From: Pseudomonadota bacterium | GTDB lineage: Bacteria > Pseudomonadota > Gammaproteobacteria > Xanthomonadales > Rhodanobacteraceae | NCBI GenBank assembly: GCA_018240565.1 | Contig: JAFEFO010000022.1 | Location: 1 to 64,000, forward strand | Reading direction: 5' to 3' | Length of the DNA: 64,000 nt | In this document: in pieces, positions 1 to 64,000 of the stretch | Numbering within the stretch: the first letter of the stretch is position 1 | Layout: every line of letters starts with the position of its first letter | The notes under the pieces: model-generated | The model's database searches: none | Told to the model about the DNA's origin: nothing | Seen by the model: the letters and a program-made list of their open reading frames with translations, nothing else | Translations under genes and position numbers: made by a program

Positions 1-2653
1 CCGTCACCGTCGTCGCCGCCGTCGTCGCCGCCGTGCCCGTGTTCGTCACCGTGATCACGTAGTTGTACGCCGTGCCCACCGTCGCCGTCGCCGGTCCCGT
101 CTTGGCCACCGTCAGCTTCGGCGCGGTGACGGTCAGTGTCGCCGTGTTGCTCGGTGCACCGGTACCACCTTCCGTAGACGAAATGGCGCCTGTCGTGTTG
201 GCTGCCGTGCCCACGATGCCATCGGTCACGGCCACCGTGATCGTGCATGAGCCGCCCGCTGCGAGCGCACCGCCACTGAAACTGAGCGCGGTATCGCCGG
301 GATTGGGGGCGAAGGTGCCGCCGCACGTATTCGACACGCTCGCCGGATTCGCCACCGACATGCCGCCGGGGAACGGATCGCTGAACGCAACGCCGCTGAG
401 GCTTTGTGTCGGGTTCGGATTGTTGATGACCAGCGTCAGCGTCGAGGTGCCATTCACGCCGATGCTCGTCGGGGTGAAGGATTTCGTGATCGTCGGCGGT
501 GCAATGATGACCGTCGTGGCACTGCCGCAACTCGCCGTCGGCGTGCAGCCCGGTCCCGGTGCCGGCGGCGACCCGCCGCCGGTCGGGTCGACGGCGGCGT
601 AGTTGGTGACGCTGCCATAAGCCGTGGCAGTGGCGTTTATCGTGAACACGGCAGTGCCATTCGGCGCATTACCGGCAAGCGCCGGGCTCAGGGTCAGCGT
701 ACATGTCAGTGTCGCTCCCGGTGCACTTGGCAAACTGCCGCAGTTGACCGCACTCACCCCGGTACCCACCAAGACACTGCTGGCAATCACGCCGGCAGGC
801 AGGACATCGGTCACCGTCGCCGTGGTGCCAGTAGCCGCAGAGCTGCTATTGCCCAATCCGATCGTGTAAGCAAACGGCGTATTCAACGCGATCGATGCGG
901 GCGCGGATTTGGCCAATGTGATATTGCCGGCCGTGATCACCACCGTTGCAGGCGGAGGCGTTGCTGACTGATACGCCCACAGGTCCAGTGCCTTAGCATC
1001 GCCGAATCCGGCGGAGGCCGCGCAATCGGTGTTGGTGTTGCCATTGCTCGGCCAATATCGGTAGTAGCACGTACCAGTCCCCCCGTTGCAATTGGGCCCG
1101 GAGAACGTCTGTGCACTGGAGTCCTGGCCGAGCAACGAATAATTGGGCGTGGGCGGCACGGGCGGGTTGGCCGGACACAGCAAGCCGTTGGGCGTGCCGA
1201 TGTTCACGCCATCCCGGGTCGTGTAGCCGCGATCATCGTAGAAAACCGTGTGATCGCCGACTTGCGTGCCGTTGAGTTTGGTCAGTACCGGTCCGCCATT
1301 CTTGCTGCCCTCGTCGTCGACGATCGGAAAATGGATTTCGCTGTTGCGTCCGGTCACCTGGAAGTTGAAGGTGCCGACCGGAAACGCACTGCCATTGTTT
1401 GCCAAGCCGTTCCAGACCACCGAATTGCTGCCGTTCGGCGCAAGTCCGGTAAGTGTGGCATTGAGCGGATTGGCGGGATCGTAATCAATGCCGGCGCTGA
1501 TGACGATCTGGTACGTGGTGTTGTTGTTGGCAGTGAACGAGAACGTCCCGCCGCCACCGACATAGGTCTGGTTGCCCGTCTGCAACCCGTTGAACAAGAC
1601 ATTCGATACCGCCGGAACCGGCGGTGCAAGTGGAACGCCAAGCGCAGTGAGTACAGTATTAACTTGAGTGGCATTGGCGCCGCCGGGCGAAATATCGCTC
1701 AGGAACATCAGCGCTTGTGGCCCTTGCGCCGACAGTTCGGCCGGATACCCGGCACTGACTGTTTGATTGCTCCCACGAATATCCCTGTAGAGCGGCTGGC
1801 CGTTGTCGAGGAACCCGTACTGACTACCCCACAATCCGTACTGGTTGGGATCGAATCCTTTCATGTCCTGCTGATAGCGTGCGCCGTCCGGCGTCACGTA
1901 GTACAAGGAGTGATACACCGGTCGCGAGTTAGCGCCGGTAGTTGCTACCAGGGCATAGGTATAGACGCGTCCGTTGATGTCGGTAGTCGTCGTTGCGTTC
2001 GCGCGCACCTGCACTTCCCAGCCCCACACCGTCGTGCTGCCCAAGTGCTGCGTCGCGACCGAACCAGTTGCCCCGCTACCACCCGCACCAGCCACAGTGA
2101 ATCGCACACCATAGATGCCCGTGGACGGCGCCCGATAGGCACACGGCCGGTACCCGTTCGTCACTGTCACCGAATTGTCGGCACTGTTGGGGCCGGCGAG
2201 CTCGGCATTGCGCGAGGCGATGTACCCGGTATTGGCACCGCCATAACTGCCGCTAGGAACGGCTGGTGCAGTGCCGCTGCACGAAAAATTCGCCGTTCCG
2301 GGAATCGTTTCGTTTCCCGGCGTACCGAAGGTCTGCGGGTTGTAGACGAAAATGTCGGCGTTGGCGTTGGTGCTGCGATTGCTCGAGCCGAGCACGATGT
2401 ATTCGCCGGCATTGGCGTAGACGTAGATGAACTGACGTTGTACGACGACACCCGTATACTTGTTCGTCGTGCTGGCCAAGTCCATTTCGCCGCGGAAACC
2501 GGCAACGGGATATGAGGCCGGATAAAGTGTGCGACTGCCTTCGGCGAGCGCCGAGCCAGCACCGGCTGCCATGGCGACACATGCCAACAATGCAAGCCTG
2601 GACACGCGCATGACGCCGCACCCGAGTTGTGCGAAACGGGTCATTGAGTACAT
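1..2653 (-). CDS. Secreted DUF11-type repeat protein (3' end outside window)
   Basis: About 884 codons are visible, open to the window edge, so the C-terminus is missing. The start at 2653 follows a strong Shine-Dalgarno (AGGGGGAACC just before ATG); an in-frame ATG at 2644 is less well spaced. The N-terminus is a Sec signal peptide ending in ALA around residue 37. Residues ~40-560 are a large extracellular region I do not recognise, rich in Asn, Thr, Gly and Tyr. From ~578 on there are beta-sandwich repeats with the DUF11-like pattern: conserved starts such as 'TLAKS' (~580), 'ITKSF' (~721) and 'TVAKTG' (~848), each followed by Asn/Thr-rich strands. Such proteins are usually surface-exposed or secreted. 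The function is unknown; the C-terminal anchor cannot be seen. Confidence 0.85.
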   Translation of the reverse strand, partial: MYSMTRFAQLGCGVMRVSRLALLACVAMAAGAGSALAEGSRTLYPASYPVAGFRGEMDLASTTNKYTGVVVQRQFIYVYANAGEYIVLGSSNRSTNANADIFVYNPQTFGTPGNETIPGTANFSCSGTAPAVPSGSYGGANTGYIASRNAELAGPNSADNSVTVTNGYRPCAYRAPSTGIYGVRFTVAGAGGSGATGSVATQHLGSTTVWGWEVQVRANATTTTDINGRVYTYALVATTGANSRPVYHSLYYVTPDGARYQQDMKGFDPNQYGLWGSQYGFLDNGQPLYRDIRGSNQTVSAGYPAELSAQGPQALMFLSDISPGGANATQVNTVLTALGVPLAPPVPAVSNVLFNGLQTGNQTYVGGGGTFSFTANNNTTYQIVISAGIDYDPANPLNATLTGLAPNGSNSVVWNGLANNGSAFPVGTFNFQVTGRNSEIHFPIVDDEGSKNGGPVLTKLNGTQVGDHTVFYDDRGYTTRDGVNIGTPNGLLCPANPPVPPTPNYSLLGQDSSAQTFSGPNCNGGTGTCYYRYWPSNGNTNTDCAASAGFGDAKALDLWAYQSATPPPATVVITAGNITLAKSAPASIALNTPFAYTIGLGNSSSAATGTTATVTDVLPAGVIASSVLVGTGVSAVNCGSLPSAPGATLTCTLTLSPALAGNAPNGTAVFTINATATAYGSVTNYAAVDPTGGGSPPAPGPGCTPTASCGSATTVIIAPPTITKSFTPTSIGVNGTSTLTLVINNPNPTQSLSGVAFSDPFPGGMSVANPASVSNTCGGTFAPNPGDTALSFSGGALAAGGSCTITVAVTDGIVGTAANTTGAISSTEGGTGAPSNTATLTVTAPKLTVAKTGPATATVGTAYNYVITVTNTGTAATTAATTVT

Positions 2654-2724
2654 GGTTCCCCCTTCCCCTGAAACAAACGATTGCAAGAGTTTAGCTCGTC
2701 TTCCCGCAGTGCAGCAAGAACGCA

Positions 2725-4170
2725 CTACATCCGTACCGCGCGCCCGTAAATATCTTCAAGGCGCACGATGTCGTCCTCGCCGAAATAATCGCCGCACTGC
2801 ACTTCGATCAGATGAATGTCCGCATCTGTCGGATTCTCCAGCCGGTGCAGCGTTTCCATCGGGATGAAGGTCGATTCGTTGCGATGAAGCAGGAACTCGC
2901 GCTCACCGACGCGCACGCGGGCGGCGCCATCGACCACGGTCCAGTGTTCGCTGCGACGCGAATGTTTTTGCAGGCTCAATACACCGCCCGGCTTCACGGT
3001 CAGGCGCTTGACCTTGCAGTCGTCGCGATCTTCCAACACCGTGAAACTGCCCCAGGGTCGGTGCACGGTCTGGTGGAACACCGTCGCCGGATGCTTGACG
3101 GCACGCAGGCGCTCGACGACCTGCTTGACCTCCTGCGCGCGCTCGCGCTCGGCCACCAGCACGGCGTCGCCGGAATCGACGATGACGAGATTTTTCACAC
3201 CGACCGCCGCAACGAGGCGATTGCCGGATTGCACATAGCAATCGTTCGCGTCGATCAGGACCGCCTCGCCGCGCACGCGATTGCCGGCGGCGTCGGCAAC
3301 GCCGGCGTCGTCGAGTTCGCTGATCGCCTTCCACGAGCCGATGTCGTTCCAGTCGAACGTGGCCGGCACCACGGCCACTTTCGATGCGCGTTCCATCAAT
3401 GCGTAGTCGATGGAGATATCCGGCTGCGAGGCGAATGCGTCGCGATCGAACTCCAGCGGACTGTCGTGGTTGCGCGCGGTGGCAAAGCACGCTCGCGCGC
3501 TGGCCAGGACATCCGCGCAGTGTTCGGCCGCCGCCGCGAGTAAGTCATCGGCGCGAAAACAGAACATGCCGGAGTTCCACAGATACTCGCCACTGGATAG
3601 ATATTTTTCCGCCGTGGCGTGGTCGGGTTTTTCGACAAAGGCACCAACGCGATGCGCGCCGTCAGCAAGCGCATCGCCCTTGCGGATATAGCCGAATCCG
3701 GTTTCCGCCCGACTCGGCCGGATGCCAAACGTGACCAGCCAGCCGTCAGCCGCGAGTTTTGCCGCGCGCGCGACATCCGCGGCGAACGCGCCGACATCGG
3801 CAATCAGATGATCCGCGGGCAACACCAGTAGCGTCGAATCAGGACCTTGCCGTTGCTGCGCGTACAAGGCAGCGAGCAGGATCGCCGGCGCGGTGTTGCG
3901 GCCCGCAGGCTCGAGCAGGAACGGCAGCGCATCGACATTCGCCTGCGGATGGCGCGCGTATTCGTCGCGACTCAGGAAATAATAGTCGCGGCCGGTAACG
4001 GTGAGCACGGGTCCGCCTTCCGCCACGCGCAGGGCGCGATCGAGCGTCTTGTACAACAGCGATTGGCCATCCGCGAGCGCCATGAAGGGTTTGGGATACG
4101 CGCTGCGCGACACCGGCCACAACCGCGTGCCGGAGCCGCCGGAGAGGATGACGGGGACAAGTTGGCTCAT
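2725..4170 (-). CDS. manC: Mannose-1-phosphate guanylyltransferase / mannose-6-phosphate isomerase
   Basis: A bifunctional type II enzyme of 481 residues, the usual length for ManC/XanB. The N-terminal nucleotidyltransferase domain opens with GGSGTRLWPVSR (residues ~10-21) and has the FVEKPD motif near 180. The C-terminal cupin phosphomannose isomerase domain (from ~350) contains WGSFTVLE, KRLTVKPGG and the metal-site region around QKHSRRSEHW. It converts fructose-6-P to mannose-6-P and mannose-1-P plus GTP to GDP-mannose for exopolysaccharide or LPS. It is the last gene of the rml block, 9 bp after rmlD, so is probably co-transcribed. No phosphomannomutase gene is in the window. Confidence 0.95.
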   Translation of the reverse strand: MSQLVPVILSGGSGTRLWPVSRSAYPKPFMALADGQSLLYKTLDRALRVAEGGPVLTVTGRDYYFLSRDEYARHPQANVDALPFLLEPAGRNTAPAILLAALYAQQRQGPDSTLLVLPADHLIADVGAFAADVARAAKLAADGWLVTFGIRPSRAETGFGYIRKGDALADGAHRVGAFVEKPDHATAEKYLSSGEYLWNSGMFCFRADDLLAAAAEHCADVLASARACFATARNHDSPLEFDRDAFASQPDISIDYALMERASKVAVVPATFDWNDIGSWKAISELDDAGVADAAGNRVRGEAVLIDANDCYVQSGNRLVAAVGVKNLVIVDSGDAVLVAERERAQEVKQVVERLRAVKHPATVFHQTVHRPWGSFTVLEDRDDCKVKRLTVKPGGVLSLQKHSRRSEHWTVVDGAARVRVGEREFLLHRNESTFIPMETLHRLENPTDADIHLIEVQCGDYFGEDDIVRLEDIYGRAVRM

Positions 4171-4179
4171 GCCGCCATT

Positions 4180-5088
4180 TTAACCTGCGAGTTCGCCAAT
4201 CACGGCATCGAGTCCTTGCCGCCAATCCGGCAGATGCAATCCGAACGCGTCGTGGAACTTGCGCGTATTCAGCACCGAATACGCCGGCCGGCGTGCCGGC
4301 GTCGGGTATTCGACTGTGGAAATCGGCAGCAGCCGCGGCGTGCGCTCGATGAGTCCGGCCGCCTGAGCGCGCGCGAAGATGGCGCCGGCGAAATCGAACC
4401 AGGTGCAATCGCCGCCAGCAACAAGGTGATACGTGCCCTGCGCTTTGTCGCTCGAAGATCGCGCCAGCGCCAGTGCCAGTGCCGTGGCGTCGGCGATCAG
4501 GCGCGCGGACGTCGGCGCGCCGCGCTGGTCGTTGACCACGCGCAACGCGTCGCGCTCACGCGCCAGACGCAGCATCGTGCGCAGGAAGTTTTGCCCACGC
4601 GCGGCGTAGACCCACGCGGTGCGCAGGATCAGGTGATCGCAACCGGAAGCACGCAAGGCCTTCTCGCCAGCGAGCTTGCTCGCACCGTAAACGCCGAGCG
4701 GCGCGGTCGCGTCCGTTTCACTATATGGTCGCGTGCCGCGGCCGTCGAAAACATAGTCCGTGGAATAGTGCACGACCCGCGCCCTGTGCGCCGCCGCCCA
4801 TGCGCCGATCTCCAGCAACGCCTCGCCATTGATGCGTTGCGCGTGTTGCGGTTCGTCCTCGGCGCGATCCACCGCCGTGTAAGCGGCGGCGTTGACGATC
4901 ACATCGGCATTCGCGAATTCCAGCACCGCAGCCAGCGAATTGGCATTGTCGAGATCGGCGGACACGCATGGTGCGCCGCCGCGGAGCGTTCCATCGCGCG
5001 TCGCGCAGACCAGTTCACCCAGCGGCGCCAGCGATCTCACCAGCTCGAAGCCGACTTGCCCGTTCGCGCCGAGCAGCAGGATCTTCAC
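4180..5088 (-). CDS. rmlD: dTDP-4-dehydrorhamnose reductase
   Basis: 302 residues; the final NADPH-dependent step to dTDP-L-rhamnose. The Rossmann motif is LLLGANGQVGFEL near the N-terminus. The SDR catalytic YxxxK appears as YGASKLAGEKAL, and a VDRAEDE segment typical of RmlD is present. I chose the GTG start at 5088 because it begins directly before the Rossmann strand and overlaps the rmlC stop by 4 bp (GTGA), which implies translational coupling. The upstream extension of the open frame is only a shadow of rmlC. Confidence 0.93.
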   Translation of the reverse strand: MKILLLGANGQVGFELVRSLAPLGELVCATRDGTLRGGAPCVSADLDNANSLAAVLEFANADVIVNAAAYTAVDRAEDEPQHAQRINGEALLEIGAWAAAHRARVVHYSTDYVFDGRGTRPYSETDATAPLGVYGASKLAGEKALRASGCDHLILRTAWVYAARGQNFLRTMLRLARERDALRVVNDQRGAPTSARLIADATALALALARSSSDKAQGTYHLVAGGDCTWFDFAGAIFARAQAAGLIERTPRLLPISTVEYPTPARRPAYSVLNTRKFHDAFGLHLPDWRQGLDAVIGELAG

Positions 5089-5642
5089 TTCGTATACTTC
5101 GGCAGTTTGTCGTGTGGCACGTCGCGCAGAAACGGCGCCTTGGCATCCTTGTCCGACAAAAGCGGCGCGGCCAACGGCCAGTCGACGGCGATGTCGGCAT
5201 CGTTCCAGCGGATGCCGGCGTCGGCGGCGTGGTCGTACAGCGCCGTGCACTGGTAGCAGAACGTGGCGTGATCCGACACCACGGCAAAGCCGTGGGCGAA
5301 GCCTTCGGGGATCCAGAACTGGCGCTTGTTGTCGGCCGTGAGCATCGCCGCGGCCCAGCGCCCGAAGGTCGGCGAGCCGGCGCGGATATCCACGGCGACG
5401 TCGTAGACCTCGCCTTCGAGCACGCTCACCAGCTTGCCCTGCGGATTCGGCCACTGGTAGTGCAAGCCGCGCAGCACGCCATGCGCCGAGCGCGAGACGT
5501 TGCTCTGCACGAATCGCAAATCCAAACCGGCATTTTTATACTTTTGCGCATGGAAACTTTCATAGAAGAACCCGCGCGCATCGCCGTGCACCTGCGGCTC
5601 GATCACCACGCAGCCGGGCAGGATGGTCTCGATGATCTTCAT
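5085..5642 (-). CDS. rmlC: dTDP-4-dehydrorhamnose 3,5-epimerase
   Basis: A 185-residue cupin epimerase of normal family length. Typical stretches are [31 protein letters not shown] (with the catalytic His region) and [11 protein letters not shown]. It epimerises C3 and C5 of dTDP-4-keto-6-deoxyglucose. The ATG at 5642 overlaps the rmlA stop (ATGA) and its own stop overlaps the rmlD start, so rmlA-rmlC-rmlD is one coupled unit. Confidence 0.95.
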
Positions 5643-6529
5643 GCCACGGGACCCTGCTTGACCATCTGCTGCAGGTATTGGCCGTAGCCGTTCTTCGACA
5701 AGGGCTTGGCCAAGCGCAGCACCTGCTCGGCGTCGATCCAGCCATTCACGAACGCAATCTCCTCGGGGCAGCACACTTTCAGACCCTGTCGGTTTTCGAT
5801 CGTCTCGATGTAATTCGATGCCTCGACCAGCGACTCGTGCGTGCCGGTATCGAGCCAGGCGAAACCACGGCCGAGTTTTTCCAGCATCAGCGAGGAATCT
5901 TCCAGATAGCGTCGATTCAGATCGGTGATCTCCAGTTCGCCGCGCGGCGAAGGCTTCAGGTCCGCCGCGAAATCGCACACACGCTGATCGTAGAAATACA
6001 AACCCGTGACGGCATAGTTGGATTTGGGTTGTGCGGGTTTTTCTTCCAGTCCGATCACCTTGCCTGCCGCATCGAATTGCGCCACGCCGTAGCGTTCCGG
6101 ATCGCGTACCCAGTAGCCAAACACGGTGGCGCCATGCGTGCGCTGCGCCGCGCGGCGCAGCACGTCGGTCAGGCCATGACCATAGAAAATATTGTCGCCG
6201 AGGATCAGGCAACTCGGCTGGCCATTCACGAAATCACGGCCGATGACAAACGCCTGTGCCAGACCATCGGGCGAGGGCTGCACGGCATAATTGATGGAAA
6301 TGCCCCACTGCGAACCGTCGCCGAGCAACTGCTTGAACAGCGCCTGCTCGTGCGGCGTGTTGATGACCAGCACCTCGCGGATGCCGGCGAGCATCAGCAC
6401 CGACAGCGGGTAGTAGATCATCGGCTTGTCGTAGATCGGCAACAACTGCTTGCTGATCACTTGCGTGAGCGGATACAGGCGCGTGCCGGAGCCGCCCGCC
6501 AGGATGATGCCTTTGTTGATTTGTGACAT
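5639..6529 (-). CDS. rmlA: Glucose-1-phosphate thymidylyltransferase
   Basis: 296 residues, the first committed enzyme of dTDP-rhamnose synthesis (glucose-1-P + dTTP to dTDP-glucose). It shows [11 protein letters not shown] (residues ~12-22), the LLGDGSQWG and GDNIFYGHG motifs, and FEEKP-type [12 protein letters not shown]. The stop overlaps the rmlC start by 4 bp. The gap to rmlB contains a dispersed repeat, so this is the one place in the rml operon where genes are not adjoining. Confidence 0.96.
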
Positions 6530-6548
6530 TGTATACTTCCAAAGTATC

Positions 6549-6634
6549 CGTCATACCGGCATGGATTGCCGGTATCCAGACTGCATGGATGCCGTCCTTG
6601 GCATCTGGATTCCGGCAGTCCCTGCCGGAATGAC
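6549..6634. repeat. Dispersed palindromic repeat, copy 1 (between rmlB and rmlA)
   Basis: This 86-bp element begins CGTCATACCGGCATGG and ends CTGCCGGAATGAC, so its two ends are inverted copies of each other. Internal halves (CCGGCATGGATTGCCGG and TTCCGGCAGTCCCTGCCGG) each form small hairpins. Related copies lie at 38796-38905 and 58152-58278. All three are intergenic. It resembles REP/BIME-type elements, although I cannot name the family. Confidence 0.75.
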
Positions 6635-6645
6635 GATCAAAAATA

Positions 6646-7701
6646 TCACGCTACGCCCAAGCGCTCGCCGCGATAACTGCCATCAAGCACGCGCTGGCAC
6701 CACGGCTGGTTGCCGAGGTACCAGTCCACGGTCTTGGCGATGCCGCTTTCGAAGGACTCGGTTTGCCTCCAGCCGAGCTGGGACTTCAGCTTGCCCGCGT
6801 CGATCGCATAGCGACGGTCGTGGCCGGGGCGATCCTTGACGTAGGTGATCAGCGACTCGCGCTTGGCGCCATTCGCCATCGGCCGGCGCTCGTCGAGCAG
6901 CTTGCAGATCGTCTTCACCACGTGGATGTTCTCACGCTCGGCATCGCCGCCGATGTTGTAGACCTCGCCGGTGCGGCCGATGTCGAGCACGCGGCGAATG
7001 GCGCTGCAGTGGTCGCCGACGTACAGCCAGTCGCGCACATTGCGGCCATCTCCGTACACCGGCAATTTCTCGCCGACGAGAGCCTTGTGGATCATCAGCG
7101 GGATGAGTTTTTCCGGGAATTGATACGGCCCGTAATTGTTCGAGCAATTCGTGGTCAGGGTCGGCAGGCCGTAGGTGTGATGGAACGCGCGCACGAGGTG
7201 ATCCGACGCCGCCTTCGATGCCGAATACGGCGAGTTGGGCTGGTACGGCGATTCCTCGTGGAAACGTCCGACCGGTCCGAGCGAGCCGTAAACCTCGTCG
7301 GTGGAGACATGCAGGAAACGAAACCCGTCTTGCACGTCCAGCGACGCCGTACGCCAATAGGCCAACGCACATTCGAGCAGGGCCAGCGTTCCGACGACGT
7401 TCGTATTGACGAATTCCGCTGGGCCGTCAATGGAACGATCCACATGCGATTCGGCGGCGAAGTTCACGATCGCCGACGGCTGGTGTTCGGCGAGCAACTT
7501 CGCCACCAGCACGCGATCGCCGATGTCGCCCTGCACGAAAACATGATTCGGGTTCTCGCGCAGGCCGGCCAGCGTATCGAGGTTGCCGGCGTAGGTGAGC
7601 TTGTCCAGGTTCACCACGCGCACGCCGCCATCCGCCAGCAGACCGAGCACGAAATTGCCGCCGATGAAACCGGCGCCGCCGGTGACGAGAAGGGTTTTCA
7701 T
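6646..7701 (-). CDS. rmlB: dTDP-glucose 4,6-dehydratase
   Basis: 351 residues from the ATG at 7701, exactly the family norm. An upstream in-frame start would add an unsupported leader. The N-terminal NAD-binding motif is TGGAGFIGGNF. The STDEVYGSLG segment and catalytic YSASKAASDHLV are present, as are NNYGPYQFPEKLIP and GRNVRDWLYV. It forms dTDP-4-keto-6-deoxyglucose. First gene of the rmlB-A-C-D-manC block. Confidence 0.96.
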   Translation of the reverse strand: MKTLLVTGGAGFIGGNFVLGLLADGGVRVVNLDKLTYAGNLDTLAGLRENPNHVFVQGDIGDRVLVAKLLAEHQPSAIVNFAAESHVDRSIDGPAEFVNTNVVGTLALLECALAYWRTASLDVQDGFRFLHVSTDEVYGSLGPVGRFHEESPYQPNSPYSASKAASDHLVRAFHHTYGLPTLTTNCSNNYGPYQFPEKLIPLMIHKALVGEKLPVYGDGRNVRDWLYVGDHCSAIRRVLDIGRTGEVYNIGGDAERENIHVVKTICKLLDERRPMANGAKRESLITYVKDRPGHDRRYAIDAGKLKSQLGWRQTESFESGIAKTVDWYLGNQPWCQRVLDGSYRGERLGVA

Positions 7702-7770
7702 TCGCGCAATGCCCACGCCGCTTGGCCGCAAAGCGCCAATTCTACCCGATGCGGTGCGGGCCTTGCGGAA

Positions 7771-8226
7771 TCAGGGTTTGCGCGGCGTGGCCGGATGCAG
7801 GGCGGCTACATCGGCGGCGCTGATCGCGTCGTGATAGTCGTTGCCGAAGTGGCTGCGGACAAAGTTGACGACGGCGGCGATCTGCGCATCGGTGAGATCC
7901 ACATGCATCATCGCATCGAAACCCTGCAAATCCGGACGCGGACCGAATGACGGCATGTCGCGGCGACCCGCCAGCACGATCTCGGCAGCGAACGTGGCTG
8001 ACGCCAGGTTCGGATCGCCGGCCAGCGCCGGATAAGCTCCCGCACCCGTCGCACCGCGTGCATCGGGCATGTGGCAGCCCTGGCAGATGTGCCGAAAAAC
8101 CTGCTCGCCGTCGGCGTGCGCGAGCGCTTCCGGCGACAGCACCGCCGCGGCCTCGTGCGATTGTGCAAAAGCAGGCGCGACCGTAGACAGCCCAAGCCAA
8201 CCCACGCAACGGATCATGCGATTCAT
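7771..8226 (-). CDS. Small periplasmic class I cytochrome c
   Basis: 151 residues with a Sec signal peptide ending ...APAFA and one haem site, CQGCH (around residue 48). The downstream region keeps a Met ligand candidate (MPSFG) and the final helix (DAQIAAVVNFVRSHFGN) of single-haem alcohol/amine dehydrogenase-type cytochromes. The ATG at 8226 overlaps the stop of the amine oxidase by 4 bp (ATGA), so the two are coupled. I infer that it accepts electrons from that flavoenzyme. Confidence 0.85.
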   Translation of the reverse strand: MNRMIRCVGWLGLSTVAPAFAQSHEAAAVLSPEALAHADGEQVFRHICQGCHMPDARGATGAGAYPALAGDPNLASATFAAEIVLAGRRDMPSFGPRPDLQGFDAMMHVDLTDAQIAAVVNFVRSHFGNDYHDAISAADVAALHPATPRKP

Positions 8227-9830
8227 GGCTTGCCTCCCGCTACCGCGCGCCGATGCAGGCGACCGATCGCATCCAGCGCCGAGGTGACCGCTCCCTCCTG
8301 CCATGCCGGCAGATAGGACGCATGCTCGCCGGCCAGCGCAATGCGGCCGTCGATCTGGCACAGGTTGTCGTAATGCTTTGCGCGCAGTTCGTCCGACCAT
8401 TCGCCGAAGCAACCCATCGTCCAGGGCACGCGATGCCAGGCCACGGCGATGCCGTTCTCGAACTCCTTTTCGTATTGCGGGTGGATCTGGCTACCCTGGC
8501 GCACCGCTTCGCGCACGCGCTCGGCAGGACTCATCGCCGTGAACTGGAATGCGCTCGCGCCCCAGTTGTAGGCGCCGAGCAGCACGCCTTTGCCGCGATG
8601 GAAAAAATCCGTCGACGGATAGCTGATCTGGAAGATCGGCAGGTCGGTGTAGGTGATGCCGCCATAGATGCGCTCGTCTTCCTCCCAGAAGCGGCGCTTG
8701 AACTGCAGGCCGATCTTCACTGATGCCGCATAGGACACGGCGGAGATCGCATCCGCCATCGCACTGCCGACGTTCATCGGGATCTGGCCGAGGATCGACA
8801 GCGGAATCGTGCACAGGCACCAGTCCGCACGCGCTTGTCGTGCGGTGCCCGGATGTGCGGCGTCCTCGTAGTGGGCGGTAACGCCATGCTCGTCCTGCGC
8901 GATGCGCGTGACCTTGGCGTTGTAGCGGATCAGGTCGCCAAGCTCGCGCCCGAACGCCTCGCCGATGTGGCCCATGCCGCCGACGGGCTGGAACAACGTG
9001 GTCTGGAACTCGTAGACATCGCTGATCGGCAAGGCATGCCACAGCTGCGAATTCAGCACGTCCTTCGCGGACAGCGGCTGCGACAGCACCGGCCGGGCGC
9101 CGAGGCCGCCGCCGGGATCCTTGTCGTAGCCGCGCGTATCGCTGGTGCCGTCGTTGCGGGTGTAACGCAACTTGTCGTCGAGGAACCCCCATTCGCGCAA
9201 GGATTCGAGCAGCATCTCGCGATCGTGCTTGTCGAACTCCTTGTCGAGCGCGCCCTGCCCGACGACCTTGGCCAATTGTTCGGCGACCATGCCCTGGTAA
9301 TCGGCCTTGTAGCTGCGGTAGCGCTGCGGCTTGCCGCCGAACGCACCCGGGTTGTGCAGATAGGCGTTGTAATTGACCTGCACAAAAGGTTCCAGCGCGA
9401 CGCCAAGCACGCGGCAATAGTGCAACAGGTTTTCGTGGTGGTAGGGGATGCGCCACGGACCGGGATTGATGTACAGGCCCTTGTCGAACTCGCAGCGCTG
9501 ATGCGCGCCGCCGAGTTCGGTGTACTCATCGCCGCCGCGCAGCGTCCAGTTGCGCCCGCCGGGACGCGCGTTGTACTCGAGTACCTGCACGCGGTAACCG
9601 GCGTTGCGCAACTCGTACGCCGCCGTCAGGCCGGCAATGCCAGCGCCGAGGATCAGCACCGAGGCGCCGCGCGGCGCGCCGGAAAGATCGACCGGCCCCG
9701 TGTATTTCGACTCGCGCGTCACCCCGAGCGCGGTCATCGCGCGATACATCGCCGCGCCACCGGCGACGAGACCGATATGCCGCAATGCCTCTCGGCGACT
9801 GGGTGAGACCGGAACGTGCGTTTCCGACAT
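8223..9830 (-). CDS. FAD-dependent amine oxidase/dehydrogenase, Tat-exported
   Basis: 535 residues from the ATG at 9830, preceded by GGGAGGAG. The N-terminus has a twin-arginine signal (SRREALRHIG followed by a hydrophobic stretch). The FAD dinucleotide fold is at ~65-100 (LILGAGIAGLTAAYEL, then an acidic strand end, then RPGGRNWT). The C-terminal FAD contact region reads ALAGEHASYLPAWQEGAVTSAL. It belongs to the monoamine oxidase/L-amino acid oxidase superfamily, but the substrate cannot be told. Tat export plus a coupled periplasmic cytochrome c suggests a respiratory dehydrogenase rather than an H2O2-forming oxidase. Confidence 0.87.
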   Translation of the reverse strand: MSETHVPVSPSRREALRHIGLVAGGAAMYRAMTALGVTRESKYTGPVDLSGAPRGASVLILGAGIAGLTAAYELRNAGYRVQVLEYNARPGGRNWTLRGGDEYTELGGAHQRCEFDKGLYINPGPWRIPYHHENLLHYCRVLGVALEPFVQVNYNAYLHNPGAFGGKPQRYRSYKADYQGMVAEQLAKVVGQGALDKEFDKHDREMLLESLREWGFLDDKLRYTRNDGTSDTRGYDKDPGGGLGARPVLSQPLSAKDVLNSQLWHALPISDVYEFQTTLFQPVGGMGHIGEAFGRELGDLIRYNAKVTRIAQDEHGVTAHYEDAAHPGTARQARADWCLCTIPLSILGQIPMNVGSAMADAISAVSYAASVKIGLQFKRRFWEEDERIYGGITYTDLPIFQISYPSTDFFHRGKGVLLGAYNWGASAFQFTAMSPAERVREAVRQGSQIHPQYEKEFENGIAVAWHRVPWTMGCFGEWSDELRAKHYDNLCQIDGRIALAGEHASYLPAWQEGAVTSALDAIGRLHRRAVAGGKP

Positions 9831-9927
9831 GGCTCCTCCCTGCGCGCAGTCGAGCCCCCTCTCTGCGCGGTGCGAGCTTAATGGCAATGCGGACTGAACG
9901 CACGCGGCAGTGCGATTGATGCAATCG

Positions 9928-9957
9928 GAAACAAAAATGCCCTCGACCGAGGGCATC
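9928..9957 (-). terminator. Intrinsic terminator, minus strand
   Basis: ATGCCCTCG (9937-9945) pairs perfectly with CGAGGGCAT (9948-9956). On the minus strand it is followed by TTTTTGTTT. It would stop transcripts entering from the island side before the amine oxidase gene. Confidence 0.8.
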
Positions 9958-10092
9958 CTTGTTGATCATGTTTGTGCAAGCGTCAAAAGGGTAGTGCGTA
10001 GGTCTTGCGGTGATGAAAAAAGAACGAGTGTGGCCACGACCAATCCAGATGCCAGTTCCAGCGCGACGCTTGGTCTTGGAATTCAACTCTCA
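9928..10092 (-). ncRNA. Candidate small RNA or short leader transcript
   Basis: A putative promoter (10099-10128) would start transcription near 10092, and a strong terminator ends it near 9928, defining a ~165-nt transcript. It contains a 36-codon frame starting at 10093 with an unusual cluster of Trp residues (WNWHLDWSW) and then FFFHH; there is no Shine-Dalgarno, and the start would be leaderless. It does not look like 6S RNA, tmRNA or RNase P RNA. The transcript is inferred from signals only. Confidence 0.3.
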
Positions 10093-10098
10093 TGTGCC

Positions 10099-10128
10099 AT
10101 TATGTAGATAAAGACCCATTTTCACCAA
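10099..10128 (-). promoter_or_regulatory. Putative promoter for the candidate small RNA
   Basis: On the minus strand, TTGGTG (10128-10123) and CATAAT (10104-10099) are separated by 18 bp within AT-rich DNA. The match is moderate. Confidence 0.3.
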
Positions 10129-10309
10129 ATTTCGAGGCGTATTTTCAACACTTCTCACCTCTTGCTCGATTAAGCACGACCATTTCACACGTAGCTTGAG
10201 CTTGCACGTTTTTCGATCGCTACAGGGCGGCCAGACTAGCGGGGATAGAGCTGCACAGCCGCTTCCGCCAATGCCCTACCTCGCTTTGCAATCTGATCCA
10301 AGTTACCAG

Positions 10310-10882
10310 CTACAGTGATTCGGCCAAAGCGAGCACGGGCACAACATCCCCCGTCTGAAGTAACCAGTCACGCGGCGATATCGGCGCGTCCGCATCGCCC
10401 AAGTCACGCGTTGGCGACGTGAACCACAGCGCGAACGCGAGAGGCGTCACTTTCCGCCCTGCGGCCTTGGCGATCTTACTGAGTCCAGGGACTTCGACGT
10501 TGCCTTCGAACTGGAATTGCGGCACGCGCGTTTCGTTATTTAGCTTGATGGCTAGTAGGCTGCCTTCGCGGATGCGCTGGCGGATGCGGCTGCTTTCGAG
10601 GCCGAGCCTTTCGGCTACTTGGATTGGCGTATCCGACTGCCGAATCAGATCAAGGAAGCTCTTTATATATCCTATTCGCGCTCGCGAGGCATTTTCTTTG
10701 GTGCGCTTGCCGGCGCGCAAGCCCACCGCTGCCAGTGCCGTTGCTTCGGAGCCTGGCAGTTCGGCGACGAAGGGCGGCAAGACGGGAAGGATCGACGCGA
10801 AGCCAGCATTTGTGAGCGCATCCTCGACGATGCGAAGTCGCTCAGTCAGCGAGAGCTTCAACAAGTTGGCGGACTCACGCAA
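10310..10882 (-). CDS. Antitoxin-like helix-turn-helix protein, no toxin partner
   Basis: 190 residues. The middle (residues ~70-110) reads like a helix-turn-helix (SDTPIQVAERLGLESSRIRQRI). The C-terminus has the SPRDWLLQTGDVVPVLALAESL type ending typical of MbcA/ParS/Xre-like antitoxins, where it senses a toxin. No RES-domain toxin gene is adjacent; the next 350 bp on that strand is empty of genes. It may be a regulator or a broken toxin-antitoxin locus inside the island. The family is assigned by pattern only. Confidence 0.55.
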   Translation of the reverse strand: MRESANLLKLSLTERLRIVEDALTNAGFASILPVLPPFVAELPGSEATALAAVGLRAGKRTKENASRARIGYIKSFLDLIRQSDTPIQVAERLGLESSRIRQRIREGSLLAIKLNNETRVPQFQFEGNVEVPGLSKIAKAAGRKVTPLAFALWFTSPTRDLGDADAPISPRDWLLQTGDVVPVLALAESL

Positions 10883-11011
10883 GTCACTTATTCCTAGCGG
10901 GGGTATGCGGTAATTCTAGGCCGGTTTCGGCCTTTGCTTCAGTATGCGGTGCTAATGGCCCTGGGAGACGTGATCGAACCCCGCACAAATCCGATCCCTC
11001 GATCGCTTCGT

Positions 11012-11389
11012 TCATTCGCTTTCCGACACACCCCCTGAGTCGGCGGATTGCGATCGACGTATTCGTCTCGCCTTGAATACTTCCGCAAAGCGATTAAGGA
11101 ACTCGTGCATTGCTCCTCTCGAGCGCAGGGCATCGCCAGGCAAGGATACATTCAGCTCCCTTGCAATCGCTGTCGCAAATTGGATCTGCTTTTCCGTCGG
11201 AAGCTGAAGGTCGGCATCAAGGCACTGCGCAATGCACGCAGCCACGCAGGAGGCAAGCCGGGCGCTGAGCGCATGGCTGTTACACATTGCTATCGATCGA
11301 TCATACTGAAGCTTCCACGCTTCCAGCATGGCGTCGTCCAGAGGCACGTCAATCCGTTCATAATCGTCCAATACAAGTTGTAGTGGCAT
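11012..11389 (-). CDS. Hypothetical island protein, divergent from XRE regulator
   Basis: 125 residues from the ATG at 11389; a TTG at 11416 would add nine residues. I do not recognise a domain. It is acidic at the N-terminus (LDDYERIDVPLDD), has several Cys in the middle (SCVAACIAQC), and a basic then Ser-rich C-terminus (KARRIRRSQS). It is transcribed away from the XRE gene at 11504, and the shared 115-bp gap carries two palindromic operators. It is therefore probably under that repressor's control. Confidence 0.55.
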   Translation of the reverse strand: MPLQLVLDDYERIDVPLDDAMLEAWKLQYDRSIAMCNSHALSARLASCVAACIAQCLDADLQLPTEKQIQFATAIARELNVSLPGDALRSRGAMHEFLNRFAEVFKARRIRRSQSADSGGVSESE

Positions 11390-11427
11390 CGTCCGACTTA
11401 CTCCGATCTTCGCCAAGCCAGAGGTGA

Positions 11428-11448
11428 ATACTACGAAATTCGTAGTAT
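11428..11448. promoter_or_regulatory. Operator 1: perfect 10-bp inverted repeat
   Basis: ATACTACGAA and TTCGTAGTAT form a perfect inverted repeat around a central A. It lies between the divergent genes at 11389 and 11504, as expected for the operator of the adjacent XRE repressor. Confidence 0.75.
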
Positions 11449-11465
11449 CGCGCGCAACGCAAAGT

Positions 11466-11478
11466 TACGAATCTCGTA
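11466..11478. promoter_or_regulatory. Operator 2: shorter half-site palindrome
   Basis: TACGA-ATC-TCGTA repeats the core of operator 1 (TACGA/TCGTA) with a 3-bp spacer. Its centre is 34 bp from that of operator 1, about three helical turns, which fits cooperative binding by one repressor. Confidence 0.65.
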
Positions 11479-11503
11479 GGGTCTACCCCAGCGGATTCCA
11501 GCG

Positions 11504-11830
11504 GTGCCCCAGCAGATCAATCCGATTACCGTCCTGGCCAAGCGCCTATCAGGTGCCAGAAAACGCATGGGCTTGTCGCAGAAGCAGCTCGGAATTGTTT
11601 CCGGACTGGATCCTTTCGTAGCGAGCACCCGCATAAACCGATACGAGCGCGCAATCCACTACCCTGACCCGGTCACGGTGCAATGCTTGGCCAACGCTCT
11701 CGGCATACCCGCAGCCTACCTGTTCGCGAGCGACGACAAACTGGCCAGGTTGATACTGGCATTTCACGCCTTGCCTGCGAAAACCCAAGAACACGTGGTA
11801 ATCGAGTTGGAAGACAAGGCCAAAGGGTGA
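11504..11830 (+). CDS. XRE-family transcriptional regulator
   Basis: 108 residues with a GTG start at 11504. Residues ~10-70 are a Cro/C1-type helix-turn-helix: LAKRLSGARKRMGLSQKQLG, then the recognition helix region (ASTRINRYERA) and ALGIPAAYLF at its end. The C-terminal helix resembles short phage-type repressors. It is divergent from the hypothetical gene at 11012-11389, with two operators between them, and is likely autoregulatory. It converges on hsdR. Confidence 0.85.
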   Translation: MPQQINPITVLAKRLSGARKRMGLSQKQLGIVSGLDPFVASTRINRYERAIHYPDPVTVQCLANALGIPAAYLFASDDKLARLILAFHALPAKTQEHVVIELEDKAKG

Positions 11831-11885
11831 CGACGCCAACTCACGTGCAAATATGCTCGGTATTTAGGCCAGCATCACGCGCGGC

Positions 11886-14800
11886 TTACTCAGCTGTACT
11901 TCGATTCCGAATCCGCTCGTACACCTCTTGCGCGAGGTGTTCCTGCGCTGCCTGACGAAAAGCCTTGTCGCCCATTACACGTGCGAAAATCTCTTCGTTG
12001 CCCTCCATCCGGTCAACAAAAAGGCCGTCGAGCACCTTGCCGAACCAAGCGGAGAAGTTGTCCAAGTTGTTGGCCTGTGCGGCTTCGACTACTTTCTCAC
12101 TCGCGGTAGCCGTCGAACGGATCTGATCGAAGAATAGCTGATCAGCCTCGGTGAAGTCGGTTCCGAAGCGTTCGTTAAGCTTCTCGACGAGGCTCGACAG
12201 AGGCACAACCTCGTCCCTGACACCGCCGGTACCAACATCCGTGGGACCTTTCAAGGGAGCTGCGTCTCCCTTACCCAGATCTATTGACCCGTCACCAATC
12301 TGCCGAAGGCGGTAGTACTTCAGCGCCACCTCATCATCCAGCTTGAACCCGCGGCCGTCACCCGGAGGCGGCAGCTTTGCTAACAACCCGCGCACGAAGG
12401 TATAGAACTTCTCAAGCGCGCTGTCCTGATATGGGATGATCTGCGATAGGAACGCGTACAGATTCCGAAAAGCGGTGAGCTTGCCTCGAAATACTTCGCG
12501 AGCCTCCTCATCCCGCTGACCAAAGCGCGCCACCGCCTTATCCAATATGGCATTTAGTTGGCGGTGATCGCCGGCAGTCTGCTCACGCCGTCCGCGGTAC
12601 CAAACACTAGCGTAAGCTGACACGTCATCCGGCCCGAACACCGCTGATTCGACTATCTCGTGCTGCAGCTTGTTGAGCTGTTGTGGATCGGCGCTGTCAC
12701 CAACGGGCGTTCTCTCATAGTACGGCTTGAACGCCTTGTGGATATCCTCTTCCGAATTCACAAAATCCAGCACGAAAGTGCATGATTTGCCAAGTGCCAT
12801 GCGGTTCAATCGCGACAAGGTCTGCACCGCCTGCACACCTGCAAGCTTCTTGACCACATACATGGTCTGCAGCAGTGGCTGGTCAAAACCCGTTTGATAC
12901 TTCTCGGCCACCAGAAGAACCCGGTACTCCTCGCTCTCAAAGGCTTCCGGCAATTCGCTTTCTGTGATGCCGCCGTTCATCGCCACTTCGGTCCAGGACG
13001 ATCCCGGGACGTCCGGGTCTTCTACCGTGCCGGAAAACGCCACCAGCGAGCGGATGCCATCGTAGCCGCGTTCGCGGATGTAGGCGTCAAACGCCAGCTT
13101 GTACTTCACCGCCGCCAGCCGAGATGCCGTCACCACCATGGCCTTGGCACGTCCACCGATTTCCGGCATCACGTGCAACCGGAAGTGCTCGATGATTACA
13201 GCCACAATCTGCCCGATATTGACCGGGTGCAGCTCCATGTAACGAGCCAGTGCGCCAGCTGCCTTGCGACGCGGCACTTGTGGGTCGTTCTCGATCTGCT
13301 TGATCAGCCCGTAGAATCGTTGGTATGTCGTGTAATTGGCGAGCACATCCATGATGAAGTTTTCCTGGATCGCTTGCCGCATCGAGTACTCATGAAATGG
13401 TGCTGCGCCGGTCGGGCCAGACTCATCAAACAATGCCAATGTTTTGAACTTGGGTGTTGCGGTGAATGCGAAAAAGCTGAGATTCGGCTGTCGTGTTCGC
13501 TTCAATGCTTCGCGCAACAAATTGCGCTTTGCCTCATCCGTCAGGCTGTCGTCTTCCACGTCCGACCACTGCTCGGCGATGGCAGATTCGATGCCGGCTT
13601 GGTTCAACATGCCGCGCAACGCCTTTGCCGTCTCGCCGCTTTGCGATGAATGAGCCTCGTCCACAATCACGGCATAGCGCTTGCCGGCGGTGTCGATTTT
13701 CACGCCTTTACCGTGTTTTTCCAGCGTCATCAGCGCATGCGCAATAAACGGAAATTTCTGAATCGTCGTGATGACAATCGGCGTGCCCTGGGATAGCGCC
13801 CGTACCAACTGCTGCGTGTTCTCGTCAATCTTTTCGACCACCCCTGTCTTGTGCTCGAACTGGTAGATGGTGTCCTGTAGCTGTTGATCCAGTATCCGTC
13901 TATCGGTAACTACAACCACTGAGTGGAAAATCTTGGTGTCGGAGGCATCGTGCAATCCTGCCAGGCGATGCGCAAGCCACGCAATCGAGTTCGACTTTCC
14001 CGATCCAGCCGAGTGCTGGATCAAATAATTGTGGCCAGAGCCATGTGCGTGCGCATGCTCCACCAGCTTCCGCACAGCATCCAGTTGGTGATAGCGCGGA
14101 AAAATCATCGTCTCCTTGCGGATGGTGCGCGCACCTTTTTCGGTTTTGACCTTGCGTTCCTTCACTTCCAGATGCATGAAGCGCTGCAGGATGTCGAGCA
14201 GGCTGTCGCGCACTAGCACCTCATCCCACAAATAGTGCACCTTCCAGTTGCCTTCGACAGGTGGGTTACCAGGACCGAGCTGGTAGCCTCGATTGAACGG
14301 CAGAAACAAGGTCTCGGCGCCATTGAGGCGCGTTGCCATCCATGCTTCATCTGGGTCGACCGCAAAGTGCACCAGCGCACGTTGCTTGAACACAAACAAC
14401 AGATCGCGACCGTCGCGGTCGCGCCGATATTGTTTGATCGCATCCTCGGCACACTGCCCGGTCAAATGATTCTTCAGCTCGACCGTAACCACTGGCAAAC
14501 CATTGACTGCCAAGGTCACGTCGATGACGCAACGCCGGTGTTTGCCGTCCGGGCGCTTGAGCACGGATGTAAACGCAACTTGGCGAGTGATCGTCAGCCG
14601 GTTTTTGGCGTAAAGAGCGGCTGTCTCCGTATTGAGCCCGGAGTTAGGCCGAAAATACGCCAACCGAAGTGTCTTGCCGTAGCACTTGAACCCGTTGCGC
14701 AGCACATGCAGCGTGCCCTTGTCGCGCAATTCTGAAGTGAGATTCTCCAGTACCGTGGCTTGCGTGCGCTCGCCAAGCAAGGCTTCCAATTGACTCCAAC

Positions 14801-14957
14801 GCTCGGATTGGCTGTCTTTCAGAAATCCGATGACGTCGTCAGGAAATAGCGCTGTGTTTTCGTCGAAATCCGCAGGTTTGCGCTTGGCGTAACCGCCGTG
14901 CTCGATCAGCTCCTGCTCGATGGCGATTTCGAAATCCCGCTCCGTCTGCCGTGGCAT
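11886..14957 (-). CDS. hsdR: Type I restriction enzyme, motor/nuclease subunit R
   Basis: 1023 residues from the ATG at 14957, which follows AGGGGATGAGGCG; an ATG at 14978 lacks a ribosome site. The N-terminal nuclease domain includes VVTVELKNHLTGQ (~158-170, the PD-ExK core). The SF2 helicase follows, with Walker A HSAGSGKSNS (~315), DEAH box VDEAHSSQ (~434) and motif FTATP (~500), then a second RecA lobe with a QTGFDQP region. The C-terminal helical domain should bind HsdM/HsdS. Last gene of the hsdM-hsdS-immA-DUF4411-hsdR operon. Confidence 0.95.
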   Translation of the reverse strand: MPRQTERDFEIAIEQELIEHGGYAKRKPADFDENTALFPDDVIGFLKDSQSERWSQLEALLGERTQATVLENLTSELRDKGTLHVLRNGFKCYGKTLRLAYFRPNSGLNTETAALYAKNRLTITRQVAFTSVLKRPDGKHRRCVIDVTLAVNGLPVVTVELKNHLTGQCAEDAIKQYRRDRDGRDLLFVFKQRALVHFAVDPDEAWMATRLNGAETLFLPFNRGYQLGPGNPPVEGNWKVHYLWDEVLVRDSLLDILQRFMHLEVKERKVKTEKGARTIRKETMIFPRYHQLDAVRKLVEHAHAHGSGHNYLIQHSAGSGKSNSIAWLAHRLAGLHDASDTKIFHSVVVVTDRRILDQQLQDTIYQFEHKTGVVEKIDENTQQLVRALSQGTPIVITTIQKFPFIAHALMTLEKHGKGVKIDTAGKRYAVIVDEAHSSQSGETAKALRGMLNQAGIESAIAEQWSDVEDDSLTDEAKRNLLREALKRTRQPNLSFFAFTATPKFKTLALFDESGPTGAAPFHEYSMRQAIQENFIMDVLANYTTYQRFYGLIKQIENDPQVPRRKAAGALARYMELHPVNIGQIVAVIIEHFRLHVMPEIGGRAKAMVVTASRLAAVKYKLAFDAYIRERGYDGIRSLVAFSGTVEDPDVPGSSWTEVAMNGGITESELPEAFESEEYRVLLVAEKYQTGFDQPLLQTMYVVKKLAGVQAVQTLSRLNRMALGKSCTFVLDFVNSEEDIHKAFKPYYERTPVGDSADPQQLNKLQHEIVESAVFGPDDVSAYASVWYRGRREQTAGDHRQLNAILDKAVARFGQRDEEAREVFRGKLTAFRNLYAFLSQIIPYQDSALEKFYTFVRGLLAKLPPPGDGRGFKLDDEVALKYYRLRQIGDGSIDLGKGDAAPLKGPTDVGTGGVRDEVVPLSSLVEKLNERFGTDFTEADQLFFDQIRSTATASEKVVEAAQANNLDNFSAWFGKVLDGLFVDRMEGNEEIFARVMGDKAFRQAAQEHLAQEVYERIRNRSTAE

Positions 14958-14961
14958 CGCC

Positions 14962-15480
14962 TCATCCCCTGAATTCATAGCGCAGCTTTAGCGCACGCAA
15001 CATCTCGAACGTGTCTTCGTATTTCACTCCGAACTTCAGGCAAGCATCGCCTAACTTTACTTCCCGGCGCGAGTCGGGGTTCGACAGCTCATTGGTTGCA
15101 ACCTTAACACCATGCACCATCGCATACGCCACCAGCCAGCCATCCGCTTTGGTTGCAAATGCCGCCTTGGCACTGTCGTAGTATTGCGAGCTGCGTGTCG
15201 CCCACAGCATGACTTCGCCAAAGGCGTTGGCTACGTCGGGTTCGCTGGTGTCCAGAAAGAATCCGCTGGGCAACTTGTTTTTCACCCACAACACCAGATC
15301 TTCGTCGGGTCGGCCGTTCAGCAATTCGCGGCGCACACTGTCAATGCTGCGCAGGCGTCCGCTCTTGTGCTCATGGATGATGCTGGCCCAGAAACCGGGG
15401 CACAGATCGAATGCGTAGTAACGATTCTTCGCCGTCAACAAGACGTCCGCGTCAACTATGTAGATCGGCTCGGTGCTCAC
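14962..15480 (-). CDS. DUF4411 family PIN-like protein (probable toxin)
   Basis: 172 residues, GTG start overlapping the previous stop by 4 bp (GTGA). The N-terminus has YIVDADVLLTAKNRYYAFD, where acidic residues and the TAKNRYY motif are hallmarks of DUF4411, a PIN-fold family. Further acidic positions follow (ADGWLVAYA, then VKVATNEL). PIN-domain proteins are often ribonuclease toxins; here the partner would be the preceding ImmA/IrrE protein. It sits inside the hsd operon between immA and hsdR. Nuclease activity is inferred from the family. Confidence 0.8.
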   Translation of the reverse strand: MSTEPIYIVDADVLLTAKNRYYAFDLCPGFWASIIHEHKSGRLRSIDSVRRELLNGRPDEDLVLWVKNKLPSGFFLDTSEPDVANAFGEVMLWATRSSQYYDSAKAAFATKADGWLVAYAMVHGVKVATNELSNPDSRREVKLGDACLKFGVKYEDTFEMLRALKLRYEFRG

Positions 15481-16634
15481 GGCAACGCCATGCCCAAACG
15501 TCGGCCGTATTCTTGGAAGGCGCCACCATGCAGGCCCGTTAGATCGTAGGCCTGCTTGAACCCAAGGCGGCCCTCTTTGGCGGCGCGAATGACCTCAGTC
15601 GCGAATAGCTTACCCACGCGGGCATTCTGGTTTCGGTAGAAGTCACCGCCACCGGATGCCGCTTGTCGTGTCTTACGCTCCTGCTTGGTGTACGCGTTGT
15701 AGAAATCAAAGAATACCTGCCGTTCAACCAGCCGCAGATCCATCGCCCGGCGGCCGATCACGATGGGGCTGACCTTGAAGCGCCGTGCCAGCGACTCGAA
15801 CGGCGACGCATCACGCTTGACCTCGGGCCAAGCGGCTTTCATCTCGGCTGCGGGCACCAGGAATTCAGCGGCGGCGCGATCGCAGAAGGTTTCTACCTCA
15901 CCGCTGTCCGGCAGGATTCCATCAAATCCCGACAACCCTTCGCCCGCTTCGCCGAGCCAAACATGCGCCAGTTCGTGCGCGAGCGTAAACATTTGCGCGG
16001 ACTTGGCATCCGCGCCATTGACGAACACCAGCGGCGCCAGCGCATCGCTCAGCGCGAACCCGCGGAACTCATCAACGTCCAGCGCGCGATGTGTGTCATT
16101 ACCGACGACACCATTGATCACCGCCATGACGCCCAGGGCTTCGATGGCGGCGCGCAACTTGCCTACGGCTTCTTGCCAAGTCCGCGCACTAGCCGCCCAG
16201 CCGTTGCCAAGGCCGAGAACTCGGCGCATTTCACGGCCCACGGCGACCGGATCATCGGACAAATGCGCACTGCCGACGAAGTCGATAGGCGCGACATCGT
16301 TGTCTGCCCGCTCCTCGCGCAGCCACGCCTGCCTTTGCTGCATTGCATAGATGCTGTCGCGCAGGTCAGGGCTGATGGTGCCAACGTCGCGGTTGCCGAT
16401 AGTTCGGAAATCGGGTATCGGCAAGGGTTCGGCCGGCGGCTCGGGCAAGAACATGTAGCCAAACGGCACCCGCGTCGCTTTTGCGAAATCCTGTAGTTGC
16501 TTGAAGGTCGGCTGCGCCTCACCGTTTTCCCATTCGGGCAGCTTGGCGAAGCGTTTCAGTAGGCCATCAACATCCATGTGGGCGCGCTCGCGCGCCCACT
16601 GCAGCATTTCGGGTTTGACGGCCACACGCGGCAT
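15477..16634 (-). CDS. HTH and ImmA/IrrE metallopeptidase protein (probable antitoxin)
   Basis: 385 residues from the ATG at 16634, sharing bases with the hsdS stop (TGATG); a GTG at 16637 is also possible. Residues 1-60 resemble an XRE-type domain (MLQWARERAHMDVDGLLKRF, then FKQLQDFAKATRVPFGYMFL). The IrrE/ImmA peptidase has the zinc motif HELAH (~221) followed by a conserved Glu-rich segment and CDRAAAEFLVP. Pairing of such proteins with DUF4411 is a known toxin-antitoxin arrangement. Cleavage of a regulator, as in phage ImmA, is an alternative role. Confidence 0.85.
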   Translation of the reverse strand: MPRVAVKPEMLQWARERAHMDVDGLLKRFAKLPEWENGEAQPTFKQLQDFAKATRVPFGYMFLPEPPAEPLPIPDFRTIGNRDVGTISPDLRDSIYAMQQRQAWLREERADNDVAPIDFVGSAHLSDDPVAVGREMRRVLGLGNGWAASARTWQEAVGKLRAAIEALGVMAVINGVVGNDTHRALDVDEFRGFALSDALAPLVFVNGADAKSAQMFTLAHELAHVWLGEAGEGLSGFDGILPDSGEVETFCDRAAAEFLVPAAEMKAAWPEVKRDASPFESLARRFKVSPIVIGRRAMDLRLVERQVFFDFYNAYTKQERKTRQAASGGGDFYRNQNARVGKLFATEVIRAAKEGRLGFKQAYDLTGLHGGAFQEYGRRLGMALP

Positions 16635-17965
16635 CACGCCACCTCGGCGGCCAGTTTACCCAATCCCTCTCCGCTGTGATCGGCCTGACCGTCCACCGGG
16701 ATTTCGAGCTGGCCGGTAACGGCGGCGGTGATGAGGGCGGAGCGATACTCTGCGAGTGTGCAAATCGTTGAACTGACTTTGTCGGCCACTGCCTCAAAGG
16801 TTTGCATGTTCCGCGATGCGATTTCGACAATTTGCCTTTGTTCCATCGGGTCTGGGACCGCCAGACGGATTTCACCAACTTGCCCCGCATTCACCGATGG
16901 GACTGCTCCAGGATTGACGATGTCGGAAAAGTTGATTCGGCTCATTGCCAGCAATGCAAAATCGGTTGAAACAAGGCTCGATGGCCTGAAGGTCATCATG
17001 TTGTTGTCGACGCAACACGCGCAGCCAACAACACGGAACCTATTAAGCAAGAGTGCCGCTCCTACTTTTGCGAAAACAATATCACCACCTTGCATGATTG
17101 ACGCCCCGAGCGTAGCTGCCGTGTCGCGATCAATTGTGTTCTCTGTCATCGTCAATTTTTTTGTCAGTGCAATTTTTCCTAAATCCGCGACCTTGAAAAA
17201 CGGGAGCTCTCGGTCTCGCTCTCCCTGATATTCATGAGGAAACCCAGTGCCGCCGGTGAGGCGGCCAAGCTCCTTGATCCGACGAACGGTCCAGTGGGCA
17301 GGAATCTGGCCGAGCCAGTCGATGCCGCTGTCCTTCATCGGCACGCTGGAATCGAGGCCCTTGGTGACGGCCTGCGTGATGAGGGCCTGGCGCTTCTCGG
17401 CCAGCCGATCCAGCAGCGCACGCTTCTTCGCGATCAGAGCATCGATCCGCGCGATCTTGGCATCCAGAAAGCGCGCGATACGGCGCTGGGTTTCGAGCGG
17501 CGGCAGTGGAGGCCGCCAATCCTTGATGAATCGCTCCGGGACACGCTTTTGACCTCCCGCGCCAAGCATCTCCGCTGCGCCGATCCGCCGGAAGTCGTGC
17601 GCGATGGTGAGGTAAAAGAGGAACTTGGCATCCAAGGTATCCCGGGGCCGCAGGACGTGAAGTTCAGTCGTGCCGAAACCGACGCCGTTGGTGAGACCTT
17701 CCGCCAGCGCGCCTTTGCCGTTCTCGAAACACGGCGTGATCTTGGCGATGCACACATCGCCATCGGCAAAGTACGTGTAGCCATCGTAGACCTCGCCAAC
17801 TTCCTTGGTTGCAGAAGTATCGAGCCCACCCAACTCACCCACGGCATCCATTGGCACAAACGACACTTCGCGCGCGGAGTCGAGGTTTGCCAAAGACTTT
17901 TTCGGGTTGGTGTCGAGATCGAAGCGCAGGCGACGCCGCGTCCAACCGGTCCGTAGCGTGCTCAC
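16634..17965 (-). CDS. hsdS: Type I restriction-modification specificity subunit S
   Basis: 443 residues with a GTG start overlapping the hsdM stop (GTGA). Two target-recognition domains are visible, each followed by a long conserved helix: the first ends with PPLETQRRIARFLDAKIARIDALI-type sequence near residue 160-210, the second with DPMEQRQIVEIASR near 380. The spacer helix contains the common GIDWLGQIPAHW segment. The bipartite DNA target cannot be predicted from sequence alone. Confidence 0.93.
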   Translation of the reverse strand: MSTLRTGWTRRRLRFDLDTNPKKSLANLDSAREVSFVPMDAVGELGGLDTSATKEVGEVYDGYTYFADGDVCIAKITPCFENGKGALAEGLTNGVGFGTTELHVLRPRDTLDAKFLFYLTIAHDFRRIGAAEMLGAGGQKRVPERFIKDWRPPLPPLETQRRIARFLDAKIARIDALIAKKRALLDRLAEKRQALITQAVTKGLDSSVPMKDSGIDWLGQIPAHWTVRRIKELGRLTGGTGFPHEYQGERDRELPFFKVADLGKIALTKKLTMTENTIDRDTAATLGASIMQGGDIVFAKVGAALLLNRFRVVGCACCVDNNMMTFRPSSLVSTDFALLAMSRINFSDIVNPGAVPSVNAGQVGEIRLAVPDPMEQRQIVEIASRNMQTFEAVADKVSSTICTLAEYRSALITAAVTGQLEIPVDGQADHSGEGLGKLAAEVA

Positions 17966-20163
17966 GCAGCGAGCCCTTCCAGCAGCCCCGCAATCTCGCC
18001 TTCCAGCGTCTTGATGTCGCCCTCGATATCGGCAAGCTTGCGCGGCGGCTGGTACACGTAGAAGTAACGGTTGATGGGGATTTCGTAGCCGACCTTGGTC
18101 TTGCTGTAATCCACCCAGGAATCGGGCACGTGCGGCAGCACCTCCGCCAGCATGTAGGCGTCGATCGCAGGCTGCATTGCCTCGACCAGCGCCGTGTTCG
18201 ACTGCTTCGGCCCGAACTCCATCGGCAGCAACAGGCCGGGCTTCTTTTCGAAACTCGCCGGCCAGTCAAACGTGGCCGGCAGCGGCACGTTTTCGGTGTC
18301 GCGCAGTTGCGCGTCAGGCTCGGGCCGATCCTTCGAATCGCGGCAGATTTCCGCCTTGGGGTCGCGCTCGCCCAGCGCCGCGAAGATGGCCTCGCGGATC
18401 GGTTTCAACAACTTGAGGCCAGCGGCGTCGGCGGCCGCCAGCAGATCGCCCTCGAACTTGGCGCGATCCATGGTGCGGCCTTTGGGCGCCATGCTGGTCA
18501 GCAGTTTGCGGATCGCTTCCTGCTGGGCCTTGCCTGCGGCTTCTTCCTTCCTCACCGCCGCCGCATCCTTGCGCTTCTTCGATACGGCGAGATTTGCGAA
18601 CGCGGTCTGCTCGTCCAGACGCTCGATACGCTCCGGCGTCGCCTCGAAGTTCATCCGCAGCGGGCGTTCGACCGTGATCTTGAGGAACCCGAACTCGCGA
18701 TTGGCGAAGATGCGCGAGACCACGCGGGTTTCGGGTTTGCCGTCCACCAGCACTTTGGCGGTCTCGCCATCCTTGAAGTGGGCGTAGATGCGCGTCAGCT
18801 CCGCGATCTGTGCATCACTGATTTCGTGGCGCTTGTTGTTGAGGCTTTTCTTCATGCGCTCGAAGAAGCGCGTGCCGTCGATGAGCTGCACCTTGCCGCG
18901 GCGATCCTCGGCCTTGCGGTTGGTGACCAGCCACACGTAGGTGTAGATGCCGGTGTTGTAGAAGAGCTGGTCCGGCATGGCGATTATCGCATCCAGCCAG
19001 TCGTTCTCGATGATCCAGCGGCGGATGTCGGACGGGCCGCCGCCCGCGTCGCCCGAAAACAGCGGCGAGCCGTTGAACACGATCGCGATCTTGGAACCCT
19101 CGCCGCCCTGTGCGGGCGACGGGTACATCTTGCCGATCATGTGCTGCAGGAACAGCAAGGATCCATCGTCGATGGCGGGTAGGCCGGCACCAAAGCGGCC
19201 GTTGAAGCCGAGGGTCCTGGCTTCCTTCTCGACCTGATCCTTCTGGTCCTTCCACTCGACGCCGAACGGCGGATTGGCCAGCAGGTAGTGGAACTGCTTG
19301 CCCTCGAAACCGTCGTGGGTCTTGCCATCGCCCAACGTGTCGCCCAGCTTGATGTTGCTGATGTCCTCGTCCTTGATCAGCATGTCCGAGCAGCAGATGG
19401 CCCAGGATTCCGGGTTGTAGTCCTGCCCGAACAGCGCGAGGTTGGCCGCTTCGTTCTGCGCGCGAATGAACTTTTCCGATTCCGACAGCATGCCGCCCGT
19501 GCCGCACGCAGGATCGTAAATGGTGCGGTAGATGCCGGGCTTGTAGACGTCCTGCTCGCCGGTGTAGACGAGATTGGCCATCAAGCGGATGACCTCGCGC
19601 GGCGTGAAATGGTCGCCCGCTTCCTCGTTGGCCTGCTCGTTGAAACGCATGATGAGGTGCTCGAAGAGATACCCCATCTGCAGGTTGTCGATGCGCTCGG
19701 GCCGCAGGTCCACGTCGGCCATGGCCTTCACGATCGTGTACAAGCGATTATGGCTTTCGAGCTTCTCGATCTGATCCTCGAAGCTGAACTTCTCGAAGAT
19801 CTTCCGCGCAATGGGCGAGAACCCGGCGAGACAGGCGGTGAGGTTGGATGCAATGTTCTCGCTGTCGGCCAGCAGGCGCTCGAACGTATAGGGACTCGTG
19901 TTGTACAGCGGCTGCCTACGCGTGGGATCGGCCGCCCTGCCGAGCATGCGTTCCATCGCTTCCTTGGGAGTCTTGCGTGCTTTCAATTTCGCGTATTCGG
20001 CGACGACCTTTTTACGCGTAGGCGCCAGCACGCAGTCGAGTCGGCGCAGCACCACCATCGGCAACATCACCAGCCGGTACTGCGGCGGCCGATACGGCCC
20101 GCGCAGTCGGTTGGCGATTTCCCATATCTTGCCCTTTAGTTCTTCGTGCAACTGCTGGTTCAC
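17962..20163 (-). CDS. hsdM: Type I restriction-modification methyltransferase subunit M
   Basis: 733 residues, GTG start at 20163. An N-terminal HsdM helical domain is followed by the N6-adenine methyltransferase with SAM motif DPACGTGGM (~219) and catalytic NPPF (~297). The protein is longer than the ~500-residue norm; the C-terminal ~230 residues are charged and helical, ending in a coiled-coil-like segment (LADIEGDIKTLEGEIAGLLEGL). First gene of the hsd operon; a promoter would have to lie in the 106-bp gap to the recombinase operon or further upstream. Confidence 0.93.
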   Translation of the reverse strand: MNQQLHEELKGKIWEIANRLRGPYRPPQYRLVMLPMVVLRRLDCVLAPTRKKVVAEYAKLKARKTPKEAMERMLGRAADPTRRQPLYNTSPYTFERLLADSENIASNLTACLAGFSPIARKIFEKFSFEDQIEKLESHNRLYTIVKAMADVDLRPERIDNLQMGYLFEHLIMRFNEQANEEAGDHFTPREVIRLMANLVYTGEQDVYKPGIYRTIYDPACGTGGMLSESEKFIRAQNEAANLALFGQDYNPESWAICCSDMLIKDEDISNIKLGDTLGDGKTHDGFEGKQFHYLLANPPFGVEWKDQKDQVEKEARTLGFNGRFGAGLPAIDDGSLLFLQHMIGKMYPSPAQGGEGSKIAIVFNGSPLFSGDAGGGPSDIRRWIIENDWLDAIIAMPDQLFYNTGIYTYVWLVTNRKAEDRRGKVQLIDGTRFFERMKKSLNNKRHEISDAQIAELTRIYAHFKDGETAKVLVDGKPETRVVSRIFANREFGFLKITVERPLRMNFEATPERIERLDEQTAFANLAVSKKRKDAAAVRKEEAAGKAQQEAIRKLLTSMAPKGRTMDRAKFEGDLLAAADAAGLKLLKPIREAIFAALGERDPKAEICRDSKDRPEPDAQLRDTENVPLPATFDWPASFEKKPGLLLPMEFGPKQSNTALVEAMQPAIDAYMLAEVLPHVPDSWVDYSKTKVGYEIPINRYFYVYQPPRKLADIEGDIKTLEGEIAGLLEGLAA

Positions 20164-20269
20164 TGTCGACGCACCATCGCTCTACCCCAAGCAAAGCCGT
20201 CTTTGTACCACAGTCGCCGCCTGCATCCATTGTTTTTGGAGTATGGACAGATGTTGCCAATCGCACGCA

Positions 20270-20728
20270 TCAACCCCCTTTTGTATCGATGCGTTTGGAC
20301 TTCTCCTTCGGGCGGCCCCTTCCGTGCCCAGCGCGATCCACTGCCGGTAGTGATTTGTCCAATGCATCCATTCTTATGCCATTCGCAAAGGCGTTGTACT
20401 GCCACCTGCGAAATTGATCGAGGAGGAGTGTATTGGTCTCCTCCAACCGCTTCACCTGAGCTTCCAGCCCCGCCACGCGCCGAATTGCCACTTCCAAAGT
20501 GTAGTTGCGCGGCAATGCATGCTTTGCGTCACGCAGGTCGCGCTGCCGCTGCTGAAACCGTGACTTGATCGTCGGATACAGGTACATCGTGTGCTTCGAA
20601 ACCGAAGCGACGTCCAGGACCTTGGCGACTCGGTCGCAGAAAAGTGGCCAAGTAAGTTTGCCTTCCCATCGATCCAACTCGCGCAAAATCTTGGGCAAGC
20701 TCGCCTTGGTGATGATTTTCTTGGGCAT
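20270..20728 (-). CDS. GinD-like small protein of recombinase module
   Basis: 152 residues, 6 bp downstream of the third recombinase gene and in the same operon. It is basic, with a helical N-terminal part (LPKILRELDRWEGKLTWPLF, then a possible helix-turn-helix VLDVASVSKHTMYLYPTIKS) and a coiled coil at ~75-105 (VAGLEAQVKRLEETNTLL). The C-terminus is Lys/Arg/Gly-rich. Position and size match the fourth gene, ginD, of GInt islands, thought to be a DNA-binding accessory factor. The gene name is by synteny, not by recognised sequence. Confidence 0.65.
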   Translation of the reverse strand: MPKKIITKASLPKILRELDRWEGKLTWPLFCDRVAKVLDVASVSKHTMYLYPTIKSRFQQRQRDLRDAKHALPRNYTLEVAIRRVAGLEAQVKRLEETNTLLLDQFRRWQYNAFANGIRMDALDKSLPAVDRAGHGRGRPKEKSKRIDTKGG

Positions 20729-20734
20729 GGTGTG

Positions 20735-22771
20735 TCAATCACTCAGTGCAGGAACGGCTTGAGGAGCAACGGCCTCGATCGTAGGTGCGTCGACCAACCC
20801 CAGGTCCATAAGCGCACGCCTGACTGCCGATGGGTCATGCCCATCCGGAATCCTAAGGGCCTTGCCATCGGAAACGCTCGGGTGTTCAAGTGCCACCCGC
20901 ATAGCTGTCACATGGGCGAGCTTCCACCGATGGTTATCGACCCATCGATCGGCACCAAAGTCACCGTCTTCGTGAGCTTTTTCTGCCTGTTTCAGTAGCA
21001 GTTCGGTCTGTGCTTCGAGGAGCCTGATCCGATCAAGGGTGACGTGATCTCCTTTGATGCAGACATGTTCCTTGCATGTCATGCACTCACGCTGCTTCTG
21101 GCACGGCGCCATCGCGTAGTCGTGTACGCACATCCCGTAGAGTGTCGCCTTCGCCGTACCCAACCGATCAACTCCCAACTCTTTATACGTCACCGGTTGC
21201 CTGTGCTTGATCCGTTCAAGCAGTGAAGGTTGCTCCATTTGGAGGATCTGTTTCGCCGCATCCAGTTGCTCTTCAGGGCTGCGATGGTCGTAGTGGCGGT
21301 TGTCTGCCACTCGCGCACGGCCTGCCCATTGCGCCAGTGTGTAGTCGTCCATGCCCGCGCGCTCCGACATCGTGCTCAACCAGTGCCTTAGTTGGTGAGT
21401 GGTCAGCTTGATGCTGGATCCATCAGGATTCTTAAGGCCGAACCGATCAAACAGTGAAAGTCCCTTCTCGGGCCCCATGCGGGCATTGACTTCGTTCGTA
21501 GTCAGCAGCCGCCAAGAAAAATGCTTGATCGTAGATTCTTTGTGTAACTCGTGCCAACGGTGCAAACACAGCGCAGCCCAAGCCTCGACCGTCCGATCGT
21601 CACTGATGAAAGGCCAGTGAGGTCCGCTGCACGTTTCGAGCACATATCCTGCCAGATCGCGGTAGCTGGTCGCACCGGCCTCGATCAGCTGCCCGAGTCT
21701 CTTATCTACAACAGCCTGAACCCAAGTTGGCGAGCCATCGAGCCGCCGGCCGCCACGCGGACACTTCACACCCACGGCCGCGCAGAACTCATCCGGCATG
21801 AGTGGCCGTTCGCCGTCTTTTTCGGGGTCGGCGAGGCAGCCTGGGTGTCGCATGAAAATGCCAGGATTGTCGAACGCAAAGCGCGCGGCAACCCGGGCGG
21901 GCTCTCCGATCTCAAGCAACCGCCGCACCGCCTCTTGAACCACGTCGTGCATTGCCGGCACGACCCATTTTTTCATTGCACCTTTGCCTTTGGCTGCGCG
22001 CCAACGCAAGTACATCTGTGGCTTTCCCTGTTCGTCCGGTTCCCACTGGATGCAGTCAACTGGAAGCTTCAGGACCTCCGAGATTCTGCTCGGCGTGGCC
22101 ATCAGCAGGATGAGGATCGAAGAGAAGAACCGACTCTCGGGATCGTCTGCCCGTGCAAACAGGTCGGCGACTGCAAGCATGGTTTCATTCGAGGGGAGTT
22201 TCTTCGCGCGGTGTGCTTGCCCTGCCTCGCCAAGGTCCTCAGTCAAAATAGCCGGCTTCTTGAACGGGGACTTCCAGACAGGCAGTGACGGCACAAGCTG
22301 CTTTTCGCGCACAAAGTCGCAGATTGCCTGAATCTTCCGCCCTGTGTTGCACTGGACTTCCGCGCTGGAATAAAACTCCCGGCACTTGGCGGCGGATACG
22401 TCCATCACCGCCAAACTCAGCATTACAATGTCCGCACTACCGCATGCATCGAGTAGAGCCGCTTCCATACATCGCAGCGCTTGTAACGTCACCGACAGAT
22501 ATTTGACTGGCTTGTGGCTGTAGGAATACCTGACGTAGGCTTTTGCAAACTCCTTGAATGGCTCGGCCATCGGAGTGAAGGAGTAAGGATCGCAATGTGA
22601 CGCTTTTTTTGCAAAGACGACAACCGTGGCGTTGTGCCTCCACGTGTCGCTTTCCCAAGCGCCGCCATCCGCAAAAGCCGTCAAGTCGTACTTCGCCAGA
22701 CGAATAAATTCTGCGAGATTGGCACTGGCATCAAGCTTCGCGCGCGGAATGAACTGAACCACTTCACCCAC
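20735..22771 (-). CDS. Tyrosine recombinase 3 of island integrase trio (GinC-like)
   Basis: 678 residues, GTG start overlapping the previous stop by 8 bp. Catalytic residues are visible: Arg in ATPSRISEVLKL (~227), the HxLRH box (HQLRHWLSTMSERAG, ~460), W in LAQWAGRARV and Tyr in DNRHYDHRSP (~492). A Cys cluster near ~565 (CQKQRECMTCKEHVC) may bind zinc. Such long recombinases act as part of a trio in GInt islands (and, more distantly, Tn554/RIT elements). Confidence 0.85.
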   Translation of the reverse strand: MGEVVQFIPRAKLDASANLAEFIRLAKYDLTAFADGGAWESDTWRHNATVVVFAKKASHCDPYSFTPMAEPFKEFAKAYVRYSYSHKPVKYLSVTLQALRCMEAALLDACGSADIVMLSLAVMDVSAAKCREFYSSAEVQCNTGRKIQAICDFVREKQLVPSLPVWKSPFKKPAILTEDLGEAGQAHRAKKLPSNETMLAVADLFARADDPESRFFSSILILLMATPSRISEVLKLPVDCIQWEPDEQGKPQMYLRWRAAKGKGAMKKWVVPAMHDVVQEAVRRLLEIGEPARVAARFAFDNPGIFMRHPGCLADPEKDGERPLMPDEFCAAVGVKCPRGGRRLDGSPTWVQAVVDKRLGQLIEAGATSYRDLAGYVLETCSGPHWPFISDDRTVEAWAALCLHRWHELHKESTIKHFSWRLLTTNEVNARMGPEKGLSLFDRFGLKNPDGSSIKLTTHQLRHWLSTMSERAGMDDYTLAQWAGRARVADNRHYDHRSPEEQLDAAKQILQMEQPSLLERIKHRQPVTYKELGVDRLGTAKATLYGMCVHDYAMAPCQKQRECMTCKEHVCIKGDHVTLDRIRLLEAQTELLLKQAEKAHEDGDFGADRWVDNHRWKLAHVTAMRVALEHPSVSDGKALRIPDGHDPSAVRRALMDLGLVDAPTIEAVAPQAVPALSD

Positions 22772-24344
22772 GGATCGCCCCTTCGCTTGTGATCATTTTC
22801 GATTTTGAGATCCGAGCTTCATTGCACATCAATACGCAGTGCTCCACCGCGAGGATCAGTTGATCGTTCGCGTTAACAACAACGTCGGCACAACCGGCAT
22901 CTCGGGTGCGATTTTTCTCCGCGTAAAGATCCGCCAAGACCTCCTCGTGCGGCCCGTCGACCCATGGTTGGAAGTGAAAACAGGTGTAGCAGGCGCGATA
23001 ACCACTCGCGCAAAATCCGTAGTTTCCGCATGTGCCAACTGCGTGCTGACGGTCATTCGGTACTCGACTCCGAGGGTCATCTCCCCTAATGGCCTCACGC
23101 TCCGAATGCACCAACTTGCCAAGGCAAGCTTGCGCGAAGGGGGCGAGTTGAGCGCCAACCAACTCATCGATGATCACAGCCTCCTGTGCTGTATTGTCGG
23201 TGTAGACGCGAACATTCTGGATGTCCGAGTGATCCAGCAGCTCGGCAATGACGAAAGGGCCGAATCCTTCACGTCGCAATTTGGTGCCACGAGTGTGCCG
23301 AAATCGCGTAGCCGAGAGCCGGATAAATTCGCCAGTACGCTCTGACCTGGCAGTTGACGCTCGTGCGCATCGCTGCAGAGCACTCGAAAGCGCTGCAGTC
23401 GTTGCGTGCAATGCATCAAGCGTGTCTCTACTCAGCAGCGCTCTGATCTGGCCGAGGTCTCTAACACCCTTGAGCCGGCCACGATTGAGGAAGATCGGCA
23501 CTTCGCCAGCGAGGACGGGGTCGATATCCTGCCCGATAACCGCTGAAACTGCGGCGACGGAATAGCGATGCTGCTGCTGTAGAACCAGATAAAGATCTTC
23601 AACGATGGCGAGTGATCGGAAGGCGCCGCGAAACTTCAACCCGCGCTGCTTGGCGCGAGGCACGTTGAGCCGAAACATGGGCGATCCTTTCCCATTCTCT
23701 TGAACAAGATCGCGCCCCTTGAGGGCCGCAATTTGAACGGAGCGCCTCGCAGTCATCGCCAAAGTGAGCAGATAGGCATAATCCTCGAAGGCCAGTTCTT
23801 TGGTCGCGACGGCCATGTTCGCCCAGTCGAAAAGCGCAGCTAGTTCAAGATCGGTAAAGGGCCCGCTCTCGGGACAACCACTCGCTACTGCGACGCCCTT
23901 TTCGTTCCCTTGTATGCGCCAGCCTTCCAGCAAGTCGACGACTTCTTTGGAAACCCCCTCGAAGCCGTAATCGTGCCAAGCCAGCAGAAACCCCTTAAGT
24001 CCACCCAACTGCCATTGCTCATCCATCCCGAGCTTGGCGCGCCAGTTGACGAGATCAGTCACATCAATCCGCGCCGCCCCAGTATCTCGAAGGAACCTTT
24101 TAAAGCGCGTCACCATGTTCTCAGTGTGTCGCGCAGATGCTTCCTCAGCGTAGCGCTGTAGCGCATTGCGGAAGCCTGCTTTAGTGCGAGCGTCGACGGG
24201 CCCAGGGAGGACAAGCGAAATCTGCACGTCCTTGTTGAGCCGCCAGTGGTCATCCGAAGGGTTGAACTCATAACCATCCTTAGACACTGCAAGGATCTGG
24301 GTCCTCGTCTTTAGCTTGGGGGCCTTCGCGCTAGCTTCACTCAT
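22764..24344 (-). CDS. Tyrosine recombinase 2 of island integrase trio (GinB-like)
   Basis: 526 residues from the ATG at 24344, which follows GGAAGGTATCG; an ATG at 24362 would add six residues. It overlaps ginA by 8 bp. The catalytic pattern is Arg in MTARRSVQIAAL (~200), HTRG in FRHTRGTKLRREG (~351), His in LLDHSDIQNV and Tyr in VRVYTDN (~380). The C-terminal segment has a Cys-rich motif (CGNYGFCASGYRACYTCFHF). It is expected to work with its two neighbours in excision and integration. Confidence 0.85.
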   Translation of the reverse strand: MSEASAKAPKLKTRTQILAVSKDGYEFNPSDDHWRLNKDVQISLVLPGPVDARTKAGFRNALQRYAEEASARHTENMVTRFKRFLRDTGAARIDVTDLVNWRAKLGMDEQWQLGGLKGFLLAWHDYGFEGVSKEVVDLLEGWRIQGNEKGVAVASGCPESGPFTDLELAALFDWANMAVATKELAFEDYAYLLTLAMTARRSVQIAALKGRDLVQENGKGSPMFRLNVPRAKQRGLKFRGAFRSLAIVEDLYLVLQQQHRYSVAAVSAVIGQDIDPVLAGEVPIFLNRGRLKGVRDLGQIRALLSRDTLDALHATTAALSSALQRCARASTARSERTGEFIRLSATRFRHTRGTKLRREGFGPFVIAELLDHSDIQNVRVYTDNTAQEAVIIDELVGAQLAPFAQACLGKLVHSEREAIRGDDPRSRVPNDRQHAVGTCGNYGFCASGYRACYTCFHFQPWVDGPHEEVLADLYAEKNRTRDAGCADVVVNANDQLILAVEHCVLMCNEARISKSKMITSEGAIRG

Positions 24345-25659
24345 CGATACCTTCCGGCGCACCCTCGTTGCGCTTCAATTCTGCCTGCACTAGACGAGCT
24401 GCTTTGTCACTTGCTTCGCGGATGTGACGCTTGTTGTAGACCCCTCCCGACACCTTGTTGCGATGGCCATTCAGGAACGCCCGAATATCCAGTTCCCTCG
24501 CTTCGCTGATGGGCGAAACGGGCGATTCCGCAGCGCCCGTCTTCGCTTTTACGTTGTGCCGGTCAATCGCGACGGAAATCTCGTAGTTGAAGTGATGTCG
24601 GAAAGCGTGGGGATGGATCTTTGCGAAGTCAGGATCCACTTTGCGCATACAGGCGAAGATTTGGCTATTGAGAGCCGAGCACGAGAGCGGCTTGCCCCAG
24701 GTGATGCCCGCGTGGTGCGAAACAAGTAAATAGGGATGTCGGCGGGCAGGAGCGATCCTGCAGCGCACCTGCGTGATGTAGCGATTGATTTGGCTCGCCA
24801 GCGCCAAGGGAAGCGGCAGAGGGCGTTCCTTGGTCTTGGCCACGGGCTGGTACCGGCGCGAGTCGAAACTATCATCTTGGTTGCGCCGGATCCACACCTT
24901 TGGGTCATCACCAAAATCGAACTGATCGATGCGCAGACTCAGCAGCTCGCCGCGCCGCATCCCGGTCGACCTGAACAGTCCAAAGATGATAGCGTTCCGC
25001 AGACGTACATCCGGGCTTCGGAAGGGGTTCCGCGGATCGTCTTCGGAACCTACCCCCATGAATCGTTCGACCAATTCGCTGGATGGCGAACGCATGTCAG
25101 CACCCTCGTTCAACCATTTCACTATTCCACGCGGACGATGTTTGCGGATGGTTCTGGCCATCTGCGCGATTCTTTGCGCGTCCTGAGCGGAGTTTCGATG
25201 CTGCGTGACTACCGAAGCCGTGAATTCCAGGTAATCAGCGATCGTGCTCACACGGTTGTAGTGCTGCTGACCTCCGACCGCAGCCTCAGCGGGCCTAGAA
25301 GCAATTCTCGACTCGAGGAAATGCACGTCACTGGTTCCCGACACGCGCGCGGCGCCGTCAGACACCGTGCGGCGCCGCATATCGAGCTTGGCGAAGTCCC
25401 GCAGAGAGACAATATCGGCAACTGTAAGAAAACGGCCGTTGCGAAACTCCGAAATCAGATCCCGGCCGTGCTGTTGCTCCCATCGCAGCAGCACTTCGAT
25501 GTCAGCCAGTTTGTTCCTCATCGTGTTGACCGCGGCCGCGGCGCTTCTTAGCTGAGACGTAGTGAAGAGTGTCGGATAAAAGAGCGGCAGCCCCCGAGCA
25601 TCGTGAAGTATTGGGACGCGCTCGCCGTCCCCAAGTATGTAAATCGATAGTTTGCTCAT
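24337..25659 (-). CDS. Tyrosine recombinase 1 of island integrase trio (GinA-like)
   Basis: 440 residues. The catalytic pattern is Arg in RSTGMRRGELLSLR (~231), HAFRHHFN (~351), the GH box (LNGHRNKVSGG) and Tyr in GGVYNKRHI (~406). It is the promoter-proximal gene of the four-gene operon and lies at the outer right edge of the island, next to ssb. A promoter with an overlapping palindrome sits just upstream (25681-25723). Confidence 0.87.
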   Translation of the reverse strand: MSKLSIYILGDGERVPILHDARGLPLFYPTLFTTSQLRSAAAAVNTMRNKLADIEVLLRWEQQHGRDLISEFRNGRFLTVADIVSLRDFAKLDMRRRTVSDGAARVSGTSDVHFLESRIASRPAEAAVGGQQHYNRVSTIADYLEFTASVVTQHRNSAQDAQRIAQMARTIRKHRPRGIVKWLNEGADMRSPSSELVERFMGVGSEDDPRNPFRSPDVRLRNAIIFGLFRSTGMRRGELLSLRIDQFDFGDDPKVWIRRNQDDSFDSRRYQPVAKTKERPLPLPLALASQINRYITQVRCRIAPARRHPYLLVSHHAGITWGKPLSCSALNSQIFACMRKVDPDFAKIHPHAFRHHFNYEISVAIDRHNVKAKTGAAESPVSPISEARELDIRAFLNGHRNKVSGGVYNKRHIREASDKAARLVQAELKRNEGAPEGIDE

Positions 25660-25680
25660 CGCAAGCCTTTCATCACTTAT

Positions 25681-25696
25681 TTACACATGTGTGTAA
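25681..25696. promoter_or_regulatory. Palindrome over the recombinase-operon start site
   Basis: TTACACA-TG-TGTGTAA is a perfect 7-bp inverted repeat. It overlaps the expected transcription start of the ginA promoter and is a good candidate operator, or a recombinase-binding site near the island end. Confidence 0.55.
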
Positions 25697-25723
25697 CTAT
25701 ATCATTTTTTTTCAACTATACAA
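25696..25723 (-). promoter_or_regulatory. Promoter of the recombinase operon
   Basis: On the minus strand TTGTAT (25723-25718) and TATAGT (25701-25696) are 16 bp apart in an AT-rich patch, with the start codon of the first recombinase about 37 bp downstream of the -10 box. Confidence 0.55.
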
Positions 25724-25734
25724 GAGGCTTAAAA

Positions 25735-25765
25735 AAAGAAAAAGCCCAGTAAAAACTGGGCTTTT
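25735..25765 (-). terminator. Intrinsic terminator downstream of ssb
   Basis: On the minus strand AAAAGCCCAG pairs with CTGGGCTTTT across a short T/A loop, and is followed by a run of T with one interruption. It ends the ssb transcript about 40 bp after the ssb stop codon and marks the host side of the island junction. Confidence 0.85.
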
Positions 25766-25801
25766 GGAATACTTTATTCAACGTTTCTAAATATGTGTTG
25801 T

Positions 25802-26281
25802 CTAGAATGGAATCTCGTCCTCATCGAAATTGCCGCCAGAAGATGCCGGCGCTGCCGGCGCGCTGCGCGCGGGCGCGGATTGCGGGCCGCGCGCGGGGCC
25901 GCGCTCGCGCGAATAGCCGCCGCCGGATCCGCCTTCGCCGCCGCCTTCCTTCGCGCCGAGCATCTGCATCTCGTCGGCGATGATCTTGGTCGACCAGCGC
26001 TTGACGCCGTCCTTCTCATACTCGTCGGTGCGCAGCTTGCCCTCGATGTAGACCTGGCGGCCCTTCTTCAGGTACTCGCCGGCGATCTCGGCCAGGCGCC
26101 CGAAAAATTCCACGCGATGCCACTCGGTGCGCTCCTGTGCCTCGCCGGTCTGCTTGTCCTTCCACGACTCGGACGTGGCGATGCGGATGCTGGTGATCGC
26201 CGTGCCGCTCGGGGTGTAGCGGGTTTCCGGATCGCCGCCGAGGTTGCCGACGAGGATGACCTTGTTGATGCCGCGTGCCAT
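25802..26281 (-). CDS. ssb: Single-stranded DNA-binding protein
   Basis: 159 residues from the ATG at 26281, preceded by GGTGAAATC. The OB fold occupies residues 1-110 ([57 protein letters not shown]). A Gly/Ser/Arg-rich linker follows, and the C-terminal acidic tip DEDEIPF that recruits replication proteins is intact. It is divergent from ispB and is followed by its own terminator. Confidence 0.97.
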
Positions 26282-26399
26282 GATTTCACCTTGGGAATTC
26301 GCGCCGATTTGCGTGCCCAAAGAATAGCACGGCGGCAGACACTACCCGCCGCCGGAATACATCGCGCCGGCGCGTAGGAAATTGCCGACGGCACGCCGC

Positions 26400-26405
26400 T
26401 ATAAT
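26400..26405 (+). promoter_or_regulatory. Possible -10 box for ispB
   Basis: A TATAAT hexamer lies 25 bp before the ispB start codon in the ssb-ispB divergent region. No good -35 element is at the standard distance, so only the -10 is supported. Confidence 0.35.
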
Positions 26406-26429
26406 CGTGTTTTCGCCAAACCGTCATCC

Positions 26430-27434
26430 ATGGCCATCGCTTCGCCCGACCTGTCCCGATCGACATCGCGTTTTGCCCAGGCGCAGGTACTGGCCGCGCC
26501 GGGCATGGCGCGCGTGGATGCGCTGATCCGCACGCGGCTCGCGTCCGACGTGGTGCTGGTCAACCAGATCGCCGAGCACATCGTCGGCGCCGGCGGCAAG
26601 CGCCTGCGGCCGATGCTGGTGCTGCTTTCCGCGCAGGCCGCCGGTTACGCCGGTGCGCACGACACCTTGCTCGCCACAGTGGTCGAGTTCATCCACACGG
26701 CGACGCTTCTTCACGACGACGTGGTCGACGAGTCGGACCTGCGCCGGGGACGCAAGACGGCGAACGCGCTGTGGGGCAATGCGGCCAGCGTGCTGGTCGG
26801 GGATTTTTTGTATTCGCGTGCGTTCCAGATGATGGTCGAGGCCGACGACATGCGCGTGATGCGCATCCTCGCCGACACGACCAACCGCATCGCCGAAGGC
26901 GAGGTGCTGCAACTGCTCAACATCCACAACCCGGACGTGGACCAAGCCGCCTACCTGCGCGTGATCGAGCGCAAGACCGCCGTACTGTTCGCCGCCGCCA
27001 CGCGCCTGGGCGGCCTGCTCGGTGGATTGCCTGCGGCGCAGGAAGACGCGCTCGCGGACTATGGATTGAACCTTGGCTTCGCCTTCCAGATCGCCGACGA
27101 CGTGCTCGACTACGTGTCCGATGCCGGCACGCTCGGCAAGAACATCGGCGACGACCTCGCCGAGGGCAAGGTCACGCTGCCGCTGATCTACGCGCTGGAA
27201 CGCGCCGATCCGGCACACGCCGCGTCGATCCGCCACGCCATCGAAACCGGCGGACTGGACGCGCTCGACGCGATCCTCGCCACGATCCGCGGCAGCGGCG
27301 CGGTCGAACGCGCGCGTTCTCGGGCGGGCGCGTACGCCGATGCCGCAAAAGCGGCATTGTCCACATTGCCGCATTCCGCCGCGCGCGACGCACTGGCGGC
27401 GCTGGCCGACTACGCACTGCAACGCGACCACTGA
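26430..27434 (+). CDS. ispB: Octaprenyl-diphosphate synthase
   Basis: 334 residues from the ATG at 26430. This trans-polyprenyl synthase shows GGKRLRPML (~50-60), the first Asp-rich motif LLHDDVVDESD (~90-100) and the second, FQIADDVLDY (~220). It makes the side chain of ubiquinone. The 3' neighbour begins 2 bp downstream, so may share the transcript. The usual neighbours rplU-rpmA are not seen here. Confidence 0.93.
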   Translation: MAIASPDLSRSTSRFAQAQVLAAPGMARVDALIRTRLASDVVLVNQIAEHIVGAGGKRLRPMLVLLSAQAAGYAGAHDTLLATVVEFIHTATLLHDDVVDESDLRRGRKTANALWGNAASVLVGDFLYSRAFQMMVEADDMRVMRILADTTNRIAEGEVLQLLNIHNPDVDQAAYLRVIERKTAVLFAAATRLGGLLGGLPAAQEDALADYGLNLGFAFQIADDVLDYVSDAGTLGKNIGDDLAEGKVTLPLIYALERADPAHAASIRHAIETGGLDALDAILATIRGSGAVERARSRAGAYADAAKAALSTLPHSAARDALAALADYALQRDH

Positions 27435-27436
27435 CG

Positions 27437-27937
27437 ATGAAGTCGATAACGAAAGCGATCGTCACGATTCTTGTGCTGGCCCAGTACGCGCCGGCAGTGC
27501 ATGCCGACGCCGCGGCGACGGCCTCGATCGAAGTCGCCGGCGAGAATGGGAGCCCACGTCACTTCGACGCTGCCGCACTGGCCAGATTGCCGCAACACAC
27601 CGTTCGTGCGCAGGCGCATGGGCAAACCGTCACCTGCACCGGTGCGAACGTCATCGACCTGCTCGCTGCGGTCGGCGCGCCACACGGTGCGGCCGTGCGC
27701 GGCAAGGCGCTCGCGCTGTATGCACGTGTCCGTGCGGCGGACGGCTACCGCGCCGTATTCGCGTTGGCCGACCTGGATCCGGACATGCGCGGCGCCGTCC
27801 CCATCGTCACTGCGAGCTGCGACGGCAAGCCGCTCGACGCGAAGATCGGCCCGTTCCGCCTCGTCGTGCCGGACGACAAGCGTCCGGCGCGCTGGGTACG
27901 CCAGGTGACCGCAATCGACCTTTTGCGTGCGCCGTGA
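27437..27937 (+). CDS. Small exported protein, molybdopterin-oxidoreductase-like domain
   Basis: 166 residues, beginning 2 bp after ispB. The first ~24 residues are a Sec signal (hydrophobic stretch, then HADAAA). The rest resembles a minimal form of the sulfite-oxidase-type molybdopterin-binding fold, with GANVIDLLAAVG, YRAVFALADLDP and GPFRLVVPDDKRPARWVRQV being characteristic. It lacks the full-length cofactor-binding elements, so enzymatic activity is uncertain; it may be a degenerate, non-catalytic member. Confidence 0.65.
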   Translation: MKSITKAIVTILVLAQYAPAVHADAAATASIEVAGENGSPRHFDAAALARLPQHTVRAQAHGQTVTCTGANVIDLLAAVGAPHGAAVRGKALALYARVRAADGYRAVFALADLDPDMRGAVPIVTASCDGKPLDAKIGPFRLVVPDDKRPARWVRQVTAIDLLRAP

Positions 27938-28020
27938 GTCGGCGGCGGCGGCCGGCATTTGGAAATCCCTAACACCGCCGGTTTAGACTGCCAAACACTT
28001 TCCAATCCATGGAGCCCGCC

Positions 28021-29052
28021 ATGCGTCGCAGTCGCTTCGTGTTTGCCCTGGGTTTGATCGCACCCGCGCTCGCCGCCGCAGCGCCGCACTACGCAGTCAC
28101 GCAGCGCTACGCCATCGGTCAAGCCGGTGGCTGGGACTACCTGGCGTATTCCGCCGACGGACACAGGCTGTACATCAGTCGTTCCGACCGCGTGCTCGTG
28201 GTCGATGCCGACAACGGCAAGGTGGAGGCGACGATTCCCGGCACCGACGGCGTGCACGGCATCGCGCTGGTGCCCGCGCTTGGCCATGGCTACACCAGCA
28301 ATGGCCGCGCCGATACGCTCACCGAATTCGACCTCGCCACATCCAAGCCCCTGCGCACGATCGCGGTGGAAGGCAAGAATCCCGATGCGTTGATCTACGA
28401 CGCCGCGAGCAAGCATCTGTTTGCGTTCGATGGCCACAGCAACGAAGCGAACGTCATCGATCCGGTCGCCGGCAAGCTGGTGACGAAAATCCCGCTGCCC
28501 GGCAAACCCGAGTTCGCCGCCAGCGACGAGGCCGGCAATGTCTACGCCAACATCGAGGACACCGCGCAACTGGCGCGCATCGATTCGACGACGAACAAGG
28601 TCATGGCGGTGTGGAAACTCGCCGGGTGCGAAGAGCCATCGGGCCTCGCCATCGACATCGCGCATCATCGGTTGTTCTCGGTCTGCCAGAACAAGCACAT
28701 GGCCGTCACCGATGCGCAGACGGGCAAATCCGTCGCGACCGTCGCAATTGGCGAGGGCCCCGACGCGGCAGGCTTTGATGCCACGCGTGGCCTGGTCTTC
28801 AGCACGAATGGTCACGACGGCACGCTAACCGTCGTGCACGAGGACGATCCCGACCACTATTCGGTAATCGCGAATGTGCCCACCGAAAAAAGCGCGCGCA
28901 CGCTGGCGCTGGATACCCAAGGCAACCGCCTCTTCACCGTCGCGGCGAAATTCGGGCCGCGTCCGGCGCCGACAAAGGAAAATCCACACCCGTGGCCCGC
29001 GGTCGTCGAAGGCAGCTTTACGGTTCTCGTGGTAGGCGAGCGGAAGCCCTGA
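28021..29052 (+). CDS. YncE-like periplasmic beta-propeller protein
   Basis: 343 residues from the ATG at 28021 (GGAG at 28010-28013). A Sec signal peptide is followed by repeated blades of the YncE/cytochrome D1 type: YLAYSADGHRLYISRSD, then VDADNGKVEATIPG, VIDPVAGKLVTKIPLPG and further copies to the C-terminus. No haem-binding motif is seen, so I take it as a ligand-binding or scaffold protein. It begins the long efflux operon; the next gene overlaps its stop by one base. Confidence 0.8.
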   Translation: MRRSRFVFALGLIAPALAAAAPHYAVTQRYAIGQAGGWDYLAYSADGHRLYISRSDRVLVVDADNGKVEATIPGTDGVHGIALVPALGHGYTSNGRADTLTEFDLATSKPLRTIAVEGKNPDALIYDAASKHLFAFDGHSNEANVIDPVAGKLVTKIPLPGKPEFAASDEAGNVYANIEDTAQLARIDSTTNKVMAVWKLAGCEEPSGLAIDIAHHRLFSVCQNKHMAVTDAQTGKSVATVAIGEGPDAAGFDATRGLVFSTNGHDGTLTVVHEDDPDHYSVIANVPTEKSARTLALDTQGNRLFTVAAKFGPRPAPTKENPHPWPAVVEGSFTVLVVGERKP

Positions 29053-30374
29053 TGCGGAATCTGCGCAGCGCATGGCTTGTCGCTTTCGCTGCGCTTGGCG
29101 GCTGTGCGTTGTACCGGCCGCTGCCGCTCACTGAAAATCCGGCACCGGTGGCGCTGGCCGATGCCGCCAAATCCGTCGACCATCCGCGCCTGGCGCCGCT
29201 GCCGATTCCCGCGCAGGGGCCGTGGACCGATCTGCAACTGGCCGACATCGCCATTGTCGCCAGTCCCGACCTTGCGGCGCTGCGCGCGCAGGCCAAAGTC
29301 GCCGACGCGCAGGTTTTCGCGGCGGGCCTGTTGCCCGACCCGCAGATCGGCATAGCCGTGGACGATCCGGACGGCTCGGGCACAGTCAAGGCGTTCACAC
29401 TCAGCGCCGGCTTCGACATCGCTGCCTTGCTCACGCGCCGCGCGCGCGTCGCCGCCGCGCGCGCGAATGCCGAACAGGTACGCCGCGATATCGCCTGGCA
29501 GGAATGGCTGGCGGCGAACCAGGTGCGTCTGCTCGCGCGCCGCTATCACTATCTTGAACGCCAACACACCGTCGCCGCACATGCGGCCGATGCGGCGGAA
29601 AGATTGCTGGCACTGACCCAAACCGCGCTTGATCAACACAATGCGCGGCTGGACGATCTCGCCCTGCGCCGCGTCGCCGTGCTCGACTCACGCGCACGCG
29701 AAGGCGCCCTCGCGCGCGATGCGGAATCCGCGCGCCAGCAACTCAATCAAGCCGTCGGCGTGACGCCGGATACACATCTGCCACTTGCCGACGTGACGGC
29801 GCCGCACGATCCGTCCACGCTCGATGCGGCGGCGCTGGAAGAACAGGCGCTGGCGCGGCGGTTGGACCTGGCCGCACTGCGCGCCGGTTATGCCTCGCAG
29901 GAAGCGCAAGTGCGTGGCGCGATCCTGCAGCAATATCCGCTGCCGAACATCAGCGTATCGCGTGCACGCGACACCACACCGGTGTACACGAGAGGCGCGT
30001 CGGTGAATTTCGCCCTGCCTTTGTGGAACCGCAATCGCGGCGGCGTGGCAGTCGCCGATGCGACACGTGAACAGCTGCACGCCGAGTACGCCGCACGCGC
30101 ATTCGATGCACGGGCATCCATTGCCGCGCAGGTTGAAGCATTGAAACAGATCGCCGCGCAACGCCAGGCGCTCGATGCGCAGCTCGGCAAACTGCGCACG
30201 GAGATGCAACCGCTGGAACAGGCAGCCGAGCGCCGCGATGTGGCTCTGGTAAGCTTCGAGACCGCGCGTGCAGCCCTGCTTGACAAGGAAATCGCCAGCC
30301 TCGCGCTGGCGCAAGCACAGTCCGAAGGCGAAGTTGCGCTGGCGATCGATGTGGGGGCATTGATATGGCATTGA
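29052..30374 (+). CDS. Outer membrane efflux lipoprotein, TolC family (first copy)
   Basis: 440 residues. An N-terminal lipoprotein signal carries a lipobox ending LGGC (Cys near residue 18). Two repeated coiled-coil/beta-barrel halves of the TolC superfamily follow, with the typical DLAALRAQAKVADAQVFAAG and RRLDLAALRAGYASQEAQVRG helices. It is the outer membrane channel of a tripartite pump. It overlaps the adaptor gene by 10 bp. A second, different TolC-like gene follows the RND pump in the same operon. Confidence 0.88.
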   Translation: MRNLRSAWLVAFAALGGCALYRPLPLTENPAPVALADAAKSVDHPRLAPLPIPAQGPWTDLQLADIAIVASPDLAALRAQAKVADAQVFAAGLLPDPQIGIAVDDPDGSGTVKAFTLSAGFDIAALLTRRARVAAARANAEQVRRDIAWQEWLAANQVRLLARRYHYLERQHTVAAHAADAAERLLALTQTALDQHNARLDDLALRRVAVLDSRAREGALARDAESARQQLNQAVGVTPDTHLPLADVTAPHDPSTLDAAALEEQALARRLDLAALRAGYASQEAQVRGAILQQYPLPNISVSRARDTTPVYTRGASVNFALPLWNRNRGGVAVADATREQLHAEYAARAFDARASIAAQVEALKQIAAQRQALDAQLGKLRTEMQPLEQAAERRDVALVSFETARAALLDKEIASLALAQAQSEGEVALAIDVGALIWH

Positions 30375-31414
30375 AGGTTTTCTGGATCGTCGCGTTCGCC
30401 TGCGCGCATGCGCTGATTGGCGCGCCAGCAGCGCACGCCGATGAAGACGATGCCGCGGTGGCGACCGTGGCGAGCGTGCAAGTTGCGACTGCCACGCTCG
30501 CACCGATGCGGCAATACATTTCCGCATTTGGCACGCTCGTATTTTCAGCCGATGCGCTGCAGACGCTGTCGGTGCCGTATCAGGCACGCGTCGTGCGTGT
30601 CGATGTCGTCGCCGGCCAGTTGGTGCGCAAAGGCGACGCCCTGGTCGAACTGCAACCCACCGCCGCCGCCGCGTTGGAATTGCAGCGTGCGGACAACGAC
30701 GCGCGGTTCGCAGACACGCAACTGGCGCGCACGCGTGAATTGTTCGCCCAACACCTGGCGACCAATACCGACCTCGCCGCCGCCGAACAGGCCGCGCACA
30801 ACGCCCAGGCCACGCAGGCTTCCGCGCAAGCGCGCTTTGGTGGACTGGGTGAACACACGCTGCGCGCCGATCACGCTGGCGTGGTCGCCGACATCGCTGC
30901 GCGCGCCGGCGAAATCATCGCCGCGGACACGGCGTTCGCGCATGTCGGTGACAACGCCGGTTTGCGCCTGGATCTTGGCGTCGAGCCATCCGCCATCGCC
31001 CAGGCGCATGCAGGCGCGCCGGTGCGATTTCATTTGTTGCAGGATGGCGCAGCGCAACGCAAGGCCGTCGTCGAACGCGTCGGCGGTCAGATCGATGCCG
31101 CCTCGCGCCTGATTCCTGTCGTCGCCAAACCCGATGCCGACACGCAACTTACGCCCGGCGCAGCCGTGAGCGCACAGATCGAAACCGGCACCGGCAAGCC
31201 CGTACTCGGCGTACCGCGCGCGGCCGTGCTCTGGCAGGACAGCAAGGCGTATGTCTTCGTGGTGCAGTCCGGCAAGGCGCGGCGGCGTGCGGTCGAGGTC
31301 GGTGCGGACGACGGCGAACGCATCGAAATCAAATCCGGCCTTGCGGCGAACGAATCCGTGGTCACGCTCGGCAACTACGAACTCGAAGACGGCATGGCGG
31401 TCAAGGTGCAATGA
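30365..31414 (+). CDS. RND efflux periplasmic adaptor (membrane fusion protein)
   Basis: 349 residues with a Sec signal ending APAAHA. The lipoyl/barrel-sandwich halves flank a helical hairpin: VPYQARVVRVDVVAGQLVRKGDALVEL (~75-100), then the hairpin (~105-155), then LRADHAGVVADIAARAGEIIAAD (~165). The C-terminal beta-barrel and membrane-proximal domains end at LEDGMAVKVQ. It bridges the RND pump and a TolC-type channel. The stop overlaps the RND gene start (ATGA). Confidence 0.9.
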   Translation: MALKVFWIVAFACAHALIGAPAAHADEDDAAVATVASVQVATATLAPMRQYISAFGTLVFSADALQTLSVPYQARVVRVDVVAGQLVRKGDALVELQPTAAAALELQRADNDARFADTQLARTRELFAQHLATNTDLAAAEQAAHNAQATQASAQARFGGLGEHTLRADHAGVVADIAARAGEIIAADTAFAHVGDNAGLRLDLGVEPSAIAQAHAGAPVRFHLLQDGAAQRKAVVERVGGQIDAASRLIPVVAKPDADTQLTPGAAVSAQIETGTGKPVLGVPRAAVLWQDSKAYVFVVQSGKARRRAVEVGADDGERIEIKSGLAANESVVTLGNYELEDGMAVKVQ

Positions 31415-34400
31415 GCGCCGCCTGGCTGACGCGGCATCAGCGCTCGCTCGGGCTGCTGATCCTGATTCTTGTCGCCGGCGGCATCGCCGCGGCGTGGAAC
31501 CTGCCGGTCGGCCTGTTTCCGAACATGGATTTTCCGCGCGTGGTGATTGCGATCGACGCCGGCGACCGCCCGATCGAACGCATGCAGGCGGAAATCACGC
31601 GTCCGCTGGAGCGGGTGTTGCGCGGCGTGCCGGACGTGGAACGCGTGCACTCGACGACGAGCCGCGGTTCCGCCGAAATCGCGCTCACCTTCGCCTGGGG
31701 CGTGGACATGGGTCGCGCGCTGTTGCAGGTGCAGGCGGCGATGAACGGCGCCCTGCCCGCGCTGCCACCGGGCGTGTCGTTCAGCGCGCAGCGACGCGAT
31801 CCAACCGTTTTTCCGGTGCTTGGACTCACCCTCACCTCGCCCACGCGCGGCGCGGTGGGATTGCGCGATTTCGCCACGCTCGAACTCGCACCGGCGCTGA
31901 GCGCCGTGCCCGGCATTGCCGACATCGAAATCCTCGGCGGCCGCAGCGCCGAGTTCCAGGTGCTGCTCGATCCAGCACGCTTGCGCGCCTATGCGCTATC
32001 CAGCGCCGATGTGGAACAGGCGCTCAATGCCGGCAACGCGGTTGCCGCGGTCGGGCGCATCGAAGATCGCTATCGGCTTTATCTGACCATTGCCGACACA
32101 CGCCTGACCGGCGTCGACGACATTCGTCACACGGTCGTGAAAACCGTGAACGGTCAGCCGGTGACGGTCGCCGCGCTGGGGCAGGTGCAACTCGGCCAGC
32201 AGCCGGAATTCACGCGCGTGACCGCCAACGGCGGCGACGCGGTACTGATCAACATCCGCCAGCAGCGCGGCGCCAACACGGTGGCATTGGTGCGCGCCGT
32301 GCGCGCGCGTCTGGCCGATCTGCGCGCGCAGGTTCCGGCCGACATCCGCGTCGGCACGTATTACGACCAATCCGAATTGATCGTCGCCTCGGCGGCCAGC
32401 GTGCGCGATGCCATCCTGATCGGCGCGCTGTTCGCCGCGCTGGTGCTGTTCGCCTTCCTGCGCAGCGCGCGCGTCACCCTGATCGCCGCACTCGCCCTGC
32501 CCATCGTCATCGCCATCACCGTTTTGCTGCTGCAACTGTTCGGCATGAGTTTCAACATCATGACCCTCGGCGGCATGGCGGCGGCGGTCGGCCTGATCGT
32601 CGACGACGCCGTGGTGATGATCGAGCACATCATGCGCCGCGCCGGCGCACAGCGCGCGGCCGGCGATGTCACCGTGCTCGCCGCAGCGCAGGAAATGCTG
32701 CGGCCATTGACCGGATCGTCGCTCGCCACCATCGTCGTGTTTGCGCCGCTCGCCTTCCTCGGTGGTGTCGCCGGCGGTTTCTTCAAAGCGCTGGCGTTGA
32801 CCATGGCAGCAGGTTTGGCGGTGTCGTGGGCGTTGGCCGCCCTCGCCCTGCCGTTGGTCGCCGCACGCGTATTGCGCGTGGACGATGCGCAGCGCATGGA
32901 ACAGGCCGAGCGCTGGATTGCCGGTGCGCATCGTGTCTATGTCACGCGCATGCAACGTGCGCTGGCGCGACCGCGTTGGGCGCTGGCGGCCATCGTGATC
33001 TGCGCCGTGATCGCCACGCTGTGCTACTGGCGCCTCGGCACCGGTTTCATGCCGCACATGGATGAAGGCGGCTTCGTCCTTGACTACGTCAGCCCGCCCG
33101 GCACCTCGCTCACCGAAACCGACCGACTGCTGCGTCAGGTTGAGGCGATCATCAAATCCACACCCGAGGTCGACAACTACTCGCGCCGTACCGGCCTGCA
33201 ACTCGGTGGCGGCCTGACCGAGGCCAATGAAGGCGATTTCTTCGTGCACCTCAAACCCATGCCGCGGCGCGGCATCGAAGACATCATGAGTGACGTGCGC
33301 GCGAAGATCGCCGCGCAAGTACCGGGCCTGCGCATCGAAACCGCGCAATTGATGGAAGACCTGATCGGCGATCTCGTCGCCACGCCCCAGCCCATCGAGG
33401 TCAAGGTTTTCGGCCAGAATCCGGCTGCCGACCGCGCCACGGCAGCGCAAATCGCCACCGCGATTGCTAAAATACCCGGCGTGGTCGAGGTTTTCGACGG
33501 GGTCAAGATCGCCGGCGATGCCATCGAGGTACGCGTGGATCGCGCGCGCGCCGCGCTGGACGGCCTGGATCCGGACAGCGTGACGCGCCAGCTCGAAACA
33601 GAATTGGGCGGCAGCCTTGCCGGGTCGATCCGGCAGGGCGAAAAGCTCGTCGGCATTCGCGTGTGGACGCCGGGCGACCTGCGCCAGCGCATCGGCCAGC
33701 TTGCCGCGATGCCACTGCGCGCAGCCGACGGACACACGCTGCCGTTGGGCCGGGTGGCAGAGATTGCGATTGCGCAAGGCCAGCCCGAGGCCGAGCGCGA
33801 GGATCAGCGGCCGATGGTTGCGGTGACGGCACGATTGGAAGGGCGCGATCTGGGGTCGGCAATGAGCGATGTGAAAGCAAGCGTGGCGAAGCTGAAATTG
33901 CCAACCGGCATGCAGGTCGAATATGGCGGCCTGTACGGCCAGCAACAGGCCTCGTTCCGGCAGATGGCACTGGTGTTTGCCGGCGCCTTGCTGCTGATCG
34001 TCACCCTGCTCATGTTCGTGTACGAAAACGTCGCCGTGGTGGCGAGCATCCTGATTGCGACGTTCTGTTCGCTGGCGGGCGTGTTCGCCGGACTGTGGCT
34101 GACCGGCACCGAATTGAACCTGTCCTCGATCATGGGACTCACCATGATCCTTGGCATCGTCACCGAAATCGCGATTTTCTATTTCGCCGAAATCGACTTC
34201 GCGCGTCCGCTCGATCGCACGGCATTGATCCAAGCCGGCACCATGCGCATGCGTCCGATCCTGATGACGTCCCTGATCGCCATCCTTGCCCTGTCGCCGC
34301 TCGCACTCGGCATAGGCACGGGCGCGGCAATGCAGCAACCGCTGGCGATCGCCATCGTGTTCGGCTTGATCGCCGCGGTGCCGATCGTCTTGATCGTGAT

Positions 34401-34452
34401 GCCCATGATCTACGTGCTGCTGGCACGCATGCCGCACGAGGCCGTGACATGA
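31411..34452 (+). CDS. RND family efflux pump inner membrane permease
   Basis: 1013 residues with the classic two-fold RND layout: N-terminal membrane helix, large periplasmic loop, six helices, a second loop, six helices. Charged residues of the proton relay are in GLIVDDAVVMIEH (helix 4, ~398). The segment GTGFMPHMDEGGFVLDYVSPPG after helix 7 is closer to heavy-metal RND pumps (CusA/CzcA), while the helix-4 motif is closer to the HAE drug pumps. The substrate is therefore open. It is coupled by 4-bp overlaps to adaptor and second TolC-like gene. Confidence 0.92.
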   Translation: MSAAWLTRHQRSLGLLILILVAGGIAAAWNLPVGLFPNMDFPRVVIAIDAGDRPIERMQAEITRPLERVLRGVPDVERVHSTTSRGSAEIALTFAWGVDMGRALLQVQAAMNGALPALPPGVSFSAQRRDPTVFPVLGLTLTSPTRGAVGLRDFATLELAPALSAVPGIADIEILGGRSAEFQVLLDPARLRAYALSSADVEQALNAGNAVAAVGRIEDRYRLYLTIADTRLTGVDDIRHTVVKTVNGQPVTVAALGQVQLGQQPEFTRVTANGGDAVLINIRQQRGANTVALVRAVRARLADLRAQVPADIRVGTYYDQSELIVASAASVRDAILIGALFAALVLFAFLRSARVTLIAALALPIVIAITVLLLQLFGMSFNIMTLGGMAAAVGLIVDDAVVMIEHIMRRAGAQRAAGDVTVLAAAQEMLRPLTGSSLATIVVFAPLAFLGGVAGGFFKALALTMAAGLAVSWALAALALPLVAARVLRVDDAQRMEQAERWIAGAHRVYVTRMQRALARPRWALAAIVICAVIATLCYWRLGTGFMPHMDEGGFVLDYVSPPGTSLTETDRLLRQVEAIIKSTPEVDNYSRRTGLQLGGGLTEANEGDFFVHLKPMPRRGIEDIMSDVRAKIAAQVPGLRIETAQLMEDLIGDLVATPQPIEVKVFGQNPAADRATAAQIATAIAKIPGVVEVFDGVKIAGDAIEVRVDRARAALDGLDPDSVTRQLETELGGSLAGSIRQGEKLVGIRVWTPGDLRQRIGQLAAMPLRAADGHTLPLGRVAEIAIAQGQPEAEREDQRPMVAVTARLEGRDLGSAMSDVKASVAKLKLPTGMQVEYGGLYGQQQASFRQMALVFAGALLLIVTLLMFVYENVAVVASILIATFCSLAGVFAGLWLTGTELNLSSIMGLTMILGIVTEIAIFYFAEIDFARPLDRTALIQAGTMRMRPILMTSLIAILALSPLALGIGTGAAMQQPLAIAIVFGLIAAVPIVLIVMPMIYVLLARMPHEAVT

Positions 34453-35834
34453 AGTCGGATTTTCGGCTCGTCCTCGCCGGCGCCGCCTGTGCGCTGCTGG
34501 CTTCCTGCGCATTGCACACGCCGCTGCCCGACCTGCATGCCGACGTGCCAGCGCAGTGGCGCAATGCGCCTGCCGACGCGGGCAAACTCGGGCCGGCACC
34601 GGACCTGGACGCGTGGTGGCATGCCTTCAACGATGCGCAACTCGACGCGCTGATCCAGCGCGCGCTGGCGCAGAACCTGACCGTGCAGCAAGCCAGCCTG
34701 CGCCTGCGCGGCGCGCGTGCCCTGCAGCATCGCTCCGGCACGCAGTTCATGCCGCAGGTGAACTTCCATACCTTCTCCGAACCCGATCCCGCCGCCACGA
34801 CGAGTTACTACGAGATCGGCTTCGACGCGCAATGGGAGCTGGGCTTCTTCGGCCGCGGCCTCGGCAATGCGCGCGTTGCCGCCGCCGATTTGCAAGCGGC
34901 GGAAACCAGCGTCACCGCCGCACGCGTGAGCCTGGTCGCCGAAGTCGCGCGCAGTTATGTCGACCTGCGCGCCGCGCAGGCGCGCGCCGGCCTGCTCGAT
35001 CGCATCGTGGACTTGCGCGAACGCGACGTGGAACTCGCCCGAACGCGCCTGCGCCTGAAGCTGGCAACACAGGACGACGTCGACAAGGCCGCGGGCGAAC
35101 TCGCGCAGGCACGCGCGGATGCCGCCGAGCCCGCCGCCGCCATCGCGCAGGCGCAACAGGCGCTGGACGTTCTGCTGGCGCAGTCGCAACCGGATGCGAA
35201 CTTGGCCAGCGCCGCACCACAACCGGTGCTGGGCGCGGTGAGCTTTGCGCAGACTCCGGCCGACCTGCTGCGCACGCGTCCGGAGATCCGCCAGGCCGAA
35301 CTCGACGTGCTGCGCGCCGCCGGTGAACTCGGCATCGCGCGCGCCGACCTGTGGCCGAAGCTCGGCCTCGGCGGCACGCTGATTTCGTCCACGCGCATGG
35401 TCGGCGACATCGACCGTCCGAACAAGGCGATTCCTTCCGCGGGCCCCATGATCGACATCCCGCTGCTCGACTGGGGTGCGCGCCACGACATGGCGAATGC
35501 GCGCGAGGCGGGCTTGCAGGCCGCGGTGCTTGGCTACCGCCAGGCCGTGCTCGAAGGCGTGGCCGAAGCCGAAAGCGCGCTCGCGCAATGGCAGCGCGAC
35601 CAGGCGCGCGCCGACGCCGCGCACGCGCGCCTGGCGCTCGCCGACAACGCCTTGACGCGCGCTCAAACCCTGCGCCGCATCGGCCTGGCCGACGACGCCG
35701 ACCGCGCGCAGGCCGGCATCGCGCAGGCGCAGGCGCAGCTGCAGGCGTCGCTCGCGCAACGCGATGCCGCCATCGCCTTCATCGCGGTATACAAATCCTT
35801 CGGCGGCACGCTACCGCCACTGGCGATGCAATGA
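34449..35834 (+). CDS. Outer membrane efflux lipoprotein, NodT/TolC family (second copy)
   Basis: 461 residues. Lipobox LLASC near residue 20; the following segment (PADAGKLGPAPDLDAWWHAFND then LDALIQRALAQNLTVQQA) is the standard start of NodT-type factors. The two repeats each carry an ARSYVDLRAAQAR or ALGYRQAVLEGVAEAE-like helix. It is unrelated in detail to the first TolC-like protein 5 kb upstream. Overlaps both neighbours by ATGA. Confidence 0.92.
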   Translation: MKSDFRLVLAGAACALLASCALHTPLPDLHADVPAQWRNAPADAGKLGPAPDLDAWWHAFNDAQLDALIQRALAQNLTVQQASLRLRGARALQHRSGTQFMPQVNFHTFSEPDPAATTSYYEIGFDAQWELGFFGRGLGNARVAAADLQAAETSVTAARVSLVAEVARSYVDLRAAQARAGLLDRIVDLRERDVELARTRLRLKLATQDDVDKAAGELAQARADAAEPAAAIAQAQQALDVLLAQSQPDANLASAAPQPVLGAVSFAQTPADLLRTRPEIRQAELDVLRAAGELGIARADLWPKLGLGGTLISSTRMVGDIDRPNKAIPSAGPMIDIPLLDWGARHDMANAREAGLQAAVLGYRQAVLEGVAEAESALAQWQRDQARADAAHARLALADNALTRAQTLRRIGLADDADRAQAGIAQAQAQLQASLAQRDAAIAFIAVYKSFGGTLPPLAMQ

Positions 35835-36970
35835 GCGTCGTCGCGCTGGCCAGCAAGACGCTGTTCTACGAATGGCGCAAGTTCCTGCCGGCGGCGCTGG
35901 CGGTCGCGTTTTCCGGCCTGCTGCTGTTGATGCAGGCGGCGCTGATGTTCGGCATCTTCGACTCGGCCAGCGTGTACGTGAACAAATCCGCCGCCGATCT
36001 GTGGGCCGGCTATCCGGGCACGCAGACCATCGAGCTCGGCCGGCCGATTCCGCGCGACACCGAAATGGCGCTGCGCATGGACCCGGCCGTGATCCGCGTC
36101 GAACCCTTCCACTGGATCGACGGCGACTGGCGCGGACCGGTCAGCCACGGCAGCCTGTCGGTGTTCATCTCCGGCATCGATCCCGCGCCCGATGGCCTGA
36201 TGTTCGCGCACGCCATCCCGGCGCCCATGCGTGCGCTGCTTTACGAACCCGACGCGGTGATCGTGGATGCCGCCGACCTGCCCAAGCTCGGCCTGCCGAT
36301 CGGCGGCAGCGCCACGCTCAACGGCCATCGCGTGAAGATCGTCGCCGCCTGCCACGGCCTGCGTGCACTAGGCGGCGTCAATATCGTCACCTCCGTCGCC
36401 ACCGCGCGGCGCCTGAATTCGGATCCCGCCAATGCCGATCGCGTGGCCTATTACGTCGCCAAGCTGCGTCCCGGTGCCAATGCGGACGCGGTGCGCGACC
36501 GCATCCAGGCGGCCTGGCCGCAGCGCCATTTCACGGTGTGGACGCGCGCCGAATTCGCGCACACCGCGGCGACCTACTGGATGTTCGAAACCGGCGCGGG
36601 CCTGGGATTCGTATTCTTCACCTTCATCGTGTTCCTGGTCGGCACCGTCATCACCAGCCAGACCCTGATGGCGGCGGTGGCGAGCCACGTGCGCGAATAC
36701 GCCATGCTCAACGCGCTCGGCGCCGGCACCGGCGCGCTGCGCCGCGTGGTGCTGGAACAGGCCCTGATCGTGGGCAGCTTCGGCATCGTCGCCGGCGCGG
36801 TTGCCTGCGCACTGCTCATCGCGCTCGCACACAGCCAGAATGTGCCGGTCGCCTTCGACACCAGTGCCGCGATCGGCTGCGGCGTGCTGGTGCTGACCAT
36901 CGCCCTGGTCTCCGGCGTCATGGCGGTGCGCACGATCGCGCACCTGGAACCGGCCAACCTGTTGCGCTGA
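35831..36970 (+). CDS. ABC transporter permease, FtsX/MacB-like (DevC type)
   Basis: 379 residues. One N-terminal membrane helix (FLPAALAVAFSGLLLLMQAALM) is followed by a periplasmic domain of ~210 residues and three C-terminal helices, the topology of FtsX-domain permeases. The C-terminus REYAMLNALGAGTGALRRVVLEQ is the signature coupling helix region. It forms a transporter with the ATPase at 37114 and the adaptor at 37878. The 143-bp gap to the ATPase holds a large palindrome, an exception in an otherwise overlapping operon. Confidence 0.9.
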   Translation: MSVVALASKTLFYEWRKFLPAALAVAFSGLLLLMQAALMFGIFDSASVYVNKSAADLWAGYPGTQTIELGRPIPRDTEMALRMDPAVIRVEPFHWIDGDWRGPVSHGSLSVFISGIDPAPDGLMFAHAIPAPMRALLYEPDAVIVDAADLPKLGLPIGGSATLNGHRVKIVAACHGLRALGGVNIVTSVATARRLNSDPANADRVAYYVAKLRPGANADAVRDRIQAAWPQRHFTVWTRAEFAHTAATYWMFETGAGLGFVFFTFIVFLVGTVITSQTLMAAVASHVREYAMLNALGAGTGALRRVVLEQALIVGSFGIVAGAVACALLIALAHSQNVPVAFDTSAAIGCGVLVLTIALVSGVMAVRTIAHLEPANLLR

Positions 36971-36989
36971 CATGGCCCGAGTCCATCCC

Positions 36990-37110
36990 AAAACCTGCTC
37001 CGCTCGACATCTCGAACGCCGGCTGTGCTCGGAATCCTCATGTACGCAAAAGTACACTCCGGTTCCTGCGCGCACGCGGCGTTCAATCTGTCTTCGCTCG
37101 CGACGGTTTT
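36990..37110. repeat. 120-bp imperfect palindromic element
   Basis: The whole gap is one imperfect inverted repeat. The centre is GTAC-GCAAAA-GTAC (37042-37055). Outward, GAACGCCG/GGCGTTC-type, CGGAATCC/GGTTCC-type and AAAACC/GGTTTT arms pair on both sides over ~55 nt each. It would fold as a long RNA hairpin between permease and ATPase genes. It may be a member of a repeat family (I have only one copy here) or an mRNA-processing site. Confidence 0.7.
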
Positions 37111-37113
37111 GAA

Positions 37114-37881
37114 ATGAACTTGACCCACGCCCTGATTGCCGAAGACGTCGCCAAGGCCTACACCACGGGCAAGATCGACACGTCCGTGCTCGACGGATTG
37201 TCGTTGGCGCTGGAAGCACGCGAACTCGCGCTCGTACTCGGCCCTTCCGGATCCGGCAAGAGCACGCTTCTGGCGATCTTGTCCGGCCTGCTGCGGCCGG
37301 ATCGCGGCCGTATCGTCGCGCTCGGCGAGGATTTGTGGAAATTGTCGCGCGTGCAACTCGAACGCTTCCGCCTGCAGCACACCGGCTTCGTGTTCCAGGG
37401 CTTCAACCTGTTCCCGGCATTGAGCGCGGTGGAACAGGTGATGCTGCCGCTGGGCTACCTCGGGCTGGACAAGCGCACCGCGCAGAATCGCGCGCTCGCC
37501 GCGCTGGAAGAAGTAGGGCTGGGCTCGCGCGTGCACCTGCGTCCGCTTGAGATGTCCGGCGGCGAAAAACAACGCGTGGCGATCGCGCGCGCGCTGGCGA
37601 AGAAACCGCAATTGCTGTTCGCCGACGAGCCGACCAGCGCGCTGGACAGCGTCAACGGCAAGATCGTGATCGATTCGCTGCACCGCATCGCGCGCAACTT
37701 CGGCGCGACCGTGGTGTGCGTCAGCCACGACCACCGCCTGGCGGCCAGCGCCGACCGCATCATCACGATCCAGGATGGCCTGATCCAGTCCGATACGGTG
37801 TCCTCCGCCAACGGCCGATCGGATAAACTGCACAACGGCACCGTGCCTGCGGACGCCGCGCAACCGGAACCCGCATCATGA
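37114..37881 (+). CDS. ABC transporter ATP-binding protein (MacB/LolD/DevA type)
   Basis: 255 residues with all nucleotide-binding motifs: Walker A GPSGSGKST (~43-51), Q-loop FVFQGFNLFP, signature MSGGEKQR (~148), Walker B LLFADEPTSALD and the H-loop VVCVSHDHR. The membership among LolD-like ATPases fits the FtsX-type permease upstream. Its ATGA overlap with the adaptor gene downstream couples the two. Confidence 0.93.
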   Translation: MNLTHALIAEDVAKAYTTGKIDTSVLDGLSLALEARELALVLGPSGSGKSTLLAILSGLLRPDRGRIVALGEDLWKLSRVQLERFRLQHTGFVFQGFNLFPALSAVEQVMLPLGYLGLDKRTAQNRALAALEEVGLGSRVHLRPLEMSGGEKQRVAIARALAKKPQLLFADEPTSALDSVNGKIVIDSLHRIARNFGATVVCVSHDHRLAASADRIITIQDGLIQSDTVSSANGRSDKLHNGTVPADAAQPEPAS

Positions 37882-38780
37882 AACGTCACTCGCTCCCGCG
37901 CGCCATTCTTGCGCTCGCCGCCTGCGCCGCGCTCGGCGCGTGTTCGCACAAGGACGCCGCCACGGCACCGGCGAACGCCGCGCCGCCGGCCTTCATTGCG
38001 ATGGCGCGCGGCCAGGTCGATGTGCAAGGCGGACTGATCCGCATCGCCGCGCCACGCGATGGCGTGATCGCGCAATTGCATGGCGATCCCGGCAGCGAGG
38101 TCAAGGCTGGCGACGTGCTCGCCCAGCTCGATCCGAAGCAGGCCGAACTTTCCGCCGGCATCGCACAGGCGCAATTGGATCAAGCGGTCGCGCGCGCCGC
38201 CGCGCTGCGCACGCAGGTGGCCGGACTCAAGCCGCGCGCGGAACGCGCCACCGAGGCGGCGAAGGCCGGTGCCGCCACCCAGCAATCCGCCGACGACGCA
38301 CAACAGGCACTGGCCGAGGCGAATGCACAACTCGGCGAAGCCGATGCCGCGGTCGAAGCCGCGCGGCAACATCTCAAGCAGGCACAGCACGAAGTGTACG
38401 TGCTCGCCATCCGCGCGCCGGTGGCCGGTCGCGTCGTCGCGCGCCACGCGCACCTGGCCGATGTCGTATCACCGCAGTCCGCCACGGCTCTGTTCACCGT
38501 GTTGCCCGACGCCCCACGCATCGTGCGCGCGGAATTGAACGAGGCCTTCCTCGCCAAGGTCAGCGTCGGCATGCACGCCGAAGTGGTCACCGTGGACGGC
38601 GCCGGCAAGACCTATGCCGCCACGGTCACGCGCATCGGCGACGTGTTCGGACCCAGCACACTCATCGAGGACCCGCAGGAAGCGACGGACACCCGCGACG
38701 TGGTGTGCATCCTCAAGCTCGACTCGAGCGAGCTGCGCGTGGGGCAACGGGTGCAGGTGCGGTTCAAGGCGCACCAGTAA
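37878..38780 (+). CDS. ABC-type efflux adaptor lipoprotein (HlyD/MacA-like)
   Basis: 300 residues. Lipobox ALGACS near the N-terminus. The lipoyl half-motif IRIAAPRDGVIAQLHGDPGSEVKAGDVLAQLDP (~52-85), an Ala-rich helical hairpin (~90-160) and a second half-motif (VLAIRAPVAGRVVARHAHLADV, ~170-190) define a HlyD-type adaptor. It lacks the long barrel domain, being shorter than MacA. It is the last gene of the operon, and a dispersed repeat follows 16 bp downstream. Confidence 0.88.
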   Translation: MKRHSLPRAILALAACAALGACSHKDAATAPANAAPPAFIAMARGQVDVQGGLIRIAAPRDGVIAQLHGDPGSEVKAGDVLAQLDPKQAELSAGIAQAQLDQAVARAAALRTQVAGLKPRAERATEAAKAGAATQQSADDAQQALAEANAQLGEADAAVEAARQHLKQAQHEVYVLAIRAPVAGRVVARHAHLADVVSPQSATALFTVLPDAPRIVRAELNEAFLAKVSVGMHAEVVTVDGAGKTYAATVTRIGDVFGPSTLIEDPQEATDTRDVVCILKLDSSELRVGQRVQVRFKAHQ

Positions 38781-38795
38781 AACCGAGCTTTTGCT

Positions 38796-38905
38796 CGTCA
38801 TTCCGGCAGGGACTGCCGGAATCCAGTCGCCATGGATGGCGGTCTTTGCCAATGTGCAGCGCCGCGTCCTGCAATCTGGATCCCGGCAATCCTTGCCGGG
38901 ATGAC
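38796..38905. repeat. Dispersed palindromic repeat, copy 2 (after the efflux operon)
   Basis: 110 bp starting CGTCATTCCGGCAGGGAC and ending TTGCCGGGATGAC, so the two ends are inverted copies. Inner sequence includes CCAGTCGCCATGGATGGC, also present in copy 3. It lies between the convergent efflux operon and the dienelactone hydrolase gene, where it could act as a bidirectional terminator. Confidence 0.75.
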
Positions 38906-38914
38906 AAGAAAAGA

Positions 38915-39706
38915 CTACTTTCCTCCAAACGCCTCGCCGAAGAAACTGTGCATCAACGCAAACGCACGATGCGCGACTTTCGCATCGTACTTGCAGCCGT
39001 GCATGGAACCGTCCGCGCTCGGTATCGCAAAGCAATGCACCGCGCCGCCGTAGTTGACGAACTGCCAGTCGACGCCGGCGTCGCGCATTTCCTTCTCGAA
39101 GCCCTGGATCGCCGATTCCGGCGTGAAGCTGTCGTCCGCTCCGTTCATGGCCAGCACCATGCCCTTGATGTTCTTCGCCAGCGCTGGATCGTCGGTCGAC
39201 AGACTGCCATGGAAAGTCGCCGTGCCGGCGATGTTCGCGCCGCTGCGCGCCAGGTCCAGCGCGACCGCGCCGCCGAAGCAGAATCCGATCGCGCCCCAAT
39301 GCTTGCCATCCAGTGGCGCCTTGCCTTGCTGTGCGACCAATTGCGCCAGCGCCGCCTTGATGCGTGCGCGCAACTCGTCGCGGTGCTTGTACAGGTTGCC
39401 CGATGCCTTGCCGGCTTCGTCCGGATTCTTCGGGCGCACCGCGGTGCCGTACACATCGGCGACGAGGATCACGTAGTCGGAGCCGGCGATCTGCTTGGCG
39501 AGCGCGATCTGGTTCGCATTCATGCCATACCAATCCGGCGCCATCACCAGCCCCGGGCGCGGCGTCTTCACCGCATCGTCGTAAACCAGCACGCTTTGCA
39601 TCTTTGCGCCATCGACCGTGTAGTCGATGTTGCGCGCAACCATCTCCGCCTGCGCCGCACCGGATCCCAGGCCCAATACCGCAAGCGTTGCGAGCACCCG
39701 TTTCAT
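38915..39706 (-). CDS. Dienelactone hydrolase family protein, exported
   Basis: 263 residues from the ATG at 39706, which has GGAGG seven bases upstream; a TTG just before it is unlikely. The N-terminus is a signal peptide (LATLAVLGLGSGAAQA). The alpha/beta hydrolase core has nucleophile elbow GFCFGGAVAL (~136, Cys as in dienelactone hydrolases), Asp near MNGADDSFTP and catalytic His in GGAVHCFAIP. Substrate unknown; secretion is unusual for the classic cytosolic enzyme. Confidence 0.85.
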   Translation of the reverse strand: MKRVLATLAVLGLGSGAAQAEMVARNIDYTVDGAKMQSVLVYDDAVKTPRPGLVMAPDWYGMNANQIALAKQIAGSDYVILVADVYGTAVRPKNPDEAGKASGNLYKHRDELRARIKAALAQLVAQQGKAPLDGKHWGAIGFCFGGAVALDLARSGANIAGTATFHGSLSTDDPALAKNIKGMVLAMNGADDSFTPESAIQGFEKEMRDAGVDWQFVNYGGAVHCFAIPSADGSMHGCKYDAKVAHRAFALMHSFFGEAFGGK

Positions 39707-39819
39707 GGCCAATCCTCCGCTGGAAAAGGAATGTAAATGCTACGCCGGCGCCGCGTCGCCGTCATGCAGTGCGTGCGCTGGCGCGCTACACTGGCTCGGC
39801 CTTTTTTCTGGAGCCGTCC

Positions 39820-40269
39820 ATGAAGCCTTCCACCCTTGCCCTCGCCCTGGCTGCCGCCGCGTTCACGCTGCCGGCCGCCGCCCAGCACAAGCCCGAGCAG
39901 GTCATCCATTACCGGCAGTCGGCGATGACCATGATCGGCTGGAACTTCGGCGCGCTCGGCGCGATGGTCAAGGGCAAGACCGCGTGGGACGCCAAGCAAT
40001 TTGCCGTGCACGCCGACCGCATCGCCAGCCTTGCGCCACAGGTGCTGGAAGGCTTTGCGCCGGGTTCGGACAAGGGCGCCAAGACCGAAGCCAAGCCCGG
40101 CATCTGGACCAACTACGACGACTTCAAAGCCAAGGATTCGGACCTCGTCAAGCAAACCCAGGCGCTGAGCGACGTCGCACGCGGTGGCGACGAAACCGCG
40201 ATGAAGGCGCAATTCAAGAAGACCGGTGAGGCTTGCAAGGCCTGCCACGACAAGTACAAGCAGGAATAA
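39820..40269 (+). CDS. Cytochrome c'
   Basis: 149 residues, ATG at 39820. Signal peptide ending PAAAQ, then the four-helix bundle with IHYRQSAMTMIGWNFGALGAMV, typical for cytochrome c' near the distal haem pocket, and the C-terminal haem site CKACHDKYK (CxxCH). This family binds NO or other small ligands. It converges with a cytochrome b561 gene 12 bp away, a frequent pairing that may move electrons between the two. Confidence 0.9.
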   Translation: MKPSTLALALAAAAFTLPAAAQHKPEQVIHYRQSAMTMIGWNFGALGAMVKGKTAWDAKQFAVHADRIASLAPQVLEGFAPGSDKGAKTEAKPGIWTNYDDFKAKDSDLVKQTQALSDVARGGDETAMKAQFKKTGEACKACHDKYKQE

Positions 40270-40281
40270 TCCGCCGCTTCT

Positions 40282-40950
40282 TCACGCAGCCCACCACACC
40301 AACGTCGCCACGAGCGCGGCGCAGAGCGCGACCAAAACCAGCGCCAGCCAGCTACTGGCGAAGCGCAAGTCGCGCATCGCGCCGACGCGCTTGGCGCCGG
40401 TGAACATCGGCGTGATCAGATTGTCGTGCTTGAGCAGCAGATACAGCAGCACGGCCACGATGTGCAGTCCAATGAGGACCAGCAACAGGTTCTCGTTCCA
40501 GTGGTGCACGCGCGTCATCAGCTTGACGGTCTTGCCGGATACGTGCGCCACCAGCGGGCCGTCGGTATCGATGTCGTCGCTGGCGAACAATCCACTGATC
40601 GCCTGCACGGCAACGCACGCCAGCAGCGCCAGCACCGACCAGCCGCCGAGTGGATTGTGTCCGATGCGCGTTGGCACATGTGCAGACATGGACTCGCGCA
40701 GGTAGCGCCACACCGCCCCAGGGCCACGCACGAAGTCGGCGAAGCGGCTGGTCTGCGAACCGAAAAAACCCCACAGCACGCGGAAGGCGATCAACACCAG
40801 CGTGGCGTAGCCGAACCGGAAATGCCAGTCCATGTCGAGGAAATGGAATTCCCCGGTCGCGTATTGCAAGCCGATCAGCACCACCAACGACCAGTGGAAC
40901 AGGCGCGTCGGCAGGTCCCAGACGCGTTGCGATTGCGGGGGTGCATTCAT
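40282..40950 (-). CDS. Cytochrome b561, bacterial type
   Basis: 222 residues from the ATG at 40950, overlapping the murD2 stop (ATGA). N-terminal VWDLPTRLFHWSLVVLIGLQYATG carries the first haem-ligand His. Four membrane helices with further His (HFRFGYATLVLIAFRVLWGFFG, TRVHHWNENLLLVLIGLHIVAVL) match bacterial di-haem b561. It would transfer electrons from the quinone pool to a periplasmic acceptor, possibly the adjacent cytochrome c'. It is the last gene of the lys-mur operon. Confidence 0.87.
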   Translation of the reverse strand: MNAPPQSQRVWDLPTRLFHWSLVVLIGLQYATGEFHFLDMDWHFRFGYATLVLIAFRVLWGFFGSQTSRFADFVRGPGAVWRYLRESMSAHVPTRIGHNPLGGWSVLALLACVAVQAISGLFASDDIDTDGPLVAHVSGKTVKLMTRVHHWNENLLLVLIGLHIVAVLLYLLLKHDNLITPMFTGAKRVGAMRDLRFASSWLALVLVALCAALVATLVWWAA

Positions 40951-42404
40951 CGGATTCCCAGTCCTTCGATGTGGGCAATGGCGGCGGGATCGAATCCCGC
41001 CAGGCGCGCGAATTCGCGGCCGCGTTCGGCGTAGTCGTGGAACTGATCGAAGCTCGGCGCGCCGGGCGAGAGCAGCACCACGCCACCCGCGGGCGTGTGC
41101 GCCCGCGCGACGGCGACCGCCTCGGCCAGTGTCGCTGCCGACTGCACGGCGAATCGCGGCGCAGCGACTGCCCTCAATGCTTGCGCGATATGCGGACCAT
41201 TGGCGCCGCTGGCGATGATGGCGAGCGGCGCATGGCGCGCGACATGTTCCACGAAGGGACTCCAGTCGACGCCGCGATCGAATCCGCCGACGATGACAGC
41301 GACCGGGCGCTGGCCAATGCTGTGCAGCGCTTCTACCGTCGCGTACGGCGTAGTGGCAATGCTGTCGTTGATGTATTCGATGCCATCGCGCAATCCCAGC
41401 GATTGCAGTCGGTGCGGCAGCGGCGTGAAGTTGCGGACGTACGGTGCCGACGCAACAGCATCCAGTCCCGCCGCATCCAGCGCCGCAAGCGCGGCGCACG
41501 CATTCATCGCATTGTGATCGCCCGGAACAGGCAGTCGCGCCAACGGCAGCACTGTCACGTCGTTGCGCCGGATCGCACCGTCGCGCACATGCCAGCCAGT
41601 CGCGTCGCCAAACGACACGCGCTGCGGATGCGATTTCGTGCGCTCGATCAAATCAGGCTGCGCGGCATTGACGATCAGCGTGCGCGCGGCATCGGCGAGT
41701 TTCAGTTTGTCGGCGACGTAGCGCTCGCGCGTGCCGTGCCAGTCCAGGTGTTCCTCGTACAAATTCGTGATCACGCCGACCTCGAGTGGCCCGGCCTCGC
41801 CAGTCTGGAAACTCGACAATTCGACCACCCACAAGTCTGCGCGCTGGCCATCCAGATCGAGCAGCGGCATGCCGATGTTTCCCGCGAGTGCGGTGCGGAC
41901 CCCGAGCGAGCGCGCCAGATGTGCGATCAAGGCGCTGGTCGTGCTCTTGCCCTTGGTGCCGGTCACGCCGATCACGCGCGCACCTGGATTTTCGGCAAAC
42001 CACAACGCGGTACCCGAAGTGAATTTCACGCCGGCGGCGAGCGCTTCGGGTACAGGCGATTTGTACGGGCTGATTCCGGGCGATTTGATGATGATGTCGA
42101 ACTTCCCAAGCGAAACGGCATTGGGTGGCGTCGTAATGATCTCAATCAAGCCCCTCTCCCCTTGCGGGAGAGGGGTTGGGGAGAGGGGCAGCTTGTGAAT
42201 GCCTGAATGCGACGGATGCTTCTCACCCTCTCCCCCATCCCCTCCCCCATCGAGGGGGAGGGGAGAAATCTGTCTTGCTTCGGATTCACTGCAAAACAGC
42301 GAAATCGACTTACCCGCAAATCGCCTGCGCAAGGCTGCCAACGCCGCCCTGCCCTCGCGGCCAAAACCCCAGACCGCGACGCGCGCCTGTTCGAGTTCAG
42401 CCAT
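40947..42404 (-). CDS. murD2: MurD2: UDP-MurNAc-L-Ala--L-glutamate ligase with in-frame repeat
   Basis: 485 residues from the ATG at 42404 (an alternative ATG is at 42410), overlapping murL by 8 bp. N-terminal VAVWGFGREGRAALAAL is characteristic of MurD2, as is the KSPGISPYK segment. The ATP site is VIGVTGTKGKSTT (~136-148); ligase motifs include ELSSFQTGE, EEHLDWHG and PLPHRLQ. It adds L-Glu to UDP-MurNAc-L-Ala, and MurL then epimerises it. Residues ~47-85 are an insertion encoded by a GC-rich repeat; flanking sequence reads through without frameshift. Function beyond this is likely intact since key motifs are all downstream. Confidence 0.87.
   Translation of the reverse strand: MAELEQARVAVWGFGREGRAALAALRRRFAGKSISLFCSESEARQISPLPLDGGGDGGEGEKHPSHSGIHKLPLSPTPLPQGERGLIEIITTPPNAVSLGKFDIIIKSPGISPYKSPVPEALAAGVKFTSGTALWFAENPGARVIGVTGTKGKSTTSALIAHLARSLGVRTALAGNIGMPLLDLDGQRADLWVVELSSFQTGEAGPLEVGVITNLYEEHLDWHGTRERYVADKLKLADAARTLIVNAAQPDLIERTKSHPQRVSFGDATGWHVRDGAIRRNDVTVLPLARLPVPGDHNAMNACAALAALDAAGLDAVASAPYVRNFTPLPHRLQSLGLRDGIEYINDSIATTPYATVEALHSIGQRPVAVIVGGFDRGVDWSPFVEHVARHAPLAIIASGANGPHIAQALRAVAAPRFAVQSAATLAEAVAVARAHTPAGGVVLLSPGAPSFDQFHDYAERGREFARLAGFDPAAIAHIEGLGIR
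42151..42266. repeat. GC-rich double-hairpin repeat inside murD2, in frame
   Basis: Two hairpins at the element's ends: CCCCTCTCCC/GGGAGAGGGG (42151-42160 and 42166-42175) and CCTCCCCC/GGGGGAGG (42241-42248 and 42254-42261). They are linked by ~65 bp. The base composition is unlike murD2 around it. Translated on the minus strand it gives the familiar SPLPL...GEGE...SPTPLPQGERG type of peptide that such intergenic repeats produce in proteobacterial genomes. Confidence 0.85.
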
Positions 42405-43740
42405 GCGCATGCAGCAGGCCTTGCAAACGGAACGGCAGGAAATGCTGTGAAGACGGCGCCAGCAGCGGAGCAAGATCGAGTCCGGCGCGATCCAGTTGCG
42501 GCGCGATTTCTTCGACGAAGCGCGCGATGAGTGCGTCCTCGCGCCACTCGGCGCGCTGCGCCAGCGCTTGCATGGCGGCGCGCGATTCGCGGCCCTCGCC
42601 GACGCATTCGAAAGGTTTGTGTTCGCGGTATTCGAGCAATGCGTCGAAGCCGGACGCGAGTTCCGCATCGTCGAGCAGATTGCGGCCGAAGATCGCGAGC
42701 AGGCGCGGCTTGGCCACGAACGGCGCCAATGCCAGAAACACGAAATGGCATTTCGGACATTGCCCGCACCAGCGATCGGCGGGTTTTTCGCCGCGAATGC
42801 GAAAGTTCCGATTGCAACTGGAAAATACCTCGTCGTAGCGCGTGCTGCGCGCAAACGCTCGCGTCACGGCGAGCTCCGACCACGGCCGCAGCAGCGAGAA
42901 ATAGTCCAGATCTGCGGCGATATGCGACTTTGTGTACTCGCGCAGGAGCCGCTCGAAATCCAGCGACTTGCTCCATTGGTGATTGACCGGCTGGCCGTCG
43001 TATTCGAGCGTCGCCACTGACGCCGACGCCTCGTTGGAGAACGCGATTGCATCGAAGCCGTAGAGGATCGCCGCGCAGATCAGGATGGCCGAATTGATCG
43101 CCGTCACCGGGATATGGCCGTTGTGCGCACCGAGCCGGTTGTATTCGAACAATTCCGGCGCGAGACGACGCTTCAGATTCAACGTCGGCAATCCGGTGCG
43201 CTGCGCGCAGGCCGCGATCAGCGCCGAATCGCCGACCCACACAGCGGTCATCGGCTCGTCGACGCTTTTCAGCATCTCGACGCTGACCAGCGAATCCTTG
43301 CCGCCGCCGATGGGAACGAGGGTGCGGCGCGCAAGATGCAACACCGGCGCTGATCCTGCGCTGACTGCTGCATGCGGAAAGCGAATCTTGCCGCGCAAAT
43401 CCACGGCATTGCGATATGCGAATTCCGCCAGCCCGTGCGCGTAGACGGTATCCATGAAGCGCGCGAGGTCGGCGTCCAGCGGCGCGCCCTCGACCATGAT
43501 TTCTTGCGGGATGCCGGCCTTGTAGTAACTCACGCCCGCGATCAGATGCAGCAAGCGCAACGCGGCGGCAAACGCGGATTCTCGCTCGGGCGGCAGCGCC
43601 GGCGCATCCGGAAAGCCGATGCGCTCGACCAGCTCCGGACCGTCGTCGAAGGCGTACACAAGCTGCGCCTCGCCCTGCGCATAGGTGCAACGCACGAAGC
43701 GGAAAACCTTTGCCTGGCGTGGGTCGATCAACGCGTTCAA
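42397..43740 (-). CDS. murL: MurL: UDP-MurNAc-L-Ala-L-glutamate epimerase
   Basis: 447 residues, typical for MurL. The PP-loop-like nucleotide motif PIGGGKDS is at ~142-149; the protein then contains a conserved Cys-containing region (FSSCNRNF, WCGQCPKCHFVFLAL, ~300). MurL uses ATP to epimerise the terminal L-Glu to D-Glu on the nucleotide precursor, replacing the usual MurI plus MurD route. It sits directly before murD2 (8-bp overlap) and after lysC/lysA (ATGA overlap), as in xanthomonads. Assignment is from recall of the family; no alignment was run. Confidence 0.85.
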   Translation of the reverse strand: MNALIDPRQAKVFRFVRCTYAQGEAQLVYAFDDGPELVERIGFPDAPALPPERESAFAAALRLLHLIAGVSYYKAGIPQEIMVEGAPLDADLARFMDTVYAHGLAEFAYRNAVDLRGKIRFPHAAVSAGSAPVLHLARRTLVPIGGGKDSLVSVEMLKSVDEPMTAVWVGDSALIAACAQRTGLPTLNLKRRLAPELFEYNRLGAHNGHIPVTAINSAILICAAILYGFDAIAFSNEASASVATLEYDGQPVNHQWSKSLDFERLLREYTKSHIAADLDYFSLLRPWSELAVTRAFARSTRYDEVFSSCNRNFRIRGEKPADRWCGQCPKCHFVFLALAPFVAKPRLLAIFGRNLLDDAELASGFDALLEYREHKPFECVGEGRESRAAMQALAQRAEWREDALIARFVEEIAPQLDRAGLDLAPLLAPSSQHFLPFRLQGLLHAHG

Positions 43741-46331
43741 ATGACCAACTCCGTTGCGGGATCGCGCAAATTGTAATGCGAGGCCATCGCCGCGCCGTAA
43801 GCGCCGGCCTGCGCGATCAGCAGCACATCGCCTTCGCGCGTGGGTGGCAGGCGGCGATTGGAACCGAGCACGTCGCCGGATTCGCAGATCGGACCGACGA
43901 TTTGCACGAGTTCCGTCGCGGCCTCATCGCTGCGCGTAAGGTTGACGATTTCGTGATACGCCTCGTACAGCGCCGGACGGATCAGCGAATTCATGCCGGC
44001 ATCGCAGCCGACGTAGCGCACATCGCCCTTGCGCTTGGTCTGGGTCACGCGCGCGAGCAGCACGCCGGCGTCGGCGACGAGATAGCGCCCCGGCTCGGCC
44101 CACAACTCGAATTGCGGATAGGCGGCTTTCACTTCCGCCAGCCCCGTGGAAAGTGCGACCAGATCCAGCGGCGTTTCATCGCCGCGCGCCGGCACGCCGA
44201 GCCCGCCGCCAATATTGAGCACATGCACGCTGCCGATTTTCTCGCCAAGACTCGCGAGCTGCACGTAGACGTCGCGCCAATGCGCGGCATCGAGAATCCC
44301 GGAACCCAGGTGCGCGTGCAGGCCGGCAATGCGCACGCCGTGGCGATCGGCGAGGCGATGAAACTCCGGCAGTTCGTCCAGCGCCAATCCGAACTTGGAT
44401 TTCGCGCCACCGGTCCTGACCTTGTCGTGATGGCCGCGACCGGCGCCAAGGTCCAGGCGCAAGAAAATTTCGCGGCCGGCGAAATCCGCGCCCCAGTGTT
44501 CGAGTGGATGCAGATTGTCCAGCGTCACCGGCACGCCGCTCGCCAGCGCTGCGGCGTATTCGGCACGCGGCGCGAAGTTCGGCGTGAACAGCCGTGCGGC
44601 CTGTGGTACCGATTGCGCGGCGCGTTCGAGCTCACCGGGCGACACGCACTCCAGGCCGAAACCTTGCACGGCAATTTCCTTGAGCAAGGCCGGATGCGCA
44701 TTGGCCTTGATCGCGTAGAACCAGCGATCGACCGGTTTGATTGCGCGCAACGCCTGCGCACGCTCGCGCACCGCGGCAATGTCGTAGACGTAGCGCGGCG
44801 TGCCTTGTTCGGCCAGCGACAACAACTCGCTGCGGCGCGTTTGCCACCACGGCGCGCCTTGGGAAAATTGCTCCTTTTTATACAACTCGCGCCAGCTCGG
44901 GCCGAAGATCGCGCGATCTTCCACGCGCATCGCCTCGGCGCGGATCAGCAGCGCATGCAGGTTCGGAAGCATACCGGCGGCGATGGCCTCGTCGACGACA
45001 AAAGTCAGATTGAGATTGTTCGACGACTGCGAAATCAGGTGCACGCGCTGCGGCCCGAACTCGGCGAGCACGGCGGACAACCTGTGTAACATCGAGCGCA
45101 TGCCGCGTCCGACCAACGTGATGGCCGCGCACGGCGCGATCACCTTCACCCGGCACACTTTCGCCAGGTCCGCGCACAGCGCCGACAATACATCGGAATT
45201 GAGCAGGTTTTCGCCGGGATCGAGCGACACGGTGACGTTCGTTTCCGACGTGCCGACCAGATCGATGGAAAGACCATGGCGCTTGAACTGCTCGAACACG
45301 TCGGCGAGAAAGCCGACCTGCTGCCACATGCCGATGGATTCCATCGCGATCAGGGTGATGCCGCCGCGCGATGAGATCGCCTTGACGCTGGGCGCGGCAT
45401 CCGGCGCGGCCACGCCGATTTGCGTGCCGGCCAGGTCCGGGAAATTCGTGTCGCGAATCGCCAGCGGCACGCGCGCCTCGCGCACCGGATTGATGCAGCG
45501 CGGATGCAGCACCTTGGCGCCGGTGGTCGCGATCTCCTGCGCTTCTTCGTAATCGAGCCGCGACAACAGTCGAGCGTTCGGGACCGTCCGCGGATTGGCG
45601 CTGAACATGCCGGCGACGTCGGTCCAGATTTCCACCCGCTCGGCTTTCAGCATCGCCCCGAAATAGCTCGCCGAGGTATCCGAACCACCACGGCCGAGGA
45701 TCACGGTTTCACCATCGATATTGCGCGCCATGAAACCTTGCGTGATGAACAAAGCGCCGCGTTCGCCCAAGGCTGCGGCGAAGGCGGCATCCGGCGCCGT
45801 GGGCACCGATGCGCACAGATAGCGACTCCAGGCGTTCTGGTTCGGCAGCGCCTGCGCAAGCAGGTGCGCGCGTGCATCCAGCCACTGCGCCGACAGGCCG
45901 AGCCGGTTGAGGTACGCCACGCCGAGTGTCGAGGACAACTGCTCGCCCAGCGCCAGCACTTCCGCCTGCCACGGCAGTGCGCCCGCTTCCGCGCGCACGT
46001 TTTCGGCGAGCGCATCGAGGCGTTCCAGCCAGTAGTCCAACAGTGCGCGCTCGGGGAGCTCCAGTTCAGCGAACATCGCCGCGTGACGCGCGCGGATCTC
46101 GTCGCGGATGGCCGCGCGCATGCCCGCGTCGGTTTGCGTCTCGCCCAGCGCCTTGAGCTGGTCGGTGATGCCCGACAGCGCCGACACCACGATCAGCACG
46201 TTTTTGTCGCGTTCGCGCCAGCCGCGCGCGATGGCGGCGATCTTGTCCCAACGCGCCCGCGTGGACACGCTGGTGCCGCCGAACTTGAGCACGACCCACG
46301 GCGGTGGCGTGGCGGTGGGCGACTGCGGCAT
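43737..46331 (-). CDS. lysA: Bifunctional aspartate kinase / diaminopimelate decarboxylase
   Basis: 864 residues from the ATG at 46331; an ATG at 46367 would add 12 residues. Residues ~10-470 form aspartokinase (KFGGTSVSTRARW near 15, GRGGSDTSAS near 205, ACT domains ~325-450 with LVGTSETNVTVSLDP). Residues ~495-860 form PLP-dependent decarboxylase (FYAIKANAHPALLKEIAVQGFGLECVS-type PLP-lysine region ~538, NIGGGLGVP, CESGDVLG near 813). The fusion joins the first and last steps of lysine synthesis and is a mark of Xanthomonadales. It leads the operon lysA/C-murL-murD2-b561. Confidence 0.95.
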   Translation of the reverse strand: MPQSPTATPPPWVVLKFGGTSVSTRARWDKIAAIARGWRERDKNVLIVVSALSGITDQLKALGETQTDAGMRAAIRDEIRARHAAMFAELELPERALLDYWLERLDALAENVRAEAGALPWQAEVLALGEQLSSTLGVAYLNRLGLSAQWLDARAHLLAQALPNQNAWSRYLCASVPTAPDAAFAAALGERGALFITQGFMARNIDGETVILGRGGSDTSASYFGAMLKAERVEIWTDVAGMFSANPRTVPNARLLSRLDYEEAQEIATTGAKVLHPRCINPVREARVPLAIRDTNFPDLAGTQIGVAAPDAAPSVKAISSRGGITLIAMESIGMWQQVGFLADVFEQFKRHGLSIDLVGTSETNVTVSLDPGENLLNSDVLSALCADLAKVCRVKVIAPCAAITLVGRGMRSMLHRLSAVLAEFGPQRVHLISQSSNNLNLTFVVDEAIAAGMLPNLHALLIRAEAMRVEDRAIFGPSWRELYKKEQFSQGAPWWQTRRSELLSLAEQGTPRYVYDIAAVRERAQALRAIKPVDRWFYAIKANAHPALLKEIAVQGFGLECVSPGELERAAQSVPQAARLFTPNFAPRAEYAAALASGVPVTLDNLHPLEHWGADFAGREIFLRLDLGAGRGHHDKVRTGGAKSKFGLALDELPEFHRLADRHGVRIAGLHAHLGSGILDAAHWRDVYVQLASLGEKIGSVHVLNIGGGLGVPARGDETPLDLVALSTGLAEVKAAYPQFELWAEPGRYLVADAGVLLARVTQTKRKGDVRYVGCDAGMNSLIRPALYEAYHEIVNLTRSDEAATELVQIVGPICESGDVLGSNRRLPPTREGDVLLIAQAGAYGAAMASHYNLRDPATELVI

Positions 46332-46581
46332 TGCCTTCGGATCCGGAAACACGGGACAAGGGGCCATTGTCCTTGTGCACCGCAAAAAAACAAGGGAAGA
46401 ATGGGGCCGTTGGCTGGCGAATCGCGGGCGCCGCAGCGCGAACGTCATGTTTTTTCGCTATCATGCGCCCGCCGTCAAATGGGATCGTTGCGGACGGTTC
46501 GGGATTACAAGTGTTCAGGACGGCACCACGGTGCCGCTCGTTCTTTCGCGCTTTGCGGTTCACCTGACAAAGGGGATGCAC

Positions 46582-49500
46582 ATGTTACGTAGCGCCTGTA
46601 GGAAGCTGCTGCCGACACTGGCTGGCAGCCTGCTCGCTGTCACCTGCGCCATTGCGCAGAACATCACCACCTCCGGCATCAACGGCCGCGTGCTCGACGC
46701 CACGGGCCAACCCGTCGCCGGCGCCACGGTTCTGATCAAGCACCGCCCGACCGGCACGGTCGTCGCGACGACCACCGATGCCGCCGGCCGCTATTCGGCG
46801 CAGGGCCTGCGCGTCGGCGGCCCGTTCGACGTGCGCGCGGACAAGGGCGGCGCCATGGTCGCCGAACAGGACAACATCTTCCTGCAGCTGGGCCAGCCCT
46901 CGTCGATCACCCTCGCGGCAGCCGCCGCGAAATCGCTGGAAACGATTACGGTGAGCGCGTCCACGGCCGCGTTGACATTCGCTTCCGACAACAAGGGATT
47001 GTCGACGAACATTTCGCAACGCCAGTTGCAGGCCACGCCGACGGGCAACCGTTCGATGGACGACGTGTTGCGCCTGGATCCGCGCGTCACCGTGATGGAC
47101 CAGGGCATCGGTTCGGTATCGGCCAACGGCCAGAACAATCGCTACAACAACATCGCCGTCGACGGCGTGAGCCAGGGCGATCCGTTCGGCCTCAACGCGA
47201 ACGGCCTGCCCTACCAGAAATCACCGATCTCGCCCGAATCGATCGCCGAGTACAACATTTCCACGGCGAACTACGACGTCGTGTCCGATGCCGTCGGCGC
47301 CGATGTCAATGCCGTGACCAAAACGGGCACCAACGAATTCCACGGCTCGGCCTACTATTCCTACCGCAATGCCAAGCATCTGGTCGGCGACGCCGGCTGG
47401 CTGGGCAGCGGCACGCCGGGTTACAACTACAACGGCTATCACCTGGACTGGACCGGCGGCTTCAACCTCGGCGGTCCGATCATCAAGGACACGCTGTTCT
47501 TCTTCATTGCCGCCGAACACGAGCGCACGACCGGCATCGGCGCCGATTCCGTCAATGGCCTGGACTACAGCCTCGGCAACGGCCCCTCGACGAGCAACAA
47601 GATCTCCCCCGGGGACTTGCAGAAAGTCATCGACGCCGCGACCGCGCTCGGTTTGCATCCGGGCGTATTTGGCGCCGGCGCGGGCGGACTGACCTACGAC
47701 GACAAGCGTTACCTTGCCAAGATCGACTGGAACATCGCCAACGGACACCGCGCCAACTTTACCTATCAACGCACCGACGAGCAGTTGCCGGCGGTTGGCG
47801 GCAATTCCACCAACAGCATCGGCCTGTCCAGCTACACCTACACGAAAGCGATCCGCACCGACAACTACGTCGCCAGCATCTTCGACGACTGGAGCGACAA
47901 CTTCTCGACGGAAGCGAAGGTCGGCTACCAGAAGTTCACGCAGAACACGACCGCGCCGTGGCAGCAGCCGGCGATCGCCGTGATCCTCTCGCCCACCGGC
48001 AGCGGACCGACGATTAATCTTGGCGAAGAGCAGTTCCGCCACTACAACCGCATCAACACGAAGAAGACCAGCCTGTTCTTTGCCGGCACCTACACGCTGG
48101 GCGACCACGCGATCAAGGCCGGCTTCGACTACACCAGCACGGATATTTTCAATCTCTTCGGCCGCACCGAATTCGGCCAATACACGTTCTGGGGCATCAC
48201 GAACTTCGCCAACGGCATCTACAACAGCTACAACCTGCTGCACCCGGCACCCGGCTATACGCTCAACGACATCGCCGCTGCGTGGACCTACACGCAGACC
48301 AGCCCGTTCATCCAGGATACCTGGCAAGTCACGCAGAACCTGTCCTTGCAGTACGGATTGCGTGCGGACATTCCCGGCTCGGACGGCAAATTGCCGCTCA
48401 ACCCGAAATTCCAGCAGGTGTTCGGCTATCCGAACAACTACACGGTGGGTTCGCACAACCTCGTGATGGAGCCGCGCGTATCGTTCAACTATGCATTCGA
48501 CAGCAGCTACAAGACGCAACTGCGCGGCGGTGTCGGCATCTTCCAATCCGCCCCGCCGGCGGTATGGCTGTCGAATCCTTACGCGAACAACGGCGTGACG
48601 CTGGCGTCGTACACCTCGTTCAACCCGACGGCCGTTCCGTTCAGCCCCGATCCGTTCAACCAGAACGTCCCGGTCAGCGGGCCGCCGCCATTCGCCGTGG
48701 ACACGATCGCGAAGGACTTCAAACTCCCGAACTCGCTGAAATTCAGCCTGGCCCTGGATCGCGAACTGCCGTGGTGGGGCCTGATCGCCAGCGCCGAATA
48801 CGTGCACGTCAACGTGATCGACGGCATCTTGTACCAGGCGATCAACTTCGGCGCGCCGACCGGCCTGTTGCCCGACGGCCGCCAGCAGTTCTGGAAAACG
48901 CCGGGCGAAGCGCCGAAATCCGCCGACGCCCTGGCCAACCAGAACCGCGCGTTCAGCACGCAGTCGACGCTGCTGACGAACACGCACAACGGCAAGTCCG
49001 ACACCTTCACGCTCGGCGTCAACAAACCGTTCAGCAGCAGCCTCTCGGGCGGCGCGAGCATCACGTTCTCGCACGCGACGGATGTCGACCCCGGCATCGA
49101 CACGATCGCCTACAGCGGCTACCAGCGCAACGCGCGCGTGAATCCGAACGCCGACATCCCGGGCACGTCGAACTACAACGTTCCGCGCAGCATCAAGTTG
49201 TCGCTGAACTGGCAGCACAATTTCATCGACAACCTGCGCACGCAGGCATCGGTGTTCTACAGCGGCCGCACCGGCAATCCGTATACCTGGACGTTCAGCA
49301 ACGATGCGAACGGCGACAGCATCGCCGGATTCGATCCGGTCTACATCCCGACCGCGAACGACCCCAAGGTGGCCTTTGCCAACGGTACCGCCGCCTCGGT
49401 CATCCAGCAGTTCGAGGATTTCCTTGCGCATGACAAGTACCTGAGCGGCCATCGCGGCATGATCGCCGGCCGCAACAGTTCGCACCTGGCCTGGGCCAAC

Positions 49501-49815
49501 CAGCTCGACCTGAGCTTCGCGCAAGAGGTGCCGGGACTGTGGGGCAAGGGCGAGGTGCGCTTCGACATCTTCAACTTCCTCAACCTGCTCAACAACAAGT
49601 GGGGCGAGCAGCAGGTCGCCGGCTTGTACAACACGCGCAATCTGGTCGGCTATGGCGGCGTGAATGCGAATGGACAGTATGTCTACACGCTGCCAACCGA
49701 CAAGAACGGCAACTACCAACCACAGGCGCTGGCGTTCTACGACGGCGGTTTCTACGATCCCAGCCGCGTGGTTTCGCGCTGGTCGGTCATGGTGACGTTG
49801 CGCTACAAGTTCTGA
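46582..49815 (+). CDS. TonB-dependent outer membrane receptor, Oar-like
   Basis: 1077 residues from the ATG at 46582, six bases after AGGGG; the ATG at 46576 is too close. Signal peptide (LAGSLLAVTCAIAQN) followed by a carboxypeptidase-regulatory-like repeat (SGINGRVLDATGQPVAGATVLI), a plug domain (FNIAVDG-type NNIAVDGVSQG, ESIAEYNISTANYDV) and a long barrel. The C-terminus ends in an aromatic residue (VTLRYKF) as in outer membrane proteins. It is divergent from lysA/C and ends at a strong terminator. Substrate unknown; large Oar-like receptors often take up peptides or glycans. Confidence 0.88.
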   Translation: MLRSACRKLLPTLAGSLLAVTCAIAQNITTSGINGRVLDATGQPVAGATVLIKHRPTGTVVATTTDAAGRYSAQGLRVGGPFDVRADKGGAMVAEQDNIFLQLGQPSSITLAAAAAKSLETITVSASTAALTFASDNKGLSTNISQRQLQATPTGNRSMDDVLRLDPRVTVMDQGIGSVSANGQNNRYNNIAVDGVSQGDPFGLNANGLPYQKSPISPESIAEYNISTANYDVVSDAVGADVNAVTKTGTNEFHGSAYYSYRNAKHLVGDAGWLGSGTPGYNYNGYHLDWTGGFNLGGPIIKDTLFFFIAAEHERTTGIGADSVNGLDYSLGNGPSTSNKISPGDLQKVIDAATALGLHPGVFGAGAGGLTYDDKRYLAKIDWNIANGHRANFTYQRTDEQLPAVGGNSTNSIGLSSYTYTKAIRTDNYVASIFDDWSDNFSTEAKVGYQKFTQNTTAPWQQPAIAVILSPTGSGPTINLGEEQFRHYNRINTKKTSLFFAGTYTLGDHAIKAGFDYTSTDIFNLFGRTEFGQYTFWGITNFANGIYNSYNLLHPAPGYTLNDIAAAWTYTQTSPFIQDTWQVTQNLSLQYGLRADIPGSDGKLPLNPKFQQVFGYPNNYTVGSHNLVMEPRVSFNYAFDSSYKTQLRGGVGIFQSAPPAVWLSNPYANNGVTLASYTSFNPTAVPFSPDPFNQNVPVSGPPPFAVDTIAKDFKLPNSLKFSLALDRELPWWGLIASAEYVHVNVIDGILYQAINFGAPTGLLPDGRQQFWKTPGEAPKSADALANQNRAFSTQSTLLTNTHNGKSDTFTLGVNKPFSSSLSGGASITFSHATDVDPGIDTIAYSGYQRNARVNPNADIPGTSNYNVPRSIKLSLNWQHNFIDNLRTQASVFYSGRTGNPYTWTFSNDANGDSIAGFDPVYIPTANDPKVAFANGTAASVIQQFEDFLAHDKYLSGHRGMIAGRNSSHLAWANQLDLSFAQEVPGLWGKGEVRFDIFNFLNLLNNKWGEQQVAGLYNTRNLVGYGGVNANGQYVYTLPTDKNGNYQPQALAFYDGGFYDPSRVVSRWSVMVTLRYKF

Positions 49816-49838
49816 GCGCACGCGGATATGCAAGTTTG

Positions 49839-49864
49839 AAACGGCGCCGCCATGGCGCCGTTTT
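49839..49864 (+). terminator. Intrinsic terminator after the TonB receptor
   Basis: ACGGCGCC pairs with GGCGCCGT across GCCAT, with A's before and TTTT after the stem, so it can also work on the opposite strand. Confidence 0.85.
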
Positions 49865-49922
49865 CATTCGCCAAGCGCAAATCCGGCATTAGTGCGAAAA
49901 TTGGCTCCTGGAGATCGCATTC

Positions 49923-50459
49923 ATGCCCGACAATCCCTTCCGCCGCACCAAGCCAGAACCGGTTCCGCCGGTCGCGGCCAGCGCCCGTGAAAAGACCGTG
50001 CCGCTGCGCATCAACGGCAAGGCGTTCTTCCACAATGGCGACCCGGACATGCCGCTGCTGTGGTACCTGCGCGACGTGCTGCGCCTGACCGGCAGCAAGT
50101 ACGGCTGCGGCATCGGCGAATGCGGCGCCTGCACGGTGCTCGTGGACGGCAAAGCCCAGCATGCTTGCCTGTTGCCGGTGAAATCCATGGCGCAGAGGGA
50201 GATCGTCACCATCGAAGGCCTGGCCGGCGATGCCGCCCTGCATCCGCTGCAGGAAGCGTGGATCGCCGAAGACGCCATCGGTTGCGGCTACTGCCAAACC
50301 GGCCAGATCATGGCCGCGGCGGCGCTGCTCAAGCGCAAGCCACGCCCGGACGACGCCGACATCGACGCCATTCCCAACCTGTGCCGCTGCGGCACGTATC
50401 CGCGCATCCGCGCCGCGATCGCGCGCGCGGCCACCGCGCCGGTCGAGGGCAAGCGGTGA
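49923..50459 (+). CDS. (2Fe-2S) subunit of a molybdenum hydroxylase (IorA-like)
   Basis: 178 residues. Plant-type ferredoxin cluster YGCGIGECGACTVLVDGKAQHAC (~60-82) and the second cluster GCGYCQTGQIMAA with LCRCGTYPRIR (~120-160) are both complete. It carries electrons from a molybdopterin subunit. The gene downstream overlaps by GTGA and encodes that subunit. There is no signal peptide, so it is likely co-exported with the Tat-bearing partner. Confidence 0.92.
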   Translation: MPDNPFRRTKPEPVPPVAASAREKTVPLRINGKAFFHNGDPDMPLLWYLRDVLRLTGSKYGCGIGECGACTVLVDGKAQHACLLPVKSMAQREIVTIEGLAGDAALHPLQEAWIAEDAIGCGYCQTGQIMAAAALLKRKPRPDDADIDAIPNLCRCGTYPRIRAAIARAATAPVEGKR

Positions 50460-52687
50460 TCTTCGATTCCTCGCGACGCCGCTTCCTTGCCGTCGGCGCG
50501 AGCGCGGCCGGCGCCTTGCTGGTCGGCTGGCGCGTGCAGGCGCAGGATGACCTGCCGTACCTGGGCGCACGCTTCCAGGCGCCGCAGCTCACCGATTTCT
50601 TGCGCGTCGAGGCCGACGGCACGGTCGTCATCGGTGCGCGCGGTTGCGAGGTCGGCCAGGGCGTGAAAACCGACTTGCCGATGCTGATTGCCGAGGAACT
50701 CGACGCGGACTGGAACCGCGTGCGCGTGGAACAGTTGCCCTACGGTTACGTCGATACCGATAGCGGCCCCGGCGACCGCTACGGCGACCAGGGCGCAGGC
50801 GGCGATGCCACGCCGGCGGCGTGGGCACAACTGCGCCAGGCCGGCGCGGTCGCACGTTGGTTGCTCGTGCAATCCGCCGCGCAACAATGGAGCCTGGATC
50901 CCGCGACGCTGCGCACCGAAGCCGGTTTCGTGATCGCCGCCGACGGGCGCAAACTCGGCTTCGGTGAACTTGCCGCCAACGCCGCGACGCTGGATGCGCC
51001 GCCAAATCCCTTGCCGTTGAAGGATCCGGCGCAATTCCGCCTTATCGGCAAGCCGATGCGCACGGTCGACGCGCGCGAAGTCGTGCTCGGTCGCACCGAA
51101 TACGGCATCGACAGTTATCTTGGCAATGCACTCGTCGCCGTGATCGCGCGCTGCCCGTATCCCGGTGGCGCGCTGGCCGCGCTCGACGATGCGCAAGCGC
51201 GCCAGCTATCCGGCGTGCGTGGCGTCCATGTACTGCCCGGACCCAAGCCCGACGCGCCCTTCGATGGCGCGCTGGCCGCCGGAGTCGCCGTGGTGGCCGA
51301 CGACACCTGGTCGGCACTGCGCGGGCGCGACAAGCTCAAGATCACCTGGAAACCCGATCCGGCCTGGGCGGGCGATTCCAGCGCCTCGCTCGAAGCCCGC
51401 GCGCAGGCCTTGCTTGGCGACGACGCCCACGCCATCGTGGTACGCAATGACGGTGATTTCGCCAAGGCACAGAAGGCGGCGCGCGGCAACACGATCCAGG
51501 CGCGTTACCAGATGCCACTGCTCGCGCATGCCACGCTCGAACCGCCGAGCGCAACGATCGCAGTCAGCCGAGACAAGGTCGAACTGATCGCCGGCCTGCA
51601 CGACCCGGCCGGCGCATCGCGCGTGCTGCAGGCGATCACCGGCGTGGCGCGCGATGCCATCGACATCCGCCTGCCGCGTGCGGGCGGCGACCTCGGCCGG
51701 CGCCTGCACAACGACTTCGTCGCCGAGGCCGCGCTCGTGGCCAAGGCCGCCGGCAAACCGGTGAAGCTCGTGTGGATGCGCGAGGATGACCTGCAACACG
51801 ACTTCTACCGGCCGTTCGGCATCCATGACCTGGCTGCCACGCTCGATCACCGCAAGCAGATCACCGGCTGGTCGCATCGCGTGGCGGCAACGCCGCGCAA
51901 CTGGCGCGACGAGCGCTTGGCCGGGCAGCCGGCTTTCGCCGGCATCCTCGATGCGGATGCGTTTCCCGCCGGGCTCGTCGCCAATCTCCAGCAATGGTTC
52001 AGCGCGCTGCCCTGTGGACTGCCGCGCGGTGAATTCCTCGGCGGTGCGCAGGCCTTCCAAGCCTTCGCGGCGCAAAGCTTTCTCGATGAAATTGCCCACG
52101 CCACCCGCCAGGATCCGCTCGTGCTGCGCATGAACCTGCTCGGTGCGCCGCGCATGCTACGGCCCGGATTCGACACCGGGCGACTGGCCGGCGTCTTGCG
52201 CATCGCCGCCGGCAAGATCGACTGGCAACACAAGCCGACCAATGGCCACGGCCTGGGGCTGGCCTGTCATGCCGGCGATGGCGCGTATGCCGCGCACGCG
52301 TTCGAAGTCTCGGTCGATGGCAACGACCTGACCATCCATCGCGCGGTGTGTGCGGTCGATGCCGGGCGCACGCTCAATCCGCTGAACCTGCAGGCGCAGG
52401 TGGCAAACACCACGCTGGCGGCAATTTCGGCAAGCTTGCACGAAGCGATCACGCTCAAGGCCGGCCAGGTGCAGCAACACAATTTCCCCGACTATCCCTT
52501 GCTGCGCATGCGCCAGTCACCGCGGGCCATGGAAGTGCACAGCATCGACAGCGCCGCCGATGCGGCCAGCGTCGATGATTGCGTCGCCGCGAGTGCGGCA
52601 CCAGCGCTGGCCAACGCGGTGTTTGCGGCCACGACCGTGCGCGTGCGCAAGCTGCCGCTGATGCCGGAGTTGTTGCGTTTGCTCTGA
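50456..52687 (+). CDS. Molybdopterin subunit of aldehyde/isoquinoline oxidoreductase (IorB-like), degenerate active site
   Basis: 743 residues, GTG start at 50456. Tat signal SRRRFLAVGASAAGALL. Motifs include GARGCEVGQGVKTDLPML (~60-75), GGDLGRRLHNDFVAEAALV (~410, family usually GGGFGRR) and SFLDEIAHATRQDPLVLRM (~540). The C-terminal catalytic stretch, usually GGVGEPGTPPVAPALANA, reads AASVDDCVAASAAPALANA (~700), so the catalytic Glu appears to be Asp and the Gly residues are lost. It pairs with the FeS subunit upstream; no XdhC-like maturation gene is nearby. Confidence 0.85.
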   Translation: MIFDSSRRRFLAVGASAAGALLVGWRVQAQDDLPYLGARFQAPQLTDFLRVEADGTVVIGARGCEVGQGVKTDLPMLIAEELDADWNRVRVEQLPYGYVDTDSGPGDRYGDQGAGGDATPAAWAQLRQAGAVARWLLVQSAAQQWSLDPATLRTEAGFVIAADGRKLGFGELAANAATLDAPPNPLPLKDPAQFRLIGKPMRTVDAREVVLGRTEYGIDSYLGNALVAVIARCPYPGGALAALDDAQARQLSGVRGVHVLPGPKPDAPFDGALAAGVAVVADDTWSALRGRDKLKITWKPDPAWAGDSSASLEARAQALLGDDAHAIVVRNDGDFAKAQKAARGNTIQARYQMPLLAHATLEPPSATIAVSRDKVELIAGLHDPAGASRVLQAITGVARDAIDIRLPRAGGDLGRRLHNDFVAEAALVAKAAGKPVKLVWMREDDLQHDFYRPFGIHDLAATLDHRKQITGWSHRVAATPRNWRDERLAGQPAFAGILDADAFPAGLVANLQQWFSALPCGLPRGEFLGGAQAFQAFAAQSFLDEIAHATRQDPLVLRMNLLGAPRMLRPGFDTGRLAGVLRIAAGKIDWQHKPTNGHGLGLACHAGDGAYAAHAFEVSVDGNDLTIHRAVCAVDAGRTLNPLNLQAQVANTTLAAISASLHEAITLKAGQVQQHNFPDYPLLRMRQSPRAMEVHSIDSAADAASVDDCVAASAAPALANAVFAATTVRVRKLPLMPELLRLL

Positions 52688-52691
52688 CGGA

Positions 52692-53375
52692 TCAGTAGTC
52701 GCAAGCCTGCTGCTCGATCCTGCGTTTGTCCGCGGCGTGTTCGCCGGCCGCGTCTTCGGTTTGCCGTTGACCGACATCGTTGAGCGGATCCAGCGGATTG
52801 CCCATGATCAAGTGCGCCATGTGGGCGCTGCTGGCTGCCGCGGCAGCCGCTTGTGCCGGTGTCAGCCCATCATCGAACCGGCTGCGTCGGCAGTGGATGA
52901 TGTTATGTCCGCGCGCGAGCAGCTCGCGGCCGCGCGCAAGGCCCTCTTCCCACAGCGTTGGCGCTGGCGGCGGCAAATGCACCGTGCCATCGCGATTGAA
53001 CAACAACGGCGGTGGTGACGCAGTTGGCGTCGACGCTTCGGTCTTGAGCTCGGCCGCCATCGACTGGCGCGGCGGGGATGGTTGCGCACGCGCGGACGCT
53101 TCCTTGCGCACGGGCTGCGGCAAGGATGGCATTGGCGCGGCGGATTCTTCGATCAAGCGCACCTGCACGACCGTCGCCGCCTTCTGCCCCAAGGGAAATC
53201 GGCTGGCGTACCAGACCAGGAAGATGGCGCCATGCAGCGCGAGCAGGGTCGCCAGGACCGTGATGTGCATGACGCGCGGCACGCGCGGCGGTGGACGCTG
53301 CATGCGCGCCAGCGCCTGCGCGCGAACCGCCGCAAACCAGGATTCTTCCGAAGCGGGAACAACGGCGTCTTCCAT
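52692..53375 (-). CDS. Proline-rich membrane-anchored hypothetical protein
   Basis: 227 residues from the ATG at 53375. One N-terminal membrane helix (VMHITVLATLLALHGAIFLVW, ~35-55) follows a basic cytoplasmic stretch (LARMQRPPPRVPR). The periplasmic part is proline/alanine-rich (~75-120) and then has a small domain with Cys-Arg (HNIIHCRRSRFDDG) and an Ala-run with SAHMAHLIMGNPLDP. Topology is TonB-like, yet the C-terminal TonB fold is not recognisable. It converges with the molybdopterin subunit gene (4 bp apart). Function unknown. Confidence 0.65.
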   Translation of the reverse strand: MEDAVVPASEESWFAAVRAQALARMQRPPPRVPRVMHITVLATLLALHGAIFLVWYASRFPLGQKAATVVQVRLIEESAAPMPSLPQPVRKEASARAQPSPPRQSMAAELKTEASTPTASPPPLLFNRDGTVHLPPPAPTLWEEGLARGRELLARGHNIIHCRRSRFDDGLTPAQAAAAAASSAHMAHLIMGNPLDPLNDVGQRQTEDAAGEHAADKRRIEQQACDY

Positions 53376-53541
53376 GAGCAATCGGGCTTCCTCGCGGCGC
53401 GGTCAAATTCGCCGGCAAGCCTAGTCGGCGCCGCGTAAACCGGCGGTTAACCGCGCGTTCGCCCACCTGCCGCAGTGCCACTTGACCTGCCGCGCCGAAA
53501 GGAGAACGCTTGATGGCCCAACCCGAATCAGGGAGCGGCAC

Positions 53542-55584
53542 ATGGCTTACACCACCGATGGCATCCGAAACATCGCGCTCGCCGGTCATTCCGCCGCGGG
53601 CAAGACCACGCTGTTCGAGGCCCTGCTGCATGCGGGCGGCGTGATCGGCACTCCCGGATCGGTCGAGCGCGGCACCACGGTTTCGGATTTCGATGCGCTG
53701 GAAAAGGAGCGCAAGCAATCGCTCAACACCGCGATCGCCGGCATCGATCACGGCGATTGCCACGTGAATCTGATCGACACACCCGGAGCGGCGGACTTCC
53801 GCGGCCCGACGTTGACCGCGCTGGCTGCGGTGGAAACCTGCGCCATCGTCGTCAATGCGCACAATGGCATCGAATACGGCACGCAGCGCATGATGCATCA
53901 CGCCCGCGCGCGCGGCCTGGCGCGCATGCTCATCGTCAACAAGATCGACGGCGGCAATTGCCGGGCATTGGTGGATCAACTGCGCGAGGCGTTCGGCTCC
54001 GAATGCCTGCCGATCAATTTGCCGGCGCAGGACGGCAAGACCGTGGTCGATTGTTTTTTCAAGCCTGAAGGCGTCGCAGACTTCTCTTCGGTTGCCGAAG
54101 CCCACCAGCGCATCATCGACCAGGTCGTCGAGATCAACGAAACCGTGATGAACCATTTCCTGGATGTCGGCGAAGCCGGCCTTTCCGGCCAGGAGTTGCA
54201 CGATGCGTTCGAACAGTGCCTGCGCGAAGGCCATCTGGTGCCGATCTGCTTCGTTTCCGCGCGCACCGGCGCCGGCGTGAAGGAATTGCTCAACCTGATC
54301 GAGAAACTGCTGCCCAACCCCGCGGAGGGCAATCCGCCGCCCTTCGTCAAGGGCACTGGCACGAACGCGACACCGATCCAGGCGCTGCCCGACCCAAGCC
54401 GGCACGTCATCGCCGATGTGTTCAAGATCGTCAACGATCCGTTCGTCGGCAAGCTTTCGGTTTTCCGCGTCTACCAGGGCACGCTGAAGAAGGACACGCA
54501 GCTGTTCATCGACGACGGCAAGAAACCGTTCAAGGTCGGGCACCTGTTCAAGCTGCGCGGCAAGGAACACATCGAGATCGACAGCGCGATTCCCGGCGAC
54601 ATCGCGGCGGTGGCGAAGGTGGAGGAAATCCATTTTGACGCGATCCTGCACGATGCGCACGACGAAGACCAGATTCATCTGAAACCGCTGGAATTCCCGC
54701 AGCCGATGTTCGGTCTCGCGGTCGAGCCGGCGCACAAAGGCCAGGAACAGAAGCTCGCCACGTCCTTGCACAAGCTCAGCGAGGAAGATCCGTGCTTCCG
54801 CTTCGAGCACAACAAGGAATTGAACGAAGCGGTCGTGCGCGGACTGTCCGACCTGCATCTGAAACTCATGCTCGAGCGCATGAAGCAGCGCTACGACGTC
54901 GAGGTGAAGACACGCCCGCCGCGCATCGCCTACCGCGAAACCATCGGTGCCGGCGCCGAAGGCCATCACCGCCACAAGAAACAGACCGGCGGCGCCGGCC
55001 AGTTCGGCGAGGTGTTCCTGCGCATCGAGCCGCTGCCGCGCGGCGCGGGCTTCGAGTTCGCCGACGAGGTCAAGGGCGGCACCATCCCGAACCAGTTCAT
55101 TCCCGCGGTGGAAAAAGGCGTGCGCCAGGTGCTCGAGCACGGCGCCATCGCCGGCTACCAGATGCAGGATGTGAAAGTCATCGTCTACGACGGCAAGTAC
55201 CATCCGGTGGATTCCAAGGAAGTCGCCTTCGTCAGCGCCGGCAAGAAGGCGTTCCTGGAAGCCATCGCCAAGGCCCGGCCGCAAGTGCTCGAGCCGATCG
55301 TCAACCTCGACGTGTTCGTGCCCGACGCCTACATGGGCGACGTCACCGGCGGCCTCGCCGGCAAGCGCGCGCGCATCAACGGCACCGATTCATTGCGCGG
55401 CGGCGAGATCGTGATCAAGGCACAGGTGCCACTGGCCGAAGTCGCCGACTACCAGACCGAGCTCAAGGCCATGACCGGCGGCAAGGGCCGCTACGCCATC
55501 GAGTTCAGTCACTACGATGCGGTGCCGGCGCAGGTGCAAAAGCATCTGGCCGATGCCTACAAGCCGAAGGTCGAGGAGGACTGA
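53542..55584 (+). CDS. Elongation factor G-like protein (EF-G2 type)
   Basis: 680 residues, RBS GGGAGCGG before the ATG at 53542. G1 is GHSAAGKTTL rather than the GHVDHGKTTL of main EF-G, G3 is DTPGAADF and G4 NKID. Domains II-V follow, including the domain IV segment GAGAEGHHRHKKQTGGAGQFGEV (~470-490). These G1/G3 deviations define the paralogous EF-G2/FusA-like family, whose role is not the standard translocase or is unclear. The main fusA is not in the window. Confidence 0.88.
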   Translation: MAYTTDGIRNIALAGHSAAGKTTLFEALLHAGGVIGTPGSVERGTTVSDFDALEKERKQSLNTAIAGIDHGDCHVNLIDTPGAADFRGPTLTALAAVETCAIVVNAHNGIEYGTQRMMHHARARGLARMLIVNKIDGGNCRALVDQLREAFGSECLPINLPAQDGKTVVDCFFKPEGVADFSSVAEAHQRIIDQVVEINETVMNHFLDVGEAGLSGQELHDAFEQCLREGHLVPICFVSARTGAGVKELLNLIEKLLPNPAEGNPPPFVKGTGTNATPIQALPDPSRHVIADVFKIVNDPFVGKLSVFRVYQGTLKKDTQLFIDDGKKPFKVGHLFKLRGKEHIEIDSAIPGDIAAVAKVEEIHFDAILHDAHDEDQIHLKPLEFPQPMFGLAVEPAHKGQEQKLATSLHKLSEEDPCFRFEHNKELNEAVVRGLSDLHLKLMLERMKQRYDVEVKTRPPRIAYRETIGAGAEGHHRHKKQTGGAGQFGEVFLRIEPLPRGAGFEFADEVKGGTIPNQFIPAVEKGVRQVLEHGAIAGYQMQDVKVIVYDGKYHPVDSKEVAFVSAGKKAFLEAIAKARPQVLEPIVNLDVFVPDAYMGDVTGGLAGKRARINGTDSLRGGEIVIKAQVPLAEVADYQTELKAMTGGKGRYAIEFSHYDAVPAQVQKHLADAYKPKVEED

Positions 55585-55593
55585 GGTCCTGCG

Positions 55594-57006
55594 TCACGGA
55601 GCGACGGCACCACCGAGCGTCCCGCGCTTGCGCACGATCAACATCGCCAACTCGATCGATTGCTCATAGTTCAGGCGCGGGTCGACCGTGGACCGGTACG
55701 CACGCGCGAGATCGGTCTCGGTGAGATCGCGCGCGCCGCCGAGGCATTCGGTGACGTTCTCGCCGGTGAGTTCCAGATGTACCCCGCCCAGGCGCGTGCC
55801 CTGCGCGGCGTGGATGTCGAAGGCCGCATCGAGCTCGGCCCGGATGTTGGCAAAGCGCCGCGTCTTGACGCCATTGGCCAGCGCCTCGGTGTTGCCATGC
55901 ATCGGGTCGCAGCACCACAACACGTTGCGACCATTGCCCTTGACCGCCTGCAACAGCGCCGGCAACTCGGCGCCGATCCTGCCCGCGCCCATGCGATGGA
56001 TCAACGTGAGGCGACCCGGCTCGTTGCCCGGATCGAGCGCGTCGATCGTGCGCAGCAGTGCATCGGGCTTGACCCCGGGGCCAACCTTCAGTCCGATCGG
56101 ATTGCGGATGCCGCGGCAGTATTCGATGTGCGCGCCATCGAGTTGCGCCGTGCGCATGCCGATCCACGGAAAATGCGTGGCCAGGTTGAACCAACCCCAT
56201 TGACGCGGCACCTGGCGCGTCGCGGCTTCCTCGTAATGCAGCAGCAACGCTTCGTGCGAAGTATAGAAATCCACTTTGCCGAAACTGCCGATCGGTCCGG
56301 CCAGGGTTTCCATGAAGCGGACCGAATCGCCAATGGCATCGACCATGCGCCGGTATTCACCCTGCAGCGGCGAGTGCTCGACCCAGGCCAAATCCCAGTA
56401 TTCCGGATGATGCAGGTCGGCGAAGCCACCGTCGATCAGCGAGCGCACGAAGTTCATCGTCAACGCGGAGCGCGAATGCGCGAGCAGCAGGCGTTGCGGA
56501 TCGGGTTGGCGCGCGCGCGCTTCGAACTCCGGCGCATTGACGATATCGCCGCGATAGCACGGCAGCGTTTCGCCGGCGCGGGTTTCGGTGTCCGCCGAGC
56601 GCGGCTTGGCGTACTGGCCGGCAAAGCGCCCGACGCGAACGACCGGCAGCTTCAGTCCGTGCACGAGCACCAGGCTCATTTGCAACAACACCTTGAGGCG
56701 ATTGGAAATCAACGGCGACGTGCAGTCGGCGAAGCTCTCTGCGCAATCGCCGCCCTGCAGCAGGAAGCAGCGCCCGGCGGCCGCCTCGGCCAGCTTGCGC
56801 TTGAGCGCGAGCACTTCCCATGACGTCACCAGCGGCGGCAATTGGCGCAGTTGCGCAAGCGCATCGGACAAGGCCTGCGCGTCGGGATAGCTTGGCTGCT
56901 GCACCGACGGCTTTTGCTGCCATGACGCCGGCGCCCAATCGCGGGGTTCGCGCACGGCACTCAGGTTGCGGGGTTCGACGGCCATTGACGCATTCTCATG
57001 TGGCAT
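55594..57006 (-). CDS. 3-deoxy-7-phosphoheptulonate synthase, class II
   Basis: 470 residues from the ATG at 57006; an ATG at 56985 is an alternative, and neither has a clear ribosome site. Class II (plant-type) DAHP synthase is shown by LQGGDCAESF (~85-95), FAGQYAKPRSA, HSRSALTMNFVRSL, EYCRGIRNPIGLKVGP and WCCDPMHGNT (~370). It catalyses the first shikimate step from PEP and erythrose-4-P. It converges with the EF-G2 gene and is followed upstream by dsbB on the same strand. Confidence 0.94.
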   Translation of the reverse strand: MPHENASMAVEPRNLSAVREPRDWAPASWQQKPSVQQPSYPDAQALSDALAQLRQLPPLVTSWEVLALKRKLAEAAAGRCFLLQGGDCAESFADCTSPLISNRLKVLLQMSLVLVHGLKLPVVRVGRFAGQYAKPRSADTETRAGETLPCYRGDIVNAPEFEARARQPDPQRLLLAHSRSALTMNFVRSLIDGGFADLHHPEYWDLAWVEHSPLQGEYRRMVDAIGDSVRFMETLAGPIGSFGKVDFYTSHEALLLHYEEAATRQVPRQWGWFNLATHFPWIGMRTAQLDGAHIEYCRGIRNPIGLKVGPGVKPDALLRTIDALDPGNEPGRLTLIHRMGAGRIGAELPALLQAVKGNGRNVLWCCDPMHGNTEALANGVKTRRFANIRAELDAAFDIHAAQGTRLGGVHLELTGENVTECLGGARDLTETDLARAYRSTVDPRLNYEQSIELAMLIVRKRGTLGGAVAP

Positions 57007-57053
57007 TGCTGCATTGCATCATGCCACACCGCGCGCCAACTGCAAACAGACGT

Positions 57054-57569
57054 CTAAACCCGGCGGCGGAACCCGGCCCAGACCGTGCCCGCGCCGATCA
57101 GCACGTAGCAGACCAGCGTCCAGAACGGCATGGCCAAGCCGAGGAATGTCCAGTTGACCTGCCCGCAATCGGCATGGCCGGTGAATGCCTGCGTGATCGT
57201 CTTCGACCAGGCGTAGCGCAGCGAATAGTTCTCAACCATGTAATTCCAGCCCGGCGTGCAACCTGCCATCGGGTCCGGCCCGACGTGCTGCACCCACAGG
57301 TGGTAGATCGAGAAGCCCGCGCCGATCGCGGCACCCAGCAGCACGACCAGGGCGTAAACGCGACGGCCCGTCGCGCCGGGCGCATGGATCGCACCGGCAA
57401 GAAACGCCAGCCCCATCGCCATGAAGGCCAGGCGCTGGAAGATGCACAAGGGGCACGGTTCGATGCCGAGCTGGAATTGCACGAACCACGCGTAACCGAG
57501 CAGAGCGACGCAGACCACGAAGCCCGTGAAACATTGCGCGCGAAATGACCAGCGGAACGGATTGAACAT
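57054..57569 (-). CDS. dsbB: Disulfide bond formation protein B
   Basis: 171 residues from the ATG at 57569, with GGGG seven bases upstream; an earlier ATG at 57581 is less likely. Four membrane helices. First periplasmic loop carries CPLC (~36-39), second has Cys in AGCTPG and ADCGQV (~95 and ~125), the two redox pairs of DsbB. It re-oxidises DsbA and passes electrons to quinone. Its start lies downstream of the rplQ terminator. Confidence 0.93.
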   Translation of the reverse strand: MFNPFRWSFRAQCFTGFVVCVALLGYAWFVQFQLGIEPCPLCIFQRLAFMAMGLAFLAGAIHAPGATGRRVYALVVLLGAAIGAGFSIYHLWVQHVGPDPMAGCTPGWNYMVENYSLRYAWSKTITQAFTGHADCGQVNWTFLGLAMPFWTLVCYVLIGAGTVWAGFRRRV

Positions 57570-57623
57570 GCGATACCCCATTTCGGATGATGCAGCTCAG
57601 ACAGCGTGCAAGCGCCTGCGTTC

Positions 57624-57658
57624 CAAAACAAAGGCCCCGGCAGTCACCCGCCGGGGCC
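57624..57658 (-). terminator. Intrinsic terminator of the ribosomal protein operon
   Basis: On the minus strand GGCCCCGGC pairs with GCCGGGGCC across an 8-nt loop and is followed by TTTGTTTT. It lies 25 bp after the rplQ stop and closes the rplR-to-rplQ transcript before dsbB. Confidence 0.92.
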
Positions 57659-57682
57659 CGGTGTTCGGTTCCGCGGGGCGAA

Positions 57683-58066
57683 TTACTCCGCCGCTTCGGC
57701 TTCGACCTTTGGCCGGTCGACGAGTTCGACATAGGCCATCGGCGCATTGTCGCCATCACGCATGCCACACTTGAGGATGCGCAGGTAGCCGCCTTTGCGC
57801 TCGCGGTAACGCGGGCCGAGTTCGACGAACAGCTTGCCGACTGCGACCTTGTCGCGCAGGCGCGCGAAAGCGAGGCGGCGGTTGGCTACGGAATCCGCCT
57901 TGGCCAGCGTGATCAGCGGCTCGGCGACGCGGCGCAATTCCTTGGCCTTGGGTAGCGTGGTGCGGATAAGCTCGTGCTTGATCAAGGATGCCGCCATGTT
58001 CTTGAACATGGCCTGGCGATGACTCGAGGTGCGGCTGAATGCACGGCCGGATTTCATGTGACGCAT
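57683..58066 (-). CDS. rplQ: 50S ribosomal protein L17
   Basis: 127 residues beginning [20 protein letters not shown], a diagnostic N-terminus. Last gene of the alpha operon, followed by a strong terminator. The 226-bp gap to rpoA, usually short, holds copy 3 of the dispersed repeat. Confidence 0.97.
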
Positions 58067-58151
58067 AAGTAATTCCTTCGTATAGATTTATAATTGTGGC
58101 TTTTGTGGATTATTCCGCAAAAGTGAACTCTTGGTTCGGTGGCATCCCTGC

Positions 58152-58278
58152 CGTCATTCCGCAGGGTCGAGGCTTGCGCCAGCGAGCCGAGGGGAATCCA
58201 GTCGCCATGGATGGCATGGCGTCTTATTTCTTTGACGTCCATGTAGTCTGGATCCCGGCAATCCATGCCGGGATGAAC
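58152..58278. repeat. Dispersed palindromic repeat, copy 3 (between rpoA and rplQ)
   Basis: 127 bp starting CGTCATTCCGCAGGG and ending CATGCCGGGATGAAC. It shares GGAATCCAGTCGCCATGGAT with copy 2. It is the longest copy, with a middle segment that may form a further hairpin. It splits rpoA and rplQ within a ribosomal operon. Confidence 0.72.
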
Positions 58279-58292
58279 TAACCGCTGCGCGG

Positions 58293-59291
58293 TCAGTTCA
58301 TCTGCATGCCCGAGGCAAGGCCGCTCGGCGGCCAATTCTCGAGCTTGGTGCCGAGCGACAAACCGCGCGCGCCGAGCACATCCTTGATTTCGGTGAGCGA
58401 TTTCTTGCCCAGGTTCGGCGTCTTGAGCAGCTCCACTTCGGTGCGCTGCACGAGATCGCCGATGTAGTAGATGCTCTCGGCCTTCAGGCAATTGGCCGAA
58501 CGCACGGTCAACTCCAGGTCGTCGATCGGACGCATCAGTACCGGATCCACGCCGGATTTCTCGGCCTTGGCATCGGTGCTCTCGCGGCGGCTGAAATCGC
58601 CGAACACGGTGAGCTGGTCCATCAGGATCTCGGCGGACTTGCGCACCGCTTCCTCGGCGTCGATCGTGCCATTGGTCTCGATGTCGAGCACGAGCTTGTC
58701 CAGGTCCGTGCGCTGTTCGACGCGCGCGCTGTCGACTTCATAGGCGACGCGGCGCACCGGGCAGAACGAGGCATCGAGCTGCAGGCGGCCGATCGGACGG
58801 CTTTCCTCGTCCGGACGGCGGCGCGCCGTGGCCGGCACATAGCCCACGCCACGCGCGATCTTGATGCGCATGTTCAGGGCGATGTCCTTGGTCAGGTGGC
58901 ACAGCACGTGTTCCGGATTGAGGATCTCGACGTTGTGGTCGACCTTGATGTCGCCGGCCGTGACCACGCCCTTGCCCTTCTTCGACAAGGTGACGGTGGT
59001 CTCGTCGAGGTTGTGCAGGCGGATCGCGACGTCCTTGAAGTTGAGCAGGACTTCGATCACGTCCTCCTGCAGGCCTTCGAGCGTCGTGTACTCGTGCAAC
59101 ACGCCATCGATTTCGACTTCGATCACGGCAGCGCCGGGAATCGACGACAGCAGCACGCGCCGCAGCGCGTTGCCCAGGGTATGGCCAAAACCGCGTTCCA
59201 GCGGCTCGACGACGACGCGGGCGCGATTGGCGCCGGTACGTTCGACATGCAGGCCGCGCGGGCGCAGGATGGTAGTAGGCGAATTTGCCAT
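58293..59291 (-). CDS. rpoA: RNA polymerase subunit alpha
   Basis: 332 residues. N-terminal assembly domain ([28 protein letters not shown], ~25-50) and C-terminal DNA-binding domain ([20 protein letters not shown], ~285) are complete. It is preceded by rpsD in normal alpha-operon order. Confidence 0.98.
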
Positions 59292-59430
59292 GAACTACGC
59301 TCTCCAATGAGAATGGAAATTGTTGGTCGCATCGCCCGGCATCCTGCCGCGGCGTGCTTGGAAACGGTCGCGGGAATGCCGCGCCACGTCTATCGCGCCG
59401 GCAAGATCCGCGCCGGCGCGTGGGTTACGC

Positions 59431-60072
59431 TTACTTCGAATACAACTCGATGATCAGGCTTTCGTTGATGTCGCTGGGCAGATCCGAACGCTCCGGCAGC
59501 GCCTTCACGTTGCCGGCGAATTTCTTCGCATCGACTTCGATCCAGCTCGGCGCCAGATCCATCTGCTGCGAGAGATTCAGCGCTTCGGCAACACGCAACT
59601 GGCCACGCGATTTCTCGGCAATCACGATCTGGTCGCCGGCCTTGACCTGGTAGGAAGGCAGGTTGACCTTCTTGCCGTTGACCTCGATCGCCTTGTGCGA
59701 CACCAGCTGGCGCGCCTGCGCGCGCGTGACCGCGAAGCCCATGCGGTAGACGATGTTGTCCAGGCGCGCTTCGAGCATGCGCAGCAGGTTCTCGCCGGTG
59801 TTGCCCTTCAGGCGCGACGCCTTGACGTAGTAGTTGCCGAACTGGCGTTCGAGCAGGCCGTAAATGCGCTTGACCTTCTGCTTCTCGCGCAGCTGCACGG
59901 CATAGTCGGACAGGCGTCCCTTCTTGCCGGCGGCCGCGCCGTGCTGGCCCGGCTTCTGCTGCTTTTCAAATTTCTTGCACTTGGATTCGATCGCGCGCGC
60001 CGGACTCTTCAGGTTCAGGTCGGCGCCTTCGCGGCAAGACAGCTTGAGTTTGGGACCGATATAACGTGCCAT
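59431..60072 (-). CDS. rpsD: 30S ribosomal protein S4
   Basis: 213 residues beginning [19 protein letters not shown]. The S4 RNA-binding motif ([27 protein letters not shown], ~100-125) is intact. In many bacteria S4 represses its own alpha operon. It is a little longer than the ~206 residue standard. Confidence 0.97.
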
Positions 60073-60142
60073 GTGCTCTTTCCAGATGTCCGGCCACGCA
60101 GGGCCGGTTTGTGATTCGCGCGATCAGGACGATCGCAAAGTG

Positions 60143-60544
60143 TCAGACCCTGCGGCGCTTGGGCGGGCGGCAGCCGTTGTGCGGGATCGGCGTGACGTCG
60201 ATGATGTTGGTGACCTTGATGCCCAGCGCGTTGAGCGAGCGCACCGCGGACTCACGCCCCGGGCCCGGGCCCTTGATGCGCACTTCGACGGTCTTGACGC
60301 CGTACTCGGCTGCCACGCGTCCGGCCTTTTCCGCCGCGACCTGCGCGGCGAACGGGGTCGATTTGCGCGAACCACGGAAGCCTGCGCCGCCGGCGGTGGC
60401 CCACGACAAGGCATTGCCCTGGCGATCGGTGATCGTCACGACGGTATTGTTGAACGAAGCCTGCACGTGCACGACGCCGTCGGTGACGACGCGCTTGGTT
60501 TTCTTCTTGGGCTTGTTGGCAGCAGCGACAGCCGGTTTGTTCAT
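60143..60544 (-). CDS. rpsK: 30S ribosomal protein S11
   Basis: 133 residues with the S11 signature ([23 protein letters not shown], then [27 protein letters not shown] and the C-terminal [15 protein letters not shown]). Normal position between rpsM and rpsD. Confidence 0.98.
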
Positions 60545-60562
60545 GGGATGGGTATTCCTGGA

Positions 60563-60925
60563 TTACGATGTTTTCTTGATCGCGCGACGCGGACCCTTGC
60601 GCGTGCGCGCATTGGTGCGCGTGCGCTGGCCACGCACCGGCAAGCCGCGGCGATGGCGCAGGCCGCGATAGGTGCCCAGGTCGATCAGGCGCTTGATGGC
60701 CATGCCGTTTTCACGGCGCAGGTCGCCTTCGACCGTATATTTGGCGACTTCCGTGCGCAGCTTCTCGATCTGGCCTTCGGTCAGTTCCTTGATCTTGGTC
60801 GCAGGATCGACTCCCGCGGCCACGCACACGTGTTTGGACCGTGCCCGGCCGATGCCGAAAATGCTCTGCAAGCCGATCACGACATGCTTTTGCACCGGCA
60901 AGTTGACACCCGCAATACGCGCCAT
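60563..60925 (-). CDS. rpsM: 30S ribosomal protein S13
   Basis: 120 residues from the ATG at 60925, preceded by GGAGAGACAAAG. Starts [20 protein letters not shown] and ends in the basic tail [10 protein letters not shown]. The 101-bp space to secY contains no rpmJ reading frame. Confidence 0.97.
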
Positions 60926-61026
60926 CTTTGTCTCTCCGCAAGCGGTTTTGCGCAAAAATGCGCAGTGAACCGTGAATTATAACCTTATTTTTACCGCAAT
61001 CAAAGCGTCAGCCCCGTGCGCCCGCA

Positions 61027-62370
61027 TCAGCGGGCGCCGCCGCCACGGCCATACCCCTTGAGATTGGCCTTCTTGAGCAGGCTCTCGTACTGGTGCGAAA
61101 CCAGGTGCGCCTGCACTTGCGCCGTGAAATCCATCACCACGACGACCACGATCAGCAACGAGGTACCGCCGAAATAGAACGGCACATGCCAGTTCTGCTG
61201 CAGCAGCGTCGGAATCAGGCACACGGCAACGAGGTAGATCGCGCCGGCGCCGGTCAGGCGCGTAAGCACGCCATCGATGTACTCGGCGGTGGCGCGTCCC
61301 GGGCGAATCCCGGGCACCAGGGCGCCGGACTTCTTCAGGTTGTCGGCCGTTTCGTTGGAGTTGAACACCAACGCGGTGTAGAAGAACGCGAAAATGATGA
61401 TCATCGCGCCATACAGGATCTCGTACAGCGGCTCGCCGGGATTCAGTGCCGCCGTGATCTGCTGCAGCCAGCGGATGTCGGCGCCATTGGAAAACCACGA
61501 CGACGCGGTGGCCGGGAACAGGATCAGTGACGAGGCGAAGATCGGCGGGATCACGCCGGACATGTTGATCTTCAGCGGCAGGTGCGAGCTCTGGTTCATG
61601 TAGGCACGCGAACCGCCCTGGCGGCGCGCATAGTTCACGGTGATGCGGCGCTGGCCGCGTTCCATGAATACCACGAAGGCGGTGACCGCGAGCACGAGCA
61701 CCAGGATCACCAGCACGCGCATCGGGCTGATTTCGCCCTGTTGCGACATTTCCAGCGTGCGCATGATCGCGCTCGGCAGGCCGGCGACAATGCCGGCGAA
61801 GATCAAGAGCGAAATACCATTGCCGATGCCACGCTCGGTGATCTGCTCGCCGACCCACATCAGGAACATGGTGCCGGCGGTGAGGCCGACCATCGCGGTG
61901 AAGATGAAACTCGGGCCCGGCGCATACACCACGCCGGCCTGGTGTTGCAGCATCGTCGCAATACCGAAGGCCTGGAACGCGGCCAGACCAATGGTGCCGA
62001 AGCGCGTGTATTGGGTGAGCTTGCGCCGGCCGGACTCGCCTTCCTTGCGCATCGCCGCCCAGCTTGGAATCACCGAGCCGAACATCTGCACGATGATCGA
62101 AGCCGAGATGTAAGGCACCACGCCCAGCGCGAACAACGAGAAGCGCTCCAGCGCACCGCCGGAAAACATGTTGAACATGTCGACCAGGCCGCCGCTCTGT
62201 CCCTGGATGAGCTTGGTCATGGCATCGGAGTTGACGCCCGGGACCGGGATGAACGAACCCAGGCGGAACACGACGAGCGCACCGATCACGAAGAGGATGC
62301 GCTGCTTGAGTTCGGTCAGCTTGCCCAGATTGCCGAGCATGCCACCGCCGGATTGTGAGGGTAGTGCCAC
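61027..62370 (-). CDS. secY: Preprotein translocase subunit SecY
   Basis: 447 residues with ten membrane helices. The [30 protein letters not shown] segment (~245-275), the long cytoplasmic loop, and the C-terminal loop before helix 10 are as in the SecYEG channel. It follows rplO by 3 bp, so the two are co-transcribed. Confidence 0.98.
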
Positions 62371-62373
62371 GAA

Positions 62374-62808
62374 TTACTCCACGCTGCCGCCGGCAGCCAG
62401 GATGGCCGCCTTGGCGCCGGCGGTCGCCGCCACGCCCTTGAGCTTGACCGCACGCTTGATCTCGCCCTTCAGCACGACCTTGGCGCGGACCGCACCGGTC
62501 TCGACGAGGCCCGCCGCCTTGAGGGCGGCGAAATCGATCGCATCGGCCTTGATCGAATCGAGCTTGTACAAGAGGATTTCGCAGGTGTCGCGTGCCAGTT
62601 TCGAGCGGAAGCCGACCTTCGGCAAGCGGCGCTGCATCGGCATCTGGCCGCCTTCGAAGCCCGGCTTGACCTTGCCCTTGCCGGTGCGCGCGTACTGACC
62701 CTTGTGGCCGCGGCCGGCGGTCTTGCCGAGCCCTGAGCCGATGCCGCGACCGACGCGCACGCGCGCCTTGCGCGATCCTTTGGCGGGTTTGAGAGTGTTC
62801 AGACGCAT
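62374..62808 (-). CDS. rplO: 50S ribosomal protein L15
   Basis: 144 residues from the ATG at 62808 (an upstream frame extension is unsupported). Starts [20 protein letters not shown] with the Gly-rich [18 protein letters not shown] loop typical of L15. Confidence 0.97.
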
Positions 62809-62833
62809 GATGCTGACTCCAGAAATTTGATGC

Positions 62834-63043
62834 TTACGCGTTGTCTTCAATGCGCACGAGGTAGCTGATCGAGTTGACCAGACCGCGCACCTGCGGCGAA
62901 TCCTTCAATTCGCGCACATCGTTGAGCTTGTTCAGTCCGAGCGCCTTGACGCTGAGCCGGTGCTTCCACTGGCAACTGTTCATGCTCTTGTACAGGCGCA
63001 CGCGGATCATGCCCGCCGCCTTGCTTGCCTTAGCCTTGGCCAT
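62834..63043 (-). CDS. rpmD: 50S ribosomal protein L30
   Basis: 69 residues from the ATG at 63043, overlapping the 3' end of rpsE by 14 bp. The [23 protein letters not shown] segment is the L30 core. A slightly extended basic N-terminus ([10 protein letters not shown]) precedes it. Confidence 0.95.
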
Positions 63044-63548
63044 AACCACCCACCTCGCTGACTTTCTTGCCGCGCTTGGCCGCGATGCGTTCCGGCGTGG
63101 CCATCAATTGCAGGCCCTTGATCGTGGCGCGCACCAGGTTGATCGGATTGCGCGAGCCGACCGCCTTGGCCAGCACGTTCTTCACGCCAACCACCTCGAG
63201 CACGGCGCGCATCGCGCCGCCGGCGATCACGCCGGTGCCTTCGGAGGCCGGTTGCATGTACACACGCGCCGCGCCATGATTGGCCTTGACCGCATGCCAC
63301 AGCGTGCCATTGTTGAGCTTGATGTGGGCCATGCCGCGACGCGCGCGTTCCATCGCCTTGGAGATTGCCACCGGCACTTCACGCGCCTTGCCGTAACCGA
63401 AACCGACGCGGCCATCGCCGTCGCCGACCACGGTCAGCGCGGTGAAACTCATTTGCCGACCGCCCTTGACCGTCTTGGCCACGCGGTTGACGGCAATGAG
63501 CTTCTCCAGCATGCCATCGCCGTTCTCACGTTCGTTGTTGTTTGCCAT
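63030..63548 (-). CDS. rpsE: 30S ribosomal protein S5
   Basis: 172 residues. Double-stranded RNA-binding start ([22 protein letters not shown], ~15-35) and second domain ([32 protein letters not shown]) are complete. Its stop codon lies inside the rpmD start region. Confidence 0.97.
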
Positions 63549-63632
63549 CTTGTTTCGCCTCGTTTGCCAGCGGTCGCCCGCCGGACTTTGCTTACGACCG
63601 CAGTCGCTTGTAGTTGTGGGTGACGCGTTGGA

Positions 63633-63989
63633 TCAGAATTTCAGACCCGCTTCGCGCGCGGCATCGGCCAGCGCCGCGATGCGGCCGTGGTAGCGGAAAC
63701 CGGAGCGATCGAACGCGACGGAATCCACGCCGGCGGCCTTGGCCTTCTCCGCGATCGCCTTGCCGACAGCGGCTGCGGCGGTCTTGTTCTTGGTGCCTTT
63801 CAGAGCCTTTGCAAGGTCCTTTTGCACGGTCGAAGCGGCCGCCAACACCTTGTCGCCTTCGGCCGAGATGACCTGGGCGTAGATGTGCTGATCGGTGCGG
63901 TGCACGGTCAGGCGCGGCACGCCGAGCTTGCGGATGTGGCTGCGCGTGGTTTTGGCGCGGCGCAGTCGGGCTGTATTTTTTTCGCTCAT
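63633..63989 (-). CDS. rplR: 50S ribosomal protein L18
   Basis: 118 residues, beginning [20 protein letters not shown] with the 5S rRNA-binding core ([28 protein letters not shown]) and ending [21 protein letters not shown]. The next upstream gene of the spc operon, rplF, lies outside the window. Confidence 0.97.
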
Positions 63990-64000
63990 TTTCTTGCTCC

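Follow-up and report, generated by a model that had tools for sequence, protein, structure and literature searches.

Studies of efflux usually deal with one energy class of pump at a time, and a locus that encodes an RND pump and an ABC pump one after the other raises the question of whether the two are joined for a common task or are only neighbours. Such a locus is present in the genome of a soil-type bacterium, within the window of the present study (the whole analysed stretch of 64,000 nucleotides), where eight intact ORFs with named domains form one tight run on the forward strand at 28021-38780. The initial annotation had proposed this gene order and these domains, and had counted energy sources, adaptors and channels, two of each; the domain matches agree with it, and two complete tripartite systems are encoded. 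The propeller gene has a second in-frame ATG at 28009, and its product is propeller-like only, scoring 50.7 bits against the cut-off of 400 of the YncE family NF052280. A search of PDB sequences found no match to TolC1 at E ≤ 0.1.

Table. Features of the two-pump locus and its upstream neighbours in the window
Feature	Position	Strand	Basis
Polyprenyl synthetase, upstream of the propeller gene	26430-27434	+	Neighbour annotation
Molybdopterin-binding-domain protein, directly upstream of the propeller gene	27437-27937	+	Neighbour annotation
YVTN/YncE-like beta-propeller	28021-29052	+	Domain match; signal-like N terminus by eye
TolC1, outer-membrane channel of the RND system	29052-30374	+	Domain match; lipobox-like N terminus by eye
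Adaptor 1, RND-type membrane fusion protein	30365-31414	+	TIGR01730 above cut-off
RND permease, distinct subfamily	31411-34452	+	Domain, profile, alignment, tree, model
TolC2, NodT-type outer-membrane channel of the SmaCDEF-type cassette	34449-35834	+	TIGR01845, 213.5 bits against cut-off 210.05
FtsX-type permease, MacB/LolCE/HrtB fold	35831-36970	+	Domain match and predicted structure
Dispersed palindromic repeat, start of the ATPase gene	36971-37113	+	Genome repeat matches
ABC ATPase	37114-37881	+	Walker A, signature and Walker B motifs intact by eye
Adaptor 2, HlyD-type	37878-38780	+	Domain match; lipobox-like N terminus by eye

The genes had also been described as overlapping almost throughout, which is true of six of the seven junctions (1, 10, 4, 4 and 4 nt in gene order, and 4 nt at the last one) and fails before the ATPase gene, where a gap of 143 bp occurs. 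This gap, absent from the initial annotation, is a dispersed palindromic repeat with 31 matches in the genome, its own copy included, and may weaken the expression of the ATPase gene. Terminator-like sites in 27300-39200 are not in excess (10 on both strands, compared with 9.2 in shuffled sequences), the two on the forward strand both being within the RND gene, and no sigma-70-like promoter was found at the locus (1.3 in shuffles). These two results make a single predicted transcript across the eight genes plausible. The sole Rfam match in 27900-39100 scored below its gathering score. Two-component genes were not found in the window by phmmer with four regulator/kinase queries (ORFs of at least 90 aa, E ≤ 1e-10).

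The RND permease belongs to the RND superfamily by a full-length ACR_tran match (707.8 bits) and by its fold. The drug-type Asp-Asp pair in TM4 and the CusA-type Glu in TM10 (Glu919 in the window protein) are present in all 86 aligned subfamily members, some of which are close relatives of each other. Compared with the AcrB proton relay, at positions that we take to be Asp407, Asp408 and Lys940, the HAE-1 triad is incomplete, with both Asp present and Glu replacing Lys in 86/86. The three-Met metal site of CusA, presumably Met573, Met623 and Met672, is missing from the same alignment, where the three positions hold D or N; mostly E, H, Q or T; and D. Two of these Met residues align with Asp in the subfamily, the porter-domain acids of the window protein being Asp558, Asp609 and Asp654. 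As acidic residues stand where CusA binds metal through Met, a positively charged substrate is probable.

Profile scores remain below the cut-offs of the HME family TIGR00914 (480.1 of 701.45 bits), of TIGR00915 (395.3 of 940.35) and of NF033617 (543.5 of 1250). The structure model (pLDDT 84) fits both metal and drug pumps about equally, with CusA as the top Foldseek match (TM 0.90) and AcrB/AcrD at 0.85-0.90; among the 50 matches listed by VIA-align, all are drug pumps (Z 48-51) and none is an HME entry. The phylogenetic tree, built with few references and carrying a long-branch warning, places the subfamily near HME. The initial annotation had read the pump as a mixture of heavy-metal and drug family marks. 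The marks are indeed constant, but the alignment and the tree indicate that the pump is a separate subfamily and not a blend of two families.

CusCBA and CzcCBA share with the locus the order of channel, adaptor and RND pump (cus has CusF in between), and CusA shares the TM10 Glu; the window protein differs from CusA/CzcA in its low identity (25-27%), the Asp-Asp of TM4 and the lack of the Met site. AcrB and MdtBC resemble it in the TM4 Asp-Asp, the TM11 Arg and the overall fold, but TM10 Lys is replaced by Glu and identity is 23-25%. Heavy-metal-like two-component genes neighbour the RND gene in L110 and L149, below cut-off. Clade F (with Cus3ABC), a candidate HME group, is described in the accessible text of Bodilis et al. 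2024 (PMC10872679) as lying close to HME but not within it, with an enrichment at metal or acid sites. By description only, the window pump is similar, being near HME; its matches include Thiomonas, Gallionella, Mariprofundus and Acidocella.

The second half of the locus, TolC2-FtsX-ATPase-adaptor 2, is by sequence kinship a SmaCDEF-type ABC pump, a type described in Stenotrophomonas. SmaCDEF of Stenotrophomonas maltophilia (Smlt1651-4) consists of these four genes, likewise ordered channel, permease, ATPase and adaptor, with 35-59% identity by gene. Both published smaCDEF qPCR primers, with 0-2 mismatches, are found inside the TolC2 homolog of three same-order cassettes from three genomes, and no RND gene occurs near these cassettes in stretches of 16-20 kb. 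In the accessible literature, SmaCDEF resistance is reported for fluoroquinolones/levofloxacin, not for metals. The permease has the MacB-type (type VII) fold, with one TM, a periplasmic domain and three TMs, in a model of moderate quality (pLDDT 65). DevBCA and MacAB-TolC share this fold, a separate adaptor and a TolC-type channel. However, the permease and ATPase of the window are separate chains, unlike MacB, and the scores are below the devC/DevA/DevB cut-offs (TIGR01185, 108.3 of 290.35 bits; TIGR02982, 194 of 295.8; TIGR02971, 64 of 129). The FtsX permease is widespread in the bacterial family, mostly apart from the RND pump.

Lack of the synteny in relatives had been named initially as a refutation of the operon, and this refutation applies in part. 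The eight-gene order is kept in the near relatives L039, L041, L042 and L045 (in L040 the contig ends inside the ATPase gene), and the two-pump arrangement recurs in G001 and L110, each time with another RND lineage. In the family sample the pumps are usually apart: among 112 genomes with both, they are adjacent in 6, within 20 kb in 16, and on separate contigs or at a distance above 20 kb in 96, contig breaks hiding some cases. Outside the genus, RND and FtsX genes lie within 20 kb of each other in 10 of 101 genomes (1.06 expected), RND and propeller genes in 26 of 83 (1.09) and FtsX and propeller genes in 16 of 89 (1.2); the Poisson figures overstate the case, as related genomes were counted as independent. 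In a class-wide sample of 369 genomes, the RND subfamily (E ≤ 1e-200) was found in 21, the FtsX subfamily (E ≤ 1e-50) in 6 and both in 3, on the same contig only in the window genome. TolC1, adaptor 1 (MFP1) and the RND permease occur together in 68 of 80 loci. In relatives the propeller gene is linked to the RND pump or to the ABC cassette; three propellers (g3, g13 and g19) located 3.5-4.2 kb from FtsX have only 48-53% identity to that of the window and may be paralogs.

The fused arrangement requires at least three changes on the RND tree (58 rows, G007 and G010 excluded) and four on the FtsX tree, where G007 was coded as apart because its contig breaks at TolC2. AU tests, with groups named after the first tree was viewed, reject a single origin of the window clade with G001 (p 4.7e-75) and with L110 (p 8.3e-51). 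Because the three fusions have RND lineages that do not form one clade, an ancestral operon of eight genes was rejected. The RND and TolC2 genes overlap by 4 nt (ATGA) in L041, L042 and L045, and also in G001 when its upstream in-frame start is used. In L110, a metagenome contig, the likely TolC2 start leaves a gap of 112 bp and GC rises from ~0.685 to 0.72 at the junction; both features make a misassembly or a recent join possible. It appears from these trees that other bacteria joined the same two pumps independently.

It is rather probable that the locus encodes two separate tripartite exporters that are made together under shared control and serve envelope defence against cationic compounds or a divalent metal. 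This reading is founded on the parts of the locus, their order, the repeated linkage and the relationship of the ABC half to SmaCDEF. TolC1, adaptor 1 and the RND permease would form a proton-driven pump of the distinct subfamily, which may clear the periplasm of a substrate with positive charge, either a divalent metal or an organic cation. In the SmaCDEF-type, MacB-fold pump, cytoplasmic ATP binding would move the periplasmic domain, so that amphiphiles are expelled from the periplasm or from the outer leaflet of the inner membrane. With either pump, the propeller would serve as a periplasmic accessory. PepSY/two-component control is separate for each pump in several relatives; in the window, one promoter region would be common to both, with a regulator acting in trans and the genes presumably co-transcribed. 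The repeated joining of the same two pump classes suggests cooperation under selection, and we propose that the recurrent pairing serves one shared cell-envelope defence. The locus is a natural system for the study of pump synergy. The SmaCDEF-type pump gains a partner as well as a possible role in physiology, and the RND subfamily is marked by an acidic site from which its substrate may be predicted. It is distinctly unlikely that the pumps form a relay of two stages for a single cationic amphiphile or metal complex, in which the ABC pump would clear the inner membrane, the RND pump would clear the periplasmic leak, the propeller would act as a shared periplasmic chaperone or sensor, and selection for a fixed ratio would repeatedly drive fusion.

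It is rather unlikely that the pumps are adjacent only through a shared variable resistance island, without functional meaning. Such exchange would fit the plasmid relatives of the RND pump (17 of 23 matching records cover at least 80%, with 46-55% identity), the distance between the pumps in most sampled genomes that have both, and the RND genes of G148, G138, G103 and G091, which occupy comparable positions close to the ABC cassette, as would suit a hot spot of exchange, the lineage in G148 differing from that in G138 and G103. Nevertheless, RND and TolC2 are on the same strand head-to-tail in three RND lineages, with 4-nt overlaps in two, the co-localisation outside the genus exceeds expectation, and the propeller is linked to both pumps. 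Chance adjacency is disfavoured by the trees, the AU tests and the co-localisation.

Two further explanations concern the substrate and the assembly. The pumps could export a product of the cell itself (a metallophore, an envelope lipid or an antibiotic), the ABC part carrying it to the periplasm and the RND part to the outside. The accessible texts on zeamine clusters, which hold a related permease, ATPase and HlyD adaptor (PMC3547906), and on the remote relative DevBCA, which exports glycolipids (PMC8277102), point this way, as do TonB receptors beside the propeller in some relatives. It is nonetheless very unlikely: a scan of three neighbours in the window, of the polyprenyl synthetase, molybdopterin-domain and dienelactone-hydrolase types, found no natural-product synthase, and the ABC part has a channel of its own, as has the RND part, although delivery to the periplasm would not call for one. 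A single mixed machine, with adaptors and channels swapped between the RND and ABC engines, would profit from the matched production that overlaps give and agrees with the HlyD_D23/HlyD_3 domains common to both adaptors; it is highly improbable, as each half is complete in many relatives without the other nearby and TolC1 and TolC2 differ in type.

The accessible portions of three open publications (PMC8277102, PMC5595328 and PMC10872679) mention no operon with both an RND and an ABC pump; VarABCDEF of Vibrio cholerae, considered as a precedent, is ABC only (accessible text of PMC5595328). The preferred reading of two jointly made exporters has indirect links, by analogy, to cationic compounds. 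In the available text of PMC3547906, Smlt1652 is given as a homolog of the zeamine permease Zmn8. According to the available text of PMC12714742, polymyxin B induces a sensor system that is under the control of a PepSY protein. The RND gene has PepSY and two-component genes next to it in L110 and on a Sphingomonas plasmid, and in G002 the ABC cassette has them. MipA binds polymyxin in P. aeruginosa, as stated in the available part of PMC10936184, and a MipA relative follows the ABC cassette in G033.

The eight genes that the initial annotation assigned to one two-pump operon are present as claimed in the window, in a genome assembled into 45 contigs (3.0 Mb). The overlaps said to run almost throughout were confirmed at six of the seven junctions (1, 10, 4, 4, 4 and 4 nt), the exception being FtsX-ATPase, where the genes are separated by 143 bp. 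No excess of terminator-like sites was found across the operon region. Close relatives found by the search with the RND protein include entries named 'Rudaea sp.' and 'Lysobacteraceae bacterium'.

Features of the putative two-pump operon and of related loci (L, fetched loci)
Feature	Location	Strand	Basis
Putative eight-gene operon	window 28021-38780	+	
YVTN/YncE-like propeller, first gene		+	Pfam, NCBIfam
Two OEP channels, the second (TolC2) above the NodT-family cut-off		+	Pfam, NCBIfam
Two HlyD-type adaptors		+	Pfam, NCBIfam
ACR_tran pump		+	Pfam, NCBIfam
FtsX permease		+	Pfam, NCBIfam
ABC ATPase		+	Pfam, NCBIfam
FtsX-ATPase gap	window 36971-37113		
Inverted repeats 3' of operon	window 38800-38905		by eye
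Small gene, propeller-TolC1	L041 2238-2600		
Small gene, propeller-TolC1	L045 2669-3040		
Small gene, propeller-TolC1	L165 3818-4183		
Split TolC2 of genome G012	L172 390-1760		
Repeat copy of genome G012	L172 2913-3042		
Polymorphobacter plasmid gene series	L199 2369-12069		
RND operon followed by ABC genes	L059 7630-16666		

Of the 80 loci retrieved via RND similarity, 68 carry the RND half as a set of TolC1, adaptor 1 and pump; in the remaining 12 the pump match starts at most 1.4 kb from the end of the available sequence. A tree of 58 rows places the 48 rows of the subfamily in a single clade (SH-aLRT 100), closer to Cus/Czc than to AcrB/MdtBC, a placement that carries a long-branch warning. 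The pump scores under the curated NCBIfam cut-offs, and CusA and AcrB/AcrD fit its AlphaFold model (pLDDT 84) about equally. The mixture of heavy-metal and drug family marks described earlier is real and constant in all 86 aligned members examined, which are not all independent, and is thus a stable trait of the subfamily. At the AcrB and CusA columns, whose functional meaning we take as presumed, every member retains AcrB Arg971 and has Glu at Lys940 and Asp at both CusA Met672 and Glu625, and the TM4 pair is always Asp-Asp. The CusA Met573 column holds Asp in 82 members and Asn in 4, and the Met623 column is variable (54 Glu, 12 His, 10 Gln, 8 Thr, others). The subfamily may be the same group as Clade F, which, in the available text of Bodilis et al. 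2024 (PMC10872679), stands beside HME, includes Cus3ABC and is enriched at metal or acid sites.

Matches to the FtsX permease of the ABC half occur in 161 of the 197 family genomes, almost always as a single one. In 32 stretches around it, a simple gene finder recovered the TolC2-FtsX-ATPase-adaptor cassette in full in 19, in part in 10 and left it uncalled in 3. The smaCDEF primers, as given in the accessible parts of PMC11356428 and PMC12189255, fall within the channel gene in three genomes that carry this same four-gene cassette, with 0-2 mismatches and a span of 294 bp. On this placement the ABC half is, judged by sequence, of the SmaCDEF type; its identity to the primer-matched cassettes is 48% for the permease, 59% for the ATPase and 35-37% for the adaptor and channel. 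The permease model (pLDDT 65) matches MacB, LolCE and HrtB. The available text of PMC3547906 lists Smlt1652 as a homolog of the zeamine permease Zmn8.

The two halves are fused in the near relatives L039, L041, L042 and L045; the sequence of a fifth, L040, ends within the ATPase gene. RND and TolC2 overlap by 4 nt in L041, L042 and L045, and also in G001, a genome of the same genus, if an upstream start is used. The RND gene of G001 belongs to a different lineage (47% identical), and behind it lie first the cassette and then the propeller. In locus L110, a likely 112-bp gap separates a sphingomonad-like RND system from the cassette downstream of it, the permease of which clusters with that of genome G026. 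A single origin of the RND-ABC fusion was rejected by AU tests. The two operons also occur head to tail, separated by a glycosyltransferase gene and a two-component pair (G071), and as divergent neighbours (G035).

Among the 197 family genomes, RND and FtsX lie at most 20 kb apart in 16 of the 112 with both (outside the genus, 10/101 vs 1.06 expected). The corresponding counts are 33 of 93 for RND with propeller (26/83 vs 1.09) and 20 of 100 for FtsX with propeller (16/89 vs 1.2). These figures show an excess but not its exact strength, because the expected values suppose that genes are placed at random in a genome of 4.2 Mb and take no account of kinship. In a class-level sample the two pumps seldom meet. 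In G012 the propeller, TolC2, FtsX, ATPase and adaptor genes stand in a row, and no RND match was found in this bin (78% complete, TolC2 frameshifted). The frameshift that splits TolC2 there is a sequencing error or decay. On the Polymorphobacter plasmid, propeller, TonB receptor, TolC, adaptor and RND genes are consecutive. Hydrogenovibrio and Thiomicrospira bins (L059, L073) show a further case of RND and ABC genes as neighbours, the ABC type being a different one. Behind the RND operon come genes for a DUF347 protein (identified by a scan of L059), an ABC ATPase, a protein judged HlyD-like by eye and a distantly related FtsX permease.

Putative control genes adjoin either half in some relatives. 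In L110, a PepSY protein, a response regulator and a histidine kinase lie 5' of the RND pump; a Sphingomonas plasmid has the same annotated series, and other sphingomonad loci show PepSY-profile matches and gene pairs of two-component size 5' of the pump. The regulators of L110 and of locus L149 score best with heavy-metal-type models, under cut-off. In the near relatives L041, L045 and L165, the small gene that separates the propeller from TolC1 matches a PepSY profile (E 8e-11 to 5e-10); with Pfam alone, that of L041 gave no match. The window has no such gene, propeller and TolC1 overlapping there by one base, and no two-component genes were found in it. Gene pairs of two-component size often adjoin the ABC cassette; the sole pair scanned, in genome G002, is PmrA/QseC-like and lies 3' of a PepSY gene.

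With a full set of parts in each half, a channel included, the simplest view is of two parallel pumps that would be produced together, a reading favoured by the overlap in G001. The propeller, as a putative shared accessory, and the shared control style (PepSY plus a two-component system) point to a common physiological task. Cationic substrates would agree with the acidic site of the RND pump and with the connections to zeamine, to the polymyxin sensor and to MipA, all of them indirect; the recorded SmaCDEF substrate, however, is levofloxacin.

The FtsX-ATPase gap contains a dispersed imperfect palindrome of ~130 bp directly 5' of the ATPase start, with 31 matches in the genome and an RNA fold z of -3.7. 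Because this junction measures 4 bases in L041 and L045, and because the ATPase gene of L039 begins immediately after the bases that stand 5' of the repeat in the window, the repeat seems, from these alignments, to have inserted at the beginning of the window's ATPase gene. A 75%-similar copy occupies the same junction of G012 in opposite orientation, and in both repeat-bearing junctions GGTTTTGA lies one base 5' of the start codon. The two short inverted repeats beyond the operon are CCGGCAG...CTGCCGG and CCCGGCAA...TTGCCGGG.

Follow-up and report, generated by a model that had tools for sequence, protein, structure and literature searches.

How does a palindromic repeat come to lie inside the reading frame of a cell-wall ligase, and with what consequence for the enzyme? 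The murD2 gene (MurD2 ligase; minus strand, 40947-42404) is an open reading frame of 485 amino acids, located within the window, the whole 64-kb stretch of DNA that was analysed. A palindromic doublet at 42147-42266 (minus strand) encodes MurD2 residues 47-86, the stretch SPLPLDGGGDGGEGEKHPSHSGIHKLPLSPTPLPQGERGL. The first-pass annotation had described a two-hairpin repeat in the murD2 frame, with the frame open on either side. That description was borne out: by alignment the insert comprises 40 residues (a 120-bp stretch), its net length is divisible by three, and no stop interrupts the coding frame.

Each half of the doublet forms a hairpin. The first unit (42151-42175; arms CCCCTCTCCC and GGGAGAGGGG) includes a perfect inverted repeat, 42151-42160 with 42166-42175. 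The second unit, inverted with respect to the first (42238-42264; arms TCCCCTCCCCC and GGGGGAGGGGA), includes another, 42238-42248 with 42254-42264. R1, a covariance model built on the 42-base unit, matches the former at 42148-42189 (E 1.2e-12) and the latter, on the other strand, at 42224-42266 (E 4.7e-7). The two units are linked by an inner stem (42172-42241) in which 42172-42187 is 88% complementary to 42226-42241 across a 38-nt spacer; this stem is also present in the predicted RNA fold of the insert. The element ends are inverted repeats, and the comparison for target-site duplication is limited to empty-site relatives about 60-75% identical in protein. The murD2 copy is the only one within the 64-kb window.

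TIGR01087 (murD) matches the MurD2 protein at E 1.5e-96, from residue 96 onward only; relatives are 56-72% identical over full length; and the predicted fold superimposes on that of E. coli MurD with Z 39.9 and rmsd 2.4 Å over 419 residues. Adjacent lies murL (minus strand, 42397-43740; NF041275 MurL_Xanthmoales, E 5.2e-230, above cut-off). It shares eight bases with the murD2 start (42397-42404, letters ATGGCTGA), an overlap that points to probable coupled translation of the two genes, upstream of the insert. Glutamate racemase, MurI, was not found in the host genome (G000), a MAG of 2.99 Mb that is 94% complete, such that absence is no proof; nor do the matches listed for this genome include another MurD-like one better than E 5e-9. 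A MurD fold, an adjacent murL, and no MurI found are what is expected for MurD2, the L-Glu-adding MurD, and the gene set fits the alternative L-Glu route known from Xanthomonas (PMC8788868). Because murL is adjacent, MurI was not found, and no second MurD-like match is listed, MurD2 is probably indispensable in this bacterium, judging from its gene content; to call the enzyme essential, as had been done, was a fair inference.

The insert could act at the level of the message, and an RNA hairpin affecting murD2 translation had indeed been proposed. Folded as mRNA, the insert is very stable (-78.1 kcal/mol, z = -4.7), and none of 200 shuffles is equally stable. Such a hairpin might slow ribosomes or alter message stability, tuning MurD2 against MurL, with which it is probably co-translated. 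However, any palindrome folds in this way, and genes unrelated to one another carry the element, in either order and in several frames. Moreover, no Rfam family reaches threshold: the 47 matches all fall far below gathering scores, and most are to eukaryotic miRNA models, which are uninformative since those models match any hairpin. Nothing tested speaks for an effect on translation, and we consider this regulatory explanation unlikely.

What, then, has the protein gained? In an alignment of the host MurD2 with 39 homologues, the insert has no counterpart. All but one of the homologues (38 of 39) carry 2-14 residues at the site; the nearest relatives carry 4-7, and the net gain over these is about 35 residues. 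The exception (L054) has 43 residues of unrelated sequence. The other relatives searched likewise lack the insert. The AlphaFold model (pLDDT 85.6; residues 48-75 below 50) places the insert in the N-terminal domain, after helix 40-46 and before strand 87-90. This upholds the earlier placement in an N-terminal-domain loop with ligase motifs retained. As modelled, the MurD fold is intact, and the insert is a disordered loop of about 40 Pro/Gly/Ser-rich residues.

The exceptional homologue comes from a different species of the genus, Rudaea sp. (L054:3001-4509; same gene in L107), and its 43-residue insertion occupies the same N-terminal loop. It was considered as a copy of the repeat, and rejected for want of any match to the repeat model. 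Insertions have thus entered this loop twice, and the loop therefore tolerates them.

A codon-usage gene finder sets the start of murD2 at the element, where an SD-like purine run lies just upstream of L86. Conceivably, then, MurD2 is made by restart at a TTG codon (L86, ~42149) behind the purine-rich arm GGGGAGAGGGG, its first 46 residues being a decaying remnant. Yet these residues are 50-67% identical to those of relatives and keep all of the alignment-invariant positions (L4, A10, W12, G13, G15, R16, E17, G18, C38, and E42), and the gene finder does no more than mark down the repeat's odd codons. We judge restart very improbable. Relative to the rest of the protein, the 46 residues are somewhat more diverged than is typical (rank 38 of 40, inside the range), which would fit mildly relaxed constraint on this segment. 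Inserts of this type can lead gene finders and MAG annotators to misplace start sites.

The element is dispersed in the host genome, as the search for further copies confirmed: BLAST with the murD2 element finds 23 places, and R1 finds 43, grouped into 37 loci. The unit has the layout CCCCTCTCCC-loop-GGGAGAGGGG followed by TTGGGGAGAGGGG, and occurs either alone or in inverted pairs separated by a spacer. Sequence was read around all of the loci, in stretches surrounding the matches, and in-gene status was judged by spanning ORF, gene model, and family evidence; flank codon scores were set aside as unreliable, owing to shadow frames. Eleven of the 37 loci (about 30%) lie in frame inside conserved genes. 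Besides murD2, these are icmF (L113); genes for a GT4 glycosyltransferase (L118), an Lhr-type helicase (L137), and a molybdopterin oxidoreductase (L142); metG (L120); gcvP (L125); polA (L146); hrpB (L147); and the genes for two components of 2-oxoacid dehydrogenase complex, E2 (aceF, L121) and E3 (lpd, L130), all called on family evidence. A further locus (L148), with a spanning ORF that lacks family support, was left out of the count. The first-pass annotation was thus right that a dispersed repeat forms part of the MurD2 frame; its statement that such elements are normally intergenic is not borne out in this genome.

In comparison with solved homologues, the inserts of GcvP and HrpB map to variable loops, and that of IcmF to a linker of low conservation; overall, the ten further in-frame copies mostly sit in linkers and loops. 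Among ten same-strand neighbour pairs at intergenic loci, none proved to be one gene broken by the element; all are separate genes (RuvA/RuvC, for example). The other loci were judged from gene models only. The in-gene inserts have on average 4.26 open frames of six, versus 4.16 in dinucleotide shuffles. Selection for stop-free repeats was therefore rejected, and the openness of the frames is attributable to composition.

The murD2 insert itself is carried by one MAG only, as it would be if a repeat had been misjoined into murD2 during assembly of the metagenome bin. However, a misjoin would rarely leave the two halves of the gene in position and still in frame, and the ten other in-frame cases lie on different contigs. 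Other species have such cases too: a single-contig genome from another genus (G062) has the element in frame in valS, lpd, and hutF, and intragenic copies are therefore no MAG artefact. An assembly error in murD2 is accordingly scarcely credible. A copy in hutF is also present in G011.

Contigs often end near repeats. In the nearest relative (G015, 81%), contig C80, at the end of L011, stops about 70 bp short of the murD2 insertion site.

To which class does the element belong? It shares with REPs and REPINs a short palindromic unit that is dispersed and, in murD2, arranged as an inverted pair; it shares with the Rickettsia palindromic elements (RPE) its in-frame copies in 11 conserved genes. 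The terminal GTAG or CGTC tag is absent from the consensus of 15 units, and no Y1_Tnp/RAYT gene (PF01797) was found in the 94%-complete host genome; the element is kept out of the tagged REP superfamilies on these two grounds. Mobilisation by RAYT was considered and rejected. In addition to the missing gene, copy number in the genus does not track Y1_Tnp presence, RAYT-bearing relatives having no higher copy number, and R1 has no match near the Y1_Tnp loci of G014, G008, G004, or G011. The best reading of the sequence is a REP/REPIN-like or MITE-like element that would fall outside the tagged superfamilies and behave like their members.

In-frame palindromes in core proteins are already documented, and the family described here is a further case of a rare kind of event. 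According to the available text of Di Nocera et al. 2013 (PMC3733652), intragenic GTAG/CGTC REPs are short palindromes, often in inverted pairs, that add 20-30 (up to 82) residues within ORFs. That text places them in tRNA synthetase (including Xanthomonas tRNA synthetases), uvrA, DNA polymerase, and other housekeeping genes of many species, and does not name murD2. The repeat of the host genome likewise forms inverted-pair palindromes in ORFs, but its units are without the terminal tag. RPE (Ogata et al. 2000, 2002, as cited in PMC5896051 and PMC3733652) are dispersed palindromes that have been retained as in-frame insertions in many conserved protein genes. Their host is an intracellular alphaproteobacterium, whereas ours is a gammaproteobacterium with GC-rich repeats, and the likeness is one of description only. 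REPINs, in which two inverted REP units and a spacer form one larger, dispersed hairpin (Bertels and Rainey 2011, PMC3116915), have a similar paired-unit layout; in the host genome, by contrast, RAYT was not found and many copies are intragenic. The QMITEs of Coxiella burnetii, MITE-type repeats that sometimes lie in frame within ORFs (PMC5896051, available portion), are a separate family from another organism, and the in-frame cases given there concern hypothetical proteins or a gene end. The present repeat offers a well-populated case of mobile palindromes read as protein in core enzymes, outside Rickettsia and the tagged REP superfamilies.

The murD2 insert is very probably an intragenic copy of this dispersed paired palindrome, translated and tolerated as a disordered loop. 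The paired repeat would have entered murD2 after the host species split from the sampled relatives, presumably by transposition through an element-moving enzyme. Ribosomes would read through it, its net length being a multiple of three and its frame free of stops. MurD2 would thereby have gained a disordered loop of some 40 residues, kept since it does little harm; near-neutral tolerance would follow from the 3n net length, the stop-scarce composition, and the permissive surface loop. Comparable in-frame insertion would have occurred at least ten more times in the host genome. A cell-wall ligase that is present in single copy and carries an additional disordered loop allows a clean with/without comparison of the cost of an insert.

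Relatives provide a measure of age. Among 59 genomes sampled from the family, 26 contain the repeat unit, and copy number across the family ranges from 0 to 26. In-frame copies occupy the same place in the E2 linker in four species, in the E3 linker in three, and in MetG, IcmF, and the GT4 glycosyltransferase in two species each. Around the shared E2/E3 insertions, the flanking sequence has diverged at 26-43% of its synonymous sites, and these copies are therefore old. That they stay in frame, with pN/pS inside of 0.23-0.44, might suggest that the MurD2 insert too is selected for protein function, for instance by acting as a linker or as a peptide that binds a partner; but that ratio rests on tiny counts (1-12 changes). 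Synonymous sites in the inserts are unusually conserved as well, and the E2 insert of the host is strongly divergent from its counterpart in G015 (pN 0.36). The first-pass annotation had entertained a selected protein change; nothing tested speaks for selection, and we regard a selected function as very improbable.

Synonymous differences inside the shared E2 inserts (L161, L171, and L182) are 0.07-0.14, versus 0.26-0.39 in the flanking gene, on small counts. The shared E3 inserts (L130, L183, and L191) are likewise less divergent at synonymous sites than their flanks, also on small counts. Low synonymous divergence suggests either copy-to-copy homogenisation or constraint at the DNA level.

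The proportion of copies lying inside genes seems to differ between lineages: of 27 loci read in G060 and G031, none scored as in frame, in a comparison that used one codon model and is indicative only. Tentatively, an untagged palindromic family may have become largely protein-coding in a clade of small-genome Rudaea relatives, with ongoing, lineage-specific protein lengthening driven by an undiscovered mobiliser. On this reading, the permissive sites that hold different elements across species or genera would be those in E2, E3, MetG, IcmF, GT4, and HutF. Since the IcmF and GT4 elements differ between species, as do the E2 inserts of the host and G015, the pattern suggests that permissive sites are re-used or that elements are turned over in place. 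Recurrence at the same sites provides natural replicates. Different elements at about the same site were seen across species or genera in icmF (L113 and L181), the GT4 gene (L118 and L157), and hutF (L188 and L223).
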